From Anaerolineae bacterium (GTDB taxonomy: Bacteria > Chloroflexota > Anaerolineae > JAADDB01): a DNA stretch of 51,448 bases. The position numbers and the translations under genes were made by a program. The stretch spans positions 1-51,448 of the forward strand of contig WFWT01000040.1 of NCBI GenBank assembly GCA_015490995.1, read 5' to 3'. The notes beneath the pieces are model-generated. The model did not search any database. It had not been told where the DNA came from and was given only the letters and a program-made list of their open reading frames with translations. This document shows, in pieces, positions 1-51,448 of this stretch; the first letter of the stretch is position 1, and each line of letters opens with the position of its first letter.

Positions 1-49
1 CAATCTTCTGTTCAAAAAATCCTTTACTGCGAATCTGTATTGTGCTTGC

Positions 50-424
50 TTATAGAGGAATTTGCCAATAACACCATTCTTGTAAAGTCGATGGAATGAT
101 TCTGAGATGCCATGTGGTTGCCAAGCGCAGAACGATCAAACAAGTGGGGCATAAGAATATAGCAATTGGTAATTCTCGTGAATCAAATAGAGATAGAAAG
201 TTGCTGCTAAACTTCCCGTATGCTGTAGACAACAAAAAACCGCCACCGATCATTGCTATGCCATATACAGTGAAGGCAAATGCAATAACATTCCATATGT
301 TTTGATAAAATATTCTGAGAAAAAGTTCGCACAACGGATCATGGCGACAAAATGATGATGGTTGCACTTCTCTCAAAATGACTTTAAATGTAATTTGTTC
401 AAGCTTCTTGCTATCATCTTGCAT
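50..424 (-). CDS. Small hypothetical membrane protein
   Basis: This 124-residue protein is not recognised. Two hydrophobic stretches, at about residues 45-68 and 85-105, suggest two membrane helices, with a charged N-terminal region of about 40 residues probably in the cytoplasm. It contains several cysteines (residues 26, 32, 92, 95 and 118) but no motif I can name. No convincing Shine-Dalgarno sequence precedes the ATG. It lies about 120 bp downstream of the deaminase-membrane fusion gene on the same strand, so the two may be co-transcribed. Codon use is AT-rich, like the deaminase gene and unlike the rest of the window, which points to joint acquisition. It could also be a fragment of a longer gene. 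The function is unknown. Confidence 0.5.
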   Translation of the reverse strand: MQDDSKKLEQITFKVILREVQPSSFCRHDPLCELFLRIFYQNIWNVIAFAFTVYGIAMIGGGFLLSTAYGKFSSNFLSLFDSRELPIAIFLCPTCLIVLRLATTWHLRIIPSTLQEWCYWQIPL

Positions 425-541
425 TACTAAAGCCCGCCATGCCTAATGCTTGAAAGGAAGTTTATCCATCTCAAAGCGCTTCTTGCACACCTTGCTTGTA
501 CTCCATTAGAATAGAGCAAATGTGTACGATGGCGAGTAACA

Positions 542-1447
542 CTACCACCCAAGCACTAATTCAAGAAAAATGGCTGCTGAATAAGAAGCTAGCGAAACAA
601 TGAGAATATATACGCTTATGTAAAGCCATTTCGTTTTTCTATCTCTTATCTGTTGAATTATGTCTATCACAGATTGTGTTGAGTTAAGTTTCGCGGCAAT
701 CTGCCCTGCCCACTTAAAAGTAAGTATCCTTGTTATCACAACAATACATGCAACTAGCGCGAGAAACGTGGCCAGCCCTATGAGAACTCTTGATGCTGGA
801 TTAAGCATAGCGATCGATGAAAGTCCAGCTGCTGTTATTGCAACAAGTAATCCTGTCAAAGTGATGAGAGCATTAGCACTCTCTTCTATAGATACAGACT
901 GTCTGCCAAAGAGCTTGTAAACTTCTGCATATGGCCCAGTAAACACTCGAAGTGTCATCGCCTGTTCCCGTTTACGGACATCTGTTGGCGTGAAAGGCGT
1001 CTTCACCTTTCTCAGAGCGGCGGCTAATTCTAAAAGAGCTCTGCATTGGCTGTCATCCACGAACACAACGCGCGGTTTGTTAAGCGTCAAGTGACCATGT
1101 GTAATAGCTCCGTATACCGGGTCGGTTGCACCTGCTACAATAGTATCAATGCCCGCGAGCGTTGCAGCGCCGAGACACATTGTACAGGGCTCACAAGTTG
1201 TATACAATATACATCCTTGCAAGTCTCGTCCGAGCCGCGCCACTGCCGTGCGGATTGCCAACATCTCCGCATGTGCGGTTGGATCCCCGGTGGAATATGC
1301 ACGGTTGTGCTCAGACGTTATTAGCACACCATCCTTATAAACTGCGGCCCCATAAGGCGCATCGCCAATTTCAAGTGCTTTTCGTGCTGCATTGACAGCT
1401 TCTTCCAATCCATTAAGGTCCAAATTCGTGTTGGCATGCTCTAACAT
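542..1447 (-). CDS. Nucleoside/cytidine-type deaminase fused to a membrane domain
   Basis: Residues 10-155 form a cytidine/deoxycytidylate deaminase fold. The zinc-binding and catalytic motifs are complete: HAE at 59-61 (ligand H59, proton shuttle E61) and PCTMC at 87-91 (ligands C88 and C91). This variant is closest to the guanine deaminase and tRNA adenosine deaminase (TadA) branch. Residues 185-301 are unusual for that family: three hydrophobic segments at about 192-214, 221-241 and 274-299 separated by short charged loops. Most soluble deaminases of this branch are about 150-160 residues, so the second half is an added domain. The start is fixed by AAGGAG 8 bp upstream. The IS4-family element ends 17 bp before the ATG, so the native promoter has been displaced. 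Substrate is unknown; a role in nucleotide signalling or defence is speculation. Confidence 0.85.
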   Translation of the reverse strand: MLEHANTNLDLNGLEEAVNAARKALEIGDAPYGAAVYKDGVLITSEHNRAYSTGDPTAHAEMLAIRTAVARLGRDLQGCILYTTCEPCTMCLGAATLAGIDTIVAGATDPVYGAITHGHLTLNKPRVVFVDDSQCRALLELAAALRKVKTPFTPTDVRKREQAMTLRVFTGPYAEVYKLFGRQSVSIEESANALITLTGLLVAITAAGLSSIAMLNPASRVLIGLATFLALVACIVVITRILTFKWAGQIAAKLNSTQSVIDIIQQIRDRKTKWLYISVYILIVSLASYSAAIFLELVLGW

Positions 1448-1464
1448 TGACTTTCTCCTTGGAA

Positions 1465-1474
1465 CCGACAGTTT
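1465..1474. repeat. IS terminal inverted repeat, left
   Basis: CCGACAGTTT, identical to the reverse complement of 2649-2658. It lies immediately next to the transposase stop codon. Confidence 0.75.
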
Positions 1475-2554
1475 TCACTTGAAGTAGGGTAGCAAGCGGA
1501 TACGGACGGGATGGCCGAGGGTGAAGTGACGTTTCAGGCTGTCATACCCAATCCGAAACACGCTCAAGGTGTGACGATGCCGGCGGTCCACCAGATACCG
1601 TTGACCGCGCTTGATGACGTTTGTCCCAACCGCCACATGCCACACGTAGAGCAACGCCAGGGCCAGGAACAGGCGCACCAGCACCCGCCCATCCCGGATA
1701 TGGGTTTTGTCCAGGTGGAAGCCGTGGCTTTTCAAGTCCCGGTGCATTTCTTCCGTCCACATGCGACGGCGGTAGGCCCGCAACGCCTGGCGAGGCGTAG
1801 CCAAGGAGGTGGCGAGAAACCATGGCTTGTCCTCACCCGGTTCCCAATGCACCACCAGGCGACACGGATGGCGATGGGCAGCGGTCAACCGCACCTCCGG
1901 GTACCAGTGCGTTTGGCCCGGGGTGGCCATATGCTCCTCCAAGAACAGCCACCGGCGCCGGTCGACCAGGTAGACCCATATGCCGCTCCTTTGCCGCAAC
2001 ACGTAATCCCATCCCCAGGCCTCCAGTTGCCGAATCAAAGCCACGCTGCCGAATTCACTGTCGCCCACCACCAGCACGGGTGTGCCTTCCGGTATCCAAC
2101 GCCGCACCCGGGCCAGGAGGGCCCGCTGTTGGACACGGCTGCTATGCCCTTTCTTGTGACGCACCCAGGTCCAGGCCAGGGGCAAGGCCCGGCGGCGAAA
2201 GGCCAGGCTGACCACTATCACCTGAACGCGGGCATGAACAGATATGGTGTCCACCAGCAAGTGCACTTCGCCCTGGGCCGCAGCGGCCTGAGCCAGCAGT
2301 TGCCGGGCCACCGGCTCGTACCAGACCAGGGCCCGTACCGCTGCATTATGCAGAAAACGGCTCAAGCGACGTTCGATGCTGACCTTCTGAATGGGCCAGG
2401 GCAGGTGGACAGCCATGTGACTGAGGTGAATGCTTTTGGCCACCCACAAACCGGTCAGCAACCAGGCCATGTTGCGCACGCGAGTCAGGCGTTCCTGGGG
2501 CCAAAGTTGGCGCAGCCGCTGGAACCAGCTAGAATAGACTTGGTAGACCGGCAT
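1475..2554 (-). CDS. IS4-family DDE transposase
   Basis: This 359-residue protein cuts and rejoins the ends of the surrounding IS. The IS4 family signature is complete: first aspartate D102 (VDTIS), second aspartate D165 (GDSEFG), and a Y-(2)-R-(3)-E-(6)-K motif at Y261, R264, E268 and K275, which supplies the catalytic glutamate. A basic, tryptophan-rich N-terminal region of about 90 residues probably binds the inverted repeats. The reading frame is uninterrupted and the length is normal for small IS4 transposases, so the element may still be active. The ATG is preceded by a GGAG-containing stretch (complement of ctccctcctt at 2557-2566). The gene is GC-rich like the chromosome and unlike the AT-rich deaminase gene beside it. 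Confidence 0.9.
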   Translation of the reverse strand: MPVYQVYSSWFQRLRQLWPQERLTRVRNMAWLLTGLWVAKSIHLSHMAVHLPWPIQKVSIERRLSRFLHNAAVRALVWYEPVARQLLAQAAAAQGEVHLLVDTISVHARVQVIVVSLAFRRRALPLAWTWVRHKKGHSSRVQQRALLARVRRWIPEGTPVLVVGDSEFGSVALIRQLEAWGWDYVLRQRSGIWVYLVDRRRWLFLEEHMATPGQTHWYPEVRLTAAHRHPCRLVVHWEPGEDKPWFLATSLATPRQALRAYRRRMWTEEMHRDLKSHGFHLDKTHIRDGRVLVRLFLALALLYVWHVAVGTNVIKRGQRYLVDRRHRHTLSVFRIGYDSLKRHFTLGHPVRIRLLPYFK

Positions 2555-2600
2555 GGCTCCCTCCTTGAGGTGGTTGGTTTTCTCTCACCTGAATTCAACC

Positions 2601-2759
2601 TTAGGAGGGCCTGCCGGTCAACTGTTTTTGGCCTCCTCTCCCCTCCCCAAACTGTCGGGTAGTCAGAATAATGGTTAAAATTACTGCTGCAGCTTCGTCT
2701 TCTGGTCGTCTAACCCCGCCTATTTTGTTTCCGTGCTTGTCGTAGATATTGTAAGGCAT
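2601..2759 (-). pseudogene. Small gene truncated by the IS
   Basis: A 52-residue frame begins with a well-placed AGGAG 7 bp before its ATG and reads MPYNIYDKHGNKIGG near the start. The first 33 residues come from outside the IS. After position 2658 the frame runs into the IS end, so the last 19 residues (Arg, Gly and Gln rich) are IS-derived. The original protein is therefore probably truncated, and its true C-terminus is lost or lies elsewhere. The native part has a short polar segment followed by a hydrophobic run starting near residue 23 (AAAVILTIILT), which could be the start of a membrane helix. I do not recognise it. The dyad array at 2793-2893 lies directly upstream and could be its control region. 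Confidence 0.45.
2649..2658. repeat. IS terminal inverted repeat, right
   Basis: AAACTGTCGG, the exact reverse complement of the left repeat at 1465-1474. Confidence 0.75.
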
Positions 2760-2792
2760 ATTTGTTCTCCTTTCTGGCTGAAGTGCATCACC

Positions 2793-2893
2793 CGTTATCC
2801 GACATATTTGGCGGATATACACCCTATCCCGGGGATTATCCGGTAGATCTGCCGGATAAGGATGTGTATATCCAGCAAAACTGTCGGATATAC
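2793..2893. repeat. Three tandem 28-bp dyads with 6-bp spacers
   Basis: Three imperfect dyads sit at 2793-2820, 2834-2861 and 2866-2893. Each has two inverted 11-bp arms around a 6-bp centre (ATATTT, AGATCT and AAAACT). The arms share the consensus GTWTATCCGRC, best kept over the 8 bp TATCCGRC next to the spacer. A fourth, decayed copy may lie at 2909-2930, with only its left arm well preserved. Arms of 11 bp with a 6-8 bp spacer are the layout of core sites cut by Xer-type tyrosine recombinases, and such a recombinase gene begins 389 bp away. Multiple operators for a repressor are the main alternative. Confidence 0.7.
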
Positions 2894-2930
2894 TCCCACA
2901 TAGAGCGATATCCGGCCACATTACTGGAGG

Positions 2931-3177
2931 TGATAGGCTCAATCTGTACATGCAATAACATGGGTGCAAAAACAGTACAAGCACGCACCATACCCGTCCA
3001 GGAAACTTGACACCGGGAACACAGCGAGGTACACTTGGAGGTACAATCGAATCTGAGTTTTGCTCCACAGGGGCTGGCGTGTCCGTCGCTGGCCCCGTTT
3101 TATTTTTCCCCAATGATAATCGAAAAGCCTTGCCCCGTCAAATTTTTACTCACCTCACATATCCCGGTCCGGTTGTG
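2931..3177. other. Intergenic stretch, nothing recognised
   Basis: No supported gene, RNA or strong repeat is seen between the dyad array and the recombinase promoter. Frames that cross it on both strands lack ribosome binding sites and recognisable sequence. Confidence 0.5.
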
Positions 3178-3208
3178 TTGTGCTTCCATAAATCCCCGCG
3201 CGTATAAT
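3178..3208 (+). promoter_or_regulatory. Candidate promoter of the recombinase gene
   Basis: A perfect -10 box (TATAAT, 3203-3208) is preceded by a weaker -35 (TTGTGC, 3178-3183) at a long 19-bp spacing. It would give a leader of about 65 nt before the ATG at 3282. Confidence 0.45.
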
Positions 3209-3281
3209 CTTCCCCGGTCCCCTGCTCTGCCATGAGCCGGCGGTCCCGCCTGAGCATCATCCCCGGGCAAGGAGGATTGTA

Positions 3282-4226
3282 ATGATGTCAGGACGACTCA
3301 CACCGCCCACACTGGTATCCGCCATAGAGCAGTTCCTGCAAGCAAAAGAAGCCGCCTTCCGTTCTAAGGCCACCATTGCCAAATACAGCGACATCCTCCA
3401 AAGATTCGCCCGATATGTGGGCGAGGAGACGCCGCTGGCAGCGATTCAGACCCGGATGATCCGCGACTTCCTTGCCTCCAGGAGGCGAGAGGGATTGAGC
3501 GCCTCCTCGATAGACACCTACTTCCGCACGTTGCACACTTTCTGGAAATGGGCAACGGAGGAATACGCCCTAGGCAACAATCCCATGCAGGGTGTAGATA
3601 GGCCTCACGTGCCAAAGAGATTGCCCCCATATCTCACGGATAGCGAATGTCAGCGAATGCTTCAGGCCGCAAAACAGTCTCGCTCCGGGTTGCGAGACTG
3701 GGCCATTCTCCTCACGTTGTTCGACACCGGCATTCGGGCGGGAGAGCTGGTAGGGCTTCGGGTTAAAAACGTCAATTTCGAGATGGGAACAATAACGGTG
3801 TACGGCAAGGATGCGGAGGAGCGCTGCATACCCATCAGCGAGGCCACCGTCAAGGCTCTGAGAGCATACCTCAAGGACCGCCTTCATGATCCTGAGGCGC
3901 CGGTTTTCGTCAGTACAAAGACCGGAGAGGCGCTCACCGTGTGCGGGCTCCGGGAGATCATCCGACGGATAGCCAGAGCAGCAGGCCTGCAGCGGCGGGT
4001 GTATCCCCATCTTTTCCGGCACACTTTTGCGTACCGCTGGATCAAAATGGGCGGAAACGTGGAAAAGCTGCGATATATTCTGGGGCACTCCCGTCTGGAT
4101 ACCACCCACATCTACGCGATGGCGCGCCCTGAGGACATTCTGGAGGAACACCGGAGGCTTAATCCGGCTGGAAATCTTGTGGAAAGGGTGAAGGTTCTTC
4201 CCCTCTTAAGCGGGGAGGTAAGGTGA
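3282..4226 (+). CDS. Tyrosine recombinase (XerC/D-like integrase)
   Basis: This 314-residue enzyme is expected to integrate and excise the element. Residues 10-100 form the SAM-like N-terminal DNA-binding domain and residues 115-290 the catalytic domain. All six active-site positions are visible: R152 (TGIRAGE), K176, H243 and R246 (HLFRH), H269 (LGHS), and the nucleophile Y278 (THIYAM). AAGGAGG precedes the tandem ATG-ATG start. The stop lies 17 bp before the displaced 3' half of tRNA-Val, the classic place for an integrase gene next to its attachment site. Length and motifs resemble XerC/XerD and single-gene integrases of small islands. The chromosomal Xer function is not excluded, but the attachment-site context favours an element integrase. 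Confidence 0.93.
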   Translation: MMSGRLTPPTLVSAIEQFLQAKEAAFRSKATIAKYSDILQRFARYVGEETPLAAIQTRMIRDFLASRRREGLSASSIDTYFRTLHTFWKWATEEYALGNNPMQGVDRPHVPKRLPPYLTDSECQRMLQAAKQSRSGLRDWAILLTLFDTGIRAGELVGLRVKNVNFEMGTITVYGKDAEERCIPISEATVKALRAYLKDRLHDPEAPVFVSTKTGEALTVCGLREIIRRIARAAGLQRRVYPHLFRHTFAYRWIKMGGNVEKLRYILGHSRLDTTHIYAMARPEDILEEHRRLNPAGNLVERVKVLPLLSGEVR

Positions 4227-4243
4227 GGAATCCGATCTGTGTT

Positions 4244-4293
4244 CTTCCCTTACAAGGAGGAGGGCACAGGTTCGAGTCCTGTTCCGCCCACCA
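4244..4293 (+). pseudogene. 3' half of tRNA-Val(TAC), attachment-site scar
   Basis: Bases 4244-4260 fold as an anticodon arm with loop CTTACAA (anticodon TAC at 4251-4253). A 5-nt variable loop, a T arm (ACAGG stem, loop TTCGAGT) and the acceptor 3' strand TCCGCCC follow, then discriminator A and an encoded CCA ending at 4293. The 5' half (GGGCGGA strand and D arm) is absent; the recombinase coding sequence lies there instead. This is what integration into the tRNA 3' end leaves at the far side of an element. Confidence 0.85.
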
Positions 4294-4296
4294 TGT

Positions 4297-4328
4297 CCGT
4301 GTCCTGGTCCGGCCGGGCCAGGACACGG
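4297..4328 (+). terminator. Hairpin terminator, originally of tRNA-Val
   Basis: A perfect 11-bp stem (CCGTGTCCTGG, 4297-4307, with its complement at 4318-4328) starts 3 bp after the tRNA CCA. Only a short T-containing tail follows, so termination may be partial. It marks the original downstream side of the tRNA gene. Confidence 0.65.
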
Positions 4329-4390
4329 CTTTGCCCCACTACATCCCCTTTGTCTAAGCGCTGCGCCGCTTCCAGATTTCCGAAGAAGCC

Positions 4391-4669
4391 TTGAAAGAGG
4401 CCATCTCCTTTGGCAGAATAAGAACGACAACCATTGGTGAGGAGGTGGCGGTAGCGGAACAGGATGTGCGCGAACTGGCGAAAGGCCAGGAAGTGATGGT
4501 TGTCCGACGAGAGACTTTTAAGCATCTGCTCGTGGCGCGATGCAAGCACGTCGTGGTGTTCGCGAAAGGGGCGGCAGTGGCCAACGTCGTGACCATGAAT
4601 TTCATTGTCGCCAATCTCACGCCCAAGCGGTGGCACGAATGGTATAAAAAGTGTGGGAGCCTTTGGTGA
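4391..4669 (+). CDS. Doubtful hypothetical ORF
   Basis: A 92-residue frame that would start at TTG (4391). Just upstream the frame continues as FQISEEALKEA with CTG as another possible start. No Shine-Dalgarno sequence is visible. The product has an even mix of charged and hydrophobic residues and a hydrophobic VVVFAKGAAV segment, which looks protein-like, but I recognise no family. It lies just past the attachment scar, where gene remnants are common. It may be a decayed gene. The overlapping minus-strand frames are less convincing because one of them runs through the tRNA fragment. Confidence 0.25.
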   Translation: MKEAISFGRIRTTTIGEEVAVAEQDVRELAKGQEVMVVRRETFKHLLVARCKHVVVFAKGAAVANVVTMNFIVANLTPKRWHEWYKKCGSLW

Positions 4670-4723
4670 GCCATGGTCTCGCTCCGGGCGTAATTATGCT
4701 TTCTGTCCGCCAGCCTGCCACAT

Positions 4724-4752
4724 TTGACGAAAGCCAGGATTCGCATTAACAT
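4724..4752 (+). promoter_or_regulatory. Promoter of the SRP RNA gene
   Basis: TTGACG (4724-4729), 17-bp spacer, TAACAT (4747-4752). The predicted start, 7 bp downstream at 4759, falls exactly on the first paired base of the SRP RNA. Confidence 0.7.
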
Positions 4753-4758
4753 GAAATC

Positions 4759-5025
4759 GGCCGTGCTAGGCGGGGAGCTGGCGGTGCCCTGTACCCGCAA
4801 TCCGCCATAGCGGGGCCGAATTCCCCCCTGAGGGGCCGCCTTGACGATACTGCCCGGCTAAGCGGCGTTGAAGGCTGGGTCCCGCGCGGCGGGCACCCAC
4901 GAACCGGGTCAGGTCCGGAAGGAAGCAGCCCTAAGTGGTGCTGCCCGGGCGACGCGGGGGTGCCTGGCCTGAGCTGGCTGGCCGGGTAAGGCGTGGAGGC
5001 GGACTTCGACGGGGGGTGCACGGCC
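4759..5025 (+). ncRNA. ffs: Signal recognition particle RNA, large bacterial type
   Basis: The RNA core of the signal recognition particle, which with Ffh brings membrane and secreted proteins to the translocon. The conserved Ffh-binding domain is clear (GGTCAGGTCCGGAAGGAAGC around 4907-4926). The 5' part carries the Alu-domain sequence of the large Bacillus-type RNA (GTGCTAGGCGGGGAG followed by GGTGCCCTGTA). The ends pair (GGCCGTG at 4759 with CACGGCC ending at 5025), giving 267 nt, close to the roughly 270-nt large form. A promoter and a strong terminator flank it exactly. Frames of 80-150 codons that cross it are artefacts. Confidence 0.95.
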
Positions 5026-5026
5026 A

Positions 5027-5068
5027 CAGAGAGAGGCGCCGGTTAATCCGGCGCCTCTCTCTGTTTCG
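5027..5068 (+). terminator. Terminator of ffs
   Basis: A perfect 16-bp stem (5027-5042 with 5048-5063, loop TTAAT), then a short T stretch. It starts 1 bp after the SRP RNA. It may also stop transcripts of the convergent lgt-like gene. Confidence 0.9.
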
Positions 5069-5101
5069 ATAACTGGCAGACCGAACGTCCAGGGCACTTG
5101 C

Positions 5102-5860
5102 TCAACTCTCGACGGGCCGTTCTCCTTCCTCAACAAGTGCGGCTGGCGGGGCCGACCGGGCCAGTCCCCACAGCGCAATCAACGCTCCCACCAGCGCTAT
5201 CAGCTGGGCCCCGCGCCATCCTCCCGGCAGCAACCAGCTGTCCCCCCGCCAGGCTTCCAGAACCAACCGAGAAAAGCTGTACGCAAAAAGCAGTCGCCAC
5301 CCCCCAAGCCCTTTGCCCCAAGGCGCCGGCCGACGCCACAACCAGACAAACGTGAGCAGGGCGGCCACCATCTCGTACAATTGCACCGGATGCCGTCGGG
5401 CGCCCCACAGTTCGATTCCCCAAGGTAGGTTGGTCACCGTGCCGTAAGCATCCCCGGCCAAGAAGTTGGCCAGCGCGTATACAGCCCACCCCAAAGCCAA
5501 CGCAGGGGCCAGCGCATCCGCCAAGAGAGCTAATCGTACCCGATGACGCCGCAAATAGATCAGCCCAAGGAGCATCCCTCCTATCACAGCCACCTCGGGG
5601 ATAAATGTGCTCAACCGCGGGGTCAGCAGTGACAGCGGGGATGCCAGGTAAGCTTGTGGGTAACGGGCCGCGTAGGCCAATCGGCCAAGGATGAGCCCAC
5701 CCAACACGCTTAACAACCCCCAATTCCACACCACATCCTCTGAGATGCCCCGTTCGGCAGCACGGCGACTTCCCAGCCAGAGGACCAGATACAAGTTAGC
5801 CAGCAAGAGCAAAGGTTTGGTCGGTAACGCCAACGTACCGATGGTGATGGCCGGGTACAT
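5102..5860 (-). CDS. Lgt-like prolipoprotein diacylglyceryl transferase family protein
   Basis: A 252-residue membrane protein with about seven hydrophobic segments. Lgt moves diacylglycerol from phosphatidylglycerol to the lipobox cysteine of prelipoproteins. The family signature RHPVQLYE (residues 156-163) is present, as are GRLAY (59-63) and ANFLAGDAYG (131-140), which corresponds to the conserved GNFINGE region. However, the essential histidine of the HGG motif is not seen: residues 86-95 read FIPEVAVIGG. The Arg of the NGE..GR segment is also missing. It may therefore be a divergent Lgt or a paralogue with another substrate. The start is 1 bp from the stop of the thioredoxin-like gene, so the two are translationally linked. 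Confidence 0.75.
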   Translation of the reverse strand: MYPAITIGTLALPTKPLLLLANLYLVLWLGSRRAAERGISEDVVWNWGLLSVLGGLILGRLAYAARYPQAYLASPLSLLTPRLSTFIPEVAVIGGMLLGLIYLRRHRVRLALLADALAPALALGWAVYALANFLAGDAYGTVTNLPWGIELWGARRHPVQLYEMVAALLTFVWLWRRPAPWGKGLGGWRLLFAYSFSRLVLEAWRGDSWLLPGGWRGAQLIALVGALIALWGLARSAPPAALVEEGERPVES

Positions 5861-5861
5861 G

Positions 5862-6443
5862 TTAACGCGCCTCCATCAACCGTTGAATGCGGGCGTAGAT
5901 GGCCCCTTCTGACATTCCACCTTCCACCCGTTCAATAATGGTGCCGTCCGGCGCAATAAAGTAGGTGGTGGGCAAAAAGCGCACCCGGTATTGTTCCCCT
6001 ACCTCCATACGGGTATCCAACACAATGGGAAATGTCAACCCCAACTCGTTACGGAACGCCGCCACCACCGTAGGATCTTCAGCCTCGTTTACCGCCACGA
6101 TAATGAGCCCCTGATCGCGATACCGTTGATATGCCTTTTCAAAGGCGGGCATTTCAGCCCGGCAGGGGGGACACCACGTGGCCCAAAAGTTCAACACAAC
6201 CCGTTGACCGCGCAAGGCGCTGAGACGCAACGTGTCCCCCTCGAGGGTGAGGAGAGTGAAATCCGGGGCCAGAAAACCGGGGCGCGGCGCGGCCATCTCC
6301 CGGGTGCCCGTACCTTCCGGCGCTCGTGAAAGGACCACCCACATGATCCCCACCAACAAAACAAAAATCATCACCATGTAATAGCGCTCCCGGGGCCACA
6401 CCACACCGGGACGTTGCGTCATCTCCGTCGATGTTGAGGTCAT
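5862..6443 (-). CDS. TlpA/ResA-type membrane-anchored thioredoxin
   Basis: A 193-residue protein with one N-terminal membrane helix (about residues 22-38) and an extracytoplasmic thioredoxin fold. The active site is WCPPC at residues 90-94 (C91 and C94), and the cis-proline loop is FLPTTYF. Proteins of this kind reduce disulfides outside the cytoplasm, typically for cytochrome c maturation, or act as alkyl hydroperoxide/TSA-like thiol enzymes. The start is set by AAGGAGG 7 bp before the ATG. An out-of-frame ATG 4 bp earlier was rejected. The Lgt-like gene follows directly. No cytochrome c maturation gene is next to it, so the client proteins are unknown. Confidence 0.9.
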   Translation of the reverse strand: MTSTSTEMTQRPGVVWPRERYYMVMIFVLLVGIMWVVLSRAPEGTGTREMAAPRPGFLAPDFTLLTLEGDTLRLSALRGQRVVLNFWATWCPPCRAEMPAFEKAYQRYRDQGLIIVAVNEAEDPTVVAAFRNELGLTFPIVLDTRMEVGEQYRVRFLPTTYFIAPDGTIIERVEGGMSEGAIYARIQRLMEAR

Positions 6444-6609
6444 ACATGGCCCTCCTTACGCGTAAAATTCACGGACGAACAAACCGCTCCACACGAAAAG
6501 AGTGGAAGAGTAAATAGCCCCCCCACCCTTTCCGAAACCGGATGAACCACGCTTTTCCATTGCATACGTGGCCTGTGTCATTTCAGCTTTGTCTCTTCCG
6601 GAAACAGGA

Positions 6610-7401
6610 TTACATCACCCCGCGGATCATCCCACCGTCCACCTGTAGCAGGGCTCCGTTGACAAAGCTCGCCCGCTCCGAGGCCAAGAAAGCTACCACA
6701 GCCCCGAACTCTTCAGGACGCCCTAGACGGCCGAGAGGAATTTGACTTACCCAAGCACGCTGTGCCTCTTCCATGGTGATACCCTGAGTTTCCACAGCCC
6801 GCTGCAACAAACTCTGAAGCCGTTCGGTGAGAATAGGGCCGGGACACACCGCATTGACGGTAATATTGTGAGGACCCAATTCCTGGGCCAAGGTCTTGAC
6901 CAGACCGTGCACACCAGCTCGCACCGCGTTGGAAAGGATCAAGTTAGGCAATACTTGTTTGGCAGAAACAGAGGTGATGGTAATAATGCGGCCACTGCCC
7001 GCTTGTTTCAAGTGGGGAAGGGCCGCGTAGATAAGCCGTACTGTGCTCAGAAAGTTCAGGTTCCAGGCCTGCAACCACGCTTCCTCGTCAAAATCTTCAA
7101 ACGTACCGGAAGGCGGTCCCCCTGCGTTGGTGACCAAAATGTCCAAACGCCCCCACCGGTCTACCGCGGCCTGAACAAAGCGACGCGCGTCCTCCGCTCG
7201 GGTCACGTCCGCGACGAGAGGCAAAACTTCACCTCCAGTCTCGCGGGCGATCTCCTCCGCAGCTTGCTGAAGCCGACCCTCATGGCGGGCGCAAATGGCA
7301 ACCCGCGCGCCTTCGCGGGCCAGTTCTAGGGCAGATGCCTTGCCCAGGCCGCTACTGGCCGCGGCCACACACGCCACCTTCCCCCGTAATCCAAGGTCCA
7401 T
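6610..7401 (-). CDS. Atypical short-chain dehydrogenase/reductase
   Basis: A 263-residue SDR with a Rossmann fold (glycine motif AAASSGLG at 13-20, NAG at 92-94, catalytic-region serine S144). It resembles the FabG-like branch that carries LSNxxRAG in place of the usual YxxxK. Here residues 154-165 read LILSNAVRAGVH, so the catalytic Tyr and Lys are absent. Classical carbonyl reduction is therefore doubtful, although the branch is widespread and annotated as 3-oxoacyl reductase. The start chosen is ATG 7401 with GAGGAGG 5 bp upstream; a longer frame to 7668 lacks a ribosome binding site and overlaps the divergent gene. An extended -10 promoter lies at 7455-7463. Confidence 0.88.
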   Translation of the reverse strand: MDLGLRGKVACVAAASSGLGKASALELAREGARVAICARHEGRLQQAAEEIARETGGEVLPLVADVTRAEDARRFVQAAVDRWGRLDILVTNAGGPPSGTFEDFDEEAWLQAWNLNFLSTVRLIYAALPHLKQAGSGRIITITSVSAKQVLPNLILSNAVRAGVHGLVKTLAQELGPHNITVNAVCPGPILTERLQSLLQRAVETQGITMEEAQRAWVSQIPLGRLGRPEEFGAVVAFLASERASFVNGALLQVDGGMIRGVM

Positions 7402-7454
7402 AGGCCCTCCTCCTCGCGGTGGAATACGTGGACGACATCCGGGTGTGGTGACAC

Positions 7455-7463
7455 ATTGTAGCA
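7455..7463 (-). promoter_or_regulatory. Extended -10 promoter of the SDR gene
   Basis: On the minus strand TGC-TACAAT gives an extended -10 about 50 bp before the start codon. The -35 region is poor. Confidence 0.45.
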
Positions 7464-7618
7464 TGATACGCCCGGGGCGGAAAGCGATCTGCCTGCCCCT
7501 TACTCTCAGGCCCTTGCCGAGCAGGGCATCCTCTCCCCCGCGGTGACTACCCATCGGACATACCTGCAGACGGTGCCGGCTCTCACCTTCTGTCACACTG
7601 GCTTCTCCACTACCTCCC

Positions 7619-7627
7619 TGGTAGAAT
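7619..7627 (+). promoter_or_regulatory. Extended -10 promoter of the spermidine-synthase-like gene
   Basis: TGG-TAGAAT reads as an extended -10 about 25 bp before the start codon at 7653, which implies a very short leader. No good -35 is visible. Confidence 0.4.
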
Positions 7628-7652
7628 GCCTGGTAACCAAGGGAGGGTGCCA

Positions 7653-10049
7653 ATGGGGCGGTGCACACTGCGCTGGCAGGAGGCGGGAGCCCTGGTGCTG
7701 CTTTCCGCCGCCATGATGTGCTTGGAAATCACCCTGACGCGGGTGTTCGCGATAGCACAGTTTTACCACTTCGCGTTTATGGTGGTGAGCCTGGCCATGT
7801 TAGGCCTAGGCGCGGCGGGCACGGCGATCGCCCTCTTTCCGCAGGTTACTCGATGGCCACCGGCAACCCTCTTGTGGGCTACCGGTATCAGTTTTGCCCT
7901 GGCGACGTTGACCGCGTTTGGCCTGTTCAACGCCGTCCCCTTCGACCCTTTCAGTGTGGCCTGGGACCCTGGACAGTGGCTCATCCTGGGCGGACATGTG
8001 ATCGGGTTTACCCTTCCCTTTGTAGCCACCGGGATAGCCGTGGCCGTGTTGTTGGCCCAGAGCAGGGAGAAGAGCGGCATAGTGTACGGCCTCAACTTAG
8101 GAGGAGCAGCATTGGGCGCGCTGCTGGCCTTAACTACACCCTCCTTCCTGGGCGCCGAAGGAGTACTGATGCTCAGCGCAAGCCTGGCCGCGTTGGCCGC
8201 CCTGAGCGTCGCAGGGGCGGAACACCGAGGTCACGCTCTGTTTGCCCTGGCTGTGCTAGGCCTGTCCCTGGCGTTGAACATGACACGTCCGGCTCCGTTT
8301 CAAGTGCACCTCTCCCCTTACAAAGCGCTGCCTCAGGCCCTTCGCTATCCCGGTGCACGCGTGATCTGGCAACGCTGGAACGCGTTCTCGCGCGTAGACG
8401 TCGTCGAAAGCCCCGGCATTCGCTTCCTGCCCGGGCTTAGCGTGCGATACACCGGTCCAATCCCCCAGCAACGCGGCCTGTTTTGGGATGGGGATAACCC
8501 GTCTCCGGCTTTGGTGACGTCGGCTTCCTTTCCCGCGGCCGAGCATCTCCCCCTTGCGGCTGCTTTCGTCCTCCACCCCCAGCCGGACGTTCTCGTGTTG
8601 TCCGCTCGCGGCGGGCTGGATGTGCTCACCGCCATAACGCTGGGGGCCCGTCGGGTATGGGCGGTGGAGGCTAACCCCTTGATGGTCACCGCGGCTCAGG
8701 ACGTTTACCGGTTACCCAAGGTAAACGTGGTGATAGAAGGGGATCGCGCCTTTTTACGACGTGTGGACCGCGCATTTGACCTGATCGTGTTCAGTTTGAC
8801 CACCGGATATCGCCCTGTACGGCTTGGTGCCTACACGTTGACCGAGGATTACCGGTATACGGTGGACGCACTTGTGGACGCACTTCGCCGTCTACGTCCG
8901 GGTGGCATGGTGGTCTTAACCCGTTGGCTACAGACTCCACCGAGCGAATGGGTGCGGGCGTTCGCCCTCGCGATCACCGCGGTAGAGCGCACGGGAGGGG
9001 ATCCTGCCACGCAAGTGGTGGCGTTCCGGGGTTACAACACGGGCACACTGTTGATCAGAAGCCAGCCCTTTACCCCCGCGGAGGTGGCCCGGTTGCGAGC
9101 GTTTCTGGACACCCGCGGCTGGGATCTGGCCTGGGCACCGGGTATGCAGCCTGAGTGGGCAAACCGCCACAACGTGTTACCCCGACCTGCTTACTACGAA
9201 CTCTTTTCCCAGCTTCTACAAGCGGAGAACCGAGACCTGTGGTACGCGCAGTACACGTTCGATGTGCGTCCCCCCACCGATGACCGTCCCTTCTTCGAAC
9301 ACTATTTTCGGTGGTCCCAAGCTCGTGACGTGTGGGCCAGCCTGGGCAAGACGTGGGCACCGTTTGGGGGAGCAGGGTACTTCGTGGTGCTGGTGATGTT
9401 GGTGCTCCTAGGCCTGTTGGCCGGGTTGCTTATTGGAATGCCCCTGGCTGTGAAACGTCACACATCCCGCACGGCGCTTCCATGGCCCAAACGATATCCT
9501 TTCCTGTACTTCAGCGCGCTGGGAGTGGGGTACCTCTTCGTGGAGATTCCTCTCATTCAAGCCCTGATCCTTTACCTCAACCACCCCATCTACGCGTTCA
9601 CCACCGTGCTCATCTCCCTGTTCATCTTCGGCGCGATAGGGAGCTGGCGCTGGGGACGCGCCACACCGGGGCACACCGGGTTGGCAGTAGCGGTACTGGC
9701 CATGGTGATGGCGTGGTTGCTCCCACTCGCCATGCGGCAGACGCTGGGATGGCCATTGTGGGCTCGTGCCCTGATGACGGTGGCCGGGCTAGCCCCTCTG
9801 GCTACTGTAATGGGCATGCCCTTCCCCCGAGGTGTGTACCAGCTCGGCCGCACGGCAAATGCCTGGACGCCTTGGGTGTGGGCTATCAACGGCGTGTTCT
9901 CGGTGCTGGCCGCTCCCCTGGCTGTTCTGATAGCTTTAACCTGGGGCTTCCGGGTTGTGTTCGGTGGTGGCGTGCTGGCCTACTTCATCGCGTGGCTCAG
10001 CGCTCAGGCGTGGACACGGCACGTCCCCGCTCCACCCCCGGACCGGTAA
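7653..10049 (+). CDS. Polytopic membrane protein with spermidine-synthase-like domain
   Basis: A 798-residue protein in three parts. Residues 10-210 hold about six to seven membrane helices. Residues 215-560 form a soluble SpeE/methyltransferase-like Rossmann domain, with a nucleotide-binding strand near DVLVLSARGG (312-321), an acidic residue in VEAN (338-341), and FDLIVFSL (375-382). Residues 570-798 hold about six more helices. Related membrane proteins are annotated as spermidine synthase-like, but the polyamine-synthase catalytic residues are not evident, so the reaction is unknown. The start chosen is ATG 7653 with GGGAGGG upstream; an in-frame ATG at 7626 lies inside the predicted promoter. 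Its 3' end overlaps the convergent methyltransferase gene by 53 bp. Confidence 0.85.
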   Translation: MGRCTLRWQEAGALVLLSAAMMCLEITLTRVFAIAQFYHFAFMVVSLAMLGLGAAGTAIALFPQVTRWPPATLLWATGISFALATLTAFGLFNAVPFDPFSVAWDPGQWLILGGHVIGFTLPFVATGIAVAVLLAQSREKSGIVYGLNLGGAALGALLALTTPSFLGAEGVLMLSASLAALAALSVAGAEHRGHALFALAVLGLSLALNMTRPAPFQVHLSPYKALPQALRYPGARVIWQRWNAFSRVDVVESPGIRFLPGLSVRYTGPIPQQRGLFWDGDNPSPALVTSASFPAAEHLPLAAAFVLHPQPDVLVLSARGGLDVLTAITLGARRVWAVEANPLMVTAAQDVYRLPKVNVVIEGDRAFLRRVDRAFDLIVFSLTTGYRPVRLGAYTLTEDYRYTVDALVDALRRLRPGGMVVLTRWLQTPPSEWVRAFALAITAVERTGGDPATQVVAFRGYNTGTLLIRSQPFTPAEVARLRAFLDTRGWDLAWAPGMQPEWANRHNVLPRPAYYELFSQLLQAENRDLWYAQYTFDVRPPTDDRPFFEHYFRWSQARDVWASLGKTWAPFGGAGYFVVLVMLVLLGLLAGLLIGMPLAVKRHTSRTALPWPKRYPFLYFSALGVGYLFVEIPLIQALILYLNHPIYAFTTVLISLFIFGAIGSWRWGRATPGHTGLAVAVLAMVMAWLLPLAMRQTLGWPLWARALMTVAGLAPLATVMGMPFPRGVYQLGRTANAWTPWVWAINGVFSVLAAPLAVLIALTWGFRVVFGGGVLAYFIAWLSAQAWTRHVPAPPPDR

Positions 10050-10836
10050 GGGGCACAAAACGCACGGCTCCGAGGTTGTACCCCTTTACCTTATCCCCCT
10101 CCTTCACAAACTTCCAAAGGGTCTGATAGCCTCCTGGGGGACCAATGGGGATGACGATACGTCCTCCATCCTTGAGCTGTTGTACCAAGGGCTGAGGAAG
10201 GTGATCAGGAGCGGCGGTGACAATGATGACATCGAAGGGGGCAGCTTCCGGCCACCCGTAGTACCCATCCCCCTGACGCACGCGCACCTGGGTGTATCCT
10301 AACCGCCGGAGACGCTCTGCTGCCTGGGCGGCCAGTTCCGGGATGATCTCAATGGTATACACCTCCACGTAGCCAATCTCGGCCAGCACCGCAGCCTGAT
10401 ACCCCGACCCAGTACCGATCTCCAGCACCTTATCGCCCGGCTGTAACTCCAGAAGTTCGGTCATCCAGGCCACAATGTAAGGCTGGGAGATGGTCTGACC
10501 GTATCCGATGGGCAAAGGATGGTCACCGTACGCCCGATCGCGATAACGTTCGGGCACAAACAGGTGCCTGGGCACAGTACGCATCGCCCGCAGGACATCG
10601 GGATCCGTGACGCCCCGTGCGACGATGGTTTTCTCCACCATGGCCAACCGTTGGGTGAGATATGGATCGGGCGTAGGGCTCTGAGCCACGGGGGAGTCAA
10701 CGGTGAGGATCGGTTCCGGCGTGATGTCAACAGGCACAGGGGTGGGCGAAAGAGAAGGAACACCACAGGCTCCAAGGAGCAGAAGCCACCCTATCCCTAA
10801 AAAGACCATCATCTTCCCTTTCACCCTGCGCGACAT
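9997..10836 (-). CDS. pcm: Lipoprotein-type protein-L-isoaspartate O-methyltransferase
   Basis: A 279-residue protein. Residues 60-265 match PIMT, which methylates isoaspartyl residues in damaged proteins using S-adenosylmethionine. Visible are the PIMT-specific YGQTISQPY (112-120), SAM motif I VLEIGTGSGYQ (137-147) and VRQGDGYYG (186-194). Residues 1-24 are unusual: a basic start, a hydrophobic core and a lipobox LGAC with C24. A Pro/Thr/Ser-rich linker (25-58) typical of exported lipoproteins follows. This start is chosen because GGGAGGG lies 6 bp before ATG 10836; a start 22 codons upstream has no such site. An exported PIMT is puzzling because SAM is cytoplasmic. It lies downstream of ftsK in the same operon. 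Confidence 0.9.
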   Translation of the reverse strand: MSRRVKGKMMVFLGIGWLLLLGACGVPSLSPTPVPVDITPEPILTVDSPVAQSPTPDPYLTQRLAMVEKTIVARGVTDPDVLRAMRTVPRHLFVPERYRDRAYGDHPLPIGYGQTISQPYIVAWMTELLELQPGDKVLEIGTGSGYQAAVLAEIGYVEVYTIEIIPELAAQAAERLRRLGYTQVRVRQGDGYYGWPEAAPFDVIIVTAAPDHLPQPLVQQLKDGGRIVIPIGPPGGYQTLWKFVKEGDKVKGYNLGAVRFVPLTGPGVERGRAVSTPER

Positions 10837-10898
10837 ACGCTTCCCTCCCGGAAACAAACCGCCGGCTCGTTTCGGGGTGGCCCAGACAGCCTGGCCTT

Positions 10899-13082
10899 TC
10901 ACACACGAATGTCCCCTTCCTCTGTAACGGCCGTCTCATCGTGCAGGAGAACCCGGCGTCCCCGGCCACCACCCTCGTCGGGACCGACCACACCCATAGC
11001 TTCCAACTGTTCAACGAGCTCCTGAGCTCGCTTGAATCCGATGTGGAGCTTGCGTTGAAAGAAGGACGCGGACACCCGTTCCTCCTCGCGCGCCAAGGCA
11101 ATGGCACGCTCCACAAGGGAGGTTTCCCGTTCGACATTCAGTTGTGTCCAGGGGCCCTCGGTAGGCCCTGGGGGGTCCGCGCGTTCCCGCCACCAACTCA
11201 CCACACGCGCGATCTCCTCGTCGGACACGTATGCCCCCTGCAAACGGAGGGGACTGGGCCGATCGGGCGGCAAGAACAGGGCATCCCCTCGGCCCAACAG
11301 GGTTTCCGCGCCTGGTGTGTCCAGAATGACCCGAGAATCCACCTGAGAGGTAACGGCAAAGGCCAAGCGAGCAGGAAAATTCGCCTTGATGAGGCCGGTG
11401 ATCACGTCCACGCTCGGACGCTGTGTGGCCACCACGAGGTGAATGCCCGTGGCCCGGGCCATTTGGGCCAGTCGTGCCAGGGCGTATTCCACCTCGTTAC
11501 CGTGTGCCAGCATGATGTCCGCCAACTCGTCAATGATCACAACCAAATAAGGGAGGGGTGGCTCGTGGTGCCGGAGGGCCCACGCGTTATAACGGGCCAA
11601 AGACCGCGCCCGGGCCCGAGCAAACCGCCGGTACCGATCGTCCATCTCCAACATAACCCACGTCAGCGCGCGTAGGACCTCCTCCACGTCGGTCACCACC
11701 GGACCGACCAGGTGGGGCACTCCTGTGTAGGCGGTCAATTCCACGCGTTTGGGGTCAATGAGGAGCAACCGCAGCTCCTGGGGAGTATTCCGCATCAACC
11801 ACGTTACAATCATGCTGTTGATGGCCACCGACTTGCCGGAACCGGTCGCACCCGCGATTAGCAGGTGAGGCAATTTTGTGAGATCGGACACCACGGCCGC
11901 GCCCATGACGTCCCGACCCAGGGCCAGGGCCAGAGGACCCCGCAAGCGCTGAAACGCGTCGGACGCCATGACACTGCCCAGGCGCACCACGCTGATGCTG
12001 GCGTTGGGAACCTCAATACCCACGTAGGGTTTGCCGGGCACCGGTGCCTCGATACGGATGGGCGCGGCTGCCAACATCAGTGCCAGGTCATTCTGCACGG
12101 CGAGAATGCGCCGCACCGAGATACGGCGCTTCTTACCCCCGCGTTTAACGGTCAACGGTTGCACGCAGAACTGGGTTACAGCAGGACCACGGTGGACTTC
12201 CACCACCCGTACGGGAATCCCAAACCCGGCCAGTGTTTCTCGAATCAGTCGGGCCTGGCGTTGCAACTCATTGTTGTCCAGGGGATGGACATCTTCCTGT
12301 TCTAAAAGGCTCATGGGGGGCAAGGCATATCCCGCTTCCACGTGAGATACAGTGGAACGAGCGGGAAAGGCCTCCTCTTCCTCTTCCGACACCTGGTTAC
12401 GGCGGGGCCACCACCGGGTGAGCCGGTACAGCAGACGCCCCCACCAGGCGTAGGTACGCACCCGAGGAGATGCAGGCAAGTGCCATCCCAGCCAGGGCCC
12501 TACCCGAGCCCGAACCCAAAGCCACCACCACCAAAGCACGTCACGGTCCAGGGACCAGGGGCGATGGAGGTACATCAGAGCGACACCCACCCCGATCCCC
12601 ATGCCGATCACCAACCACGCGAAAGGCAATCCTACCCCTTGTACCAGTATAGAGGCCAGAGTATCCCCCACCCGGCCACCACCCCCCTGGCTGTGACCAT
12701 CCCCTGGGGCCCACAAGCTGAGCGCGGCCAACATCCCGCCGATGAGCACCTCACCGCCCACCACGAAAAGGGGGTCAACTCGAGAACGGAGAGAACGTCG
12801 CAGGGATAGAGGGAGCAACGTGAAAAGAATGGCCATAGGCCAGGCCAGCGCACCCCAGAGGACAACCCACAGCTGCCAGGGCCGATTGACCCCGGGCAGG
12901 GGCAACCAGTGCACAAGACCACTGACCAGGGGCAACACGGCTATCCACACCAGACGCGTGCCCCCGCGCGCCAGACGGAGAGCCTTTTCATACCCTTGCC
13001 GTATGTGCGATGTTTGCTGCCGTGTAGGTCGTTGTCGATGTCCGCTCAAGGGTCGCCTACCGTCCGCCAGCCCTCTGGACAA
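10899..13082 (-). CDS. ftsK: FtsK/SpoIIIE-type DNA translocase
   Basis: A 727-residue septal DNA pump that moves chromosome ends and resolves dimers at division. The N-terminal part has about four membrane helices (residues 44-170). A short acidic linker (232-237) follows, then the motor: Walker A GATGSGKS (411-418) and Walker B LLLIDPKRVE (439-448). The last 65 residues form the gamma winged-helix domain that reads chromosome orientation sequences. It is shorter than E. coli FtsK because the linker is short, as in SpoIIIE-type proteins. The frame begins at TTG 13082, 22 bp after the S1-domain gene; no clear Shine-Dalgarno sequence supports it, so the exact start is uncertain. Co-transcription from the promoter at 14255-14283 is likely. 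Confidence 0.94.
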   Translation of the reverse strand: MSRGLADGRRPLSGHRQRPTRQQTSHIRQGYEKALRLARGGTRLVWIAVLPLVSGLVHWLPLPGVNRPWQLWVVLWGALAWPMAILFTLLPLSLRRSLRSRVDPLFVVGGEVLIGGMLAALSLWAPGDGHSQGGGGRVGDTLASILVQGVGLPFAWLVIGMGIGVGVALMYLHRPWSLDRDVLWWWWLWVRARVGPWLGWHLPASPRVRTYAWWGRLLYRLTRWWPRRNQVSEEEEEAFPARSTVSHVEAGYALPPMSLLEQEDVHPLDNNELQRQARLIRETLAGFGIPVRVVEVHRGPAVTQFCVQPLTVKRGGKKRRISVRRILAVQNDLALMLAAAPIRIEAPVPGKPYVGIEVPNASISVVRLGSVMASDAFQRLRGPLALALGRDVMGAAVVSDLTKLPHLLIAGATGSGKSVAINSMIVTWLMRNTPQELRLLLIDPKRVELTAYTGVPHLVGPVVTDVEEVLRALTWVMLEMDDRYRRFARARARSLARYNAWALRHHEPPLPYLVVIIDELADIMLAHGNEVEYALARLAQMARATGIHLVVATQRPSVDVITGLIKANFPARLAFAVTSQVDSRVILDTPGAETLLGRGDALFLPPDRPSPLRLQGAYVSDEEIARVVSWWRERADPPGPTEGPWTQLNVERETSLVERAIALAREEERVSASFFQRKLHIGFKRAQELVEQLEAMGVVGPDEGGGRGRRVLLHDETAVTEEGDIRV

Positions 13083-13103
13083 CGCGCGCCGCTGCGGGCC
13101 GTA

Positions 13104-14066
13104 CTACAGGCCCCGCAAGCTTAACGCAATGCGTCGATTGGGCTCATCCACGTGCAACACCCGCACACGCACCTCTTTCCCGACCCAGACGACCTCATCC
13201 GGATCCTGGAACGGCTCCGAGCTGATCTCTGAACGGTGGATCAGGCCCTCCACGCCCTCTTCCAGCCGAACGAACGCCCCAAAGGAAGCCACGTGAGTAA
13301 TGACGCCGTCCACCGTATCACCAGGGTGGAACCGCTCGCTCACACCGTTCCACGGGTCGGGTTGCAGCCGTTTTAAGCTCAAGGCTATTTTACGCTCATT
13401 GGGCTTGACGGCCAACACGTAGACCTGCACGTGATCGCCGGGTTGTACGACATCCCCAGGATGGGCCACCCGTGCCCACGAGAGCTCGGAAACGTGCACC
13501 AATCCTTCCACCCCGCCAACGTCCACAAAAGCGCCGTAGGGCTCTAAACGGGTAACCCGACCCTCCAGCACGTCGCCGGGCTTCACCGTCGCCCACAGCC
13601 GTAACGCCCGCTCATCTTCCAAGGCCGCCCGTTCGGAGAGGATCAAACGACCTCGAGCGCGGTCAATTTCGATGATCCGGAGCCGCAAGGTCTCCCCGAT
13701 CTTGCCGCTTAATACCCGTAACCGCTCCTCTATGTCCGGCAGGCGAGGCAAGTTCAACATGTGAGATGTGGGGACAAACCCAATAATCGAATGATAGGCA
13801 ACCAGCACCCCCCCTTTGTTGCACCCCACAATTTCAAGCTCCAGCACGCGGTGGTTGGCCATATCCTCCGCCGCACGCGCCCAATCCGCGTCATCTCCCT
13901 CTTGCGACACAGGGGTGGAGCGCTCCTGAGGACGTATCATCACAGAACGAGCACTCCGGCGCCGAGACAGCCGTCGTCTGGGAGGAGGGGGAGGGAACTC
14001 ACCCTGGGAGAGCAACGCCTGCCAGTACTCCTCGTCCGGTCCCGGTGGTACACTCTCGTAGGCCAC
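13104..14066 (-). CDS. S1-domain RNA-binding protein (ribosomal protein S1 homologue)
   Basis: A 320-residue protein with three S1 (OB-fold) repeats at about residues 72-146, 163-233 and 247-318. The second and third carry the typical YGAFVDVGGVEGLVHVSEL-type core; the first is more divergent. The first 60 residues are Pro/Arg-rich and probably disordered. It likely acts as a short ribosomal protein S1, binding mRNA leaders on the 30S subunit, though a general RNA-binding role is possible. The start chosen is GTG 14066 because GAGGAGG lies 6 bp upstream. E. coli S1 has six repeats; three to four are usual in many other phyla. It is the first gene of the S1-ftsK-pcm operon. Confidence 0.88.
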   Translation of the reverse strand: MAYESVPPGPDEEYWQALLSQGEFPPPPPRRRLSRRRSARSVMIRPQERSTPVSQEGDDADWARAAEDMANHRVLELEIVGCNKGGVLVAYHSIIGFVPTSHMLNLPRLPDIEERLRVLSGKIGETLRLRIIEIDRARGRLILSERAALEDERALRLWATVKPGDVLEGRVTRLEPYGAFVDVGGVEGLVHVSELSWARVAHPGDVVQPGDHVQVYVLAVKPNERKIALSLKRLQPDPWNGVSERFHPGDTVDGVITHVASFGAFVRLEEGVEGLIHRSEISSEPFQDPDEVVWVGKEVRVRVLHVDEPNRRIALSLRGL

Positions 14067-14254
14067 GGTGTCTCCTCCTCTGTGGTACACCCTAGTTCAC
14101 CAGCTATCAATTGGGGAAAACCCGATGCGAGGGTAGGGTGAGAGCCACATCGGCACACCTCTCTCATCTCACGAGGGCAACCATCACCCCGGTGCTTTAC
14201 TTCTCGCGTCTCTCTTGCAGCGGACTCCCACCGCCCTCCACAGTGGGCACTTCT
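14067..14254 (-). other. Long leader of the S1-ftsK-pcm operon
   Basis: About 180 nt lie between the predicted transcription start near 14248 and the GTG codon at 14066. No supported gene or clear riboswitch is seen. Given that S1 often represses its own translation, this leader is a plausible place for such control, but that is inference. Confidence 0.4.
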
Positions 14255-14283
14255 ATTCTATCAGAAATAGCGACATATGTCAA
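14255..14283 (-). promoter_or_regulatory. Strong promoter of the S1-ftsK-pcm operon
   Basis: On the minus strand: TTGACA (14278-14283), 17-bp spacer, TAGAAT (14255-14260). A perfect -35, ideal spacing and a 5/6 match at -10. Confidence 0.8.
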
Positions 14284-14479
14284 ACGGTATTAGATACCCC
14301 CAGGGGATTGTATCAGTTGAAACCGTCTTTCCACGGGCCTCCGGGGTTACTCTGGCTAGATGACTCCCAAGGGTTAACAGATAACTGCACCTGTACCGCG
14401 CTACGACACCTCTCCGTGAGCGCGGCATCGTGCCCTCATTTCCGCGCAAACACCCTTGTGTCCCTGTACCCATCCCTGG
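14284..14479. other. Divergent intergenic region, nothing further seen
   Basis: Between the two divergent promoters no gene, RNA or notable repeat could be supported. Confidence 0.5.
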
Positions 14480-14508
14480 TTGTCAGCTTGCGAGGGGTGT
14501 GGCACAAT
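14480..14508 (+). promoter_or_regulatory. Promoter of the alcohol dehydrogenase gene
   Basis: TTGTCA (14480-14485), 17-bp spacer, CACAAT (14503-14508). The leader would be about 28 nt and includes the Shine-Dalgarno sequence AGGGAGG. Confidence 0.6.
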
Positions 14509-14541
14509 CGATAAAGGTACTGGTAAGGGAGGGCGAAACGC

Positions 14542-15543
14542 ATGCGTGCGATGCTCTTGTCCGCGCAACGGCCGGTGGAAGAGCGTCCCCTCACCTTGGT
14601 AGACGTCCCACGACCGTCTCCGGGGCCCGGCGAGGTATGCTTACGTGTCCACGCTTGCGGGGTCTGTCATACGGACCTTCACATTGTGGAAGGCGATCTG
14701 CCCCTTCACAAAACGCCGGTCATTGTCGGCCATCAAGTCGTAGGCACCGTGGTGGCAATCGGCCCCGATGTCACACACGTGCAGGTGGGCCAGCGGGTCG
14801 GTGTCCCCTGGGTGCACCGCACATGTGGCCAATGTGCCTTCTGCCGTGCGGGGCAGGAGAACTTGTGCGAAGCACCCCAGTTCACAGGATGGGATGTGGA
14901 TGGCGGATTTGCGGAATACATGGTTGCCCCGGCAGATTTCGTGGTTCCCATTCCGGCAACGGTGGACGACCTTCACGCCGCGCCCCTCTTGTGTGCGGGC
15001 ATTGTCGGCTATCGCACCCTGAAACTCAGTCAGGTGCAGCCGGGACAACGATTGGGCATTTACGGCTTTGGCGCCTCGGCGCACATCGTAATCCAGATCG
15101 CCCGGTACTGGGGATGTGAGGTGTACGTGTTCACCCGCAGCCCAGAACACAAACAACACGCCTGGGAACTCGGTGCGGCCTGGGTGGGTGAAGCGCAGGA
15201 CACCCCTCCACACCGGTTGCACGCTGCGGTAATCTACGCGCCGGCCGGCTGGATCGTGAAGGAAGCTCTGCGAGTGCTCGAACGGGGAGGCACCATCTCC
15301 ATCGGAGGCATTTACCTGAGTCCCATTCCGGAATTGCCCTACGAACTATTATACTGGGAGCGCACCGTGCGCAGCACGGCCAATGCTACCCGCGCGGACG
15401 CCCGGGAATTGATGACACTGGCAGCCACTATCCCCATCCGCACGGACGTGCAGGTCTTTGCCCTGGAGGAAGCCAACGAGGCCCTCCGACGGCTGAAACA
15501 CAGCGAACTGAAGGGCTCTGCGGTGCTGCGCGTTGGATCTTAA
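14542..15543 (+). CDS. Zinc-dependent alcohol dehydrogenase (MDR family)
   Basis: A 333-residue medium-chain dehydrogenase that oxidises alcohols or reduces aldehydes with a nicotinamide cofactor. Catalytic zinc ligands C42 and H64 are present in GVCHTD and GH. Four structural-zinc cysteines (C95, C98, C101, C109) lie in a CxxCxxCx7C pattern. The cofactor motif GIYGFGASAH (172-181) replaces the classic GxGxxG, as in the zinc-binding AdhP/YjgB-like branch, where the substrate range is broad. AGGGAGG precedes the ATG. It stands alone between its own promoter and the ArsR gene, so its metabolic partner is not visible. Confidence 0.93.
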   Translation: MRAMLLSAQRPVEERPLTLVDVPRPSPGPGEVCLRVHACGVCHTDLHIVEGDLPLHKTPVIVGHQVVGTVVAIGPDVTHVQVGQRVGVPWVHRTCGQCAFCRAGQENLCEAPQFTGWDVDGGFAEYMVAPADFVVPIPATVDDLHAAPLLCAGIVGYRTLKLSQVQPGQRLGIYGFGASAHIVIQIARYWGCEVYVFTRSPEHKQHAWELGAAWVGEAQDTPPHRLHAAVIYAPAGWIVKEALRVLERGGTISIGGIYLSPIPELPYELLYWERTVRSTANATRADARELMTLAATIPIRTDVQVFALEEANEALRRLKHSELKGSAVLRVGS

Positions 15544-15649
15544 CCGCCCCCTATCGCAGGGCGGCCACTTGGCCGGTCGTTCTCATATCGGGTAAGCTAC
15601 ACCACAGAGCCCGGACGTACCGGACAACATGTATTGGGTTCGGTGGATC

Positions 15650-15661
15650 CCCGTGCACGGG
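15650..15661. promoter_or_regulatory. Perfect 12-bp palindrome, possible ArsR operator
   Basis: CCCGTGCACGGG lies 30 bp before the ArsR-type gene. ArsR/SmtB regulators usually bind inverted repeats near their own start, but the typical AT-rich consensus is not seen, so the link is tentative. Confidence 0.3.
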
Positions 15662-15691
15662 TGCATGCTTATCTTAAAGGAGTAACGTGCC

Positions 15692-16060
15692 ATGGATGAC
15701 ACACTACCGGTAGCCGACGTGTGTGCCGACGCGACGGGGCACGAGGATCGGGTGCTCACCTTGCGGGAGCACATGGTGGATGAGATCCAGGCTCAACGCT
15801 TGGCCGAAATGTTCAAGATGCTGGCCGATCCGACGCGTCTGCGCATCATTACCGCCCTGGCCGAAGGGGAAGTGTGCGTCCATGAACTGGCGGACGCGCT
15901 GAAGCTCAGCCAGTCGGCGGTCTCCCATCAGTTGCGCCTGCTGCGCCAGCAAGGCCTCGTACGGACCCGCCGTGTGGGACGCCATGTCTATTACCACTTG
16001 GACGACGAGCACGTGTATCACCTGCTCCGGCAGGCCCTGGAACACGTGGAACACCTGTAA
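15692..16060 (+). CDS. ArsR/SmtB-family metal-responsive repressor
   Basis: A 122-residue winged-helix repressor. Residues 35-102 form the DNA-binding fold (LADPTRLRII, then recognition helix SQSAVSHQLRLL). The C-terminal helix carries a complete alpha-5 metal site, D-x-H-x(10)-H-x(2)-H at D105, H107, H118 and H121, the Zn(II) site of SmtB and CzrA. Two cysteines, C11 in the N-terminal arm and C62 in GEVCVHEL, lie where CadC-type alpha-3N ligands are found, so a second site is possible. A GGAG sequence precedes the ATG. No metal transporter is adjacent; amidase, ybeY and dgkA follow. The targets are unknown and may lie elsewhere. Confidence 0.92.
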   Translation: MDDTLPVADVCADATGHEDRVLTLREHMVDEIQAQRLAEMFKMLADPTRLRIITALAEGEVCVHELADALKLSQSAVSHQLRLLRQQGLVRTRRVGRHVYYHLDDEHVYHLLRQALEHVEHL

Positions 16061-16104
16061 CCTTCCCGACACGCCATCCTGAGACCACACGAGGAGGCCG
16101 CACC

Positions 16105-17436
16105 ATGTACGTTCACCCTGCACCTCTGGCAGAGACTGTCGAGCTGTTGCGCTCCGGCCAACACGTGGTAACCGAACATGTGATGGCCCGATGGGAGCGG
16201 TTTCAGGCCGTGGAGCCACACGTGCAAGCCTTTGTGCCGGAAGAGGGACGTTACACGCGAGTTCAACGAGCGGCAGAGGCGCTGGCCGCCCGCTTCCCCA
16301 CGCCGGCAGAGCGTCCGGCCCTGTACGGTGTGCTTCTCGGGGTGAAAGATATCTTCCGCACCGAGACACTCCCCACGCGGGCGGGGTCTCAATTGCCCCC
16401 CGAGCTCTTCGCCGGCCCGGAGGCCACGGTGGTCACCCGGCTGCGCGAGGCAGGCGCCCTCATCCTCGGCAAGACGGTCACCACCGAGTTCGCGTACTTC
16501 GAACCAGGGCCTACCCGTAACCCCCACCACCTGGAACACACCCCCGGCGGTTCCAGCAGCGGCTCGGCAGCCGCAGTTGCCGCCGGTTTGTGCGAATTGG
16601 CCCTGGGCACCCAGACCATCGGTTCCGTCATTCGGCCAGCAGCATATTGTGGTATTGTGGGGTATAAGCCCACTTATAACCGCATTCCTACCGAGGGCCT
16701 GATCTTCTTCTCCCCTTCCGCGGACCACGTAGGGCTGTTCACACAGGATGTTCCCGGCATGCGCCTGGCTGCCCGGGTGGTCTGCACCGGATGGGATGCA
16801 CGTCGGGAGGAAACAGCAGCCTCGCGTCGCCCCGTGCTGGCTGTACCGGAAGGCCCTTATCTCCAACAGGCGGAACCCGAAGCGCTGACCGCCTTCGCCC
16901 GGCAGGTACAACGCCTGGAAACGGCCGGTTATGAAGTGCGCCGTGTCCCCGCACTAACCGACATCGCCACCATTAACCAATGGCATCGCCGCATGATCGC
17001 GGCCGAATTCGCCCAGGTGCACGCTGCCTGGTTCCCCCGGTACGGACACCTGTACCGACCGCGCACCGTGGAGCTCATCCGAGAAGGCCAAAAGGTTACT
17101 GCAGAGGAACTCGCCACCTCTCGAGCAGGCCAACAGCACTATCGGGAAGCGCTGCAGGAACTCATGGACAAGGAGGGCATCGACCTGTGGGTGTGCCCGG
17201 CCGCCCCAGGCCCTGCCCCCCGGGGCTTGCACAGCACAGGCAATCCCATCATGAACCTGCCCTGGACGTACATGGGATTGCCCGCGATAACCGTGCCCGC
17301 CGGCCTGGCAAGCAACGGGCTTCCCCTGGGGTTACAGTGCGTTGCCCGCTGGGAAGACGACGAAGCGTTGCTCACCTGGGCCGAGGACATCGCCCGCGCG
17401 CTACAGTCCGATGACACCGACGGGGACGGGGAATAG
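16105..17436 (+). CDS. Amidase-signature family hydrolase
   Basis: A 443-residue amidase. The Ser-cisSer-Lys triad is complete: K81 (GVKDIF), cis-Ser S150 in GGSSSGS, and nucleophile S174 (TIGSVIRPA), with the usual 24-residue spacing between the two serines. The family cleaves amide bonds of small acids, amino-acid amides or allophanate. GatA, a member of the same superfamily, lies 2.3 kb away but has the TDTGGS form of the nucleophile motif. Here the TxxIGS variant and the lack of gatB/gatC beside it argue for a stand-alone amidase. GAGGAGG precedes the ATG. Substrate is not predictable from sequence alone. Confidence 0.92.
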   Translation: MYVHPAPLAETVELLRSGQHVVTEHVMARWERFQAVEPHVQAFVPEEGRYTRVQRAAEALAARFPTPAERPALYGVLLGVKDIFRTETLPTRAGSQLPPELFAGPEATVVTRLREAGALILGKTVTTEFAYFEPGPTRNPHHLEHTPGGSSSGSAAAVAAGLCELALGTQTIGSVIRPAAYCGIVGYKPTYNRIPTEGLIFFSPSADHVGLFTQDVPGMRLAARVVCTGWDARREETAASRRPVLAVPEGPYLQQAEPEALTAFARQVQRLETAGYEVRRVPALTDIATINQWHRRMIAAEFAQVHAAWFPRYGHLYRPRTVELIREGQKVTAEELATSRAGQQHYREALQELMDKEGIDLWVCPAAPGPAPRGLHSTGNPIMNLPWTYMGLPAITVPAGLASNGLPLGLQCVARWEDDEALLTWAEDIARALQSDDTDGDGE

Positions 17437-17472
17437 CCCATACCCAACACCGGTGTGCAGGAGATACCTCCC

Positions 17473-17958
17473 GTGATTCAGGTGCACGTTGAGGTAGACC
17501 CCCCTTTCCAGCACCGGGTGGACGTTCAGGACTTGAAACGAGTAGCACAGCATACCCTGGAGGTGGAGCAGGTCCGCGACGGTGAGGTGACCGTGGTCAT
17601 CACCGACGTGGAACGGGTGCAGGAGCTCAACCGTGCCTTCCGGGGCGTGGACGCGCCTACGGACGTGCTCGCCTTCCCCGCGCGCGCGGCTACCGAACCT
17701 GATATGCCCCCTTCACCGGAAGGCGCCGCCTACCTGGGGGACGTGATCATCGCCTTTCCGGTGGCCGAAACCCAGGCCGCCAAATACGGCCACACCGTCC
17801 AGGAAGAACTGCGGTTGCTCGTCGTCCACGGAGTGCTGCATCTGCTGGGATATGACCACAGCACACCGGAAGAAGAAGCCGTCATGTGGGAACGTCAGGC
17901 ACAGATCCTGGGCCGATCGTACGTCGGCCCAGGGGGCAAACGCCTACCACAGGAGTGA
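17473..17958 (+). CDS. ybeY: Endoribonuclease YbeY
   Basis: A 161-residue zinc endoribonuclease that takes part in 16S rRNA 3'-end maturation and 70S quality control. The family motif H(x3)H(x5)H is complete in HGVLHLLGYDH (residues 119-129: H119, H123, H129). Also visible are the upstream LNRAFRGVDAPTDVLAFP and LGDVIIA segments. The start chosen is GTG 17473 because AGGAG lies 9 bp before it; GTG 17455 has no such site. It follows the amidase by 36 bp and precedes dgkA by 4 bp. ybeY and dgkA are neighbours in many bacteria. Confidence 0.95.
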   Translation: MIQVHVEVDPPFQHRVDVQDLKRVAQHTLEVEQVRDGEVTVVITDVERVQELNRAFRGVDAPTDVLAFPARAATEPDMPPSPEGAAYLGDVIIAFPVAETQAAKYGHTVQEELRLLVVHGVLHLLGYDHSTPEEEAVMWERQAQILGRSYVGPGGKRLPQE

Positions 17959-17962
17959 GGGT

Positions 17963-18346
17963 ATGAGGTCACCGTCTTTTTGGCACAGCCTCGGCTTTGC
18001 GGCCAGCGGCATTCTATACACCCTCCGCACCCAGCGCAACGCGCGCATTCACGTGGTTATCCTGGCCCTCGTGGTCCTGGCCGGGGTCACGTGGCGACTC
18101 ACACCGGTGGAATGGGCGTCTGTGTTCCTGGTCAGTGGCCTGGTGATTGCCCTGGAAATGATGAACTCCGCGCTGGAAGGTCTAATAGACTTAGTCCATC
18201 CTGACATTCATCCCCGGGTGAAGGTGATCAAGGACACCGCCGCGGGGGCCGTACTCATCGCGGCGATGACCGCCGTCGCGGTGGGAATCATCGTGTTCGG
18301 CCCCCGCCTGTGGCAGTTTCTGCAAACGGCGGTATTGACACCCTGA
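17963..18346 (+). CDS. dgkA: Diacylglycerol/undecaprenol kinase family protein
   Basis: A 127-residue small integral membrane kinase with three membrane helices (about residues 30-46, 51-67 and 92-112). Signature residues are E65 and N68 in ALEMMNSALE, and K90-D91 in VIKDTAAGAVL, matching the active site. In Gram-positive type bacteria this family phosphorylates undecaprenol to recycle the cell-wall lipid carrier; in E. coli it acts on diacylglycerol. The start ATG 17963 follows AGGAG (which includes the ybeY stop region), so translation is coupled to ybeY. It meets the usp gene tail to tail with 11 bp between them. Confidence 0.92.
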   Translation: MRSPSFWHSLGFAASGILYTLRTQRNARIHVVILALVVLAGVTWRLTPVEWASVFLVSGLVIALEMMNSALEGLIDLVHPDIHPRVKVIKDTAAGAVLIAAMTAVAVGIIVFGPRLWQFLQTAVLTP

Positions 18347-18357
18347 GAGATGGGCCA

Positions 18358-18795
18358 TTAAGGGTTCGCACGTACGAGCAAGACTGGGCAGTGGGCCAGC
18401 CGCAATACCCGATCGGCCACCGACCCAAAGGCCAACCGGCTAAGCCCGCTGCGGCCGTGAGTCGCCATCACTATCAAATCCACGCCTCGATCCACGGCAA
18501 AGTCGGCGATGGTTTCCGCCGCGCGGCCTTCCATCACTTCTCCGTGCAGCTCGGAAACCTGTTCCCGTAAGGCCGCCACCTGGGTCGCGATGTATTGCCG
18601 AGCATCCTCCCGCAGGTGGGGCAGCAGGTCAATGTCCACCGTAATGCCCTCGGGCATTACAGGCACCAACGGCACCTCCACCACGCGCAGAAGCGTCAAC
18701 CGAGCCCCAAAGGCCTTCGCTTGAGCTACCGCGTGGGGGAGCGCGCGCTCGGCCAGTTCAGAACCGTCCAGTGGACACAACACGTGCGTGTACAT
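18358..18795 (-). CDS. Universal stress protein (UspA family)
   Basis: A 145-residue single-domain Usp. The N-terminal strand LCPLDGSELAERAL and the nucleotide-binding loop THGRSGLSRLAFGS (residues 112-125) followed by SVADRVLR are typical of ATP-binding UspA proteins. Such proteins form dimers and support survival under stress. The start chosen is ATG 18795 because AAGGAGG lies 9 bp upstream; the frame continues 36 codons further without a site. It stands alone and is divergent from gatC, with overlapping AT-rich -10 regions near 18894-18899. Confidence 0.92.
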   Translation of the reverse strand: MYTHVLCPLDGSELAERALPHAVAQAKAFGARLTLLRVVEVPLVPVMPEGITVDIDLLPHLREDARQYIATQVAALREQVSELHGEVMEGRAAETIADFAVDRGVDLIVMATHGRSGLSRLAFGSVADRVLRLAHCPVLLVRANP

Positions 18796-18871
18796 AAACT
18801 TGCCTCCTTTATGCCTGGCCCCGTACCTACCTCCAAACAACAGCCCTTTTCGCCAGCTTACACAGCGGGGT

Positions 18872-18899
18872 CGGACACCACGTCCGGATGAGTTATAAT
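18872..18899 (+). promoter_or_regulatory. Promoter of the gatCA operon
   Basis: CGGACA (18872-18877), 16-bp spacer, perfect TATAAT (18894-18899), giving a leader of about 100 nt before gatC. The same AT-rich block reads TATTAT on the other strand and may serve the usp gene. Confidence 0.55.
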
Positions 18900-19009
18900 A
18901 CACTTACACGGTCCCGACAAGGCCGATAGAGCCGTCCGGCCGCGTAAGACCGTCCTTTTTCAGCCCAATGAAGGACACCCTCTACCCGGATAACGGGAGG
19001 AGATAGCTC

Positions 19010-19315
19010 ATGGCCCTAAGCCGAGAAGATGTAGAACACGTGGCCTGGTTGGCCCGGTTAGCCTTGACCGAGGAAGAGATCGAGCGTTTCCGTGAGCACC
19101 TTTCCGCAATCCTGGAATACGCTCGCATGTTGGAGGAGGTTGACATCTCGGACGTGTCGCCCACCGCGACCGTGTTGCCCATGCGCAACGTCATGCGCGA
19201 CGACGAGGTGCGTCCTTCCCTGCCGCGCGATGTGGTATTGGCCAACGCACCGGACACCTACGAAGGATACTTCCGGGTACAAGCTGTACTGGACACAGAG
19301 GACGAAGAGGGGTAA
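19010..19315 (+). CDS. gatC: Asp-tRNA(Asn)/Glu-tRNA(Gln) amidotransferase subunit C
   Basis: A 101-residue small subunit that wraps around GatA and stabilises the GatCAB complex, which makes Gln-tRNA(Gln) and/or Asn-tRNA(Asn) from mischarged tRNAs. The conserved start (DVEHVAWLARLALTEEE) and the C-terminal RxDEVRPSL block are both present. GGAGGAG lies before the ATG. gatA follows after 92 bp. gatB is not in this window. Confidence 0.95.
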   Translation: MALSREDVEHVAWLARLALTEEEIERFREHLSAILEYARMLEEVDISDVSPTATVLPMRNVMRDDEVRPSLPRDVVLANAPDTYEGYFRVQAVLDTEDEEG

Positions 19316-19407
19316 CCCCCAACGGCCAGGCGGGGACGGACACGTGGGCAACCTACCTGACCGGACTTGTTGAAATGGCACCCCCACACTGACAAGGGAG
19401 GTACACA

Positions 19408-20886
19408 TTGTCCATGGAACTTTACCGGCTGACAGCTCACGAAGCCCGTGACCTATTGCGCAAAGGTGAGATCACGGCGGTAGAGCTGACAGAAGCGGTG
19501 CTGCGCCGTATTGAAGCCGTGGAGCCTCAAGTCCGGGCGTACATCACCGTCTCTCCGGACACAGCCCTAGCGCAGGCTGCTGCGGCCGACCAGCGCCTGA
19601 GCGCAGCCCGCCGCTCAGGTGAGGTAGATACTCTCCCCCCTCTGCTGGGCATCCCCATTGCGGTGAAGGATGTCATCAGCACGCGCGGGCTGCGCACCAC
19701 GTGCGGCTCCCGGATGCTCGAGAGATACATTCCTCCCTACGACGCGACCGTGGTCCGTCGGTTGCGGGCCCAAGGGGCGGTTATCGTAGGTAAAACCAAC
19801 ACCGACGAGTTCGCAATGGGGTGGAGTACCGAGAACTCCGCGTTTGGCCCATCCCGCAACCCATGGGACATCACCCGGGTGCCTGGTGGGTCCAGCGGGG
19901 GCAGTGCGGCCGCGCTCGCCGCGGATGAAGCCCTCATCGCCCTGGGGTCGGATACCGGGGGCAGTGTCCGTCAACCGGCGGCTTTCTGTAACCTCGTGGG
20001 TTTACGCCCTACCTACGGTCGGGTCTCCCGCTACGGTCTGGTGGCCTTTGCGTCCTCCCTGGACCAGATCGGCCCGATGGCCAAAGATGTCCTCGATTGT
20101 GCGCTGCTCTACGAAGTCATTGCCGGACATGACCCGCACGACAGCACGTCCATTGCCCAACCGGTAGAGCCGGTTCTCCCAGCTCTGAACGGCGACATTC
20201 GTGGGGTTCGAATAGGGGTGCCCCGGGAGTATTTTGGCGAGGGCATTCACGCCGGCGTAGCAGAGGTAGTGCGTCGGGCCATTGCACAACTGGAATCGCT
20301 AGGGGCCCACGTGGAGGAGATTACCCTGCCCCTCACCCGTCATTCCATCCCGGTGTACTACCTCATCGCCACCGCGGAGGCCTCGGCCAACCTGGCCCGC
20401 TACGACGGTGTGCGGTATGGCCACAGTGCCACCGCCACGACCATCTGGGAACATTTCACACGCACACGGGGGGAAGGGTTTGGCCCGGAGGTGAAGCGCC
20501 GCATCATCCTGGGCACGTATGCCCTTTCTGCCGGTTACTACGAAGCCTATTACCTGCGCGCGCAGAAGGTGCGAACCCTCATCCGCCGCGAGTTCGAACA
20601 GGCCTTCGAACGGGTAGACATTATTGCCGGTCCCGTTGCACCGGTTCTCCCGTGGCCCATCGGCTGGGTCATGGAAAATCCGGTTCAGGCCTACCTGACA
20701 GATCTGCTCACCGTCTCGCAGGCTATCGCGGGCATTCCTGCACTCTCCGTGCCGGCCGGATTCCACGAGGGCTTGCCGGTGGGATTGCAACTGGTGGGAC
20801 GTCCCCTTGACGAGGTGACCCTCTTTCGGGTGGCATACGCGCTGGAGCAGGTGACCGAATGGCACCGTCAACGCCCCACCCAATGA
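19408..20886 (+). CDS. gatA: Asp-tRNA(Asn)/Glu-tRNA(Gln) amidotransferase subunit A
   Basis: A 492-residue glutaminase subunit that frees ammonia from glutamine for GatB. The amidase triad is complete: K87 (GIPIAVKD), cis-Ser S162 (PGGSSGGS) and nucleophile S186 ([11 protein letters not shown]). GatA-specific blocks [20 protein letters not shown] and [16 protein letters not shown] are present. The most likely start is TTG 19408, 6 bp after AAGGGAGG; ATG 19414 would have wide spacing. The stop overlaps the trmH-like gene, suggesting co-translation. gatB must be elsewhere. Confidence 0.97.
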
Positions 20887-21659
20887 AAGGAATGCCAAAC
20901 CGAGGAAACACCTCTAAGCCGGACGCCGGAGCGGAGAGCATGGGGACGAGCACGGTAGACGAAGACCGCCAAAAAGCCGAACTCTTTCGTCAACTGGTCG
21001 AAACGGGTATCTTGAGCCCGGCGGATCGGCCCTTCTGGGAGTTGCTCACCCTGAGCCGCTTGCAACGGATGCTCTCCGTTCTCCGGCAGCGCACCCTTTA
21101 CATTGTCGTGGGCATGGAGGCCGTGGACGACGGCCACAACCAGGCAGCGATCCTGCGCTCCGCGGAGGCTTTTGGCGTACAAGAGGTGGCGGTGGTCACC
21201 GGCCAAGCGCCCTTTCAGCCCAGCGAACGGGTCACTCAGGGCGCGCACAAGTGGCTGACGATCCGGAAATATCCGAGCATTCACGCGGCCATGGACCACT
21301 TGAAACGCCGCGGTTACCGTATTTGGGCCAGCCGCCTGGACGAACGGGCCGTACCCATCGATAAGGTAGACCTTTCCAGGCCGGCTGCCTTTTTCTTCGG
21401 CAACGAACACGAGGGGCTCTCCCCAGAAGCTTTGCGCCTGGCCAACGGTTCGTTTATCATTCCCATGGTGGGCTTTGCCCAGAGCCTGAATGTCTCTGTG
21501 GCGGCGGCTATAACCCTCTTCCACGTGACCCGCCGAGCCCGCCAGGAGGTGGGCGAACGCTACCACCTGACACCTGAACAACAAGCCAGCATCCTGCGAC
21601 ACTGGCTCCGCACCGCCACCCCTGCCGTGCGACGCCTACACCGGGCAACCGGGCAATGA
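20883..21659 (+). CDS. TrmH/SpoU-family RNA 2'-O-methyltransferase
   Basis: A SPOUT methyltransferase of about 258 residues that methylates a ribose in tRNA or rRNA using SAM in a knotted site. The three family motifs are clear: motif 1 around HNQAAILRSAEAFGV, motif 2 FFFGNEHEGLS and motif 3 IPMVGFAQSLNVSVAAAI. Motifs and length suggest TrmH (tRNA Gm18) more than RlmB, but this is not certain. The start is unclear: ATG 20883 overlaps the gatA stop as ATGA, whereas ATG 20940 follows a GGAGAG sequence and would remove a poorly conserved leader of 19 residues. I list the longer form. Confidence 0.9.
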   Translation: MKGMPNRGNTSKPDAGAESMGTSTVDEDRQKAELFRQLVETGILSPADRPFWELLTLSRLQRMLSVLRQRTLYIVVGMEAVDDGHNQAAILRSAEAFGVQEVAVVTGQAPFQPSERVTQGAHKWLTIRKYPSIHAAMDHLKRRGYRIWASRLDERAVPIDKVDLSRPAAFFFGNEHEGLSPEALRLANGSFIIPMVGFAQSLNVSVAAAITLFHVTRRARQEVGERYHLTPEQQASILRHWLRTATPAVRRLHRATGQ

Positions 21660-21731
21660 GGGCAACCGGTAAGGTTTCTACCTAACGTGTACCTTCATGT
21701 ACGGAGCAGCACACCAAAGGAGGGATAAGCC

Positions 21732-22406
21732 ATGAAGATCTGGTTGGACACGGCAATTATTGAGGAAATACAAGAAGCGGTATCGTGGGGTGTGGTGGAC
21801 GGCGTCACCACGAACCCCACCTTGATGTACCGCGCCGGCGTGCGGGATTTCCGGAGCCATATCTTGCGCATTGTGGACATTGTGCAGGGCCCTGTCAGTG
21901 CAGAGGTTATCAGCACCGATGCAGCCGGCATGATCCGTGAAGCAGAGGAAATCTTGAGCTGGTCGGAACACGTGGTGGTGAAGATTCCCACCACCACAGA
22001 AGGCCTAAAGGCCATGAAAGTGATCGCGAACTGGCCCAACGGCCGGATCAACGCGACCCTGATCTTCTCCGTGAACCAAGCCCTTCTGGCGGCCAAAGCA
22101 GGCGCCACCTACGTCTCCCCCTTCATCGGCCGGGTCGACGACGCAGGCCTGGAGGGAATGGACATCATCCGGGAAACTATGGGCGTCTTCAACAATTACG
22201 ACATACGTGCCCAAATTGTGACCTCCTCCGTTCGACACCCACGCCACGTAGCGGAAGCGGCGAAGATCGGCGCGCACATTGTGACCATGCCCTTCAAGGT
22301 GTTGGCCGCTATGGTGAAGAGCCCCTTCACCGACGTGGGACTGCAACGTTTTCTGGACGACTGGGCCAAGGTGGAGGCACAATGGGCAACCGAGCCAGCC
22401 CGTTGA
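21732..22406 (+). CDS. Transaldolase / fructose-6-phosphate aldolase family
   Basis: A 224-residue short-form transaldolase (TalC/FSA branch). The Schiff-base lysine is K84 (VVVKIPTT), with D6 (LDTA) and the TTNPT motif at 26-30 also conserved. The family moves dihydroxyacetone units between sugar phosphates in the non-oxidative pentose phosphate pathway or splits fructose 6-phosphate; sequence alone does not separate these. AAAGGAGG lies before the ATG. A strong terminator follows 44 bp after the stop, so this ends the gatC-gatA-trmH-tal unit. Confidence 0.93.
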   Translation: MKIWLDTAIIEEIQEAVSWGVVDGVTTNPTLMYRAGVRDFRSHILRIVDIVQGPVSAEVISTDAAGMIREAEEILSWSEHVVVKIPTTTEGLKAMKVIANWPNGRINATLIFSVNQALLAAKAGATYVSPFIGRVDDAGLEGMDIIRETMGVFNNYDIRAQIVTSSVRHPRHVAEAAKIGAHIVTMPFKVLAAMVKSPFTDVGLQRFLDDWAKVEAQWATEPAR

Positions 22407-22449
22407 TCCCTTGTCCTACCACCTGGTCGTCCCCCGAACGGCAACTGTT

Positions 22450-22492
22450 AACGGGGAAGCCCGACACCGGGCAGACAACGGGCTTCCCCGTT
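22450..22492 (+). terminator. Terminator after the transaldolase gene
   Basis: A perfect 14-bp stem (AACGGGGAAGCCCG, 22450-22463, with 22479-22492), then a T-rich tail. Confidence 0.85.
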
Positions 22493-22579
22493 TCCTTTGG
22501 GCCCCGCAGGAGACGGCCAGCACGCGGGAAACGCAATGGGATGCCCTTTTACGCCTAAGTTCTTGAGGATTCGCGTCCC

Positions 22580-23659
22580 ATGGACCTGGAAGAACGCATT
22601 CACCGTATGCCCAAAGTGGAATTGCACATTCACTTGGAAGGGGCTGTGTCGCCTGAGACCTACATGCGTCTCTGTGAGCGCAACCGTCTTACCCCGGCTT
22701 TCCCCCTGGACCCGGCACAACCTACCTATCCCCTGCCGCGCCCCGGAGATTTCCAGCACTTTGTCCGCCTTTACCTTGCCATTCAGGATGCCATACGTAC
22801 GGCCGACGATTTCGCCCTGGTGGTCTATGAATTGGCCCGGGATCGCGCGGCCCAGCGTGTTGTGTACTCCGAAGTCACCGTCACCCCGTACACACACATC
22901 TGGCAGGACAAAGGGCTTTCCCCGGAGGCGATCATCGAGGGGCTGGAAGAGGGGCGACGCCGCGCTCGCGAGGATTTTGGCGTGGAATTGCGCTGGATTC
23001 TGGACATTCCTCGCGCCTTGCCCGAACCCGCGGCCACCTGGACCGCGGATTGGGCCATCGCGTGGCAGGAACGGGGCGTAGTCGCTCTGGGCCTGGGTGG
23101 GAGCGAGGCACGCGGGCCGGCAGAACGGTTTGCTGCCGCGTTCACGCGTGCCCGAGCTGCCGGGCTGCACAGCGTGCCCCACGCCGGAGAAACCGGTGGC
23201 CCGGCCAGCATCTGGGCCGCCCTCCACGCCCTGGGCGCGGAGCGGATCGGCCATGGCGTGCGCGCCATAGAAGATCCTCTCCTGTTGACATACCTCAAAG
23301 CCCGCCAAATCCCCCTGGAAGTCAACTTGACCAGCAACATCGCCCTGGGCCTCTACCCTACCCTGGACCATCACCCTTTTCCCCACCTCTGGCGCATGGG
23401 CCTTTACCTGACCCTGAACTCGGATGACCCACCCCTCTTCCGCACCACCCTTACCGAGGAGTACGTGAAAGCGGTGCGGCATTTTGGGTTGACGTGGAAC
23501 GATGTGTGCACCCTGGTGTTAAACGCGGCACAGGCGACCTTTTTGCCCCCTGCGGAAAAACAGCGCTTGGTCCAGACAATACAGCAGGAGCTGGCTGCTC
23601 TGTCCGAGGACCAGACAAACCATGTCCTCCAAGGGCGCTGGGAGGATGAGTACCGGTGA
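22580..23659 (+). CDS. add: Adenosine deaminase
   Basis: A 359-residue zinc enzyme that deaminates adenosine (and deoxyadenosine) for purine salvage. Amidohydrolase motifs are in order: HIHLEGA (zinc ligands H16 and H18), PHAGETGG (third histidine and catalytic Glu), RIGHG, and LNSDDPPLF (aspartates for zinc and proton transfer). Length is normal. TGAGGA lies upstream of the ATG. The next gene overlaps its stop by GTGA, so the pair is probably co-translated. Members acting on adenine or modified adenosines exist in this family; the HIHLEGA form is shared by both, so the exact base is not certain. Confidence 0.92.
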   Translation: MDLEERIHRMPKVELHIHLEGAVSPETYMRLCERNRLTPAFPLDPAQPTYPLPRPGDFQHFVRLYLAIQDAIRTADDFALVVYELARDRAAQRVVYSEVTVTPYTHIWQDKGLSPEAIIEGLEEGRRRAREDFGVELRWILDIPRALPEPAATWTADWAIAWQERGVVALGLGGSEARGPAERFAAAFTRARAAGLHSVPHAGETGGPASIWAALHALGAERIGHGVRAIEDPLLLTYLKARQIPLEVNLTSNIALGLYPTLDHHPFPHLWRMGLYLTLNSDDPPLFRTTLTEEYVKAVRHFGLTWNDVCTLVLNAAQATFLPPAEKQRLVQTIQQELAALSEDQTNHVLQGRWEDEYR

Positions 23660-24405
23660 ACGGTTCATCCCTGGCCTGGTTCCCCCTGCACCCAGCCCTA
23701 CGCTCCCTGCTGCCACCCACCAGGTGGCCGGCGGTGCTGGGACACCCCCAAAGAGAAGGAGCACACGCGTGGATAGTAAGCCAAGGCCAGGCCTGGCTTT
23801 GGTCCACGACCACCACTCCGATGCCCTCCACCCTGCTCGACACCTTAACCCGTACATCTATACCCCGAATTCACGTCATGGTCCCTTCCAGGGAGGCCCT
23901 TCCCTGCCTTCCTCGGGGCTGGCGCGCGTTGCCCCCGCAAGAGGTCCTCTGCTGGGAACGCCCCCCTGACCGCGGCGTGTTGCACGATCCCCCTTTGCGT
24001 TGGCGACCGATACCTGTCAGCGACTACCTTGCTCTCCGTCACACGTGGCACGCTGGCACAAACAGCTGGTTTCGCCACCCCGCGTGTGTGCGTGGGTGGG
24101 GGGAACATGTTCCCCTCGAGGGCTATGTGCTCGACGGCAGGGATGGGCATCCCCGATGTGCGTTGCTCCTCTGGCGGCCTGTCACGTCGTTCGTGTACGT
24201 GGTGGATTGTGCATGGGCGTCGGCCGAGACCGTGCGCCAGCATGCGCGATACCTGCTACAAGAGCTCTACCTCCACCACCGGGAGGCTCATGCCATTCTG
24301 GAATTTGAGACGGTGAACAGCCCGCTCAACCCGGTCCTCATGGCCCTAGGATATCGGGTTCACCGGCGGTGGTGGGCGCAAACGTGGCACGTGGCCAGTC
24401 CTTAA
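23656..24405 (+). CDS. Orphan protein, possibly GNAT-like
   Basis: A 249-residue protein with a GTG start that overlaps the add stop codon. I do not recognise it with confidence. It is rich in Trp, Pro and His. The last 60 residues (a helix around ARYLLQELYLHHREA, then NSPLNPVLMALGYRV) resemble the acetyl-CoA and C-terminal motifs of GNAT acetyltransferases, where an Asn-containing turn precedes LGY. The N-terminal 120 residues show no known motif. Translational overlap with add hints at a linked role, perhaps modification of a salvage intermediate, but this is speculation. Confidence 0.6.
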   Translation: MNGSSLAWFPLHPALRSLLPPTRWPAVLGHPQREGAHAWIVSQGQAWLWSTTTTPMPSTLLDTLTRTSIPRIHVMVPSREALPCLPRGWRALPPQEVLCWERPPDRGVLHDPPLRWRPIPVSDYLALRHTWHAGTNSWFRHPACVRGWGEHVPLEGYVLDGRDGHPRCALLLWRPVTSFVYVVDCAWASAETVRQHARYLLQELYLHHREAHAILEFETVNSPLNPVLMALGYRVHRRWWAQTWHVASP

Positions 24406-24518
24406 GCGGCATGAAATGCCCTGCCCCGTACACGACAGGTCGGTTAAGGTAGACCAGTGTGAGCACCTGGAGACGTATATGTGTGTGGACAGCCCTGTGG
24501 ACAGGAACGGAGCGTCCT

Positions 24519-24547
24519 TTGACAAGCCACCGTCCGGGGATTATAAT
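24519..24547 (+). promoter_or_regulatory. Consensus promoter of rnpB and the tRNA cluster
   Basis: TTGACA (24519-24524), 17-bp spacer, TATAAT (24542-24547): a perfect sigma70-type promoter, the strongest in the window. Confidence 0.85.
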
Positions 24548-24572
24548 TGGGGGCGGAAGATAGAAAAGGGAA

Positions 24573-25035
<463 letters not shown>

Positions 25036-25055
25036 GACATGCCCAAACTTAGCGT

Positions 25056-25142
25056 GCCGACGTGGCGGAACTGGTAGACGCGGCAGACTTAGGATCTGCT
25101 GCCCGTAAGGGCGTGGAGGTTCGAATCCTCTCGTCGGCACCA
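25056..25142 (+). tRNA. tRNA-Leu(TAG)
   Basis: Acceptor GCCGACG pairs with CGTCGGC; the anticodon loop CTTAGGA gives TAG; a long variable arm (class II) is present; A-CCA is encoded. Confidence 0.95.
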
Positions 25143-25171
25143 CAGGCAAGGTGTATGCCTTGCCTGGACGT

Positions 25172-25246
<75 letters not shown>

Positions 25247-25255
25247 GTACGGTGA

Positions 25256-25327
<72 letters not shown>

Positions 25328-25335
25328 CCTGATGT

Positions 25336-25438
<103 letters not shown>

Positions 25439-25454
25439 CCTTCGGGTCTATCGG

Positions 25455-25529
25455 TCGGGGATCGTCTAACCGGCAGGACAAGGGACTTTGGATCCCTTGG
25501 TCGAGGTTCGAGTCCTCGTCCCCGAGCCA
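25455..25529 (+). tRNA. tRNA-Gln(TTG)
   Basis: Acceptor TCGGGGA pairs with TCCCCGA; anticodon loop CTTTGGA; discriminator G, CCA encoded. Confidence 0.95.
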
Positions 25530-25530
25530 A

Positions 25531-25554
25531 GGGCCCCGGGCATACCCGGGGCCC
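25531..25554 (+). terminator. Stable hairpin after tRNA-Gln
   Basis: A 10-bp stem (GGGCCCCGGG with CCCGGGGCCC, loop CATA). It lacks a T tract directly after it, so partial termination or processing is likely. Confidence 0.4.
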
Positions 25555-25581
25555 GCCCTTGTCGTGTGTGTAACCGTGCAC

Positions 25582-25654
25582 GGTGACCGTAGCTCAATGG
25601 CAGAGCACCTGGTTGTGGCCCAGGAGGTTGGGGGTTCGAGTCCCCTCGGTCACC
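25582..25654 (+). tRNA. tRNA-His(GTG)
   Basis: Acceptor GTGACCG pairs with CGGTCAC. An extra G at -1 (25582) faces discriminator C (25654), the histidine identity pair. Anticodon loop TTGTGGC. Confidence 0.95.
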
Positions 25655-25714
25655 CCTGAGGGTTGAGCGGGCGTCCGGCCAGTGCGGTCGGACGCCCTTC
25701 GTGCAGGAGGCGCC

Positions 25715-26218
25715 ATGAAAGGTAGTGTCCTCGTGCTCAACGCCTCGTACGAACCACTCAGTGTGGTGTCCGTCCGCCGCGCGCTTATCTTGCTTCTGAA
25801 AGAAAAGGCAGAATTGCTGGAAGCCGCAGAGGCCGTCCTCCGCTCCGAAAAACGCACGTTCCCTCGCCCCCTGGTTATCCGGTTGACGTACTACGTCCGC
25901 ATTCCCCGCCGCTTTGGCTTCCCCCTCTCCCGACGCACCATTCTGGCACGGGACTTTTACACTTGCCAGTACTGTGGTGCCCAGCCGGGCAAACACAACC
26001 TCACCATCGACCACGTGCTTCCACGCTCCCGAGGGGGAGAGACCGCCTGGGAAAACGTGGTTACCGCCTGTCGAGCCTGTAACCAGCGTAAAGGTAACCG
26101 AACCCCGGAAGAGGCCGGAATGCACCTGCTGCGCAAACCGCGGCAACCCCGCTACTTGGCCTTCACCCTCCTGGCCGACCCGGATGTCCAGCAGGTATGG
26201 GAGAAGTACCTGTGGTGA
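25715..26218 (+). CDS. HNH endonuclease-family protein
   Basis: A 167-residue protein with an HNH domain in residues 80-130. The central DH is at 99-100 ([12 protein letters not shown]), the middle Asn is N114 (WENVV), and a structural zinc site is built from C84, C87, C119 and C122 (CQYC and CRAC). The N-terminal 70 residues ([19 protein letters not shown]) match a widespread housekeeping-like group of HNH proteins with no assigned role, and lack restriction-enzyme partners. The start is ATG 25715 with AGGAGG 6 bp upstream. It is 60 bp after tRNA-His and may be read from the rnpB promoter. A nicking or repair role is possible, but there is no direct evidence. Confidence 0.9.
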
Positions 26219-26366
26219 CCCGGGACACAGAGGCAAGTCCATGCGCGGCCGGGGGACAGAGGGCATCCCGGTATCGTTCACCCTTACCGTGCGCACCCCA
26301 CACGTCTACCGATCGCAGAGCACGCATCGCACCTCCGTCCCCCGGCCGGTGAGAGACGACGCCGCC

Positions 26367-26846
26367 TCAGGCGCTCTCCTGGCCATCCTGGGCCTGACAC
26401 ACAGGACACCGGCTCACATGACGCCGCGCAGCAGCCTTCACCATGGCCACCAGGCTGGTCAACCCCAGAGTGCGCCCCATGGAGAGATCCTTTCCAAACA
26501 GCCGGAGGGGTAGATCATCCGGAATGTGCAGGACCTGCCAAGCAGGCACGTGGGAACAGGTTTGGTCCAGGATGGCAGCCATCGCTTTGGCCGAGAGGCC
26601 CTGCGGGTTCTCCACCGCGAAGTAGAACTTGAAGGTGTGATCCCCCTCCTCACGCGCCCAAAAGTAAACCTGTGACTCGCAATGGGGCACCAGGTGATCC
26701 TGAGGGAAAGGGCGTCGGGCCACCGTCTCCGGCACCTCCTGAAAGGTGTCCGCGTACTCGGTCAGCAGCTCGTACCGTTCGTACCGGTCGGTGATGGTCT
26801 CGAACTCGGCCAATAACGCGGCCAACTTCTCCGGCATGTGCCCCAT
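26367..26846 (-). CDS. sufE: SufE-type sulfur acceptor
   Basis: A 159-residue protein that takes persulfide sulfur from a cysteine desulfurase (SufS) for Fe-S cluster assembly. The active cysteine is C56 in VPHCESQVYF, in place of the usual VxGCQSxVW; the cysteine and following ESQV are kept. Length and the central FKFYFAVENPQGLSAKAMAAIL block fit SufE. Two extra cysteines near the C-terminus (SRCPVCQ) are unusual and could bind a metal. The start is ATG 26846 with GAGGAGG upstream, inside which the rhodanese stop lies: the two genes overlap by overlapping frames. No sufS, sufB or sufC is nearby. Confidence 0.9.
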   Translation of the reverse strand: MGHMPEKLAALLAEFETITDRYERYELLTEYADTFQEVPETVARRPFPQDHLVPHCESQVYFWAREEGDHTFKFYFAVENPQGLSAKAMAAILDQTCSHVPAWQVLHIPDDLPLRLFGKDLSMGRTLGLTSLVAMVKAAARRHVSRCPVCQAQDGQESA

Positions 26847-26856
26847 AAGGACCTCC

Positions 26857-27720
26857 TCACCGCTCAATGGGCACCCGCACCATGTTCCCCCACTCGGTCC
26901 AGCTGCCGTCGTAATTGCGCACTTTTTCAAACCCCAGGAGATACTTCAACACAAACCAGGTATGGCTGCTGCGCTCCCCGATGCGGCAGTAGACGATGAC
27001 ATCATCTTCTGGCTTGAGGCCCACTTCCTCCAAGTAGATCTTGCGCAACTCCTCCGCGGATTTGAACGTCCCATCCTCCGGGTTGACGGCACGCGACCAG
27101 GGAACGTTAACGGCACCGGGAATATGACCGCCACGCAGCGCACCCTCGTTGGGGTAGTCCGGCATGTGCAAGCGTTCACCCCGGTATTCCTCCGGCGAAC
27201 GCACGTCGACCAACGGCTTGCGGGCTCGAATGTGTTCCAAAACCTGATCGCGAAAGGCGCGGATCTTGCTGTCATCCCGTTCTCGGGCTTTATACACCGT
27301 ACGCGGATACTGAGGCACCTCCTTGGTCAGGGGACGACCTTCCTTGATCCACTTTAGACGTCCACCGTCCATGATCTTCGCGTTCGTGTGCCCAAACAGC
27401 TGGAAGACCCAGAAGGCATACGTTGCCCACCAATTGTTCTTGTCCCCGTAAAAGACAACGGTCATTTCCGGCGTCACTCCAATGCGACTCATCAGCTCCT
27501 CAAACTGTTCCTTGTTAATGTAATCTCGCATAAGGGGATCGTTGAGATCACGGACCCAATCCACCTCCACGGCGCCGGGAATGTGGCCGGAAGGGTAGAG
27601 CAAGGGGTCTTCGTTGCTCTCGATAATGCGCACGTTGGGGTCGTTCAAGTGCTGCGCCACCCACTCGGTGGAAACCAGTACCTCCGGATGGGCATAGTTG
27701 CGTTCACGGATGTCACTCAT
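26857..27720 (-). CDS. Two-domain thiosulfate sulfurtransferase (rhodanese)
   Basis: A 287-residue tandem rhodanese that moves a sulfane sulfur from thiosulfate to cyanide or another thiol. Residues 10-130 form the inactive first domain (with [13 protein letters not shown]) and residues 155-285 the active domain. The active-site cysteine is C245 in the loop CRIGERS, which favours thiosulfate over mercaptopyruvate (CGSGVT-type loops). AAGGAGG lies 7 bp before ATG 27720. sufE follows with its ribosome binding site inside this gene's end, so a shared sulfur-handling role is likely: the rhodanese could feed SufE. A structured leader with a terminator (27805-28016) precedes the gene. Confidence 0.93.
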
Positions 27721-27804
27721 GGCTTGTCCTCCTTTCCCTCGCAACTCTATTTCCATATGGGCCTCAGTTGCCCCGAGACCGTGAATTCTGGATGGAGGTG
27801 AAAT

Positions 27805-27839
27805 AAAAAAAAACCCCCGCCCAGGCGATCAGGCGGGGG
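27805..27839 (-). terminator. Intrinsic terminator ending the leader RNA
   Basis: On the minus strand an 8-bp GC stem (27832-27839 with 27814-27821) is followed by nine T residues (27805-27813). It lies 85 bp before the rhodanese start codon, so it either ends a separate small RNA or is an attenuator. Confidence 0.85.
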
Positions 27840-28016
27840 CACAGGCCACGGACAGGCATGACGCGCTGTCCATATGCGCCATTACCCGGGGCCTATCCCC
27901 CGCGGCGAGCACGCACATGGACACTGCATCATGCCTCCGCTGCCGCTCATCAACATCACACTTTGCCCTGCGGAGAAGGGATTACCCACCCTCACAGGCT
28001 CCTCTGTGGTGGGGCC
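27805..28016 (-). ncRNA. Structured leader or small RNA, class unknown
   Basis: About 210 nt run between a good promoter (28023-28052) and a strong terminator (27805-27839), with no coding frame. On the minus strand it folds into a long hairpin: a 7-bp outer stem (27929-27935 with 27855-27861), a symmetric 5x5 internal loop, and a 12-bp inner stem (27912-27923 with 27867-27878). Near the 5' end, CACAG can pair with CTGTG to form a local hairpin. The 5' GGCGG can alternatively pair with the terminator's CCGCC arm, which would prevent the terminator. I find no match to SAM, cobalamin, TPP, FMN, T-box or c-di-GMP consensus sequences that I know. It may be a riboswitch for the sulfur operon or a 6S-like RNA. 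Confidence 0.55.
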
Positions 28017-28022
28017 GCCAAG

Positions 28023-28052
28023 AGTATAATTCAATTGGACCTGTGATGTCAA
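28023..28052 (-). promoter_or_regulatory. Promoter of the leader RNA and rhodanese-sufE
   Basis: On the minus strand: TTGACA (28047-28052), 18-bp spacer, TATACT (28023-28028). Confidence 0.75.
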
Positions 28053-28219
28053 ATTTGGTGTTCTCTTCCACCCGGACCCGCGCGCTCCATGATCGGCGGG
28101 GATACTCGTGCTCGGTCATGGTAAAGCCGTCCAGCAGGCCCGCGCAGTACCCTGTTATCTTGCCTGGAATGTGGTCTGCCGGGTGTAATGTGGTCCGACC
28201 TGTGAGTGCGATGGGGAGG

Positions 28220-28555
28220 TTATCTCATGCCGAAAAAGCTCTGTAGACGTGTGGCCAGGGTAAAGTCCCCTTCCAGCTGGAGCTTTCCGGTCATAAACGC
28301 GGTCATGGGATCCAGTTTGCCCGTGATCAGGTCTACATAATCCTCGGCATCCATGCGCAGGGTCAAATGGGGGTTATTCGCGGTTCCCTCTTCGACGGTG
28401 CAAGTCCCGTTTTCGATGTGGATGACCCACGATCCCCCGCCTTCCCCGGAAAGATGGTACTGAATGACCGCGGTGACGCCTTCCGCCTTTTCCGGCTTAA
28501 AGTACTTGGGCATGGACTCTACCAATTGCCGTGCTGTGGGTCGCTGTTCGGACAT
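28220..28555 (-). CDS. SCP2 sterol-binding domain protein
   Basis: A 111-residue single SCP2 domain, which makes a small hydrophobic pocket for lipids or acyl chains. The typical pattern is present: VIQYHLSGEGGGSWVIHIENG, then ADDY-like MDAEDYVDLITGKLDPMTAFMTGKLQLEGD. AAGGAGGG precedes the ATG. In Chloroflexota and other bacteria such proteins are stand-alone and uncharacterised; a lipid-carrying role is inferred from eukaryotic SCP2. It has no terminator directly behind it, so read-through could enter the leader RNA region 170 bp downstream. Confidence 0.9.
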   Translation of the reverse strand: MSEQRPTARQLVESMPKYFKPEKAEGVTAVIQYHLSGEGGGSWVIHIENGTCTVEEGTANNPHLTLRMDAEDYVDLITGKLDPMTAFMTGKLQLEGDFTLATRLQSFFGMR

Positions 28556-28787
28556 ATGCCCTCCTTTTCACGTGCTGTAGGGATATATGACCGATGGCAG
28601 GCCACCTGTGCAGGACGTGTTCCCTCCTGCACCTCAAGGAATACCTCTGTGATGTTGTGCTGCGGTTCAACACCGGTTGTTGTGTCCTCCGGCGCTCCCA
28701 GGGGTGCCCTTCCGCGCTCAAGGAGGCACGGCGATATAATCAGGTTAAGGAAAGCAGGGGAAGCTGTCAACCGGCCGGGACGGACGT

Positions 28788-31700
28788 TCATGCTTTGCCG
28801 CGAGTGGGCAGTAAGGAACCGCGCAGGCTGGAGGGCAAACGGTCCTGTAAGGAGCGGAAGGCTCGGGTCACCGCGGGCACCTGGGCAACGTGTACGATGG
28901 TTTCTACCCGGGAGAGCAAGGGCACAACCGCATCTACCCGATCGCGGGCGGTGTAGAGGCGCATCACTTCAGCGGTGGCAGCCACGTATTCGAAGAGAAG
29001 TCCACGCCGGCCGGCAAAGGCCAACGCGGCCCGTGCATGGTGTTCCGCCTCCTGCCAGCGTTGCCGATGTCGGGCGACGGCAGCGGCGGCCACGTGGGCC
29101 CAGAACGCGGTGACGGCGTCTAGCATCTCCCACTCGGCCAAAACCTGGTCCAGCCGGGCAATGGCTTCTTCGATCTGGTGTTCCCGGACCGCGGCCAGGG
29201 CCAGGCCCACCCAAGCACTGAGGCGATGACTGCGAAAGGCCGCGCGGTCGGCCAGGGCCTGATCCACAGCCCGAAACTGCTGCCGGGCCGCGCGAACCTG
29301 CCCGGCGTGAAGGTGAACGTAACCTTCAAACACTTGAGCCCACCAGGTACTCCAGCCGGCGTTGGGCGTGCGTCGGGCCAGGCGGAACCCCATGTCCAGG
29401 TGTTCCTGCATACGGTCAGGTGCGTCACGCAAAAAGTGAACGTGGGCCCGGAAGTGATGTGCCAGCACCGCGTAGGAAACCTGATTGTGTTCCTCTGCCA
29501 GCGCGATGGTATAGGCGAGACAAGCATCCGCGGCCGCCAGGTGCCCTTGGAGAGCCAGGCTCCACCCGTACAAGGCCAAGGGCAGGGCAGCGAGCTCCCC
29601 TCCGAGCACCGAAGCCACGTCGGTCCACGGTTCGCCGACCAGCGGGGCCGACCGGACGAAGTCCGGCCAATCCGTCCTTGTCTCCACAGGTGCCGGGCGC
29701 TCACCGGCAAATACCAGCTGCAGGCGTTGGAAGACCTCGTGAATGGGCTCATCATGTTCGCTGCTGGCAGCCAGGACGTCACCGGCCGTCGTCGCCGCTT
29801 CGCTCAACCGGCCAATCGCGGTGAGTGCGACAACCAGGCGACGGGCAGCCAGCAAAGCGAGGTTGTCGTCGCCGTGGGCTTCGGCCCACTGTCGCATCGC
29901 GGTGTACGTGCTCACGATGCCTTCCCAATCCCCCTGGGCTTCGTAAGCCAAACCCAGGCCAAGGTAAGCCTGACGAGCCCAACGGCGGACGTCAGGGTCC
30001 GTTGTGCGTGCGGGGACCAGCTGTAACGCCCGCCGATAATGGTCACATGCCTGGCGGAACCCGTAAGTGTGGCGCAGGTGATCGCCGGCCAGCACGGTGT
30101 AGCGGAGGGCAGCCAACACGTGCCGAGGGCCTGCATGGCGGTAATGATAAGCCACCTGTACCACGTGAACCCCCTGGTCCCCATATAATGCCACCAATGC
30201 TTCGGCAACGTGTTGATGCCATCGCCGACGGGCCAGGGTGGAGAGGGAGGTATAAATGACCTGACGCACCACCTCGTGCGTAAAGCTAAGCTGCCCCGGT
30301 GCGTCCTCTTGCAAGAAGCGCAACTTAAGGAGCCATTCCAGGCCTGGAAGCGGGTCAAAGGGCGCGGCGGTCTCCAACACCTCGAGGCTAAAGGTGCGCC
30401 CCATCACCGCGGCCAGTTGGAGCACATCCTGCGCAGCTCGCGGTAGCCGGGACAGACGGTTAAGCACCAACGTGCGCACGTGATGGAGATTCTGCACCGG
30501 TGGGATGTGTTCCGGCCGTGGGAGCTCTTCGTGACGGCTTAACGTCTCCCGTACCACCTCCACCACGTAAAGGGGCACGCCCTCGGTCTGCGCATAGACG
30601 TGTTCGGCCAGGTCCGCGACTTCGGACGGCGAGCGCCGCCACACGTGCGCCAGGAATTGGGTAATCTCCTCCCGGGAGAGCGCATCTACCCGCAGCGGGG
30701 TACACACGCCATCGTGGTGAAGCTGCACTACCAGCGTATCCAGGTCGCGATTTTCAGCCAGTGCGTCTGGGGGATACGTGACCATCAGGAGCAACGGGTG
30801 TCGGGTAGCCCGGTAGGCCAACCGCCCCAAGACCGCCAACGTGCCCTCATCCGCCCACTGGATATCGTCAAAGAAAAGCACCAGCGGTCGCTGATCACTC
30901 AGGGCCACCAAGAGGTTTGCCAGGCCATCGATCAACCGGGTACGGTCCTCGTCCGGAGTGGTGTGGGGCACGGCAGGCAGGTGAGGCATCCGATAGTGGA
31001 GAGAGGGGATAAACAACGCGGCCTGGGCCAAGGCAAAGGGGGGCAGATGGTGTAACCGTGATGTGGGCAAGTTATCAAGGATGTAGCGCAGAGCGTGTAT
31101 TAGAGGCGCAAAAGGGAGGGGATGTTCAATGGCCAAACACCGGGTGCCCACAATGTCCACTTGGCCCTCCCATTGTTGGAGAACGTGGAGGACCAGATGG
31201 GTCTTCCCGATGCCCATCTCACCGGTTATGGCGATCATCCCCCCTTGCCCTTTTTGGGCCCGCGCGATGGCACCGTGCAGGGTGTCTGCCAAGGAGGTGC
31301 GACCTACGAAAACCGCGCCGAAGGGCAACGCGTAGGCGGGCAAACGAGTAATGCTGGCCGCGCGAGGAGATGACGAGGGCGCGGGCGCGTTGGTGGGTGT
31401 GGTGGACGAAGTGGAGATCTCCCCGCGAACGATGGCTTCATAAAGGGCTTGCGTTTGGGGGGCCGGCGCAGCACCAAATTCTTCGGCCAGAATACGGCGG
31501 CACCGCTCGTAAGTGTTCAATGCTGCCGCCACGTCGCCGGCCATCACCTGGTACCGCATCAACGCGCGGTACGCCGCCTCACGATATTCGTCACGTGCCA
31601 GAGCGCGACGACAAGCAGCAATGGCGCGTTCCAGCTCATCCGCCTGAGCGTACAGTTCGGCAAGGGCAAGCAGCGCGTCCAAATATCGCTCCCGGAGGCG

Positions 31701-32183
31701 TTCCCGTTCCGCCAGCACCCACTCCGCATACGGGTCTTCCTCCAGGAGATCGCCACGGTAAAGGGCAAGGGCCTGCTCAAGAAGCTGACGTTTGTAGCCC
31801 GGGTGTGACACCTGAGCCGCCTGGTCTAGTAGGTCTTCAAACATGTACACGTCCACCCTGACATCCTCATCGGGTGTGAACGCGTAGCCGGGGGAACGCG
31901 TGACCACATAACGCGCGGGGGTGCGGGGCGCTCGTTCCGGTTCCAGCACCCGACGCAGCGCGTGGATGGTGGACCGCAACGTGGTGGCGCTCGCAGTGGG
32001 GTTTGAATCAGGCCATAGCCACTCGATCAGGCGTTCTGCAGGGACCGGACGGCCCCGGGCGAGAACGAGGATTTTCAATATCTGCTTAGCCTGCTGGGTG
32101 TGCCACACGGACTCGGGCAGGGGATGGCCATTCCGCTCGATTTCAAACGCGCCCAAAAGGCGGATCGTCCACTTTGGCGTCAT
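28788..32183 (-). CDS. BTAD-domain ATPase/TPR transcriptional regulator
   Basis: A 1131-residue regulator. Residues 1-100 form an OmpR-like winged helix (LGAFEIERNG, then TASATTLRSTIHALRRVL), and residues 107-252 the bacterial transcriptional activation domain. A STAND-type ATPase follows: Walker A GEMGIGKT (321-328) and Walker B LVLFFDDIQWAD near 430. About 450 C-terminal residues are TPR-like helical repeats that probably sense a ligand or partner. This layout matches SARP/AfsR-type regulators, which act as ATP switches on nearby or distant promoters. The DNA target and signal are unknown. The Nudix gene is upstream by 90 bp on the same strand, so the two may be co-transcribed. Confidence 0.93.
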   Translation of the reverse strand: MTPKWTIRLLGAFEIERNGHPLPESVWHTQQAKQILKILVLARGRPVPAERLIEWLWPDSNPTASATTLRSTIHALRRVLEPERAPRTPARYVVTRSPGYAFTPDEDVRVDVYMFEDLLDQAAQVSHPGYKRQLLEQALALYRGDLLEEDPYAEWVLAERERLRERYLDALLALAELYAQADELERAIAACRRALARDEYREAAYRALMRYQVMAGDVAAALNTYERCRRILAEEFGAAPAPQTQALYEAIVRGEISTSSTTPTNAPAPSSSPRAASITRLPAYALPFGAVFVGRTSLADTLHGAIARAQKGQGGMIAITGEMGIGKTHLVLHVLQQWEGQVDIVGTRCLAIEHPLPFAPLIHALRYILDNLPTSRLHHLPPFALAQAALFIPSLHYRMPHLPAVPHTTPDEDRTRLIDGLANLLVALSDQRPLVLFFDDIQWADEGTLAVLGRLAYRATRHPLLLMVTYPPDALAENRDLDTLVVQLHHDGVCTPLRVDALSREEITQFLAHVWRRSPSEVADLAEHVYAQTEGVPLYVVEVVRETLSRHEELPRPEHIPPVQNLHHVRTLVLNRLSRLPRAAQDVLQLAAVMGRTFSLEVLETAAPFDPLPGLEWLLKLRFLQEDAPGQLSFTHEVVRQVIYTSLSTLARRRWHQHVAEALVALYGDQGVHVVQVAYHYRHAGPRHVLAALRYTVLAGDHLRHTYGFRQACDHYRRALQLVPARTTDPDVRRWARQAYLGLGLAYEAQGDWEGIVSTYTAMRQWAEAHGDDNLALLAARRLVVALTAIGRLSEAATTAGDVLAASSEHDEPIHEVFQRLQLVFAGERPAPVETRTDWPDFVRSAPLVGEPWTDVASVLGGELAALPLALYGWSLALQGHLAAADACLAYTIALAEEHNQVSYAVLAHHFRAHVHFLRDAPDRMQEHLDMGFRLARRTPNAGWSTWWAQVFEGYVHLHAGQVRAARQQFRAVDQALADRAAFRSHRLSAWVGLALAAVREHQIEEAIARLDQVLAEWEMLDAVTAFWAHVAAAAVARHRQRWQEAEHHARAALAFAGRRGLLFEYVAATAEVMRLYTARDRVDAVVPLLSRVETIVHVAQVPAVTRAFRSLQDRLPSSLRGSLLPTRGKA

Positions 32184-32273
32184 TGCCTGTTATCCCTCAC
32201 TACTGCTGTACCACCGGGGTGGACAGCCCAAAGGGTATGAGACCTTACTGCCGTCAACTGAATGGCGCTGCGA

Positions 32274-32813
32274 TTATACCACGTCCCCGCGGGCGTACAG
32301 AAACGCCACTGCGGCCAACAGGACGCGGTCCTCCACCAAGCCGCGACCGATGCGTTCCCGCACTTCTGGCCAGGGGTACCACCGAGTAGTCAGTCGTTCG
32401 GTGGCCTCCAAGCAGGGTGTACCGACCCGGCGCAGCTCCCGGGCCAGAAACAGGATGGTTACCCCCTCCATGAGGCCGGGGTTGTCCTGCACGTCACCTA
32501 GCCATTCCCACACCTGTGCCTCGTAGCCGGTCTCCTCGCGCAGTTCACGCCGGGCAGCGGCCAAGGGAGCTTCACCGGGATCGACCAGACCTCCCGGCAG
32601 TTGCAGTACCGTTCGGCCCAGGGGATACCGATATTCCTCCTGCAGCAGGAGGGCTCCACCTTCGTTGATTGCGACCACGGCCACACCGGGCACGCGGCGC
32701 AGTGCGGTGTATCGATAGGAGCGTCCATCGGGCAGACGCACATCTGTCCACCGCACTTCTACCCATCGGTCACGATACACCACCTGTTCGCGCAGGCGCT
32801 CCCAAGGCTTCAC
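32274..32813 (-). CDS. Nudix hydrolase, ADP-ribose pyrophosphatase type
   Basis: A 179-residue Nudix enzyme that splits nucleoside diphosphates linked to another group. The Nudix box GX5EX7REUXEEXGU is complete at residues 75-97, with catalytic glutamates in RELREETG. A proline 16 residues after the box (near NPGLMEG) is the usual mark of ADP-ribose pyrophosphatase. The fold also has the N-terminal strand pair typical of that group. It acts in clearing ADP-ribose from NAD turnover. The big regulator gene follows on the same strand. Confidence 0.92.
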   Translation of the reverse strand: MKPWERLREQVVYRDRWVEVRWTDVRLPDGRSYRYTALRRVPGVAVVAINEGGALLLQEEYRYPLGRTVLQLPGGLVDPGEAPLAAARRELREETGYEAQVWEWLGDVQDNPGLMEGVTILFLARELRRVGTPCLEATERLTTRWYPWPEVRERIGRGLVEDRVLLAAVAFLYARGDVV

Positions 32814-32928
32814 CTTCGCCTCCTAAGTGAGGTCGTCGATCATTCATGCTTGATGGTACCCGGTTCCTGAAACCCTTCCAAGCTCCGGTCAGGATAATCC
32901 TAACGCCCAGGGGGGGCATTTCGGCCTT

Positions 32929-32957
32929 TTGGCCTTCCGGGCACTTTCGCGTAAAAT
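32929..32957 (+). promoter_or_regulatory. Promoter of the small membrane protein gene
   Basis: TTGGCC (32929-32934), 17-bp spacer, TAAAAT (32952-32957). Confidence 0.55.
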
Positions 32958-33025
32958 CGGGACGAGTGCTCGGGACCACCAATGCCCGGCACATCGAGTA
33001 TCCCGAACACCAAGGGCGTGAACAC

Positions 33026-33298
33026 ATGACCGTTACGGACCTAACATTCTGGCGAGACCTCGCGTTGATCCTCCTGACGGTGGAGGCCATACTGGTAGGC
33101 CTTATTCCGCTGATTGGGCTGTTCCTGGCCATACGTGTCCTACGGTGGACGGAGGGACAGGTTCGAGAGTACACCCGTCAGGCGCGGACAGGCTGGCGGC
33201 GTGTGCACAAGAAGGTGGTCCGCGTGGACAAGACAGTGCGCCGTTCGTTCCACCTGCGCCTGGTGCACATTGGGCTCACGGCAAAGGAGGAGAAGTGA
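33026..33298 (+). CDS. Small single-helix membrane protein
   Basis: A 90-residue protein with one long hydrophobic helix (about residues 11-37) followed by a basic tail rich in Arg and Lys (RVHKKVVRVDKTVRRS). It looks like a bitopic membrane protein with the basic tail in the cytoplasm. It matches no family I can name. The ATG at 33026 fits best with the promoter 70 bp upstream; the only ribosome binding site candidate, AAGGGCG, is weak. A longer frame to 32846 would start inside the promoter and was not used. It stands alone. Confidence 0.6.
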   Translation: MTVTDLTFWRDLALILLTVEAILVGLIPLIGLFLAIRVLRWTEGQVREYTRQARTGWRRVHKKVVRVDKTVRRSFHLRLVHIGLTAKEEK

Positions 33299-33621
33299 AC
33301 CGTACAGAGCCCACGGCTCAGATGAGCTATGGTGTTGAACACGCGGGCCGGTCTGTTCCGTGTGGCGATATTTGTTAATGATGCCAGGAGTTCCAATCGT
33401 GTGTCATCCCTCAGCTGTCGGTACGGCTGAGGGTGATCCCGGCGTTTGTGAACACGGTGCGGTCAGCTTTACACCTGTGACAACCCGCTCGCTAAGCGCG
33501 TCCGGGCCTGACCTCCCGGTTGGTAGTGATGGCGGGTTTGCAGGAGGGCACAAACTGACGACCACGTAGGTGGGGGAATCCCACCACGCGATATTACAGT
33601 AACCAGGGGGGAATGAACACC
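33299..33621 (+). other. Intergenic region before the flavoprotein gene
   Basis: Holds two hairpins, CCCTCAGC/GCTGAGGG near 33408-33433 and GGTGGG/CCCACC near 33568-33585, and a weak promoter-like pair (TTGTGA 33446-33451, 17 bp, TTACAC 33469-33474). No gene is seen. The second hairpin is close to the ribosome binding site and could affect translation. Confidence 0.35.
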
Positions 33622-34989
33622 ATGAGCGCGGCAAAGCATGTGGTAGCAGTGGTTGGCGCCGGCCCGGCCGGTATTTATGCCACCGACACACTGGCTAAAA
33701 ACGAGGTGGCTGTGTTACTGCTGAACCGGGATGTGCGTCCAGGGGGCTTGGCGGAGTACGGGATTTATCCGGACAAACACCGCATGAAAAACGGGCTTCG
33801 CCGTACATTTCGCCGCATCATCGAACATCCCCACGTGGTGTACTACGGCAACGTGTTGGTGGCCCGAGATGGTGACATCTCCTTAGAACAGCTGCAGGCG
33901 ATGGGCATTGAGGCCATCCTGGTCACCGTGGGAGCGCAGGGGACCAAGTGGTTGGGCATTCCGGGCGAGGACCTGACCGGGGTGTACCACGCGAAGGAGC
34001 TTGTGTACCACTACAATAAACTGCCCCCCTTTAGCACCCGCACCTTTCACATCGGGAATCGGGTAGCCCTCATCGGGGTGGGCAACGTCATGGTGGATGT
34101 CGCGCACTGGCTGATCGCGGAGAAACGGGTGGCGGAGGTGATCGCCGTAGCCCGACGAGGCCCGGCGGAAGTAAAGTTCGACCGTGAGGAATTCGCCGCT
34201 ATTGTGGCCAACCTCGATCTAGAGGCCTTTGAGGCAGAAATAGCACGGGTGCGGCCGGTAATGGAGGCCGTTGGCCAGGATCCAGAAGAGGCCAAAGCAT
34301 ACATCCTTTCGGCCATGGAAAAGGCTGCTCCTCGCGTGTCCGACACGCGCTTTTGCTTTCGATTTCTGGCCTCCCCCCGACGCATTCTCGGAGACGAGCA
34401 AGGTCGCGTTGCGGGCTTGGAGGTGGAGAACACGACACTAGAACGCAAAAATGGCGATACTCGCGCTCGGGGACTGGGCACCACCGACGTGTTGAATGTG
34501 GATACGGTGATCTTTTGCATTGGCGATCAGGTAGACCCCCGTCTGGGATTGCCCGTGCAGGGAGGGGCTTACGCTACAGCGCCGGAACCCCGTTTCCCGG
34601 TTAAGGGGGAATCCTACGAAGCGTTTGATCCAAGCACCGGCCAGCCCATTGAGGGCATCTTCGTGGCCGGATGGGCACGTCGGCCCAGTAGAGGGCTGGT
34701 AGGGGTCGCGCGCAAGGACGGCGTACAGGCAGCCCAGGCCGTACTTCAATATCTGAACACGCGGCCTCCTCTAACCGCCGAGGCCGTGACCGAGCGACTG
34801 GACACGGTGCGCCAGCACCTGTCCCGGCTGGGCAAGCCGGTTGTGACCAAAGAGGACTGGTTCCTGTTGTTGGAAGTGGAAGCGGAAGAAGCCAAGCGTC
34901 GCGGCGTGCCGGAATTCCGTTTCGCTACGGTGGAAGAGATGTTAACGGCCATTGCCCGCGCCCGCGAGGTCACGTTGGACCAGAGGTGA
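33622..34989 (+). CDS. FAD/NADPH oxidoreductase (ferredoxin-NADP reductase / adrenodoxin reductase-like)
   Basis: A 455-residue flavoprotein. FAD binds at GAGPAGIYA (12-20) with the second block YGIYPDKHRMKNGL (46-59). The NAD(P)H fold is VALIGVGNVMVDVAHWL near 155-171. A third block, IFVAGWARRPSRGLVGVARKDG, is typical of FprA/adrenodoxin reductase and of the small subunit of glutamate synthase. Those enzymes pass electrons between NADPH and ferredoxin or another iron-sulfur partner. Here no ferredoxin-like domain is fused and no gltB is adjacent, so the partner is unknown. The start chosen is ATG 33622, 10 bp after AGGGGGG; ATG 33613 lies too close to it. Confidence 0.9.
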   Translation: MSAAKHVVAVVGAGPAGIYATDTLAKNEVAVLLLNRDVRPGGLAEYGIYPDKHRMKNGLRRTFRRIIEHPHVVYYGNVLVARDGDISLEQLQAMGIEAILVTVGAQGTKWLGIPGEDLTGVYHAKELVYHYNKLPPFSTRTFHIGNRVALIGVGNVMVDVAHWLIAEKRVAEVIAVARRGPAEVKFDREEFAAIVANLDLEAFEAEIARVRPVMEAVGQDPEEAKAYILSAMEKAAPRVSDTRFCFRFLASPRRILGDEQGRVAGLEVENTTLERKNGDTRARGLGTTDVLNVDTVIFCIGDQVDPRLGLPVQGGAYATAPEPRFPVKGESYEAFDPSTGQPIEGIFVAGWARRPSRGLVGVARKDGVQAAQAVLQYLNTRPPLTAEAVTERLDTVRQHLSRLGKPVVTKEDWFLLLEVEAEEAKRRGVPEFRFATVEEMLTAIARAREVTLDQR

Positions 34990-35044
34990 TGCACCTCGGG
35001 GCGAACCCGGACCTTTGCCTGCCTTCACGGTGGAGAGAACATGA

Positions 35045-35079
35045 GAGGAGCTCACCCCACCGCATGGGATGGGCTCCTC
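35045..35079. terminator. Convergent hairpin between the flavoprotein and lepB
   Basis: A 15-bp stem with one mismatch and one G-U pair (GAGGAGCTCACCCCA with TGGGATGGGCTCCTC). It lies between the two convergent stop codons and can serve both genes; the T tract is poor. Confidence 0.6.
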
Positions 35080-35086
35080 ATCTAAC

Positions 35087-35713
35087 CTACCAGAGAAACC
35101 CGATACTCTGTGGCGGCCAGTATCGGAAAATGGCCCTGCCAAGGATCTTGTCGCGCGGCACCGGTCCGAAGTTGCGGGAGTCGTTGCTCCCATCCCGGTT
35201 GTCTCCCAGAACGAAGTAATGCATAGGCGGAATGCGGGTCGGTGGCAAGTACCCCGTCGTCGGCTCCCGAAGGTAATCCTCCTGCAACGGCTGTCCGTTA
35301 ATGTACACTTGTCCGTTCCGAATGGCGATCTCTTCTCCGGGAAGCCCTACAATGCGTTTGATGAGCGGTTGAGACCCCTTGTAAAGCTGGATGACCACAA
35401 TATCCCCACGTTGGGGAGGACGAAACCGATAGGTGATCTTTTCCACCAGGAGTCGATCGTCCGTGTGCAGGGTGGGTTCCATGCTCTGGCCGTACACTCG
35501 GGTGGCTTGGGCGAGGAAGAGGTGAATCAGCACTGCGATGATCACCGCGGGCAACAGCGTGCCCATTATCTCGCTGATCAGTAGGCGCACCAAACGGGTC
35601 GGCCCACCGGGCTGCGACGGCGGGTTAACATGGCTACCCTCACCGGACGATGGGAAGCCCTCTGCCGGCATAGATTGAGGGCTCTCGGGGCGGGGATCTT
35701 CACCGTAGGACAT
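35087..35713 (-). CDS. lepB: Type I signal peptidase
   Basis: A 208-residue membrane protease that removes signal peptides outside the membrane. A Pro/Ser-rich cytoplasmic head (1-40) is followed by one membrane helix (47-68). Catalytic residues are S77 in GQSMEPTL and K119 in LIKRIVGLPGE; the boxes GDIVV and the C-terminal LGDNRDGSNDSRNFG are all present. The start chosen is ATG 35713 because GGGAG lies 8 bp upstream. It follows pnp after a terminator, so it probably has its own weak promoter in 35714-35790. Confidence 0.95.
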   Translation of the reverse strand: MSYGEDPRPESPQSMPAEGFPSSGEGSHVNPPSQPGGPTRLVRLLISEIMGTLLPAVIIAVLIHLFLAQATRVYGQSMEPTLHTDDRLLVEKITYRFRPPQRGDIVVIQLYKGSQPLIKRIVGLPGEEIAIRNGQVYINGQPLQEDYLREPTTGYLPPTRIPPMHYFVLGDNRDGSNDSRNFGPVPRDKILGRAIFRYWPPQSIGFLW

Positions 35714-35794
35714 CACCATCACTCCCTGTCTGTCCTGGATTGACGAACGGCCACAGGGGGCCGTTGGTGGTGTTGACACAAAGCCGAAGGAAAC

Positions 35795-35827
35795 GGCCAC
35801 CGGGCCACAAACCATCGCCCGGTGGCC
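35795..35827 (-). terminator. Terminator of pnp
   Basis: A perfect 10-bp stem (GGCCACCGGG with CCCGGTGGCC), followed on the minus strand by a T-rich stretch. It lies 30 bp past the pnp stop codon. Confidence 0.75.
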
Positions 35828-35856
35828 TGGAGGTCACCGGTGACCCATGCCAGGAG

Positions 35857-38124
35857 TTAACGCCCTCCAGGCCCTCGACGTGACCGTGGAGGACGCCCAG
35901 GTCGCCCTTGAGGCCGTCCCTGAGGGCGGCCGCGTGGCCGACCGCCGCGCGGCCCACGGGCACGTTGACCATCCCCTGAGAGCTTGCGATCACGGGCACG
36001 TGCTTCCTCCGGAGACCACCCCTCCAGCACCGCCTGGCGACTCAGTCGGATCTTGCCCGTCTCCTGGTCGATGTCTATGACCATAACCATGATCTCATCG
36101 CCGACCTTAACCACGTCTTCCACCGAAGCTACCCGGTGGTCTGAAAGTTGGGAGATATGGACTAAACCCTCCACACCGGGCAAAATTTCGACAAAAGCGC
36201 CATACGGCTCCACACGGACCACCCGACCGGTGAAGATTTCGCCCACCTGGGCTTCCCGGGTGAGAAGTTCGATCTCCTGGATGGCCTTGTCCGCGGCCTC
36301 CTTGGAATGAGCGGCGATGTAGACGGTGCCGTCAGGGTCGATGTCGATCTTGACGTCGCATTCATCTTGAATTTTACGCACGATCTTCCCGCCTGGACCG
36401 ATAATACGACCGATCTTGGTGGGATCGACCTTGATGGTAATGATGCGTGGCGCGTAGGGGGATAGTTCAGGTCGTGGGGCCGGGAGCACTTCTAGCATGT
36501 GCTCGAGGATATAGAGTCTGGCTTCACGGGCTTGCTGTAAGGCCTGGTTGAGAATGTCGTAGCTTAATCCCTTGATCTTTATGTCCATTTGAAGGGCTGT
36601 TATGCCGTCCCGCGTGCCGGCCACCTTAAAGTCCATATCCCCAAGCATATCCTCAATGCCCTGAATATCGGTGAGGATGGCGTACCGACCGCTTTCGGGA
36701 TCGGAGATAAGCCCCATCGCAATGCCGGCCACGGGTGCCTTGATGGGTACGCCCGCGTCCATAAGGGCTAAGGTACTGCCACACACCGATGCCATGGAGG
36801 TGGACCCATTGGAGGAGAGAACTTCGGACACAACCCGAACGGTGTAGGGGAACTCCTCCTCCGAGGGGATCATCGGTTCCAGCGCGCGCTCGGCCAGCGC
36901 GCCGTGCCCTATCTCACGTCGCCGCGGGCCTCGCATGGGCGCAACCTCGCCTGTGGAGAAGGGGGGGAAGTTGTAGTGGTGCATGTACCGCTTCTCCTCT
37001 TCGGGGAAGAGGGTGTCCAGCTCTTGCGCTTCACCCGGTGTTCCCAAGGTCGCGATGCTGAGCACCTGCGTCTCCCCGCGCTGGAAAAGAGCAGAACCGT
37101 GCGTGCGGGGCAGAAGCCCTACTTCAATGTGCAGGGGACGGACCGTAGTGTAGTCGCGCCCGTCCGGACGAACCCCTTCTTCCAGGATCATGCGCCGGGT
37201 AAGGCGCTTCAGCAACTCCTCGTATGCCACTTTTACGTGCAACGGATCATAAGCCGGGTCCGCCTCTTCTCCGCTCAGAGCTGTGAGGACCTCATCCCGC
37301 AGGGCATCCAGCGCCTGCTGGCGTTCCTTCTTGGGGAGGAAACGGTGGAGCACATCGTTGATGCGTTCGCCCACCCGCTCCTCCACCGCACGGGCCACCT
37401 CATCGGGCACGGAGAAAAGGGCGGCCTCCATCTTGGGACGGCCGATCTCCTGCTGCATCTCCCTTTGAAGGGCAATCAGAGGCCGCATGGCCTCATGAGC
37501 CCGCTGCAAGGCTTCGATCATCAGATCCTCAGGCACCTCCACCGCGCCACATTCCACCATGATGATGGCATCTTCCGTGCCCGCGACCCGCAGGTCGAGC
37601 GTGCTCTGTTCCAGCTCGGTGGCAGTGGGGTTAATGATGAACTCCCCGTCCACATAACCTACCCGCACGGCACCAATAGGCCCGTCCCACGGAATGTCAG
37701 AAATCGTCAGCGCGGCGGACGCGCCGATAATGGCAGGGATGTCCAGCAGATTCTCCTCGTCAGAGCTGAGGGAAGTGATGATGATCTGCACTTCGTTGCG
37801 GAACCCTTTGGGGAACAAGGGGCGGAGCGGACGATCCACCAGGCGGGCCAGGAGAATGGCCCCCTCCCCGGGGCGTCCCTCCCGGCGAAACCACGAGCCA
37901 GGGATGCGCCCCGCGGCGTACAGGCGTTCCTCGTAGTCTACCGTGAGGGGAAAGAAATCGATGTCTTCCCGGGGGTCCTTACTCGCCGTGGCTGTCACCA
38001 GGACGACACTACCACCTACCCGTACGGTCACCGCCGCGTTGGCCTGCATGGCCAAGTGACCGGTTTCAATAATGAATTCCTTACCGTCAACGTCCACTGA
38101 ATATCTTCGATACTCCGTACTCAT
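35857..38124 (-). CDS. pnp: Polynucleotide phosphorylase
   Basis: A 755-residue exoribonuclease that degrades RNA from the 3' end with phosphate. Two RNase PH-like cores (about residues 10-230 and 320-545) are joined by an all-helical middle part. A KH domain with [11 protein letters not shown] (near 575) and an S1 domain (about 625-695) follow. The second core keeps the active residues around [19 protein letters not shown]. The C-terminal 40 residues are a repetitive Arg/Gly/Pro tail (RGRPQGRP type), not found in most bacterial enzymes. It is the second gene of rpsO-pnp, and the gap between them is rich in hairpins, as in E. coli where RNase III and PNPase control pnp. Confidence 0.97.
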
Positions 38125-38458
38125 GGCTCCCTTCCTCTACTCCAAGCCTACCACGATTGTTTGTTGAAGGCTCTGTTTCCGGCCTGGCCGGCCGGCAGAC
38201 GGCACACGTTAGCCGTCCATTAGGGCCAGGACCAAGGGGAATACACCTCCCCTTTCCCCGGTCCTCAGGCACACACCGGGGAGGGCCGGATCCCCGCAGC
38301 GCGGGGCCACACCGCTGCCAACGGTGTGTTAGTGGAGAGACCGACACTCCGTGGCGGCTCGGGCAGAGGTCAGGGACTGGGGAGTGCCCCCGTGAGGTGT
38401 CACCGGTGCACTCCCCAATTCCTGGCCTCCCCGCGCCGCCACGTCTGGTCCTCCTAAC
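38125..38458 (-). other. Structured pnp leader region
   Basis: About 330 bp with no supported gene but several stable hairpins. The best is GGGGAGTGC with GCACTCCCC (38379-38387 with 38408-38416), extended by flanking pairs. Others are CACACCG/CGGTGTG (38309-38329) and CCCCGC/GCGGGG just before it. In E. coli the rpsO-pnp gap carries an RNase III hairpin that allows PNPase to reduce its own synthesis. A similar role here is inferred. Confidence 0.55.
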
Positions 38459-38493
38459 AAGCATCGGCCACCACGAAAGGGTGGCCGATGCTT
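38459..38493 (-). terminator. Terminator of rpsO
   Basis: A perfect 14-bp stem (AAGCATCGGCCACC with GGTGGCCGATGCTT), 7 bp after the S15 stop codon, followed on the minus strand by TTGTT. Partial read-through into pnp is likely. Confidence 0.8.
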
Positions 38494-38499
38494 AACCCA

Positions 38500-38769
38500 C
38501 TACTTACGCAGCCCCAATCGCTCGATGAGCTCTAGGTACCGCCGACGGTCCGTGCGTTCTAGGTACCGGAGCAACCGCCGCCGGCGTCCGACCATCTTGA
38601 GCAACCCCCGACGGGAATGCTCATCCTTCTTGTGCACCTTCAGGTGCTCGGTGAGGTGATTGATACGATATGTCAAGAGCGCGATTTGAACCTCCGGGGA
38701 CCCGGTGTCCCGGTCGTGTAATCCAAATTGCTGGATGATCGCCTGTTTCTGTTCTTTGGTTAAACCCAT
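38500..38769 (-). CDS. rpsO: 30S ribosomal protein S15
   Basis: An 89-residue protein that binds 16S rRNA early in 30S assembly. The hallmark [20 protein letters not shown] and the [25 protein letters not shown] segment are complete. The start is ATG 38769 with an AGGAG-containing site 11 bp before it; a longer frame to 38850 overlaps the leader. The promoter lies at 38910-38938, giving a leader of about 135 nt, which could carry the S15 autoregulatory fold seen in other phyla. Confidence 0.97.
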
Positions 38770-38909
38770 GGTATTCCTGCTCCTTTTTTCAGACTCCACC
38801 GTCCGCGGTGCCGCCGGAATACCGGAGCGAACACCCCAGAACGGGGTCACGGTATGACAGCGCCCAACAGGGGTTTGTCCCCAAGGACGCGTTGTAAACG
38901 TTCCGTTCG
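38770..38909 (-). other. rpsO leader
   Basis: About 135 nt between the predicted start near 38903 and the rpsO ATG. S15 represses its own translation through structured leaders in several phyla, with different folds in each. No known fold could be assigned by eye. Confidence 0.4.
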
Positions 38910-38938
38910 ATTATATGCGCTTTTGGGAAGGACTTCAA
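38910..38938 (-). promoter_or_regulatory. Promoter of rpsO-pnp
   Basis: On the minus strand: TTGAAG (38933-38938), 17-bp spacer, perfect TATAAT (38910-38915). Confidence 0.75.
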
Positions 38939-39154
38939 ATCGGTTTCTGTTCGTGGGACGCACAACGGCATGACGGGATTGTCTCACCCGGCACGTCGTG
39001 AAATTGACATCCTCTCAGTTTATACGTTACACCTCTGATGGCCGTTTTGGCGATCAAGGAGAACGTTCGGGAATCGGAGGCCTTCAGGTCCTCCCATCAG
39101 GGCCTAAAACCGAGGGCGCGCGATGCCCTGAGGTCATGAAGAGGAGAGACCGCC
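38939..39154 (+). other. Intergenic region before the decarboxylase
   Basis: Holds a perfect -35 box (TTGACA, 39004-39009) but only a poor -10 17 bp later (TTACAC, 39027-39032). This may be the decarboxylase promoter. Nothing else is recognised. Confidence 0.35.
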
Positions 39155-40183
39155 ATGGAAACACACCGGAGGGGAGAGACGATCTCCCAGGCCACGGCCC
39201 AGGCGGGCGCCAACATTGCGTTTGTCAAGTACTGGGGCAATCGGGATGATGCGTTGCGGTTGCCGCTGACCAACAGCCTCTCTATGACCCTGGATACCGC
39301 GGTGACGATCACGACCGTTATGTTTGAGCAGGGTTTGGCCCAGGACGTACTGGTGCTGAACGAGCAGGTGGTCGGTGGCGAGGCGCTGACTCGCGTCGCC
39401 CGACATCTGGACCACCTGCGACAGCTGGCAGGTGTTTCCTGGCGTGCTCGGGTGATCTCTCGCAACACGTTTCCCACCGGCGCGGGCATTGCCTCCTCAG
39501 CCTCTGCGTTCGCGGCCCTCACCGTGGCCGCGGCGGCCGCACTGGGGCTCTCCCTTTCCCCGAGGGAGCTCAGTGTGTGGGCACGATTGGGTTCAGGCTC
39601 AGCCGCTCGTTCCATCTTTGGGGGGTACGTGGAGCTTCACACCGCAGCCCGACACGAGGACGCATGGGCGCATCCCATCGCGCCCCCCGAACACTGGCGC
39701 CTCGCCGACCTCGTGGCCGTCATCTCCCGCGAGCACAAGAGCGTCGGCTCGACCGGTGGGCACCGACTGGCCACTACCAGCCCTTTGAACGTCGCTCGCC
39801 TGGCACACGTCCACACCGCCCTAGCCCAGGCCCGATCGGCCATTCTAGCCCGAGATCTCGAGATGTTGGGGGACGTCCTGGAACAGGACGCGCTGACCAT
39901 GCACGCGGTGATGATGACCTCCCAACCCAGCCTCCTGTACTGGGAACCGGGCACGGTAGCGGTCATGCACGCCGTCCGACGCTGGCGTCAGGAAGGCATC
40001 CCTGCATATTTCACCATCGATGCGGGGCCGAACGTTCACATCATTACCGAACCCGCACACGTTACCGCCCTGCAAGACCGACTGCGAGAGCTCCCCTTCG
40101 TGCAGGATGTGATAGTGTGTTACACAGGAGCAGGTGCACGTCTCCTCGATGTGTCCACGCCCACCACGCCCTCGCCGACTTAA
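39155..40183 (+). CDS. Mevalonate (di)phosphate decarboxylase
   Basis: A 342-residue GHMP-kinase-fold enzyme that decarboxylates mevalonate diphosphate, or mevalonate monophosphate, on the way to isopentenyl diphosphate. The family blocks are clear: NIAFVKYWGNRD near the start, the ATP loop PTGAGIASSASAFAAL (near 109-124), GSGSAARSIFGGYVE and FTIDAGPNVH. The mevalonate route is uncommon in bacteria but known in Chloroflexota such as Roseiflexus, where the related enzyme acts on mevalonate 5-phosphate and needs isopentenyl phosphate kinase. Sequence by eye does not settle which substrate is used here. AGGAGAG precedes the ATG. No other pathway gene is in the window. Confidence 0.92.
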   Translation: METHRRGETISQATAQAGANIAFVKYWGNRDDALRLPLTNSLSMTLDTAVTITTVMFEQGLAQDVLVLNEQVVGGEALTRVARHLDHLRQLAGVSWRARVISRNTFPTGAGIASSASAFAALTVAAAAALGLSLSPRELSVWARLGSGSAARSIFGGYVELHTAARHEDAWAHPIAPPEHWRLADLVAVISREHKSVGSTGGHRLATTSPLNVARLAHVHTALAQARSAILARDLEMLGDVLEQDALTMHAVMMTSQPSLLYWEPGTVAVMHAVRRWRQEGIPAYFTIDAGPNVHIITEPAHVTALQDRLRELPFVQDVIVCYTGAGARLLDVSTPTTPSPT

Positions 40184-40252
40184 TCACCGAGAGCGTTCGA
40201 AAATTCATGGCCTGTCGTGACAAAGAGGGGCTACATGCGAGCTCATTTCCGC

Positions 40253-42115
40253 TCACGTCGGTGTTTCCAACAATTCCTGAGCACGCAGCACAGAATCGGG
40301 GCTACCGATAATCGCCACCCGATCACCCCGCCGCAGGACGGTGTTCCCGTGCGGGACCAGCACGGAGTCGCCACGGCGAATGCTCAGGATCAGCGCGTTG
40401 CCCGGCAGGGTTAACCGCCGCAAGGGAATGCCTGTCACCCGACCGTTGGTGATCACGGCCTCCCCGACTTCCACGTCGTCCTCCTGGTGGACCAAGATGT
40501 CAAATGCGGTGGGGTAGCGAAGGGCGCCCTCCAGGGCGATGACGGTCGCCAGGGCAGGCTGGACCACCCGCACCCCCAACGCCTGCAGGTCGCTCATCTG
40601 GTGAGCAGAACCCACCCGGGCCACCACCAGAGGAATGTCAAACACGCGACGGGCCAGCAAACACGTCTGATAACGCACCCCTTCGTCCGTGCTCAGGGCT
40701 ACCAGGGCCCGCACCCGCTCCGCACCTGCCTGACGTAACACCTCCGGTTCCGCCGGATTACCGGCCACCGTGGGGAAGCCCTGCTGCCGAAGGCTCTGGA
40801 GTCGGGTTTGATCACGCCCCACGATGGTGACCCGCTCTCCCATGCGCTGCAGACGTCGTGCCAGGAGTTCGGCCATCTGATCGGTACCCACAATGAGGGT
40901 GCCCTCCCGAACAGTCTGGGGGCGCCGGGGATACAGTGCGTTGAACAGGTACGGGGACAGGGTACAGGTGACCACGGCCACCAAAATAATGGCGGAGTTG
41001 ATGGCTGCACTGATGGCGCCCACTTCCAGGGCGATGGCCGCAGCCGCGATGATGAGGGACAGACGAGAGGAGAGGAGAAAACCGCCCGCGATGGTTTCAC
41101 GCCAGGAAAACTGGGTACGATACAACAAACTCGGCACCAGTTTGACCATGTAGGCAAGCCCCAGCAATAGCGGCACCAACACCATAGCGGCGGGCGAGGC
41201 CAGCAGCGCTTTCAGGTCAAAGTTAACCCCAACATTAATGAAGAAAATGGGAATGAAGAACCCGTACCCAATCGCGTCCAGTTTCTCCCGGAGGGGAGAT
41301 TCCTCCCGCTCGGTGAGGAGGCTAACAATGGCACCGGCCAGAAAAGCCCCCAGAATGATCTCCACGCCCAGCGCTTCGGCCAGCACAACCCAGGCCACCA
41401 TCAGGGCAAAGGCCCCTCGTACGTGAATCTGCGCCGTCGCGTGGGCCAGCTCTTCACCGATGCGCTGCCACAGAGGCATGTGACTGAAAAACCGACTGAT
41501 GCGCACGGCAAAGGCAAACGTGGCCAGCAACACCAAAATCAACAGCAAGTCCAAAGTCAGCCCACGCGTGACCACCGCAATGGCGACGGTCAACAACAGC
41601 AACGTGGCGAAATCAGCAATGAGCGCCGCGATAAGCAGGGCTTGGCCATACGCGTGGCCCAGCAGGTTCCGTTCCTTCAGGACAGGCACCACAATGCCAA
41701 GGGATGTGGTGCTGAGAATCAAGCCCATCAACAGCGGATTTTCCACCAGCCCAAACCGGCGTAACACCATCGCGCTCCCCAGCCCCAGGCTCAAGGTCAT
41801 GACAAACACCATCAACGCCGCGGGGATAGGCTGTTTCCACCAGGGCGTGTCGTCCACCTCATCGGTGAGCAACATCTCCAGGTCTACTTCCAGGCCGGAG
41901 AGAAACATCAGGTACACGAAGCCGAACTCGGCCAGAAACTCGAGAATTTCCGAGGATTGCACAATGTTCAGCCCGCTGTGACCAATAATAATGCCCGCCA
42001 AAATCTCGCCGACCACAATGGGCAACTGCATGTAGCGAAAGCGCGTGGCCAGGATCGGCACGATCACGGCCAACGCGGTGATAAGCAAAAGGGTGATAAA
42101 CGGATCCTGGTACAT
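40253..42115 (-). CDS. Kef-type cation/proton antiporter with RCK domain
   Basis: A 620-residue CPA2-family transporter. Residues 1-390 contain about 12 membrane helices of the Na+/H+ exchanger fold. Residues 404-530 form a TrkA-N (RCK) Rossmann domain with GTDQMAELLARRLQ, and residues 540-618 a TrkA-C domain. RCK domains bind nucleotides such as NAD(H) or c-di-AMP and gate the transporter. It probably exchanges K+ or Na+ for protons for pH or salt balance. A GAGGAGG site precedes the ATG at some distance. It stands alone, convergent with the decarboxylase gene. Confidence 0.93.
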   Translation of the reverse strand: MYQDPFITLLLITALAVIVPILATRFRYMQLPIVVGEILAGIIIGHSGLNIVQSSEILEFLAEFGFVYLMFLSGLEVDLEMLLTDEVDDTPWWKQPIPAALMVFVMTLSLGLGSAMVLRRFGLVENPLLMGLILSTTSLGIVVPVLKERNLLGHAYGQALLIAALIADFATLLLLTVAIAVVTRGLTLDLLLILVLLATFAFAVRISRFFSHMPLWQRIGEELAHATAQIHVRGAFALMVAWVVLAEALGVEIILGAFLAGAIVSLLTEREESPLREKLDAIGYGFFIPIFFINVGVNFDLKALLASPAAMVLVPLLLGLAYMVKLVPSLLYRTQFSWRETIAGGFLLSSRLSLIIAAAAIALEVGAISAAINSAIILVAVVTCTLSPYLFNALYPRRPQTVREGTLIVGTDQMAELLARRLQRMGERVTIVGRDQTRLQSLRQQGFPTVAGNPAEPEVLRQAGAERVRALVALSTDEGVRYQTCLLARRVFDIPLVVARVGSAHQMSDLQALGVRVVQPALATVIALEGALRYPTAFDILVHQEDDVEVGEAVITNGRVTGIPLRRLTLPGNALILSIRRGDSVLVPHGNTVLRRGDRVAIIGSPDSVLRAQELLETPT

Positions 42116-42266
42116 GGTCTACTTTCTACGCCTCCTCTTTTCCCGCAGAAAATGGCTCACCAAGATATCCGGCAGCAGCTCGGCGGGCATTATACTGGCG
42201 AATGCACGTGCTCCCAAGTTTGTTGCGCCCCGTCTGGCCCCCCACCAGCGATCGAAAGGCACCGGG

Positions 42267-42297
42267 TTGGAAGGTTCCCCCCTTTGTCGCATATACT
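42267..42297 (+). promoter_or_regulatory. Weak candidate promoter of mutS
   Basis: TTGGAA (42267-42272) and TATACT (42292-42297), but with a long 19-bp spacer. Confidence 0.35.
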
Positions 42298-42363
42298 TAA
42301 CTTGGTCGGTATATCCACGTACGGGAATGTGCTATCCCGCGACGAAGGAGGGACAGGTGGCCC

Positions 42364-44967
42364 ATGACCACCCCTGTTCGGCGTCAGTACCTGCAAATTA
42401 AACGGCAGTATCCGGATGCCATTCTCTTTTTCCGCCTAGGCGACTTCTACGAAACCTTCGACGAGGATGCTCGCATTGTGGCCCAGGTGTGTGATATCGT
42501 GTTGACCTCCCGACCCGTGGGCAAAGGGGAACGGGTCCCCCTCGCCGGAGTCCCATACCATAGTGCGGAGACACACATCGCCAAGCTGTTGAAAGCTGGC
42601 TATAAGGTGGCCATCTGTGAGCAAGAGGGCAACACGCCTGTAAAAGGGCTTGTGCCGCGACGGGTGGTACGGGTGTTCACCCCCGGCACCTTGATCGAAC
42701 CCCAGCTCCTGCCGGAAAGGGCCAACAACTACTTGCTGGCCGTGGCGTGGGATGAGGCAGGAGCCGGGATCGCGTACACCGACGTGAGCACGGGAGAGTT
42801 CGCCGTCACGCAAATCCGAGGTGAAGCATGGGAGCAACGCGCGCGGGAAGAACTGGCCCGCCTGCGTCCTGCGGAAATCATCTACCCCGCCGACGATTCG
42901 GGAACCCCTGTACCCGAGTGGTTACAGGATATACCGACTCACCTTTCCCCTTACGACGCCTGGCGGTTTGAAGAAACCACCGCGGAACAACAGCTCAAAG
43001 AGCACTTTGGCGTGGAATCTTTGGCCGGCTTCGGCGTGGAAGGGTTACCCCTGGCCATGCGTGCCGCGGGCGCACTCATCGCTTACCTGGAAGGCACCCA
43101 ACCGGCCGCGTTGCGCCATCTGGACGCACTTCGCACCTACCACCTGCATGACTTCATGACCCTGGATGAGGCCACCCGACGCGCGCTGGAGCTGGTGGAA
43201 ACGATGCGGGACGGCTCGGTGCGGGGCTCCCTGCTGGGAGTGTTGGACCAGACCCGCACGCCTATGGGAGGACGGTTGCTGCGCCGCTGGATTCTGGAGC
43301 CCCTCGTGGAGAGAGAGCCGTTGGAACGCCGGCTGGACATGGTGGCGGCCTGGGTGGAAGATGGCCTCCGCCGCGCCGAAGCCCGGGATCTCCTGCGCGG
43401 TCTGGGCGACCTGGAACGGTGGACCAACCGTGTGTTGCAGGGGGCAGCGACCCCACGTGACCTCGTGGGCCTGCGCGAGGCATTGGGACGGCTTCCGGCC
43501 CTACACACCCTCCTCACCGAACTGATCACCACCCTAGAACCCCAACATCCTCTGAGCCAAGTGGCTCAACGGCTGGACACGTGCGAAGACGTCCACACAC
43601 TGCTTACCCAGGCCATCGCGGACGACCCTCCCGCGGTCACCGGACATCCTGGCATCATTGCGGCCGGCTTCTCCGAGGAGCTGGACGCCTTGCGGCGGGC
43701 AGCTTCCGAAGGTAAAGCCTGGATCGCCAACCTCGAACGGCGAGAACGGGAGCGCACAGGCATCAAAAACCTGAAGGTAGGGTACAACAAGGTCTTCGGG
43801 TACTACATCGAAGTAACAAAACCGAACCTGCACCTTGTACCCAAGGACTACGTGCGCAAACAGACCCTGGTCAACGCGGAACGCTTCATAACGCCGGAGC
43901 TCAAAGAATACGAGTCCCTTGTCCTGAACGCGCAGGAACGCATCGTCGAACTGGAAACCCGCCTCTTTCGGGAGGTGGTGGAACGGGTCGCCAGGGAAGG
44001 ACATCGCCTACTGGCCACTGCCCGCGCCCTGGCCGAGCTGGACGTGGTCCTCTCCCTGGCCGAGGTAGCCGTCACCCACGGGTACGTACGCCCACGCCTC
44101 TCCGACAACCTGGAAATCCACATCCGGGCCGGACGGCACCCGGTGGTCGAAGTAACCCAGGATACCCCCTTTGTGCCCAACGATACCCACATGACCCCCG
44201 ACGCGCCCATTCACATCATCACCGGTCCGAACATGGCCGGTAAGTCCACGTACTTGCGCCAGGTGGCCTTAATCGTCCTCATGGCCCAAATAGGGTCCTT
44301 CGTCCCCGCCGCGGAAGCGCACATTGGCCTGGTGGACCGCGTGTTTACCCGCATTGGTACCGGCGACGAAATCCACCGCGGCCAGTCCACCTTCATGGTG
44401 GAAATGCTGGAGACCGCGCACATCCTTCACCACGCGACCGAACGCTCCCTGGTGGTGCTGGACGAAGTGGGCCGGGGCACCAGCACGTATGACGGACTGG
44501 CCATTGCCTGGGCCATTGTGGAGTACATCCACAACCATCCCCGGTTGCGGTGTCGTACCCTATTTGCCACCCACTACCACGAACTGACCCGCCTGGCAGA
44601 CCGGTTGCCCGGGGTGCGCAACTTCCGGGTGGACGTCGCGGAGGAAGGGAACACGGTCGTTTTCCTGCACACCATCGTGCCGGGAGGCGCGGATAAATCG
44701 TACGGGGTGCACGTGGCAGAGCTGGCCGGCATGCCACGCCAGGTGGTCCAGCGGGCACGCGAGTTGATGAGCGAGCTGGAAAACGGCACAGCCATCCCCT
44801 CCATGTCCTCCCGGCGTACAGGAAAACCTCAAGTAGTGCAGTTGCCCCTGTTTGTCACCGAACATCCCGTCCTTGAAGAACTCCAGCGCCTCGACATCAA
44901 CCAAATGACCCCCTTAGAAGCTCTCAACGTCCTGTACGAACTCCAGCAACGTGCCCGCAAAGCCTGA
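42364..44967 (+). CDS. mutS: DNA mismatch repair protein MutS
   Basis: An 867-residue ATPase that recognises mismatches and small loops. The mismatch-reading FxE motif is F28-x-E30 in GDFYETF. Connector, lever and clamp domains follow in normal order. The ATPase has Walker A GPNMAGKST (near 620), Walker B VVLDEVGRGTST and the helix-turn-helix at the end. GAAGGAGG precedes the ATG. The length fits MutS1. No mutL is in the window. Confidence 0.98.
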   Translation: MTTPVRRQYLQIKRQYPDAILFFRLGDFYETFDEDARIVAQVCDIVLTSRPVGKGERVPLAGVPYHSAETHIAKLLKAGYKVAICEQEGNTPVKGLVPRRVVRVFTPGTLIEPQLLPERANNYLLAVAWDEAGAGIAYTDVSTGEFAVTQIRGEAWEQRAREELARLRPAEIIYPADDSGTPVPEWLQDIPTHLSPYDAWRFEETTAEQQLKEHFGVESLAGFGVEGLPLAMRAAGALIAYLEGTQPAALRHLDALRTYHLHDFMTLDEATRRALELVETMRDGSVRGSLLGVLDQTRTPMGGRLLRRWILEPLVEREPLERRLDMVAAWVEDGLRRAEARDLLRGLGDLERWTNRVLQGAATPRDLVGLREALGRLPALHTLLTELITTLEPQHPLSQVAQRLDTCEDVHTLLTQAIADDPPAVTGHPGIIAAGFSEELDALRRAASEGKAWIANLERRERERTGIKNLKVGYNKVFGYYIEVTKPNLHLVPKDYVRKQTLVNAERFITPELKEYESLVLNAQERIVELETRLFREVVERVAREGHRLLATARALAELDVVLSLAEVAVTHGYVRPRLSDNLEIHIRAGRHPVVEVTQDTPFVPNDTHMTPDAPIHIITGPNMAGKSTYLRQVALIVLMAQIGSFVPAAEAHIGLVDRVFTRIGTGDEIHRGQSTFMVEMLETAHILHHATERSLVVLDEVGRGTSTYDGLAIAWAIVEYIHNHPRLRCRTLFATHYHELTRLADRLPGVRNFRVDVAEEGNTVVFLHTIVPGGADKSYGVHVAELAGMPRQVVQRARELMSELENGTAIPSMSSRRTGKPQVVQLPLFVTEHPVLEELQRLDINQMTPLEALNVLYELQQRARKA

Positions 44968-45070
44968 TCTTCGCTCCGAGCAACGGAGCGGGTACCGGAT
45001 CCTAATGCGCGCCAACCTGAAGCCATCCTTCTGGACAGGGCGGATCTTCGCTTTCCTCACACGCCGTATG

Positions 45071-45076
45071 TATAAT
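45071..45076 (+). promoter_or_regulatory. Candidate -10 of the secA promoter
   Basis: A perfect TATAAT 150 bp before secA. The -35 region is poor, so confidence is low. Confidence 0.3.
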
Positions 45077-45225
45077 GGGTTTGAACGCTGTCAGTGGGGC
45101 GGGTAGACCACGCGGACATCATCCAAAACCCTCCACCCAATTGTGGTTCCTCCCGCGCCCACGCGAGAAAGGACGTTTCCGAGCGTTCTCCGTAGCTCAA
45201 TACCTGAACGGAAAGTGAGTTTACC

Positions 45226-48200
45226 ATGTTCAAGACACTGCTAAAGAAGGTTGTTGGGGACCGTAACGAGAAGGAAATCGCCCGGCTAATGCCGGTAATA
45301 GAAGAGATCAACGCCCTGGAGCCCGAAATCCGGCGTTTGCCGGACCATGCGTTTCCGGAGCGGACACGGGCGTTCAAAGAGCGCATTGTGCGTGAAACCG
45401 CGCCGCTGCGTGAAACCCTCCGGGAAGCCAAGGAAGCACTGGAAGCCGCCCGCGATCCGGTGGAAATCGAACGGCTGCGCGGGGAGGTGAAAAAACGCCA
45501 TCGTGCCCTCCTGGATGCGGAGGAGGACATCCTCTGGGATATCTTGCCGGAGGCCTTTGCCCTGGTACGAGAGGCAGCACGTCGAACCATCGGCCTGCGC
45601 CACTACGACGTCCAGCTGATCGGCGGCATCGTGCTCCACCAGGGCAAAGTGGCCGAAATGCGGACCGGTGAAGGTAAAACGCTGGTGGCCACGCTTCCCC
45701 TGTACCTGAACGCCCTTACCGGCCGAGGAGTCCACCTGGTCACGCCGAATGATTATCTCTCCAAGTTCGGTCTTCAGTGGATGGGACCAATATACCACTT
45801 CCTGGGCTTAAAGGCCGCGGTCATCCAGTCCGGAGCCGGAGATCCCGACAAGGCCTCCTACATTTACGATCCGGACTATCAGGCCGAAGACGACCGGTAC
45901 CTTCACCTCCGTCCAATTACCCGGAAAGAAGCATACCTGGCGGACATCACTTACGGGACCAACAACGAGTTCGGGTTTGACTACCTTCGAGACAACATGG
46001 TGTACGATTTGAGCCGGGTAGTGCAGCGGGAGCTCCACTACGCTATTATCGACGAAGTGGACAGCATCCTTATCGACGAAGCGCGCACGCCCCTGATCAT
46101 CTCCGCGCCCGACGAAGAGTCCTCCGAGTATTACGTGAAGTTCGCCGAGCTGGTCCGTCGCCTCCGGCCCGATGAGGATTACATCGTGGATGAGAAGGAC
46201 CGGGTGGTGATACTCACCGAGGCGGGCATCGCCAAAATCGAAAAGTGGCTGGGCATCGACAACCTCTACAGCCCAGAACACCTCCACCTCACCCCCTACC
46301 TGGAGAACGCGCTGAAAGCGCAAGCCCTGTTCCACCGGGATAAGGATTACGTGGTTAAGGACGGCGAAATTATCATTGTCGATCCGTTCACCGGCCGCCT
46401 GATGTACGGCCGGCGGTACTCGGAGGGCCTCCACCAGGCCATTGAGGCCAAGGAAGGAGTACCTGTTCAGCGGGAGAGCCTGACCCTGGCTACCATCACC
46501 TTCCAGAACTTCTTCCGCATGTACAACAAACTGGCAGGCATGACCGGCACCGCGGCCACGGAGGCCGAGGAGTTGGGCAAGATCTACGGCCTGGACGTGG
46601 TCGTCATTCCCACCAATATTGAATGGCGGGCACGACAAGGGGATCTCCACACCCGTGTGGAACGACGGGACGGAGTGGACGTCACCGTCTACGAGAAGCC
46701 GGAAACGGGGGAGATCTACTACAAGCGCATTGACTATCCGGACGTGATCTACAAGACGGAATCGGCTAAGTTCAAGGCCGTCGTGGAGGAGATCGAACAC
46801 TGGCATCGCCAGGGACGCCCCGTGCTGGTGGGCACTGTGGCCATCGAGACGTCGGAACGCCTGTCCCGCATGTTGAAACAACGGGGCATTCCTCACAACG
46901 TGCTGAACGCGAAGTATCACGAGAAGGAAGCGATCATTATCGCCCAGGCCGGACGCCCCGGCGCGGTGACCATCGCTACTAACATGGCCGGCCGCGGTGT
47001 GGACATCCTTCTGGGCGGTAACCCCGAGGGGTTGGCCCGCGAGGCCCTACGCAAGGAAGGCGTGGACTTGACCACTATCCCTGCTCGGGAGTGGGACGAT
47101 GCCCTCAAAATGCTGCGGGCAGGCCAGGATCCCACAACCCGCTATCCCACCCGATGGGCCGAAGTCCTAAAGGAGAAGTACGAGCAGGTACAGCGCGATC
47201 GGAAGAAGGTATGGGAGCTGGGTGGGTTACACGTCATCGGCACGGAGCGCCATGAAGCACGACGTATCGACAACCAGCTGCGCGGCCGCGCCGGCCGCCA
47301 GGGCGATCCCGGTTCCAGCCGCTTCTACGTCTCCCTCGAAGACGAACTCATGCGCCGTTTCGGCGGATCCACCTTGGCCAACCTCATGGACCGCCTAGGG
47401 GTCGATGACGACATGCCCATCGAAAGCCAGGCGGTCAGCAAGGCCATCGAAAACGCCCAAATGCGGGTCGAAGGTTACAATTTTGACATTCGCAAACGGG
47501 TGCTGGAGTTCGACAGCGTCATCAACAAACAACGGGAGGTGATCTACGAACAGCGCCGACGCATTCTCACCTCCTCTAACCTGCAGCCTACCATCATGGA
47601 CATGGTGGTGCGCACCATCGACGATCTCCTGGCCGCATACACGGCCAGCGACTGGTCTCAGGAATGGGATGTAGAAGGACTTTACGAAGCGATCAAAGCC
47701 TTCCTGCCCTTGCCGGAATCGATCACCCCGGACAGCTGGCGATCCCTAAGCCGGGATGCCTTGCGGGAAGAGCTCATCCACCTGGCCGAACAGGCGTACG
47801 CCCAGAAGGAAGCGGAATTGGGAACCGAAACCATGCGCCAGGTGGAACGGTGGCTGATGCTGCGCGCGGTGGACTCCCGGTGGGTGCGCCACCTCACCAG
47901 CCTGGAAAACCTGCGCCAGGGGATTGGCCTACGCGCGCTGGCGCAGGAGGACCCGCTAGTGGCCTTTCAACGGGAGGCCCATAAGCTGTACCAGGAGCTG
48001 GTGGACGCCATCCGCAGCGACGTGGTGTACAGCATTTTCAAGGTCGAAGTGGCCCCCGCAGCCGTGACCCAACCCCGCTACCGCAACATCACATATGGTC
48101 GTGGGGGAAGTGCCGGACAGGATCGGCCGCGCGAGCCTGAACGCCGAGCACACCCTAACCTGGGACGCAACGACCCTTGCTGGTGTGGTTCGGGGAAGAA

Positions 48201-48348
48201 GTACAAACACTGCCACTGGGCCGCCGATCACGGCTATGGAACCGATGGTCGGTCCGGACAGGCACCGACAGCCACCGCTCAGGCCGCTACCGTGACCGGC
48301 ACACCCCGTAAGCCCAAGAAGAAAAAGAAGAAGAGAAAAAAACGCTGA
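45226..48348 (+). CDS. secA: Preprotein translocase ATPase SecA
   Basis: A 1040-residue motor that pushes preproteins through SecYEG. NBD1 carries the Walker A motif MRTGEGKT and Walker B region IDEVDSILIDEARTPL. The PPXD, NBD2 (GTERHEARRIDNQLRGRAGRQGDPG-type helicase motif) and scaffold domains follow. The C-terminus has a zinc-binding SEC-C finger (CWCGSGKKYKHCH; ligands C, C, C and H) for SecB or ribosome contact. A very basic Lys/Arg tail follows (PKKKKKKRKKR). The length is greater than E. coli SecA (901), mainly from insertions in NBD2 and this tail. The ribosome binding site before the ATG is weak. Confidence 0.98.
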   Translation: MFKTLLKKVVGDRNEKEIARLMPVIEEINALEPEIRRLPDHAFPERTRAFKERIVRETAPLRETLREAKEALEAARDPVEIERLRGEVKKRHRALLDAEEDILWDILPEAFALVREAARRTIGLRHYDVQLIGGIVLHQGKVAEMRTGEGKTLVATLPLYLNALTGRGVHLVTPNDYLSKFGLQWMGPIYHFLGLKAAVIQSGAGDPDKASYIYDPDYQAEDDRYLHLRPITRKEAYLADITYGTNNEFGFDYLRDNMVYDLSRVVQRELHYAIIDEVDSILIDEARTPLIISAPDEESSEYYVKFAELVRRLRPDEDYIVDEKDRVVILTEAGIAKIEKWLGIDNLYSPEHLHLTPYLENALKAQALFHRDKDYVVKDGEIIIVDPFTGRLMYGRRYSEGLHQAIEAKEGVPVQRESLTLATITFQNFFRMYNKLAGMTGTAATEAEELGKIYGLDVVVIPTNIEWRARQGDLHTRVERRDGVDVTVYEKPETGEIYYKRIDYPDVIYKTESAKFKAVVEEIEHWHRQGRPVLVGTVAIETSERLSRMLKQRGIPHNVLNAKYHEKEAIIIAQAGRPGAVTIATNMAGRGVDILLGGNPEGLAREALRKEGVDLTTIPAREWDDALKMLRAGQDPTTRYPTRWAEVLKEKYEQVQRDRKKVWELGGLHVIGTERHEARRIDNQLRGRAGRQGDPGSSRFYVSLEDELMRRFGGSTLANLMDRLGVDDDMPIESQAVSKAIENAQMRVEGYNFDIRKRVLEFDSVINKQREVIYEQRRRILTSSNLQPTIMDMVVRTIDDLLAAYTASDWSQEWDVEGLYEAIKAFLPLPESITPDSWRSLSRDALREELIHLAEQAYAQKEAELGTETMRQVERWLMLRAVDSRWVRHLTSLENLRQGIGLRALAQEDPLVAFQREAHKLYQELVDAIRSDVVYSIFKVEVAPAAVTQPRYRNITYGRGGSAGQDRPREPERRAHPNLGRNDPCWCGSGKKYKHCHWAADHGYGTDGRSGQAPTATAQAATVTGTPRKPKKKKKKRKKR

Positions 48349-48393
48349 CCTGCCGGCCCCATCCACACAATCAACCCACAGAGGAGGCGTCCC

Positions 48394-50667
48394 ATGACCA
48401 CAGAGGTTATCGGTCAACCACTGCCAATGGTGGATGGGCGTCCCAAAGTCACCGGACGCCTGACGTACACGCCCGACATCACCCTGCCGGGCATGGTGCA
48501 TGCCCGCCTGGTGATCAGCCCCTACGCCCATGCCTGGATCCGTTCCCTGTCGGTAGAGGAGGCTCGGCGCGTGCCGGGCGTCATCGCGATACTGACGGCC
48601 CAGGACATGCCCGACGTGCCCCCGCGCAACCGGCACCTGCTCCTCCTGGCACGTGACCGCGTGATCTTCGCGGGCCAGCCGGTCGCGCTCGTCCTGGCCG
48701 AGAGCGAAGCGGCCGCCGAGGACGCGGCTGAGCTGGTAGCGGTTGAGTACGAGCCGCTTCCCGCTGCAGTGACCATCGAAGAGGCCCTTGCCCCCGACGC
48801 GCCGGTGGTGTGGCCGGATGGCCTGCCAGGCGCCTCAGAAGAGGCCGCCGCCCACGGTGCAGATGTGGAAGGGGAAACGGAAACGACCACCCACCCCAAC
48901 ATCGCCCAGACGGTCCACTTTCACCGGGGAGACGTACGCCGGGGCCTTGAAGAGGCGGACATCATCGTGGAGTACACCTTTACCACCCCTTGGGTCCACC
49001 AAAATTACTTGGAACCCCATGCCACGGTCGTACAACCCAACCCTGAAACCGGCGGCGCCACGGTGTGGACGAGCACCCAGGCCCCTTTCTACATCCGTGA
49101 GGAGATAGCAGCCATCCTCGGCGTGCCTGAATCCGACGTGCAAGTGCACGTCATGCCGGTAGGGGGCGGTTTTGGCGGCAAATTTATCCTCTATGAGCCC
49201 CTGATCGCCCTGGCCGCTCGCCAGGTAGGACGCCCTGTACGCCTGGTATTGACCCGCATGGAAGAGATGTTGGCCGGCAACCCCGCGCCGGCCATGCGGT
49301 GCCACGCGCGCTTGGGCGCCAAGGAGGACGGCACGTTGCTCGCCCTAGAAGCAGACCTTGTTTTTGACGGTGGGTGTTATCCCAGCTCACCGTTGGGCAT
49401 TGCCGCGCTCCTGATGGGGAGTTATTACAACATACCCCACGTGGACATCCGGGGGCGCGAGGTGTTGACCTTTAAGCCCTCCTCCGGCGCGTACCGCGCA
49501 CCGGGCGCGCCTCAGGCTACTTTCGTCATCGAGAGCCTGGTGGACGAGGTGGCCCGTCGACTGCAGCTGGACCCGTTGACAATCCGGTTGCGTCACGCCG
49601 CACGCCCCGGTGATCCCATGGTCAACGGCAAACCGTGGGGCAACATGGGGCTCGTGGACGTCCTTCGCGCGCTGGAGAACCACCCCGCGTGGCGGGCAAG
49701 GGAGGAGGCCCGACGGCAAGGCCACGGTGTGGGCATCGCCATCGGGGGCTGGCCTGGCGGCACCGAACCCGCGGCAGCGGCATGTCGCTTGGAACGGGAC
49801 GGCACCTTGCACATTCACGTCGGTGCCGTCGATCTGACCGGCACCCGTACTGCATTCGTTCAGATGGCCGCGGCGATCTTCGGCCTCCCACCCGAGAAGG
49901 TACGGGTGGTGGTGGGGGACACGGACACCGCACCTTATGCCGGCGCGGCGGGCGGCAGCAAGACCCTCTATACCCTAGGACCGGCCCTCATTGCCGCAGT
50001 AGAAGAAGCCCGACGCCAGGTCCTTGCCATCGCTGCGGAGCTCCTGGAAGCCGCTGAGGAGGACCTGGAAATCCAGGATGGCTATGTACAGGTCCGCGGC
50101 GCGCCGGACCACCGCCTTTCCCTGGCGGAGATCGCAAGCCAAACGATGCAATTCGGCGGCCGGTTCCCGCCGATCATGGCCTTCGGCCGCCACGCGGACC
50201 GCACCCAATCACCCGGGTTCTCCGCCCAGCTGGCCGAGGTCAGTGTGGACCCGGAAACCGGACAGGTCCACCTCCATCGCTTGGTGGTGGTACAGGATGT
50301 GGGCCGGGCAATCAATCCCCTGGCGGTGGAAGGCCAGATGCAAGGAGGCGCAATGCAAGGGATCGGTTGGGCGCTCACCGAGGCCATGATTTACAACGGG
50401 GACGGTCAGCTGATAACCGCGACCTGGGCGGACTACACTGTCCCCCAGGTGGAACACCTGCCCGACCGCATGGAGACCGTGATCGTCGAAGTGCCCACCG
50501 ACCATGGTCCCCTGGGTGCGCGAGGCGTGGGCGAACCGCCGGTGGTACCCACCGCTGCGGCCATCGCCAACGCGCTGGCCGACGCGCTCGGCGTGCGCTT
50601 CACCGAACTGCCCATCACACCGGAACGCATCGTGCACGCTCTACGAGAACGAGCCCGCACGGCTTGA
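48394..50667 (+). CDS. Xanthine dehydrogenase-family molybdopterin-binding large subunit
   Basis: A 757-residue molybdenum hydroxylase large subunit. The N-terminal XDH alpha/beta hammerhead (residues 15-110) and Mo-cofactor binding domain (135-740) are present. The catalytic Glu lies in GARGVGEPP near 705, and GGGFGGK is the usual Q-loop region. The SFR-type loop of CO dehydrogenase (AYRCSFR) is not found; here it is SGAYRAPGAPQ, as in aldehyde or purine oxidases. Normally a FAD subunit and a 2Fe-2S subunit are adjacent, but neither is here on either side. GAGGAGG precedes the ATG. A terminator follows. Confidence 0.93.
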   Translation: MTTEVIGQPLPMVDGRPKVTGRLTYTPDITLPGMVHARLVISPYAHAWIRSLSVEEARRVPGVIAILTAQDMPDVPPRNRHLLLLARDRVIFAGQPVALVLAESEAAAEDAAELVAVEYEPLPAAVTIEEALAPDAPVVWPDGLPGASEEAAAHGADVEGETETTTHPNIAQTVHFHRGDVRRGLEEADIIVEYTFTTPWVHQNYLEPHATVVQPNPETGGATVWTSTQAPFYIREEIAAILGVPESDVQVHVMPVGGGFGGKFILYEPLIALAARQVGRPVRLVLTRMEEMLAGNPAPAMRCHARLGAKEDGTLLALEADLVFDGGCYPSSPLGIAALLMGSYYNIPHVDIRGREVLTFKPSSGAYRAPGAPQATFVIESLVDEVARRLQLDPLTIRLRHAARPGDPMVNGKPWGNMGLVDVLRALENHPAWRAREEARRQGHGVGIAIGGWPGGTEPAAAACRLERDGTLHIHVGAVDLTGTRTAFVQMAAAIFGLPPEKVRVVVGDTDTAPYAGAAGGSKTLYTLGPALIAAVEEARRQVLAIAAELLEAAEEDLEIQDGYVQVRGAPDHRLSLAEIASQTMQFGGRFPPIMAFGRHADRTQSPGFSAQLAEVSVDPETGQVHLHRLVVVQDVGRAINPLAVEGQMQGGAMQGIGWALTEAMIYNGDGQLITATWADYTVPQVEHLPDRMETVIVEVPTDHGPLGARGVGEPPVVPTAAAIANALADALGVRFTELPITPERIVHALRERARTA

Positions 50668-50697
50668 ACGTCCGTCCTGTCCCAACAGCGCTGACCG

Positions 50698-50733
50698 CGG
50701 TGAGGGGTGTCCCGAACACCCCTCACCGTTTTT
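50698..50733 (+). terminator. Terminator after the molybdenum hydroxylase gene
   Basis: A 13-bp stem (CGGTGAGGGGTGT, 50698-50710, with 50716-50728), loop CCCGA, followed by five T residues. It overlaps the last bases of the convergent methyltransferase gene. Confidence 0.9.
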
Positions 50734-51448
50734 CCAGAACAAATACCCCGGGGTAAATGCCGCTGGTCTCAATAATGCGCACGTGGCGCAGCGAGAAAAC
50801 CCGCTGACGGTCTAAAATGGCGTTGAAGGCCCCTCGCTTGCGTACCAGGAGCACCAACCGGCCGGCAGGTTGTAGCACGTAAGCAGCCTCCTGGAGGAAC
50901 CGGTGATAAAAAGCCCGGAAGTTGAGGCCTCGGCCCACGCGCACGCCGAAGGGCGGATTGGTGACAATCGCGGTAAATGCGGCTGCCGGGTACACCTCAC
51001 TGAGACGAAGGGCATTGGCCTGTTGCACCGCCACACGCTCCGACAGGCCCAGCAGCGTGATGTTCTGCTGAGCACCGGCCACCGCTCGCGGATCTATGTC
51101 GCTCCCGTACAATTGCCACCGGGGAAGCAGGTGTGCCGCTTCCAGCAAAATAGTACCAGACCCACAGAAGGGATCCAACAACGCCCCTTCCTCGTCAGCC
51201 AGGCGGGCCAAACGCAGCAACCCATACGCCACCACCGTCTTTAGCGCGGCCCGATGATGGTACGCGCGGGGATAGCGACGATCTAAGGGTTCACGAGTCT
51301 CCTGAAGGCTCACCACGCACACATCCTCGTACACATCCACCCGGACGTTGAGCTCGTATCCGGTCAGGTCTACCCGACAACCGTATTTCTCCACCAGCAC
51401 CGCGCCGGCCACCCGCATAATGTCGGGACTGCGGAAAGGGTGCTCACC
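50723..51448 (-). CDS. THUMP-type RNA methyltransferase, partial
   Basis: The frame stays open to the last base of the window (in-frame residues GEHPFRSPDI precede the first internal Met), so the N-terminus is outside. The visible 241 residues include the RFM catalytic domain: SAM motif I LLDPFCGSGTILLEA and the amino-methylase motif IVTNPPFG. The N-terminal stretch seen, with VDLTGYELNVRVDVYEDVCVV, is the ferredoxin-like/THUMP end. This pattern belongs to RlmL/YcbY-type or Trm14-type tRNA/rRNA guanosine-N2 methyltransferases. No RlmK-like second domain follows on this strand. The stop codon lies inside the convergent terminator. Confidence 0.88.
   Translation of the reverse strand, partial: GEHPFRSPDIMRVAGAVLVEKYGCRVDLTGYELNVRVDVYEDVCVVSLQETREPLDRRYPRAYHHRAALKTVVAYGLLRLARLADEEGALLDPFCGSGTILLEAAHLLPRWQLYGSDIDPRAVAGAQQNITLLGLSERVAVQQANALRLSEVYPAAAFTAIVTNPPFGVRVGRGLNFRAFYHRFLQEAAYVLQPAGRLVLLVRKRGAFNAILDRQRVFSLRHVRIIETSGIYPGVFVLEKR

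Follow-up and report, generated by a model that had tools for sequence, protein, structure and literature searches.

A tandem dyad array beside a Xer-like integrase in an Anaerolineae bacterium: a probable orphan of the integron attI type

The stretch of DNA analyzed here (the window) comprises 51,448 nucleotides of contig WFWT01000040.1 from an Anaerolineae bacterium (assembly GCA_015490995.1), and contains an array of short tandem dyads placed between a small interrupted gene and a gene for a tyrosine recombinase that is followed by a tRNA scar (Table 1). As the initial annotation had recognized, the small gene, a minus-strand ORF that starts at ~2760, is cut by an insertion sequence; no target-site duplication is visible around this IS4-family element. 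One end of the element, AAACTGTCGG, is similar to one half of dyad 3 (AAACTGTCGGATA), a likeness that is probably fortuitous. Genes on the left side of the array are oriented away from it, as cassettes would be; among them, positions 542-1447 encode a deaminase-like domain (PF00383) joined to a C-terminal part of membrane type. On the other side, a sequence at ~4840-5000 (GGTCAGGTCCGGAAGGAAGCAGC) resembles bacterial SRP RNA by eye.

Table 1. Coordinates of the features in and around the dyad array (positions of the window).
Feature	Position	Strand	Remarks
IS4-family element	1464..2658	-	terminal repeats CCGACAGTTT/AAACTGTCGG (10 bp); NF033591 173.9 bits, cut-off 152
Small ORF (MPYNIYDKHGNKIGG...)	2605..2762	-	points away from the array, a cassette-like orientation; cut by the IS
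Dyad 1, TATCCGACATATTTGGCGGATA	2796..2817	n/a	outermost dyad, facing the missing attI core; kept in L073, L064 and L066
Dyad 2, TATCCGGTAGATCTGCCGGATA	2837..2858		half-sites covary with those of related arrays
Dyad 3, TATCCAGCAAAACTGTCGGATA	2869..2890		match to TATCC-N12-GGATA
Decayed fourth dyad	2906..2933		5/11 arm matches; aligns with the dyad over the intI promoter (TTGACA-N17-TATACT) in same-genus integron L064/L194
Promoter-like TTGACA-N17-TACACT (3007-3035), then terminator-like hairpin (3070-3096) and T tract	3007..3106	+	
Xer-like tyrosine recombinase, 314 aa	3282..4226	+	not IntI
tRNA 3'-end scar (attR-like)	4253..4293	+	directly after the integrase; RF00005 25.1 bits, below the gathering threshold of 29

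The dyads stand far above chance, as the 22-bp pattern TATCC-N12-GGATA has three matches in the window and 0.00 expected from 100 shuffles. These matches follow one another at steps of 41 and then 32 bp, and in the repeat listing they form one direct-repeat family whose members are also inverted repeats. The three dyads proposed by the initial annotation are thus real, but the strict 28-bp geometry it gave them (11-bp arms around a 6-bp spacer) holds only in part, since the arms of dyads 1, 2 and 3 match at 7/11, 8/11 and 9/11 positions. In addition, the palindrome of dyad 2 runs through its ‘spacer’ (AGATCT), so the 11-6-11 division is one possible partition and not a strict fact. Two further details of that annotation were confirmed, namely a decayed fourth dyad and a distance of 389 bp between position 2893, where the third 28-bp dyad ends, and the ATG of the integrase gene at 3282. 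The array is a single copy in the genome assembly, where the remaining matches to the pattern are isolated singles, one of which (TTATCCACA) resembles a DnaA box by eye, and a search of Rfam with the array gave no credible match.

The adjacent recombinase matches Pfam PF00589 and scores 207.2 bits against the XerA model (cut-off 220) and 78.9 bits against the integron-integrase model TIGR02249 (cut-off 265); the IntI-specific domain was not found in it. It has no close homologues in the genome and viral collections, its closest homologue across the class is 44% identical and without dyads, and dyads are absent from all examined homologous loci in related genomes. The promoter-like sequence upstream of this gene is close to consensus and is followed ~35 bp on by the terminator hairpin, an arrangement that could produce a short RNA or an attenuator before the integrase. 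Another locus (L096, G000:C142, positions 555-1380) carries a second integrase N-terminus, whose promoter region is 81% identical to that of the window integrase and which runs into IS110-type transposase sequence.

Relatives of the array were sought by scanning 84,980 genomes for two tandem dyads, which yielded 56 stretches. The majority are unrelated repeats, but a subset shares both the sequence and the spacing of 41 bp or 41 and 32 bp, and consists of three loci (L064, L066 and L073) in one Anaerolineae MAG, M17, four loci in WOR-3, one in Stahlbacteria and two in a single Thermoplasmata archaeon. M17 (G001) belongs to the same genus as the window and carries the 41- plus 32-bp array at all three loci; among 396 Anaerolineae genomes, exact arrays occur only in M17 and in the genome of the window. 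The relatives are mostly MAGs with short contigs. Most of the other tandem matches, including the Anaerolineae ones outside the genus, were set aside as unrelated repeats or DnaA-box-like regions (such as TTATCCACA), as were the pattern matches in viral contigs, which are unrelated sequences; a search of plasmids and phages for the array found nothing.

The three M17 arrays are, in ungapped alignment, 94% (L073), 77% (L064) and 75% (L066) identical to that of the window, and their surroundings tie them to integrons. At L064 (also L116), the array lies upstream of a bona fide IntI (L116 7036-8031; TIGR02249 467.6 bits, cut-off 265), with a promoter (TTGACA-N17-TATACT) between dyad 3 and intI, while its opposite side carries GTTGGGC and then a divergent MntA/HepT-like pair. 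At L066 (L117/L179), GTTAGCC comes after the array, and then plus-strand ORFs with attC-like sites (L179 positions 1651-1722, 4203-4277, 5924-6053 and 7006-7132). The first of these sites starts with GGCTAAC, which is complementary to the insertion core, as expected of a captured cassette. A strict attC scan missed real sites because the R' and R'' boxes of integrated cassettes are hybrid, and these were recovered by a relaxed scan and direct inspection. The integrase at the third locus, L073, is only 31% identical to that of the window.

This last locus has the layout of the window, with array, Xer-like integrase and tRNA 3' end in the same order, but its GTTAGGC core is intact. When the two are aligned, the array, promoter, terminator and integrase promoter are conserved, with 93% and 88% identity at the two ends of the leader (3007-3106 in the window) and 58% in its middle, whereas the intervening stretches and the integrase are not. 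This block pattern shows that array and leader travel together while the integrase gene differs. On the outer side of dyad 1 the resemblance of the window to L073 ends (identity is 94% inside this edge and 38% outside), and for this reason the GTTRRRY core that stands beside dyad 1 at L073, L064 and L066 is missing from the window. A GTTAGAC on the same side lies within the small ORF, out of context, and a cassette inserted at the GTT of dyad 1 was considered and dropped because its orientation is wrong for attI. The relaxed scan found no attC in positions 1-6000 of the window. At L115 (1760-1895), two tRNA 3'-end fragments stand in tandem behind the Xer-like integrase, which suggests that a single tRNA site was used for integration more than once.

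IntI homologues are present in 99 of the 396 Anaerolineae genomes, and the region upstream of their genes contains the same family of half-sites. In 28 such regions the half-site TTAKVCRG was observed 39 times (3.08 expected), compared to three times (1.25 expected) in 17 control regions of Xer-like recombinases. As this pattern had been picked after viewing these first 28 regions, 39 further Anaerolineae regions were fetched and tested unseen; they contained 65 sites where 4.28 were expected, 19 of them had at least two sites (0.22 expected), and the reversed pattern occurred three times (2.09 expected). In many cases the first half-site directly abuts the core at which insertion occurs (GCCTAACTATTGATTATACGG). 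When tandem matching dyads were tested for without a motif, the outcome was weaker and only modestly positive (10/27 IntI upstream regions vs 3/16 controls), so the exact layout varies among IntI loci. Across 31 dyads from 15 loci, the match between the two half-sites of a dyad exceeded that of all permutations (0/5000), and in the four Anaerolineae arrays 35 of 42 positions are invariant in the outer arms, vs 16 of 29 between dyads.

In WOR-3, Stahlbacteria and Thermoplasmata the array has a two-dyad version with 41-bp spacing, placed between a GTTRNNC core and the 3' end of a gene for a XerA-like integrase. It begins ~30-60 bp past the end of the gene and terminates in ...AAACRAGTTRNNC; the letters of the dyads differ between copies, but both dyads of one copy vary together. 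One of these loci (L180) contains a cassette between GTTAGCC and an attC that opens with GGCTAAC and closes with GTTATACGC, which is the sequence of empty sites such as L069, and the same logic applies to a cassette inserted at L227, with GTTATACGC and GCGTATAAC. Cassettes with attC sites on the far side of the array are seen at L179 and, judging from the complementarity between core and R'', also at L180 and L227. The IntI-specific domain was not found in the XerA-like integrases at the two-dyad loci, several of which are truncated to the C-terminus. At L180 (G398:C120), L181 (G401:C9) and L226-L228, a two-dyad attI-like site comes immediately after an integrase of this kind.

Considering the identity of the window array to those of L073, L064 and L066 together with the class-wide enrichment of half-sites, we regard it as likely that the array represents the integrase-proximal (accessory and promoter) part of an integron attI/Pint region. 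Intact relatives have a common order of insertion core, dyad 1, a 41-bp step, dyad 2 (plus a 32-bp step and dyad 3, where present), and finally the integrase, either as the intI promoter with intI behind it or as a XerA-like integrase gene met at its 3' end. In the array, TTATCCGR half-sites would thus form inverted pairs set in tandem, each suited in shape to two tyrosine-recombinase monomers and positioned between the integrase gene and the G^TTRRRY point of cassette insertion. The dyads are probably bound by the integron integrase, and such binding by a cognate enzyme could help to assemble and orient the attI x attC synapse, as DR1 and DR2 do in attI1. Since one dyad overlaps the intI promoter, IntI may also repress its own gene through this site. 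The suggestion of an integron-like exchange site, one of several in the initial annotation, was right in kind: the array adjoins a true IntI and precedes a cassette array within the genus, and its half-site family occurs at IntI genes throughout the class.

The copy in the window is best called an orphan attI-type array and not a working attI, since the genome has no IntI above the cut-off (the best score in the assembly is 82.8 bits, cut-off 265), the GTTRRRY core is gone and the neighboring integrase is not IntI; at same-genus L116, by comparison, an IntI adjoins the array. It would be a relic in which the intI promoter and its dyad have decayed, and in which a Xer-like, tRNA-targeting integrase with its own promoter stands in place of intI. 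We also consider, as a speculation that we rate as doubtful, that this dyad-array attI is an old kind found across the class and common to true IntI and to XerA-like recombinases lacking the IntI-specific domain (in WOR-3 and relatives), so that capture would work without this domain, and that such an attI is carried by tRNA-targeted elements, that of the window among them, as a landing platform for an IntI encoded elsewhere and acting in trans.

An unlikely alternative, though the foremost of those we considered, is that the dyads are operators of a dedicated repressor that controls the integrase and cassette promoters, unbound by the integrase. A dyad overlapping a sigma-70-like promoter directed into intI (TTGACAGGGAGTATATCCTGCATTATACT; TTGCATTAGACGGCTTATATCCGTATAAT), as found at several IntI loci including L064/L194, would fit this explanation. 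Against it, the arrays of WOR-3, Stahlbacteria and Thermoplasmata adjoin the insertion core past the 3' end of the integrase gene, away from its promoter, and the genome of the window contains no other array of the motif. Because the motif differs between integrons of one class while the dyads of one site share the same variant, a host regulon is also unlikely. An operator serving the small gene alone, which the initial annotation had entertained, is not supported, as the ORF occurs in one of 396 Anaerolineae genomes, its own, with no homologue in the other 395, and the dyads are accordingly not conserved upstream of a gene family of this type. It is possible that the dyads have a dual role in which they also serve as an operator of the intI promoter.

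It is quite improbable that the dyads are core or accessory (arm-type) sites used by the adjacent Xer-like tRNA integrase for integration or excision. Their 11-6-11-like geometry would suit such a function, and the block of array, leader, Xer-like integrase and tRNA 3' end does recur at L073, yet arrays that are 94% identical beside integrases that share 31% identity are the opposite of what co-evolution would produce. Neither the closest homologue of the recombinase nor the others examined are accompanied by dyads, so the array neither co-occurs nor covaries with the enzyme beside it, and the same dyads accompany an unrelated IntI. Moreover, the element attaches at the tRNA 3' end, which lies across the gene from the array, and the proposal that the dyads are core sites of this recombinase consequently finds no support. 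Least probable is a single-stranded attC-like hairpin (a cassette recombination site). In its favor, the 107-nt strand is much better folded than shuffled sequences (z ~ -6, both strands), has a length within the attC range and has outer arms that recall R'' (ATCCGAC) and R' (GTCGGAT), but tandem palindromic dyads fold in this way by construction, these arms lack the AAC and GTT triplets of attC ends (RYYYAAC ... GTTRRRY), and relatives have a GTTRRRY core outside the array and separate, true attC sites.

Sites of the attI type have been described as less conserved than attC and harder to predict (PMC3607928), so few have been recognized outside a handful of model integrons. A rule of inverted TTATNCGG half-sites beside AACTA...TTA cores makes attI findable in Anaerolineae, separates attI from promoter and integrase, and exposes orphan platforms like that of the window. 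The same arrays also direct attention to integron-like systems that have an integrase without the domain considered a requirement for integron recombination.

Several known systems share features with the array. Putative attI sites of archaeal integrons are reported to lie immediately downstream of intI and to be semi-conserved across phyla (Ghaly et al. 2022, PMC9668308), and the Thermoplasmata and WOR-3 arrays also lie 3' of the integrase gene; the main text of that study, as far as consulted, makes no mention of dyads, and the IntI-specific domain was required there, whereas the WOR-3 integrases described here are without it. Like dif and other XerC-XerD core sites, the dyads are ~28 bp long with inverted arms and a center of ~6 bp, but they are tandem, variable in the center and tied to integron cores and IntI genes, whereas dif sites are single sites of chromosomal resolution. 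Finally, attI is thought to co-evolve with its cognate IntI, and accessory direct repeats are present in attI1 and absent from attIA of Vibrio cholerae (PMC8946536). The attI1 site of class 1 integrons, in which IntI1 binds L and R at the core as well as DR1 and DR2, resembles the arrays in having a G^TTRRRY core beside the integrase gene and extra integrase-binding sites on the integrase side, with binding predicted for the dyads; it differs in that these extra sites are direct repeats in attI1, while here TTATNCGG half-sites form two or three inverted dyads at fixed steps of 41 and 32 bp.
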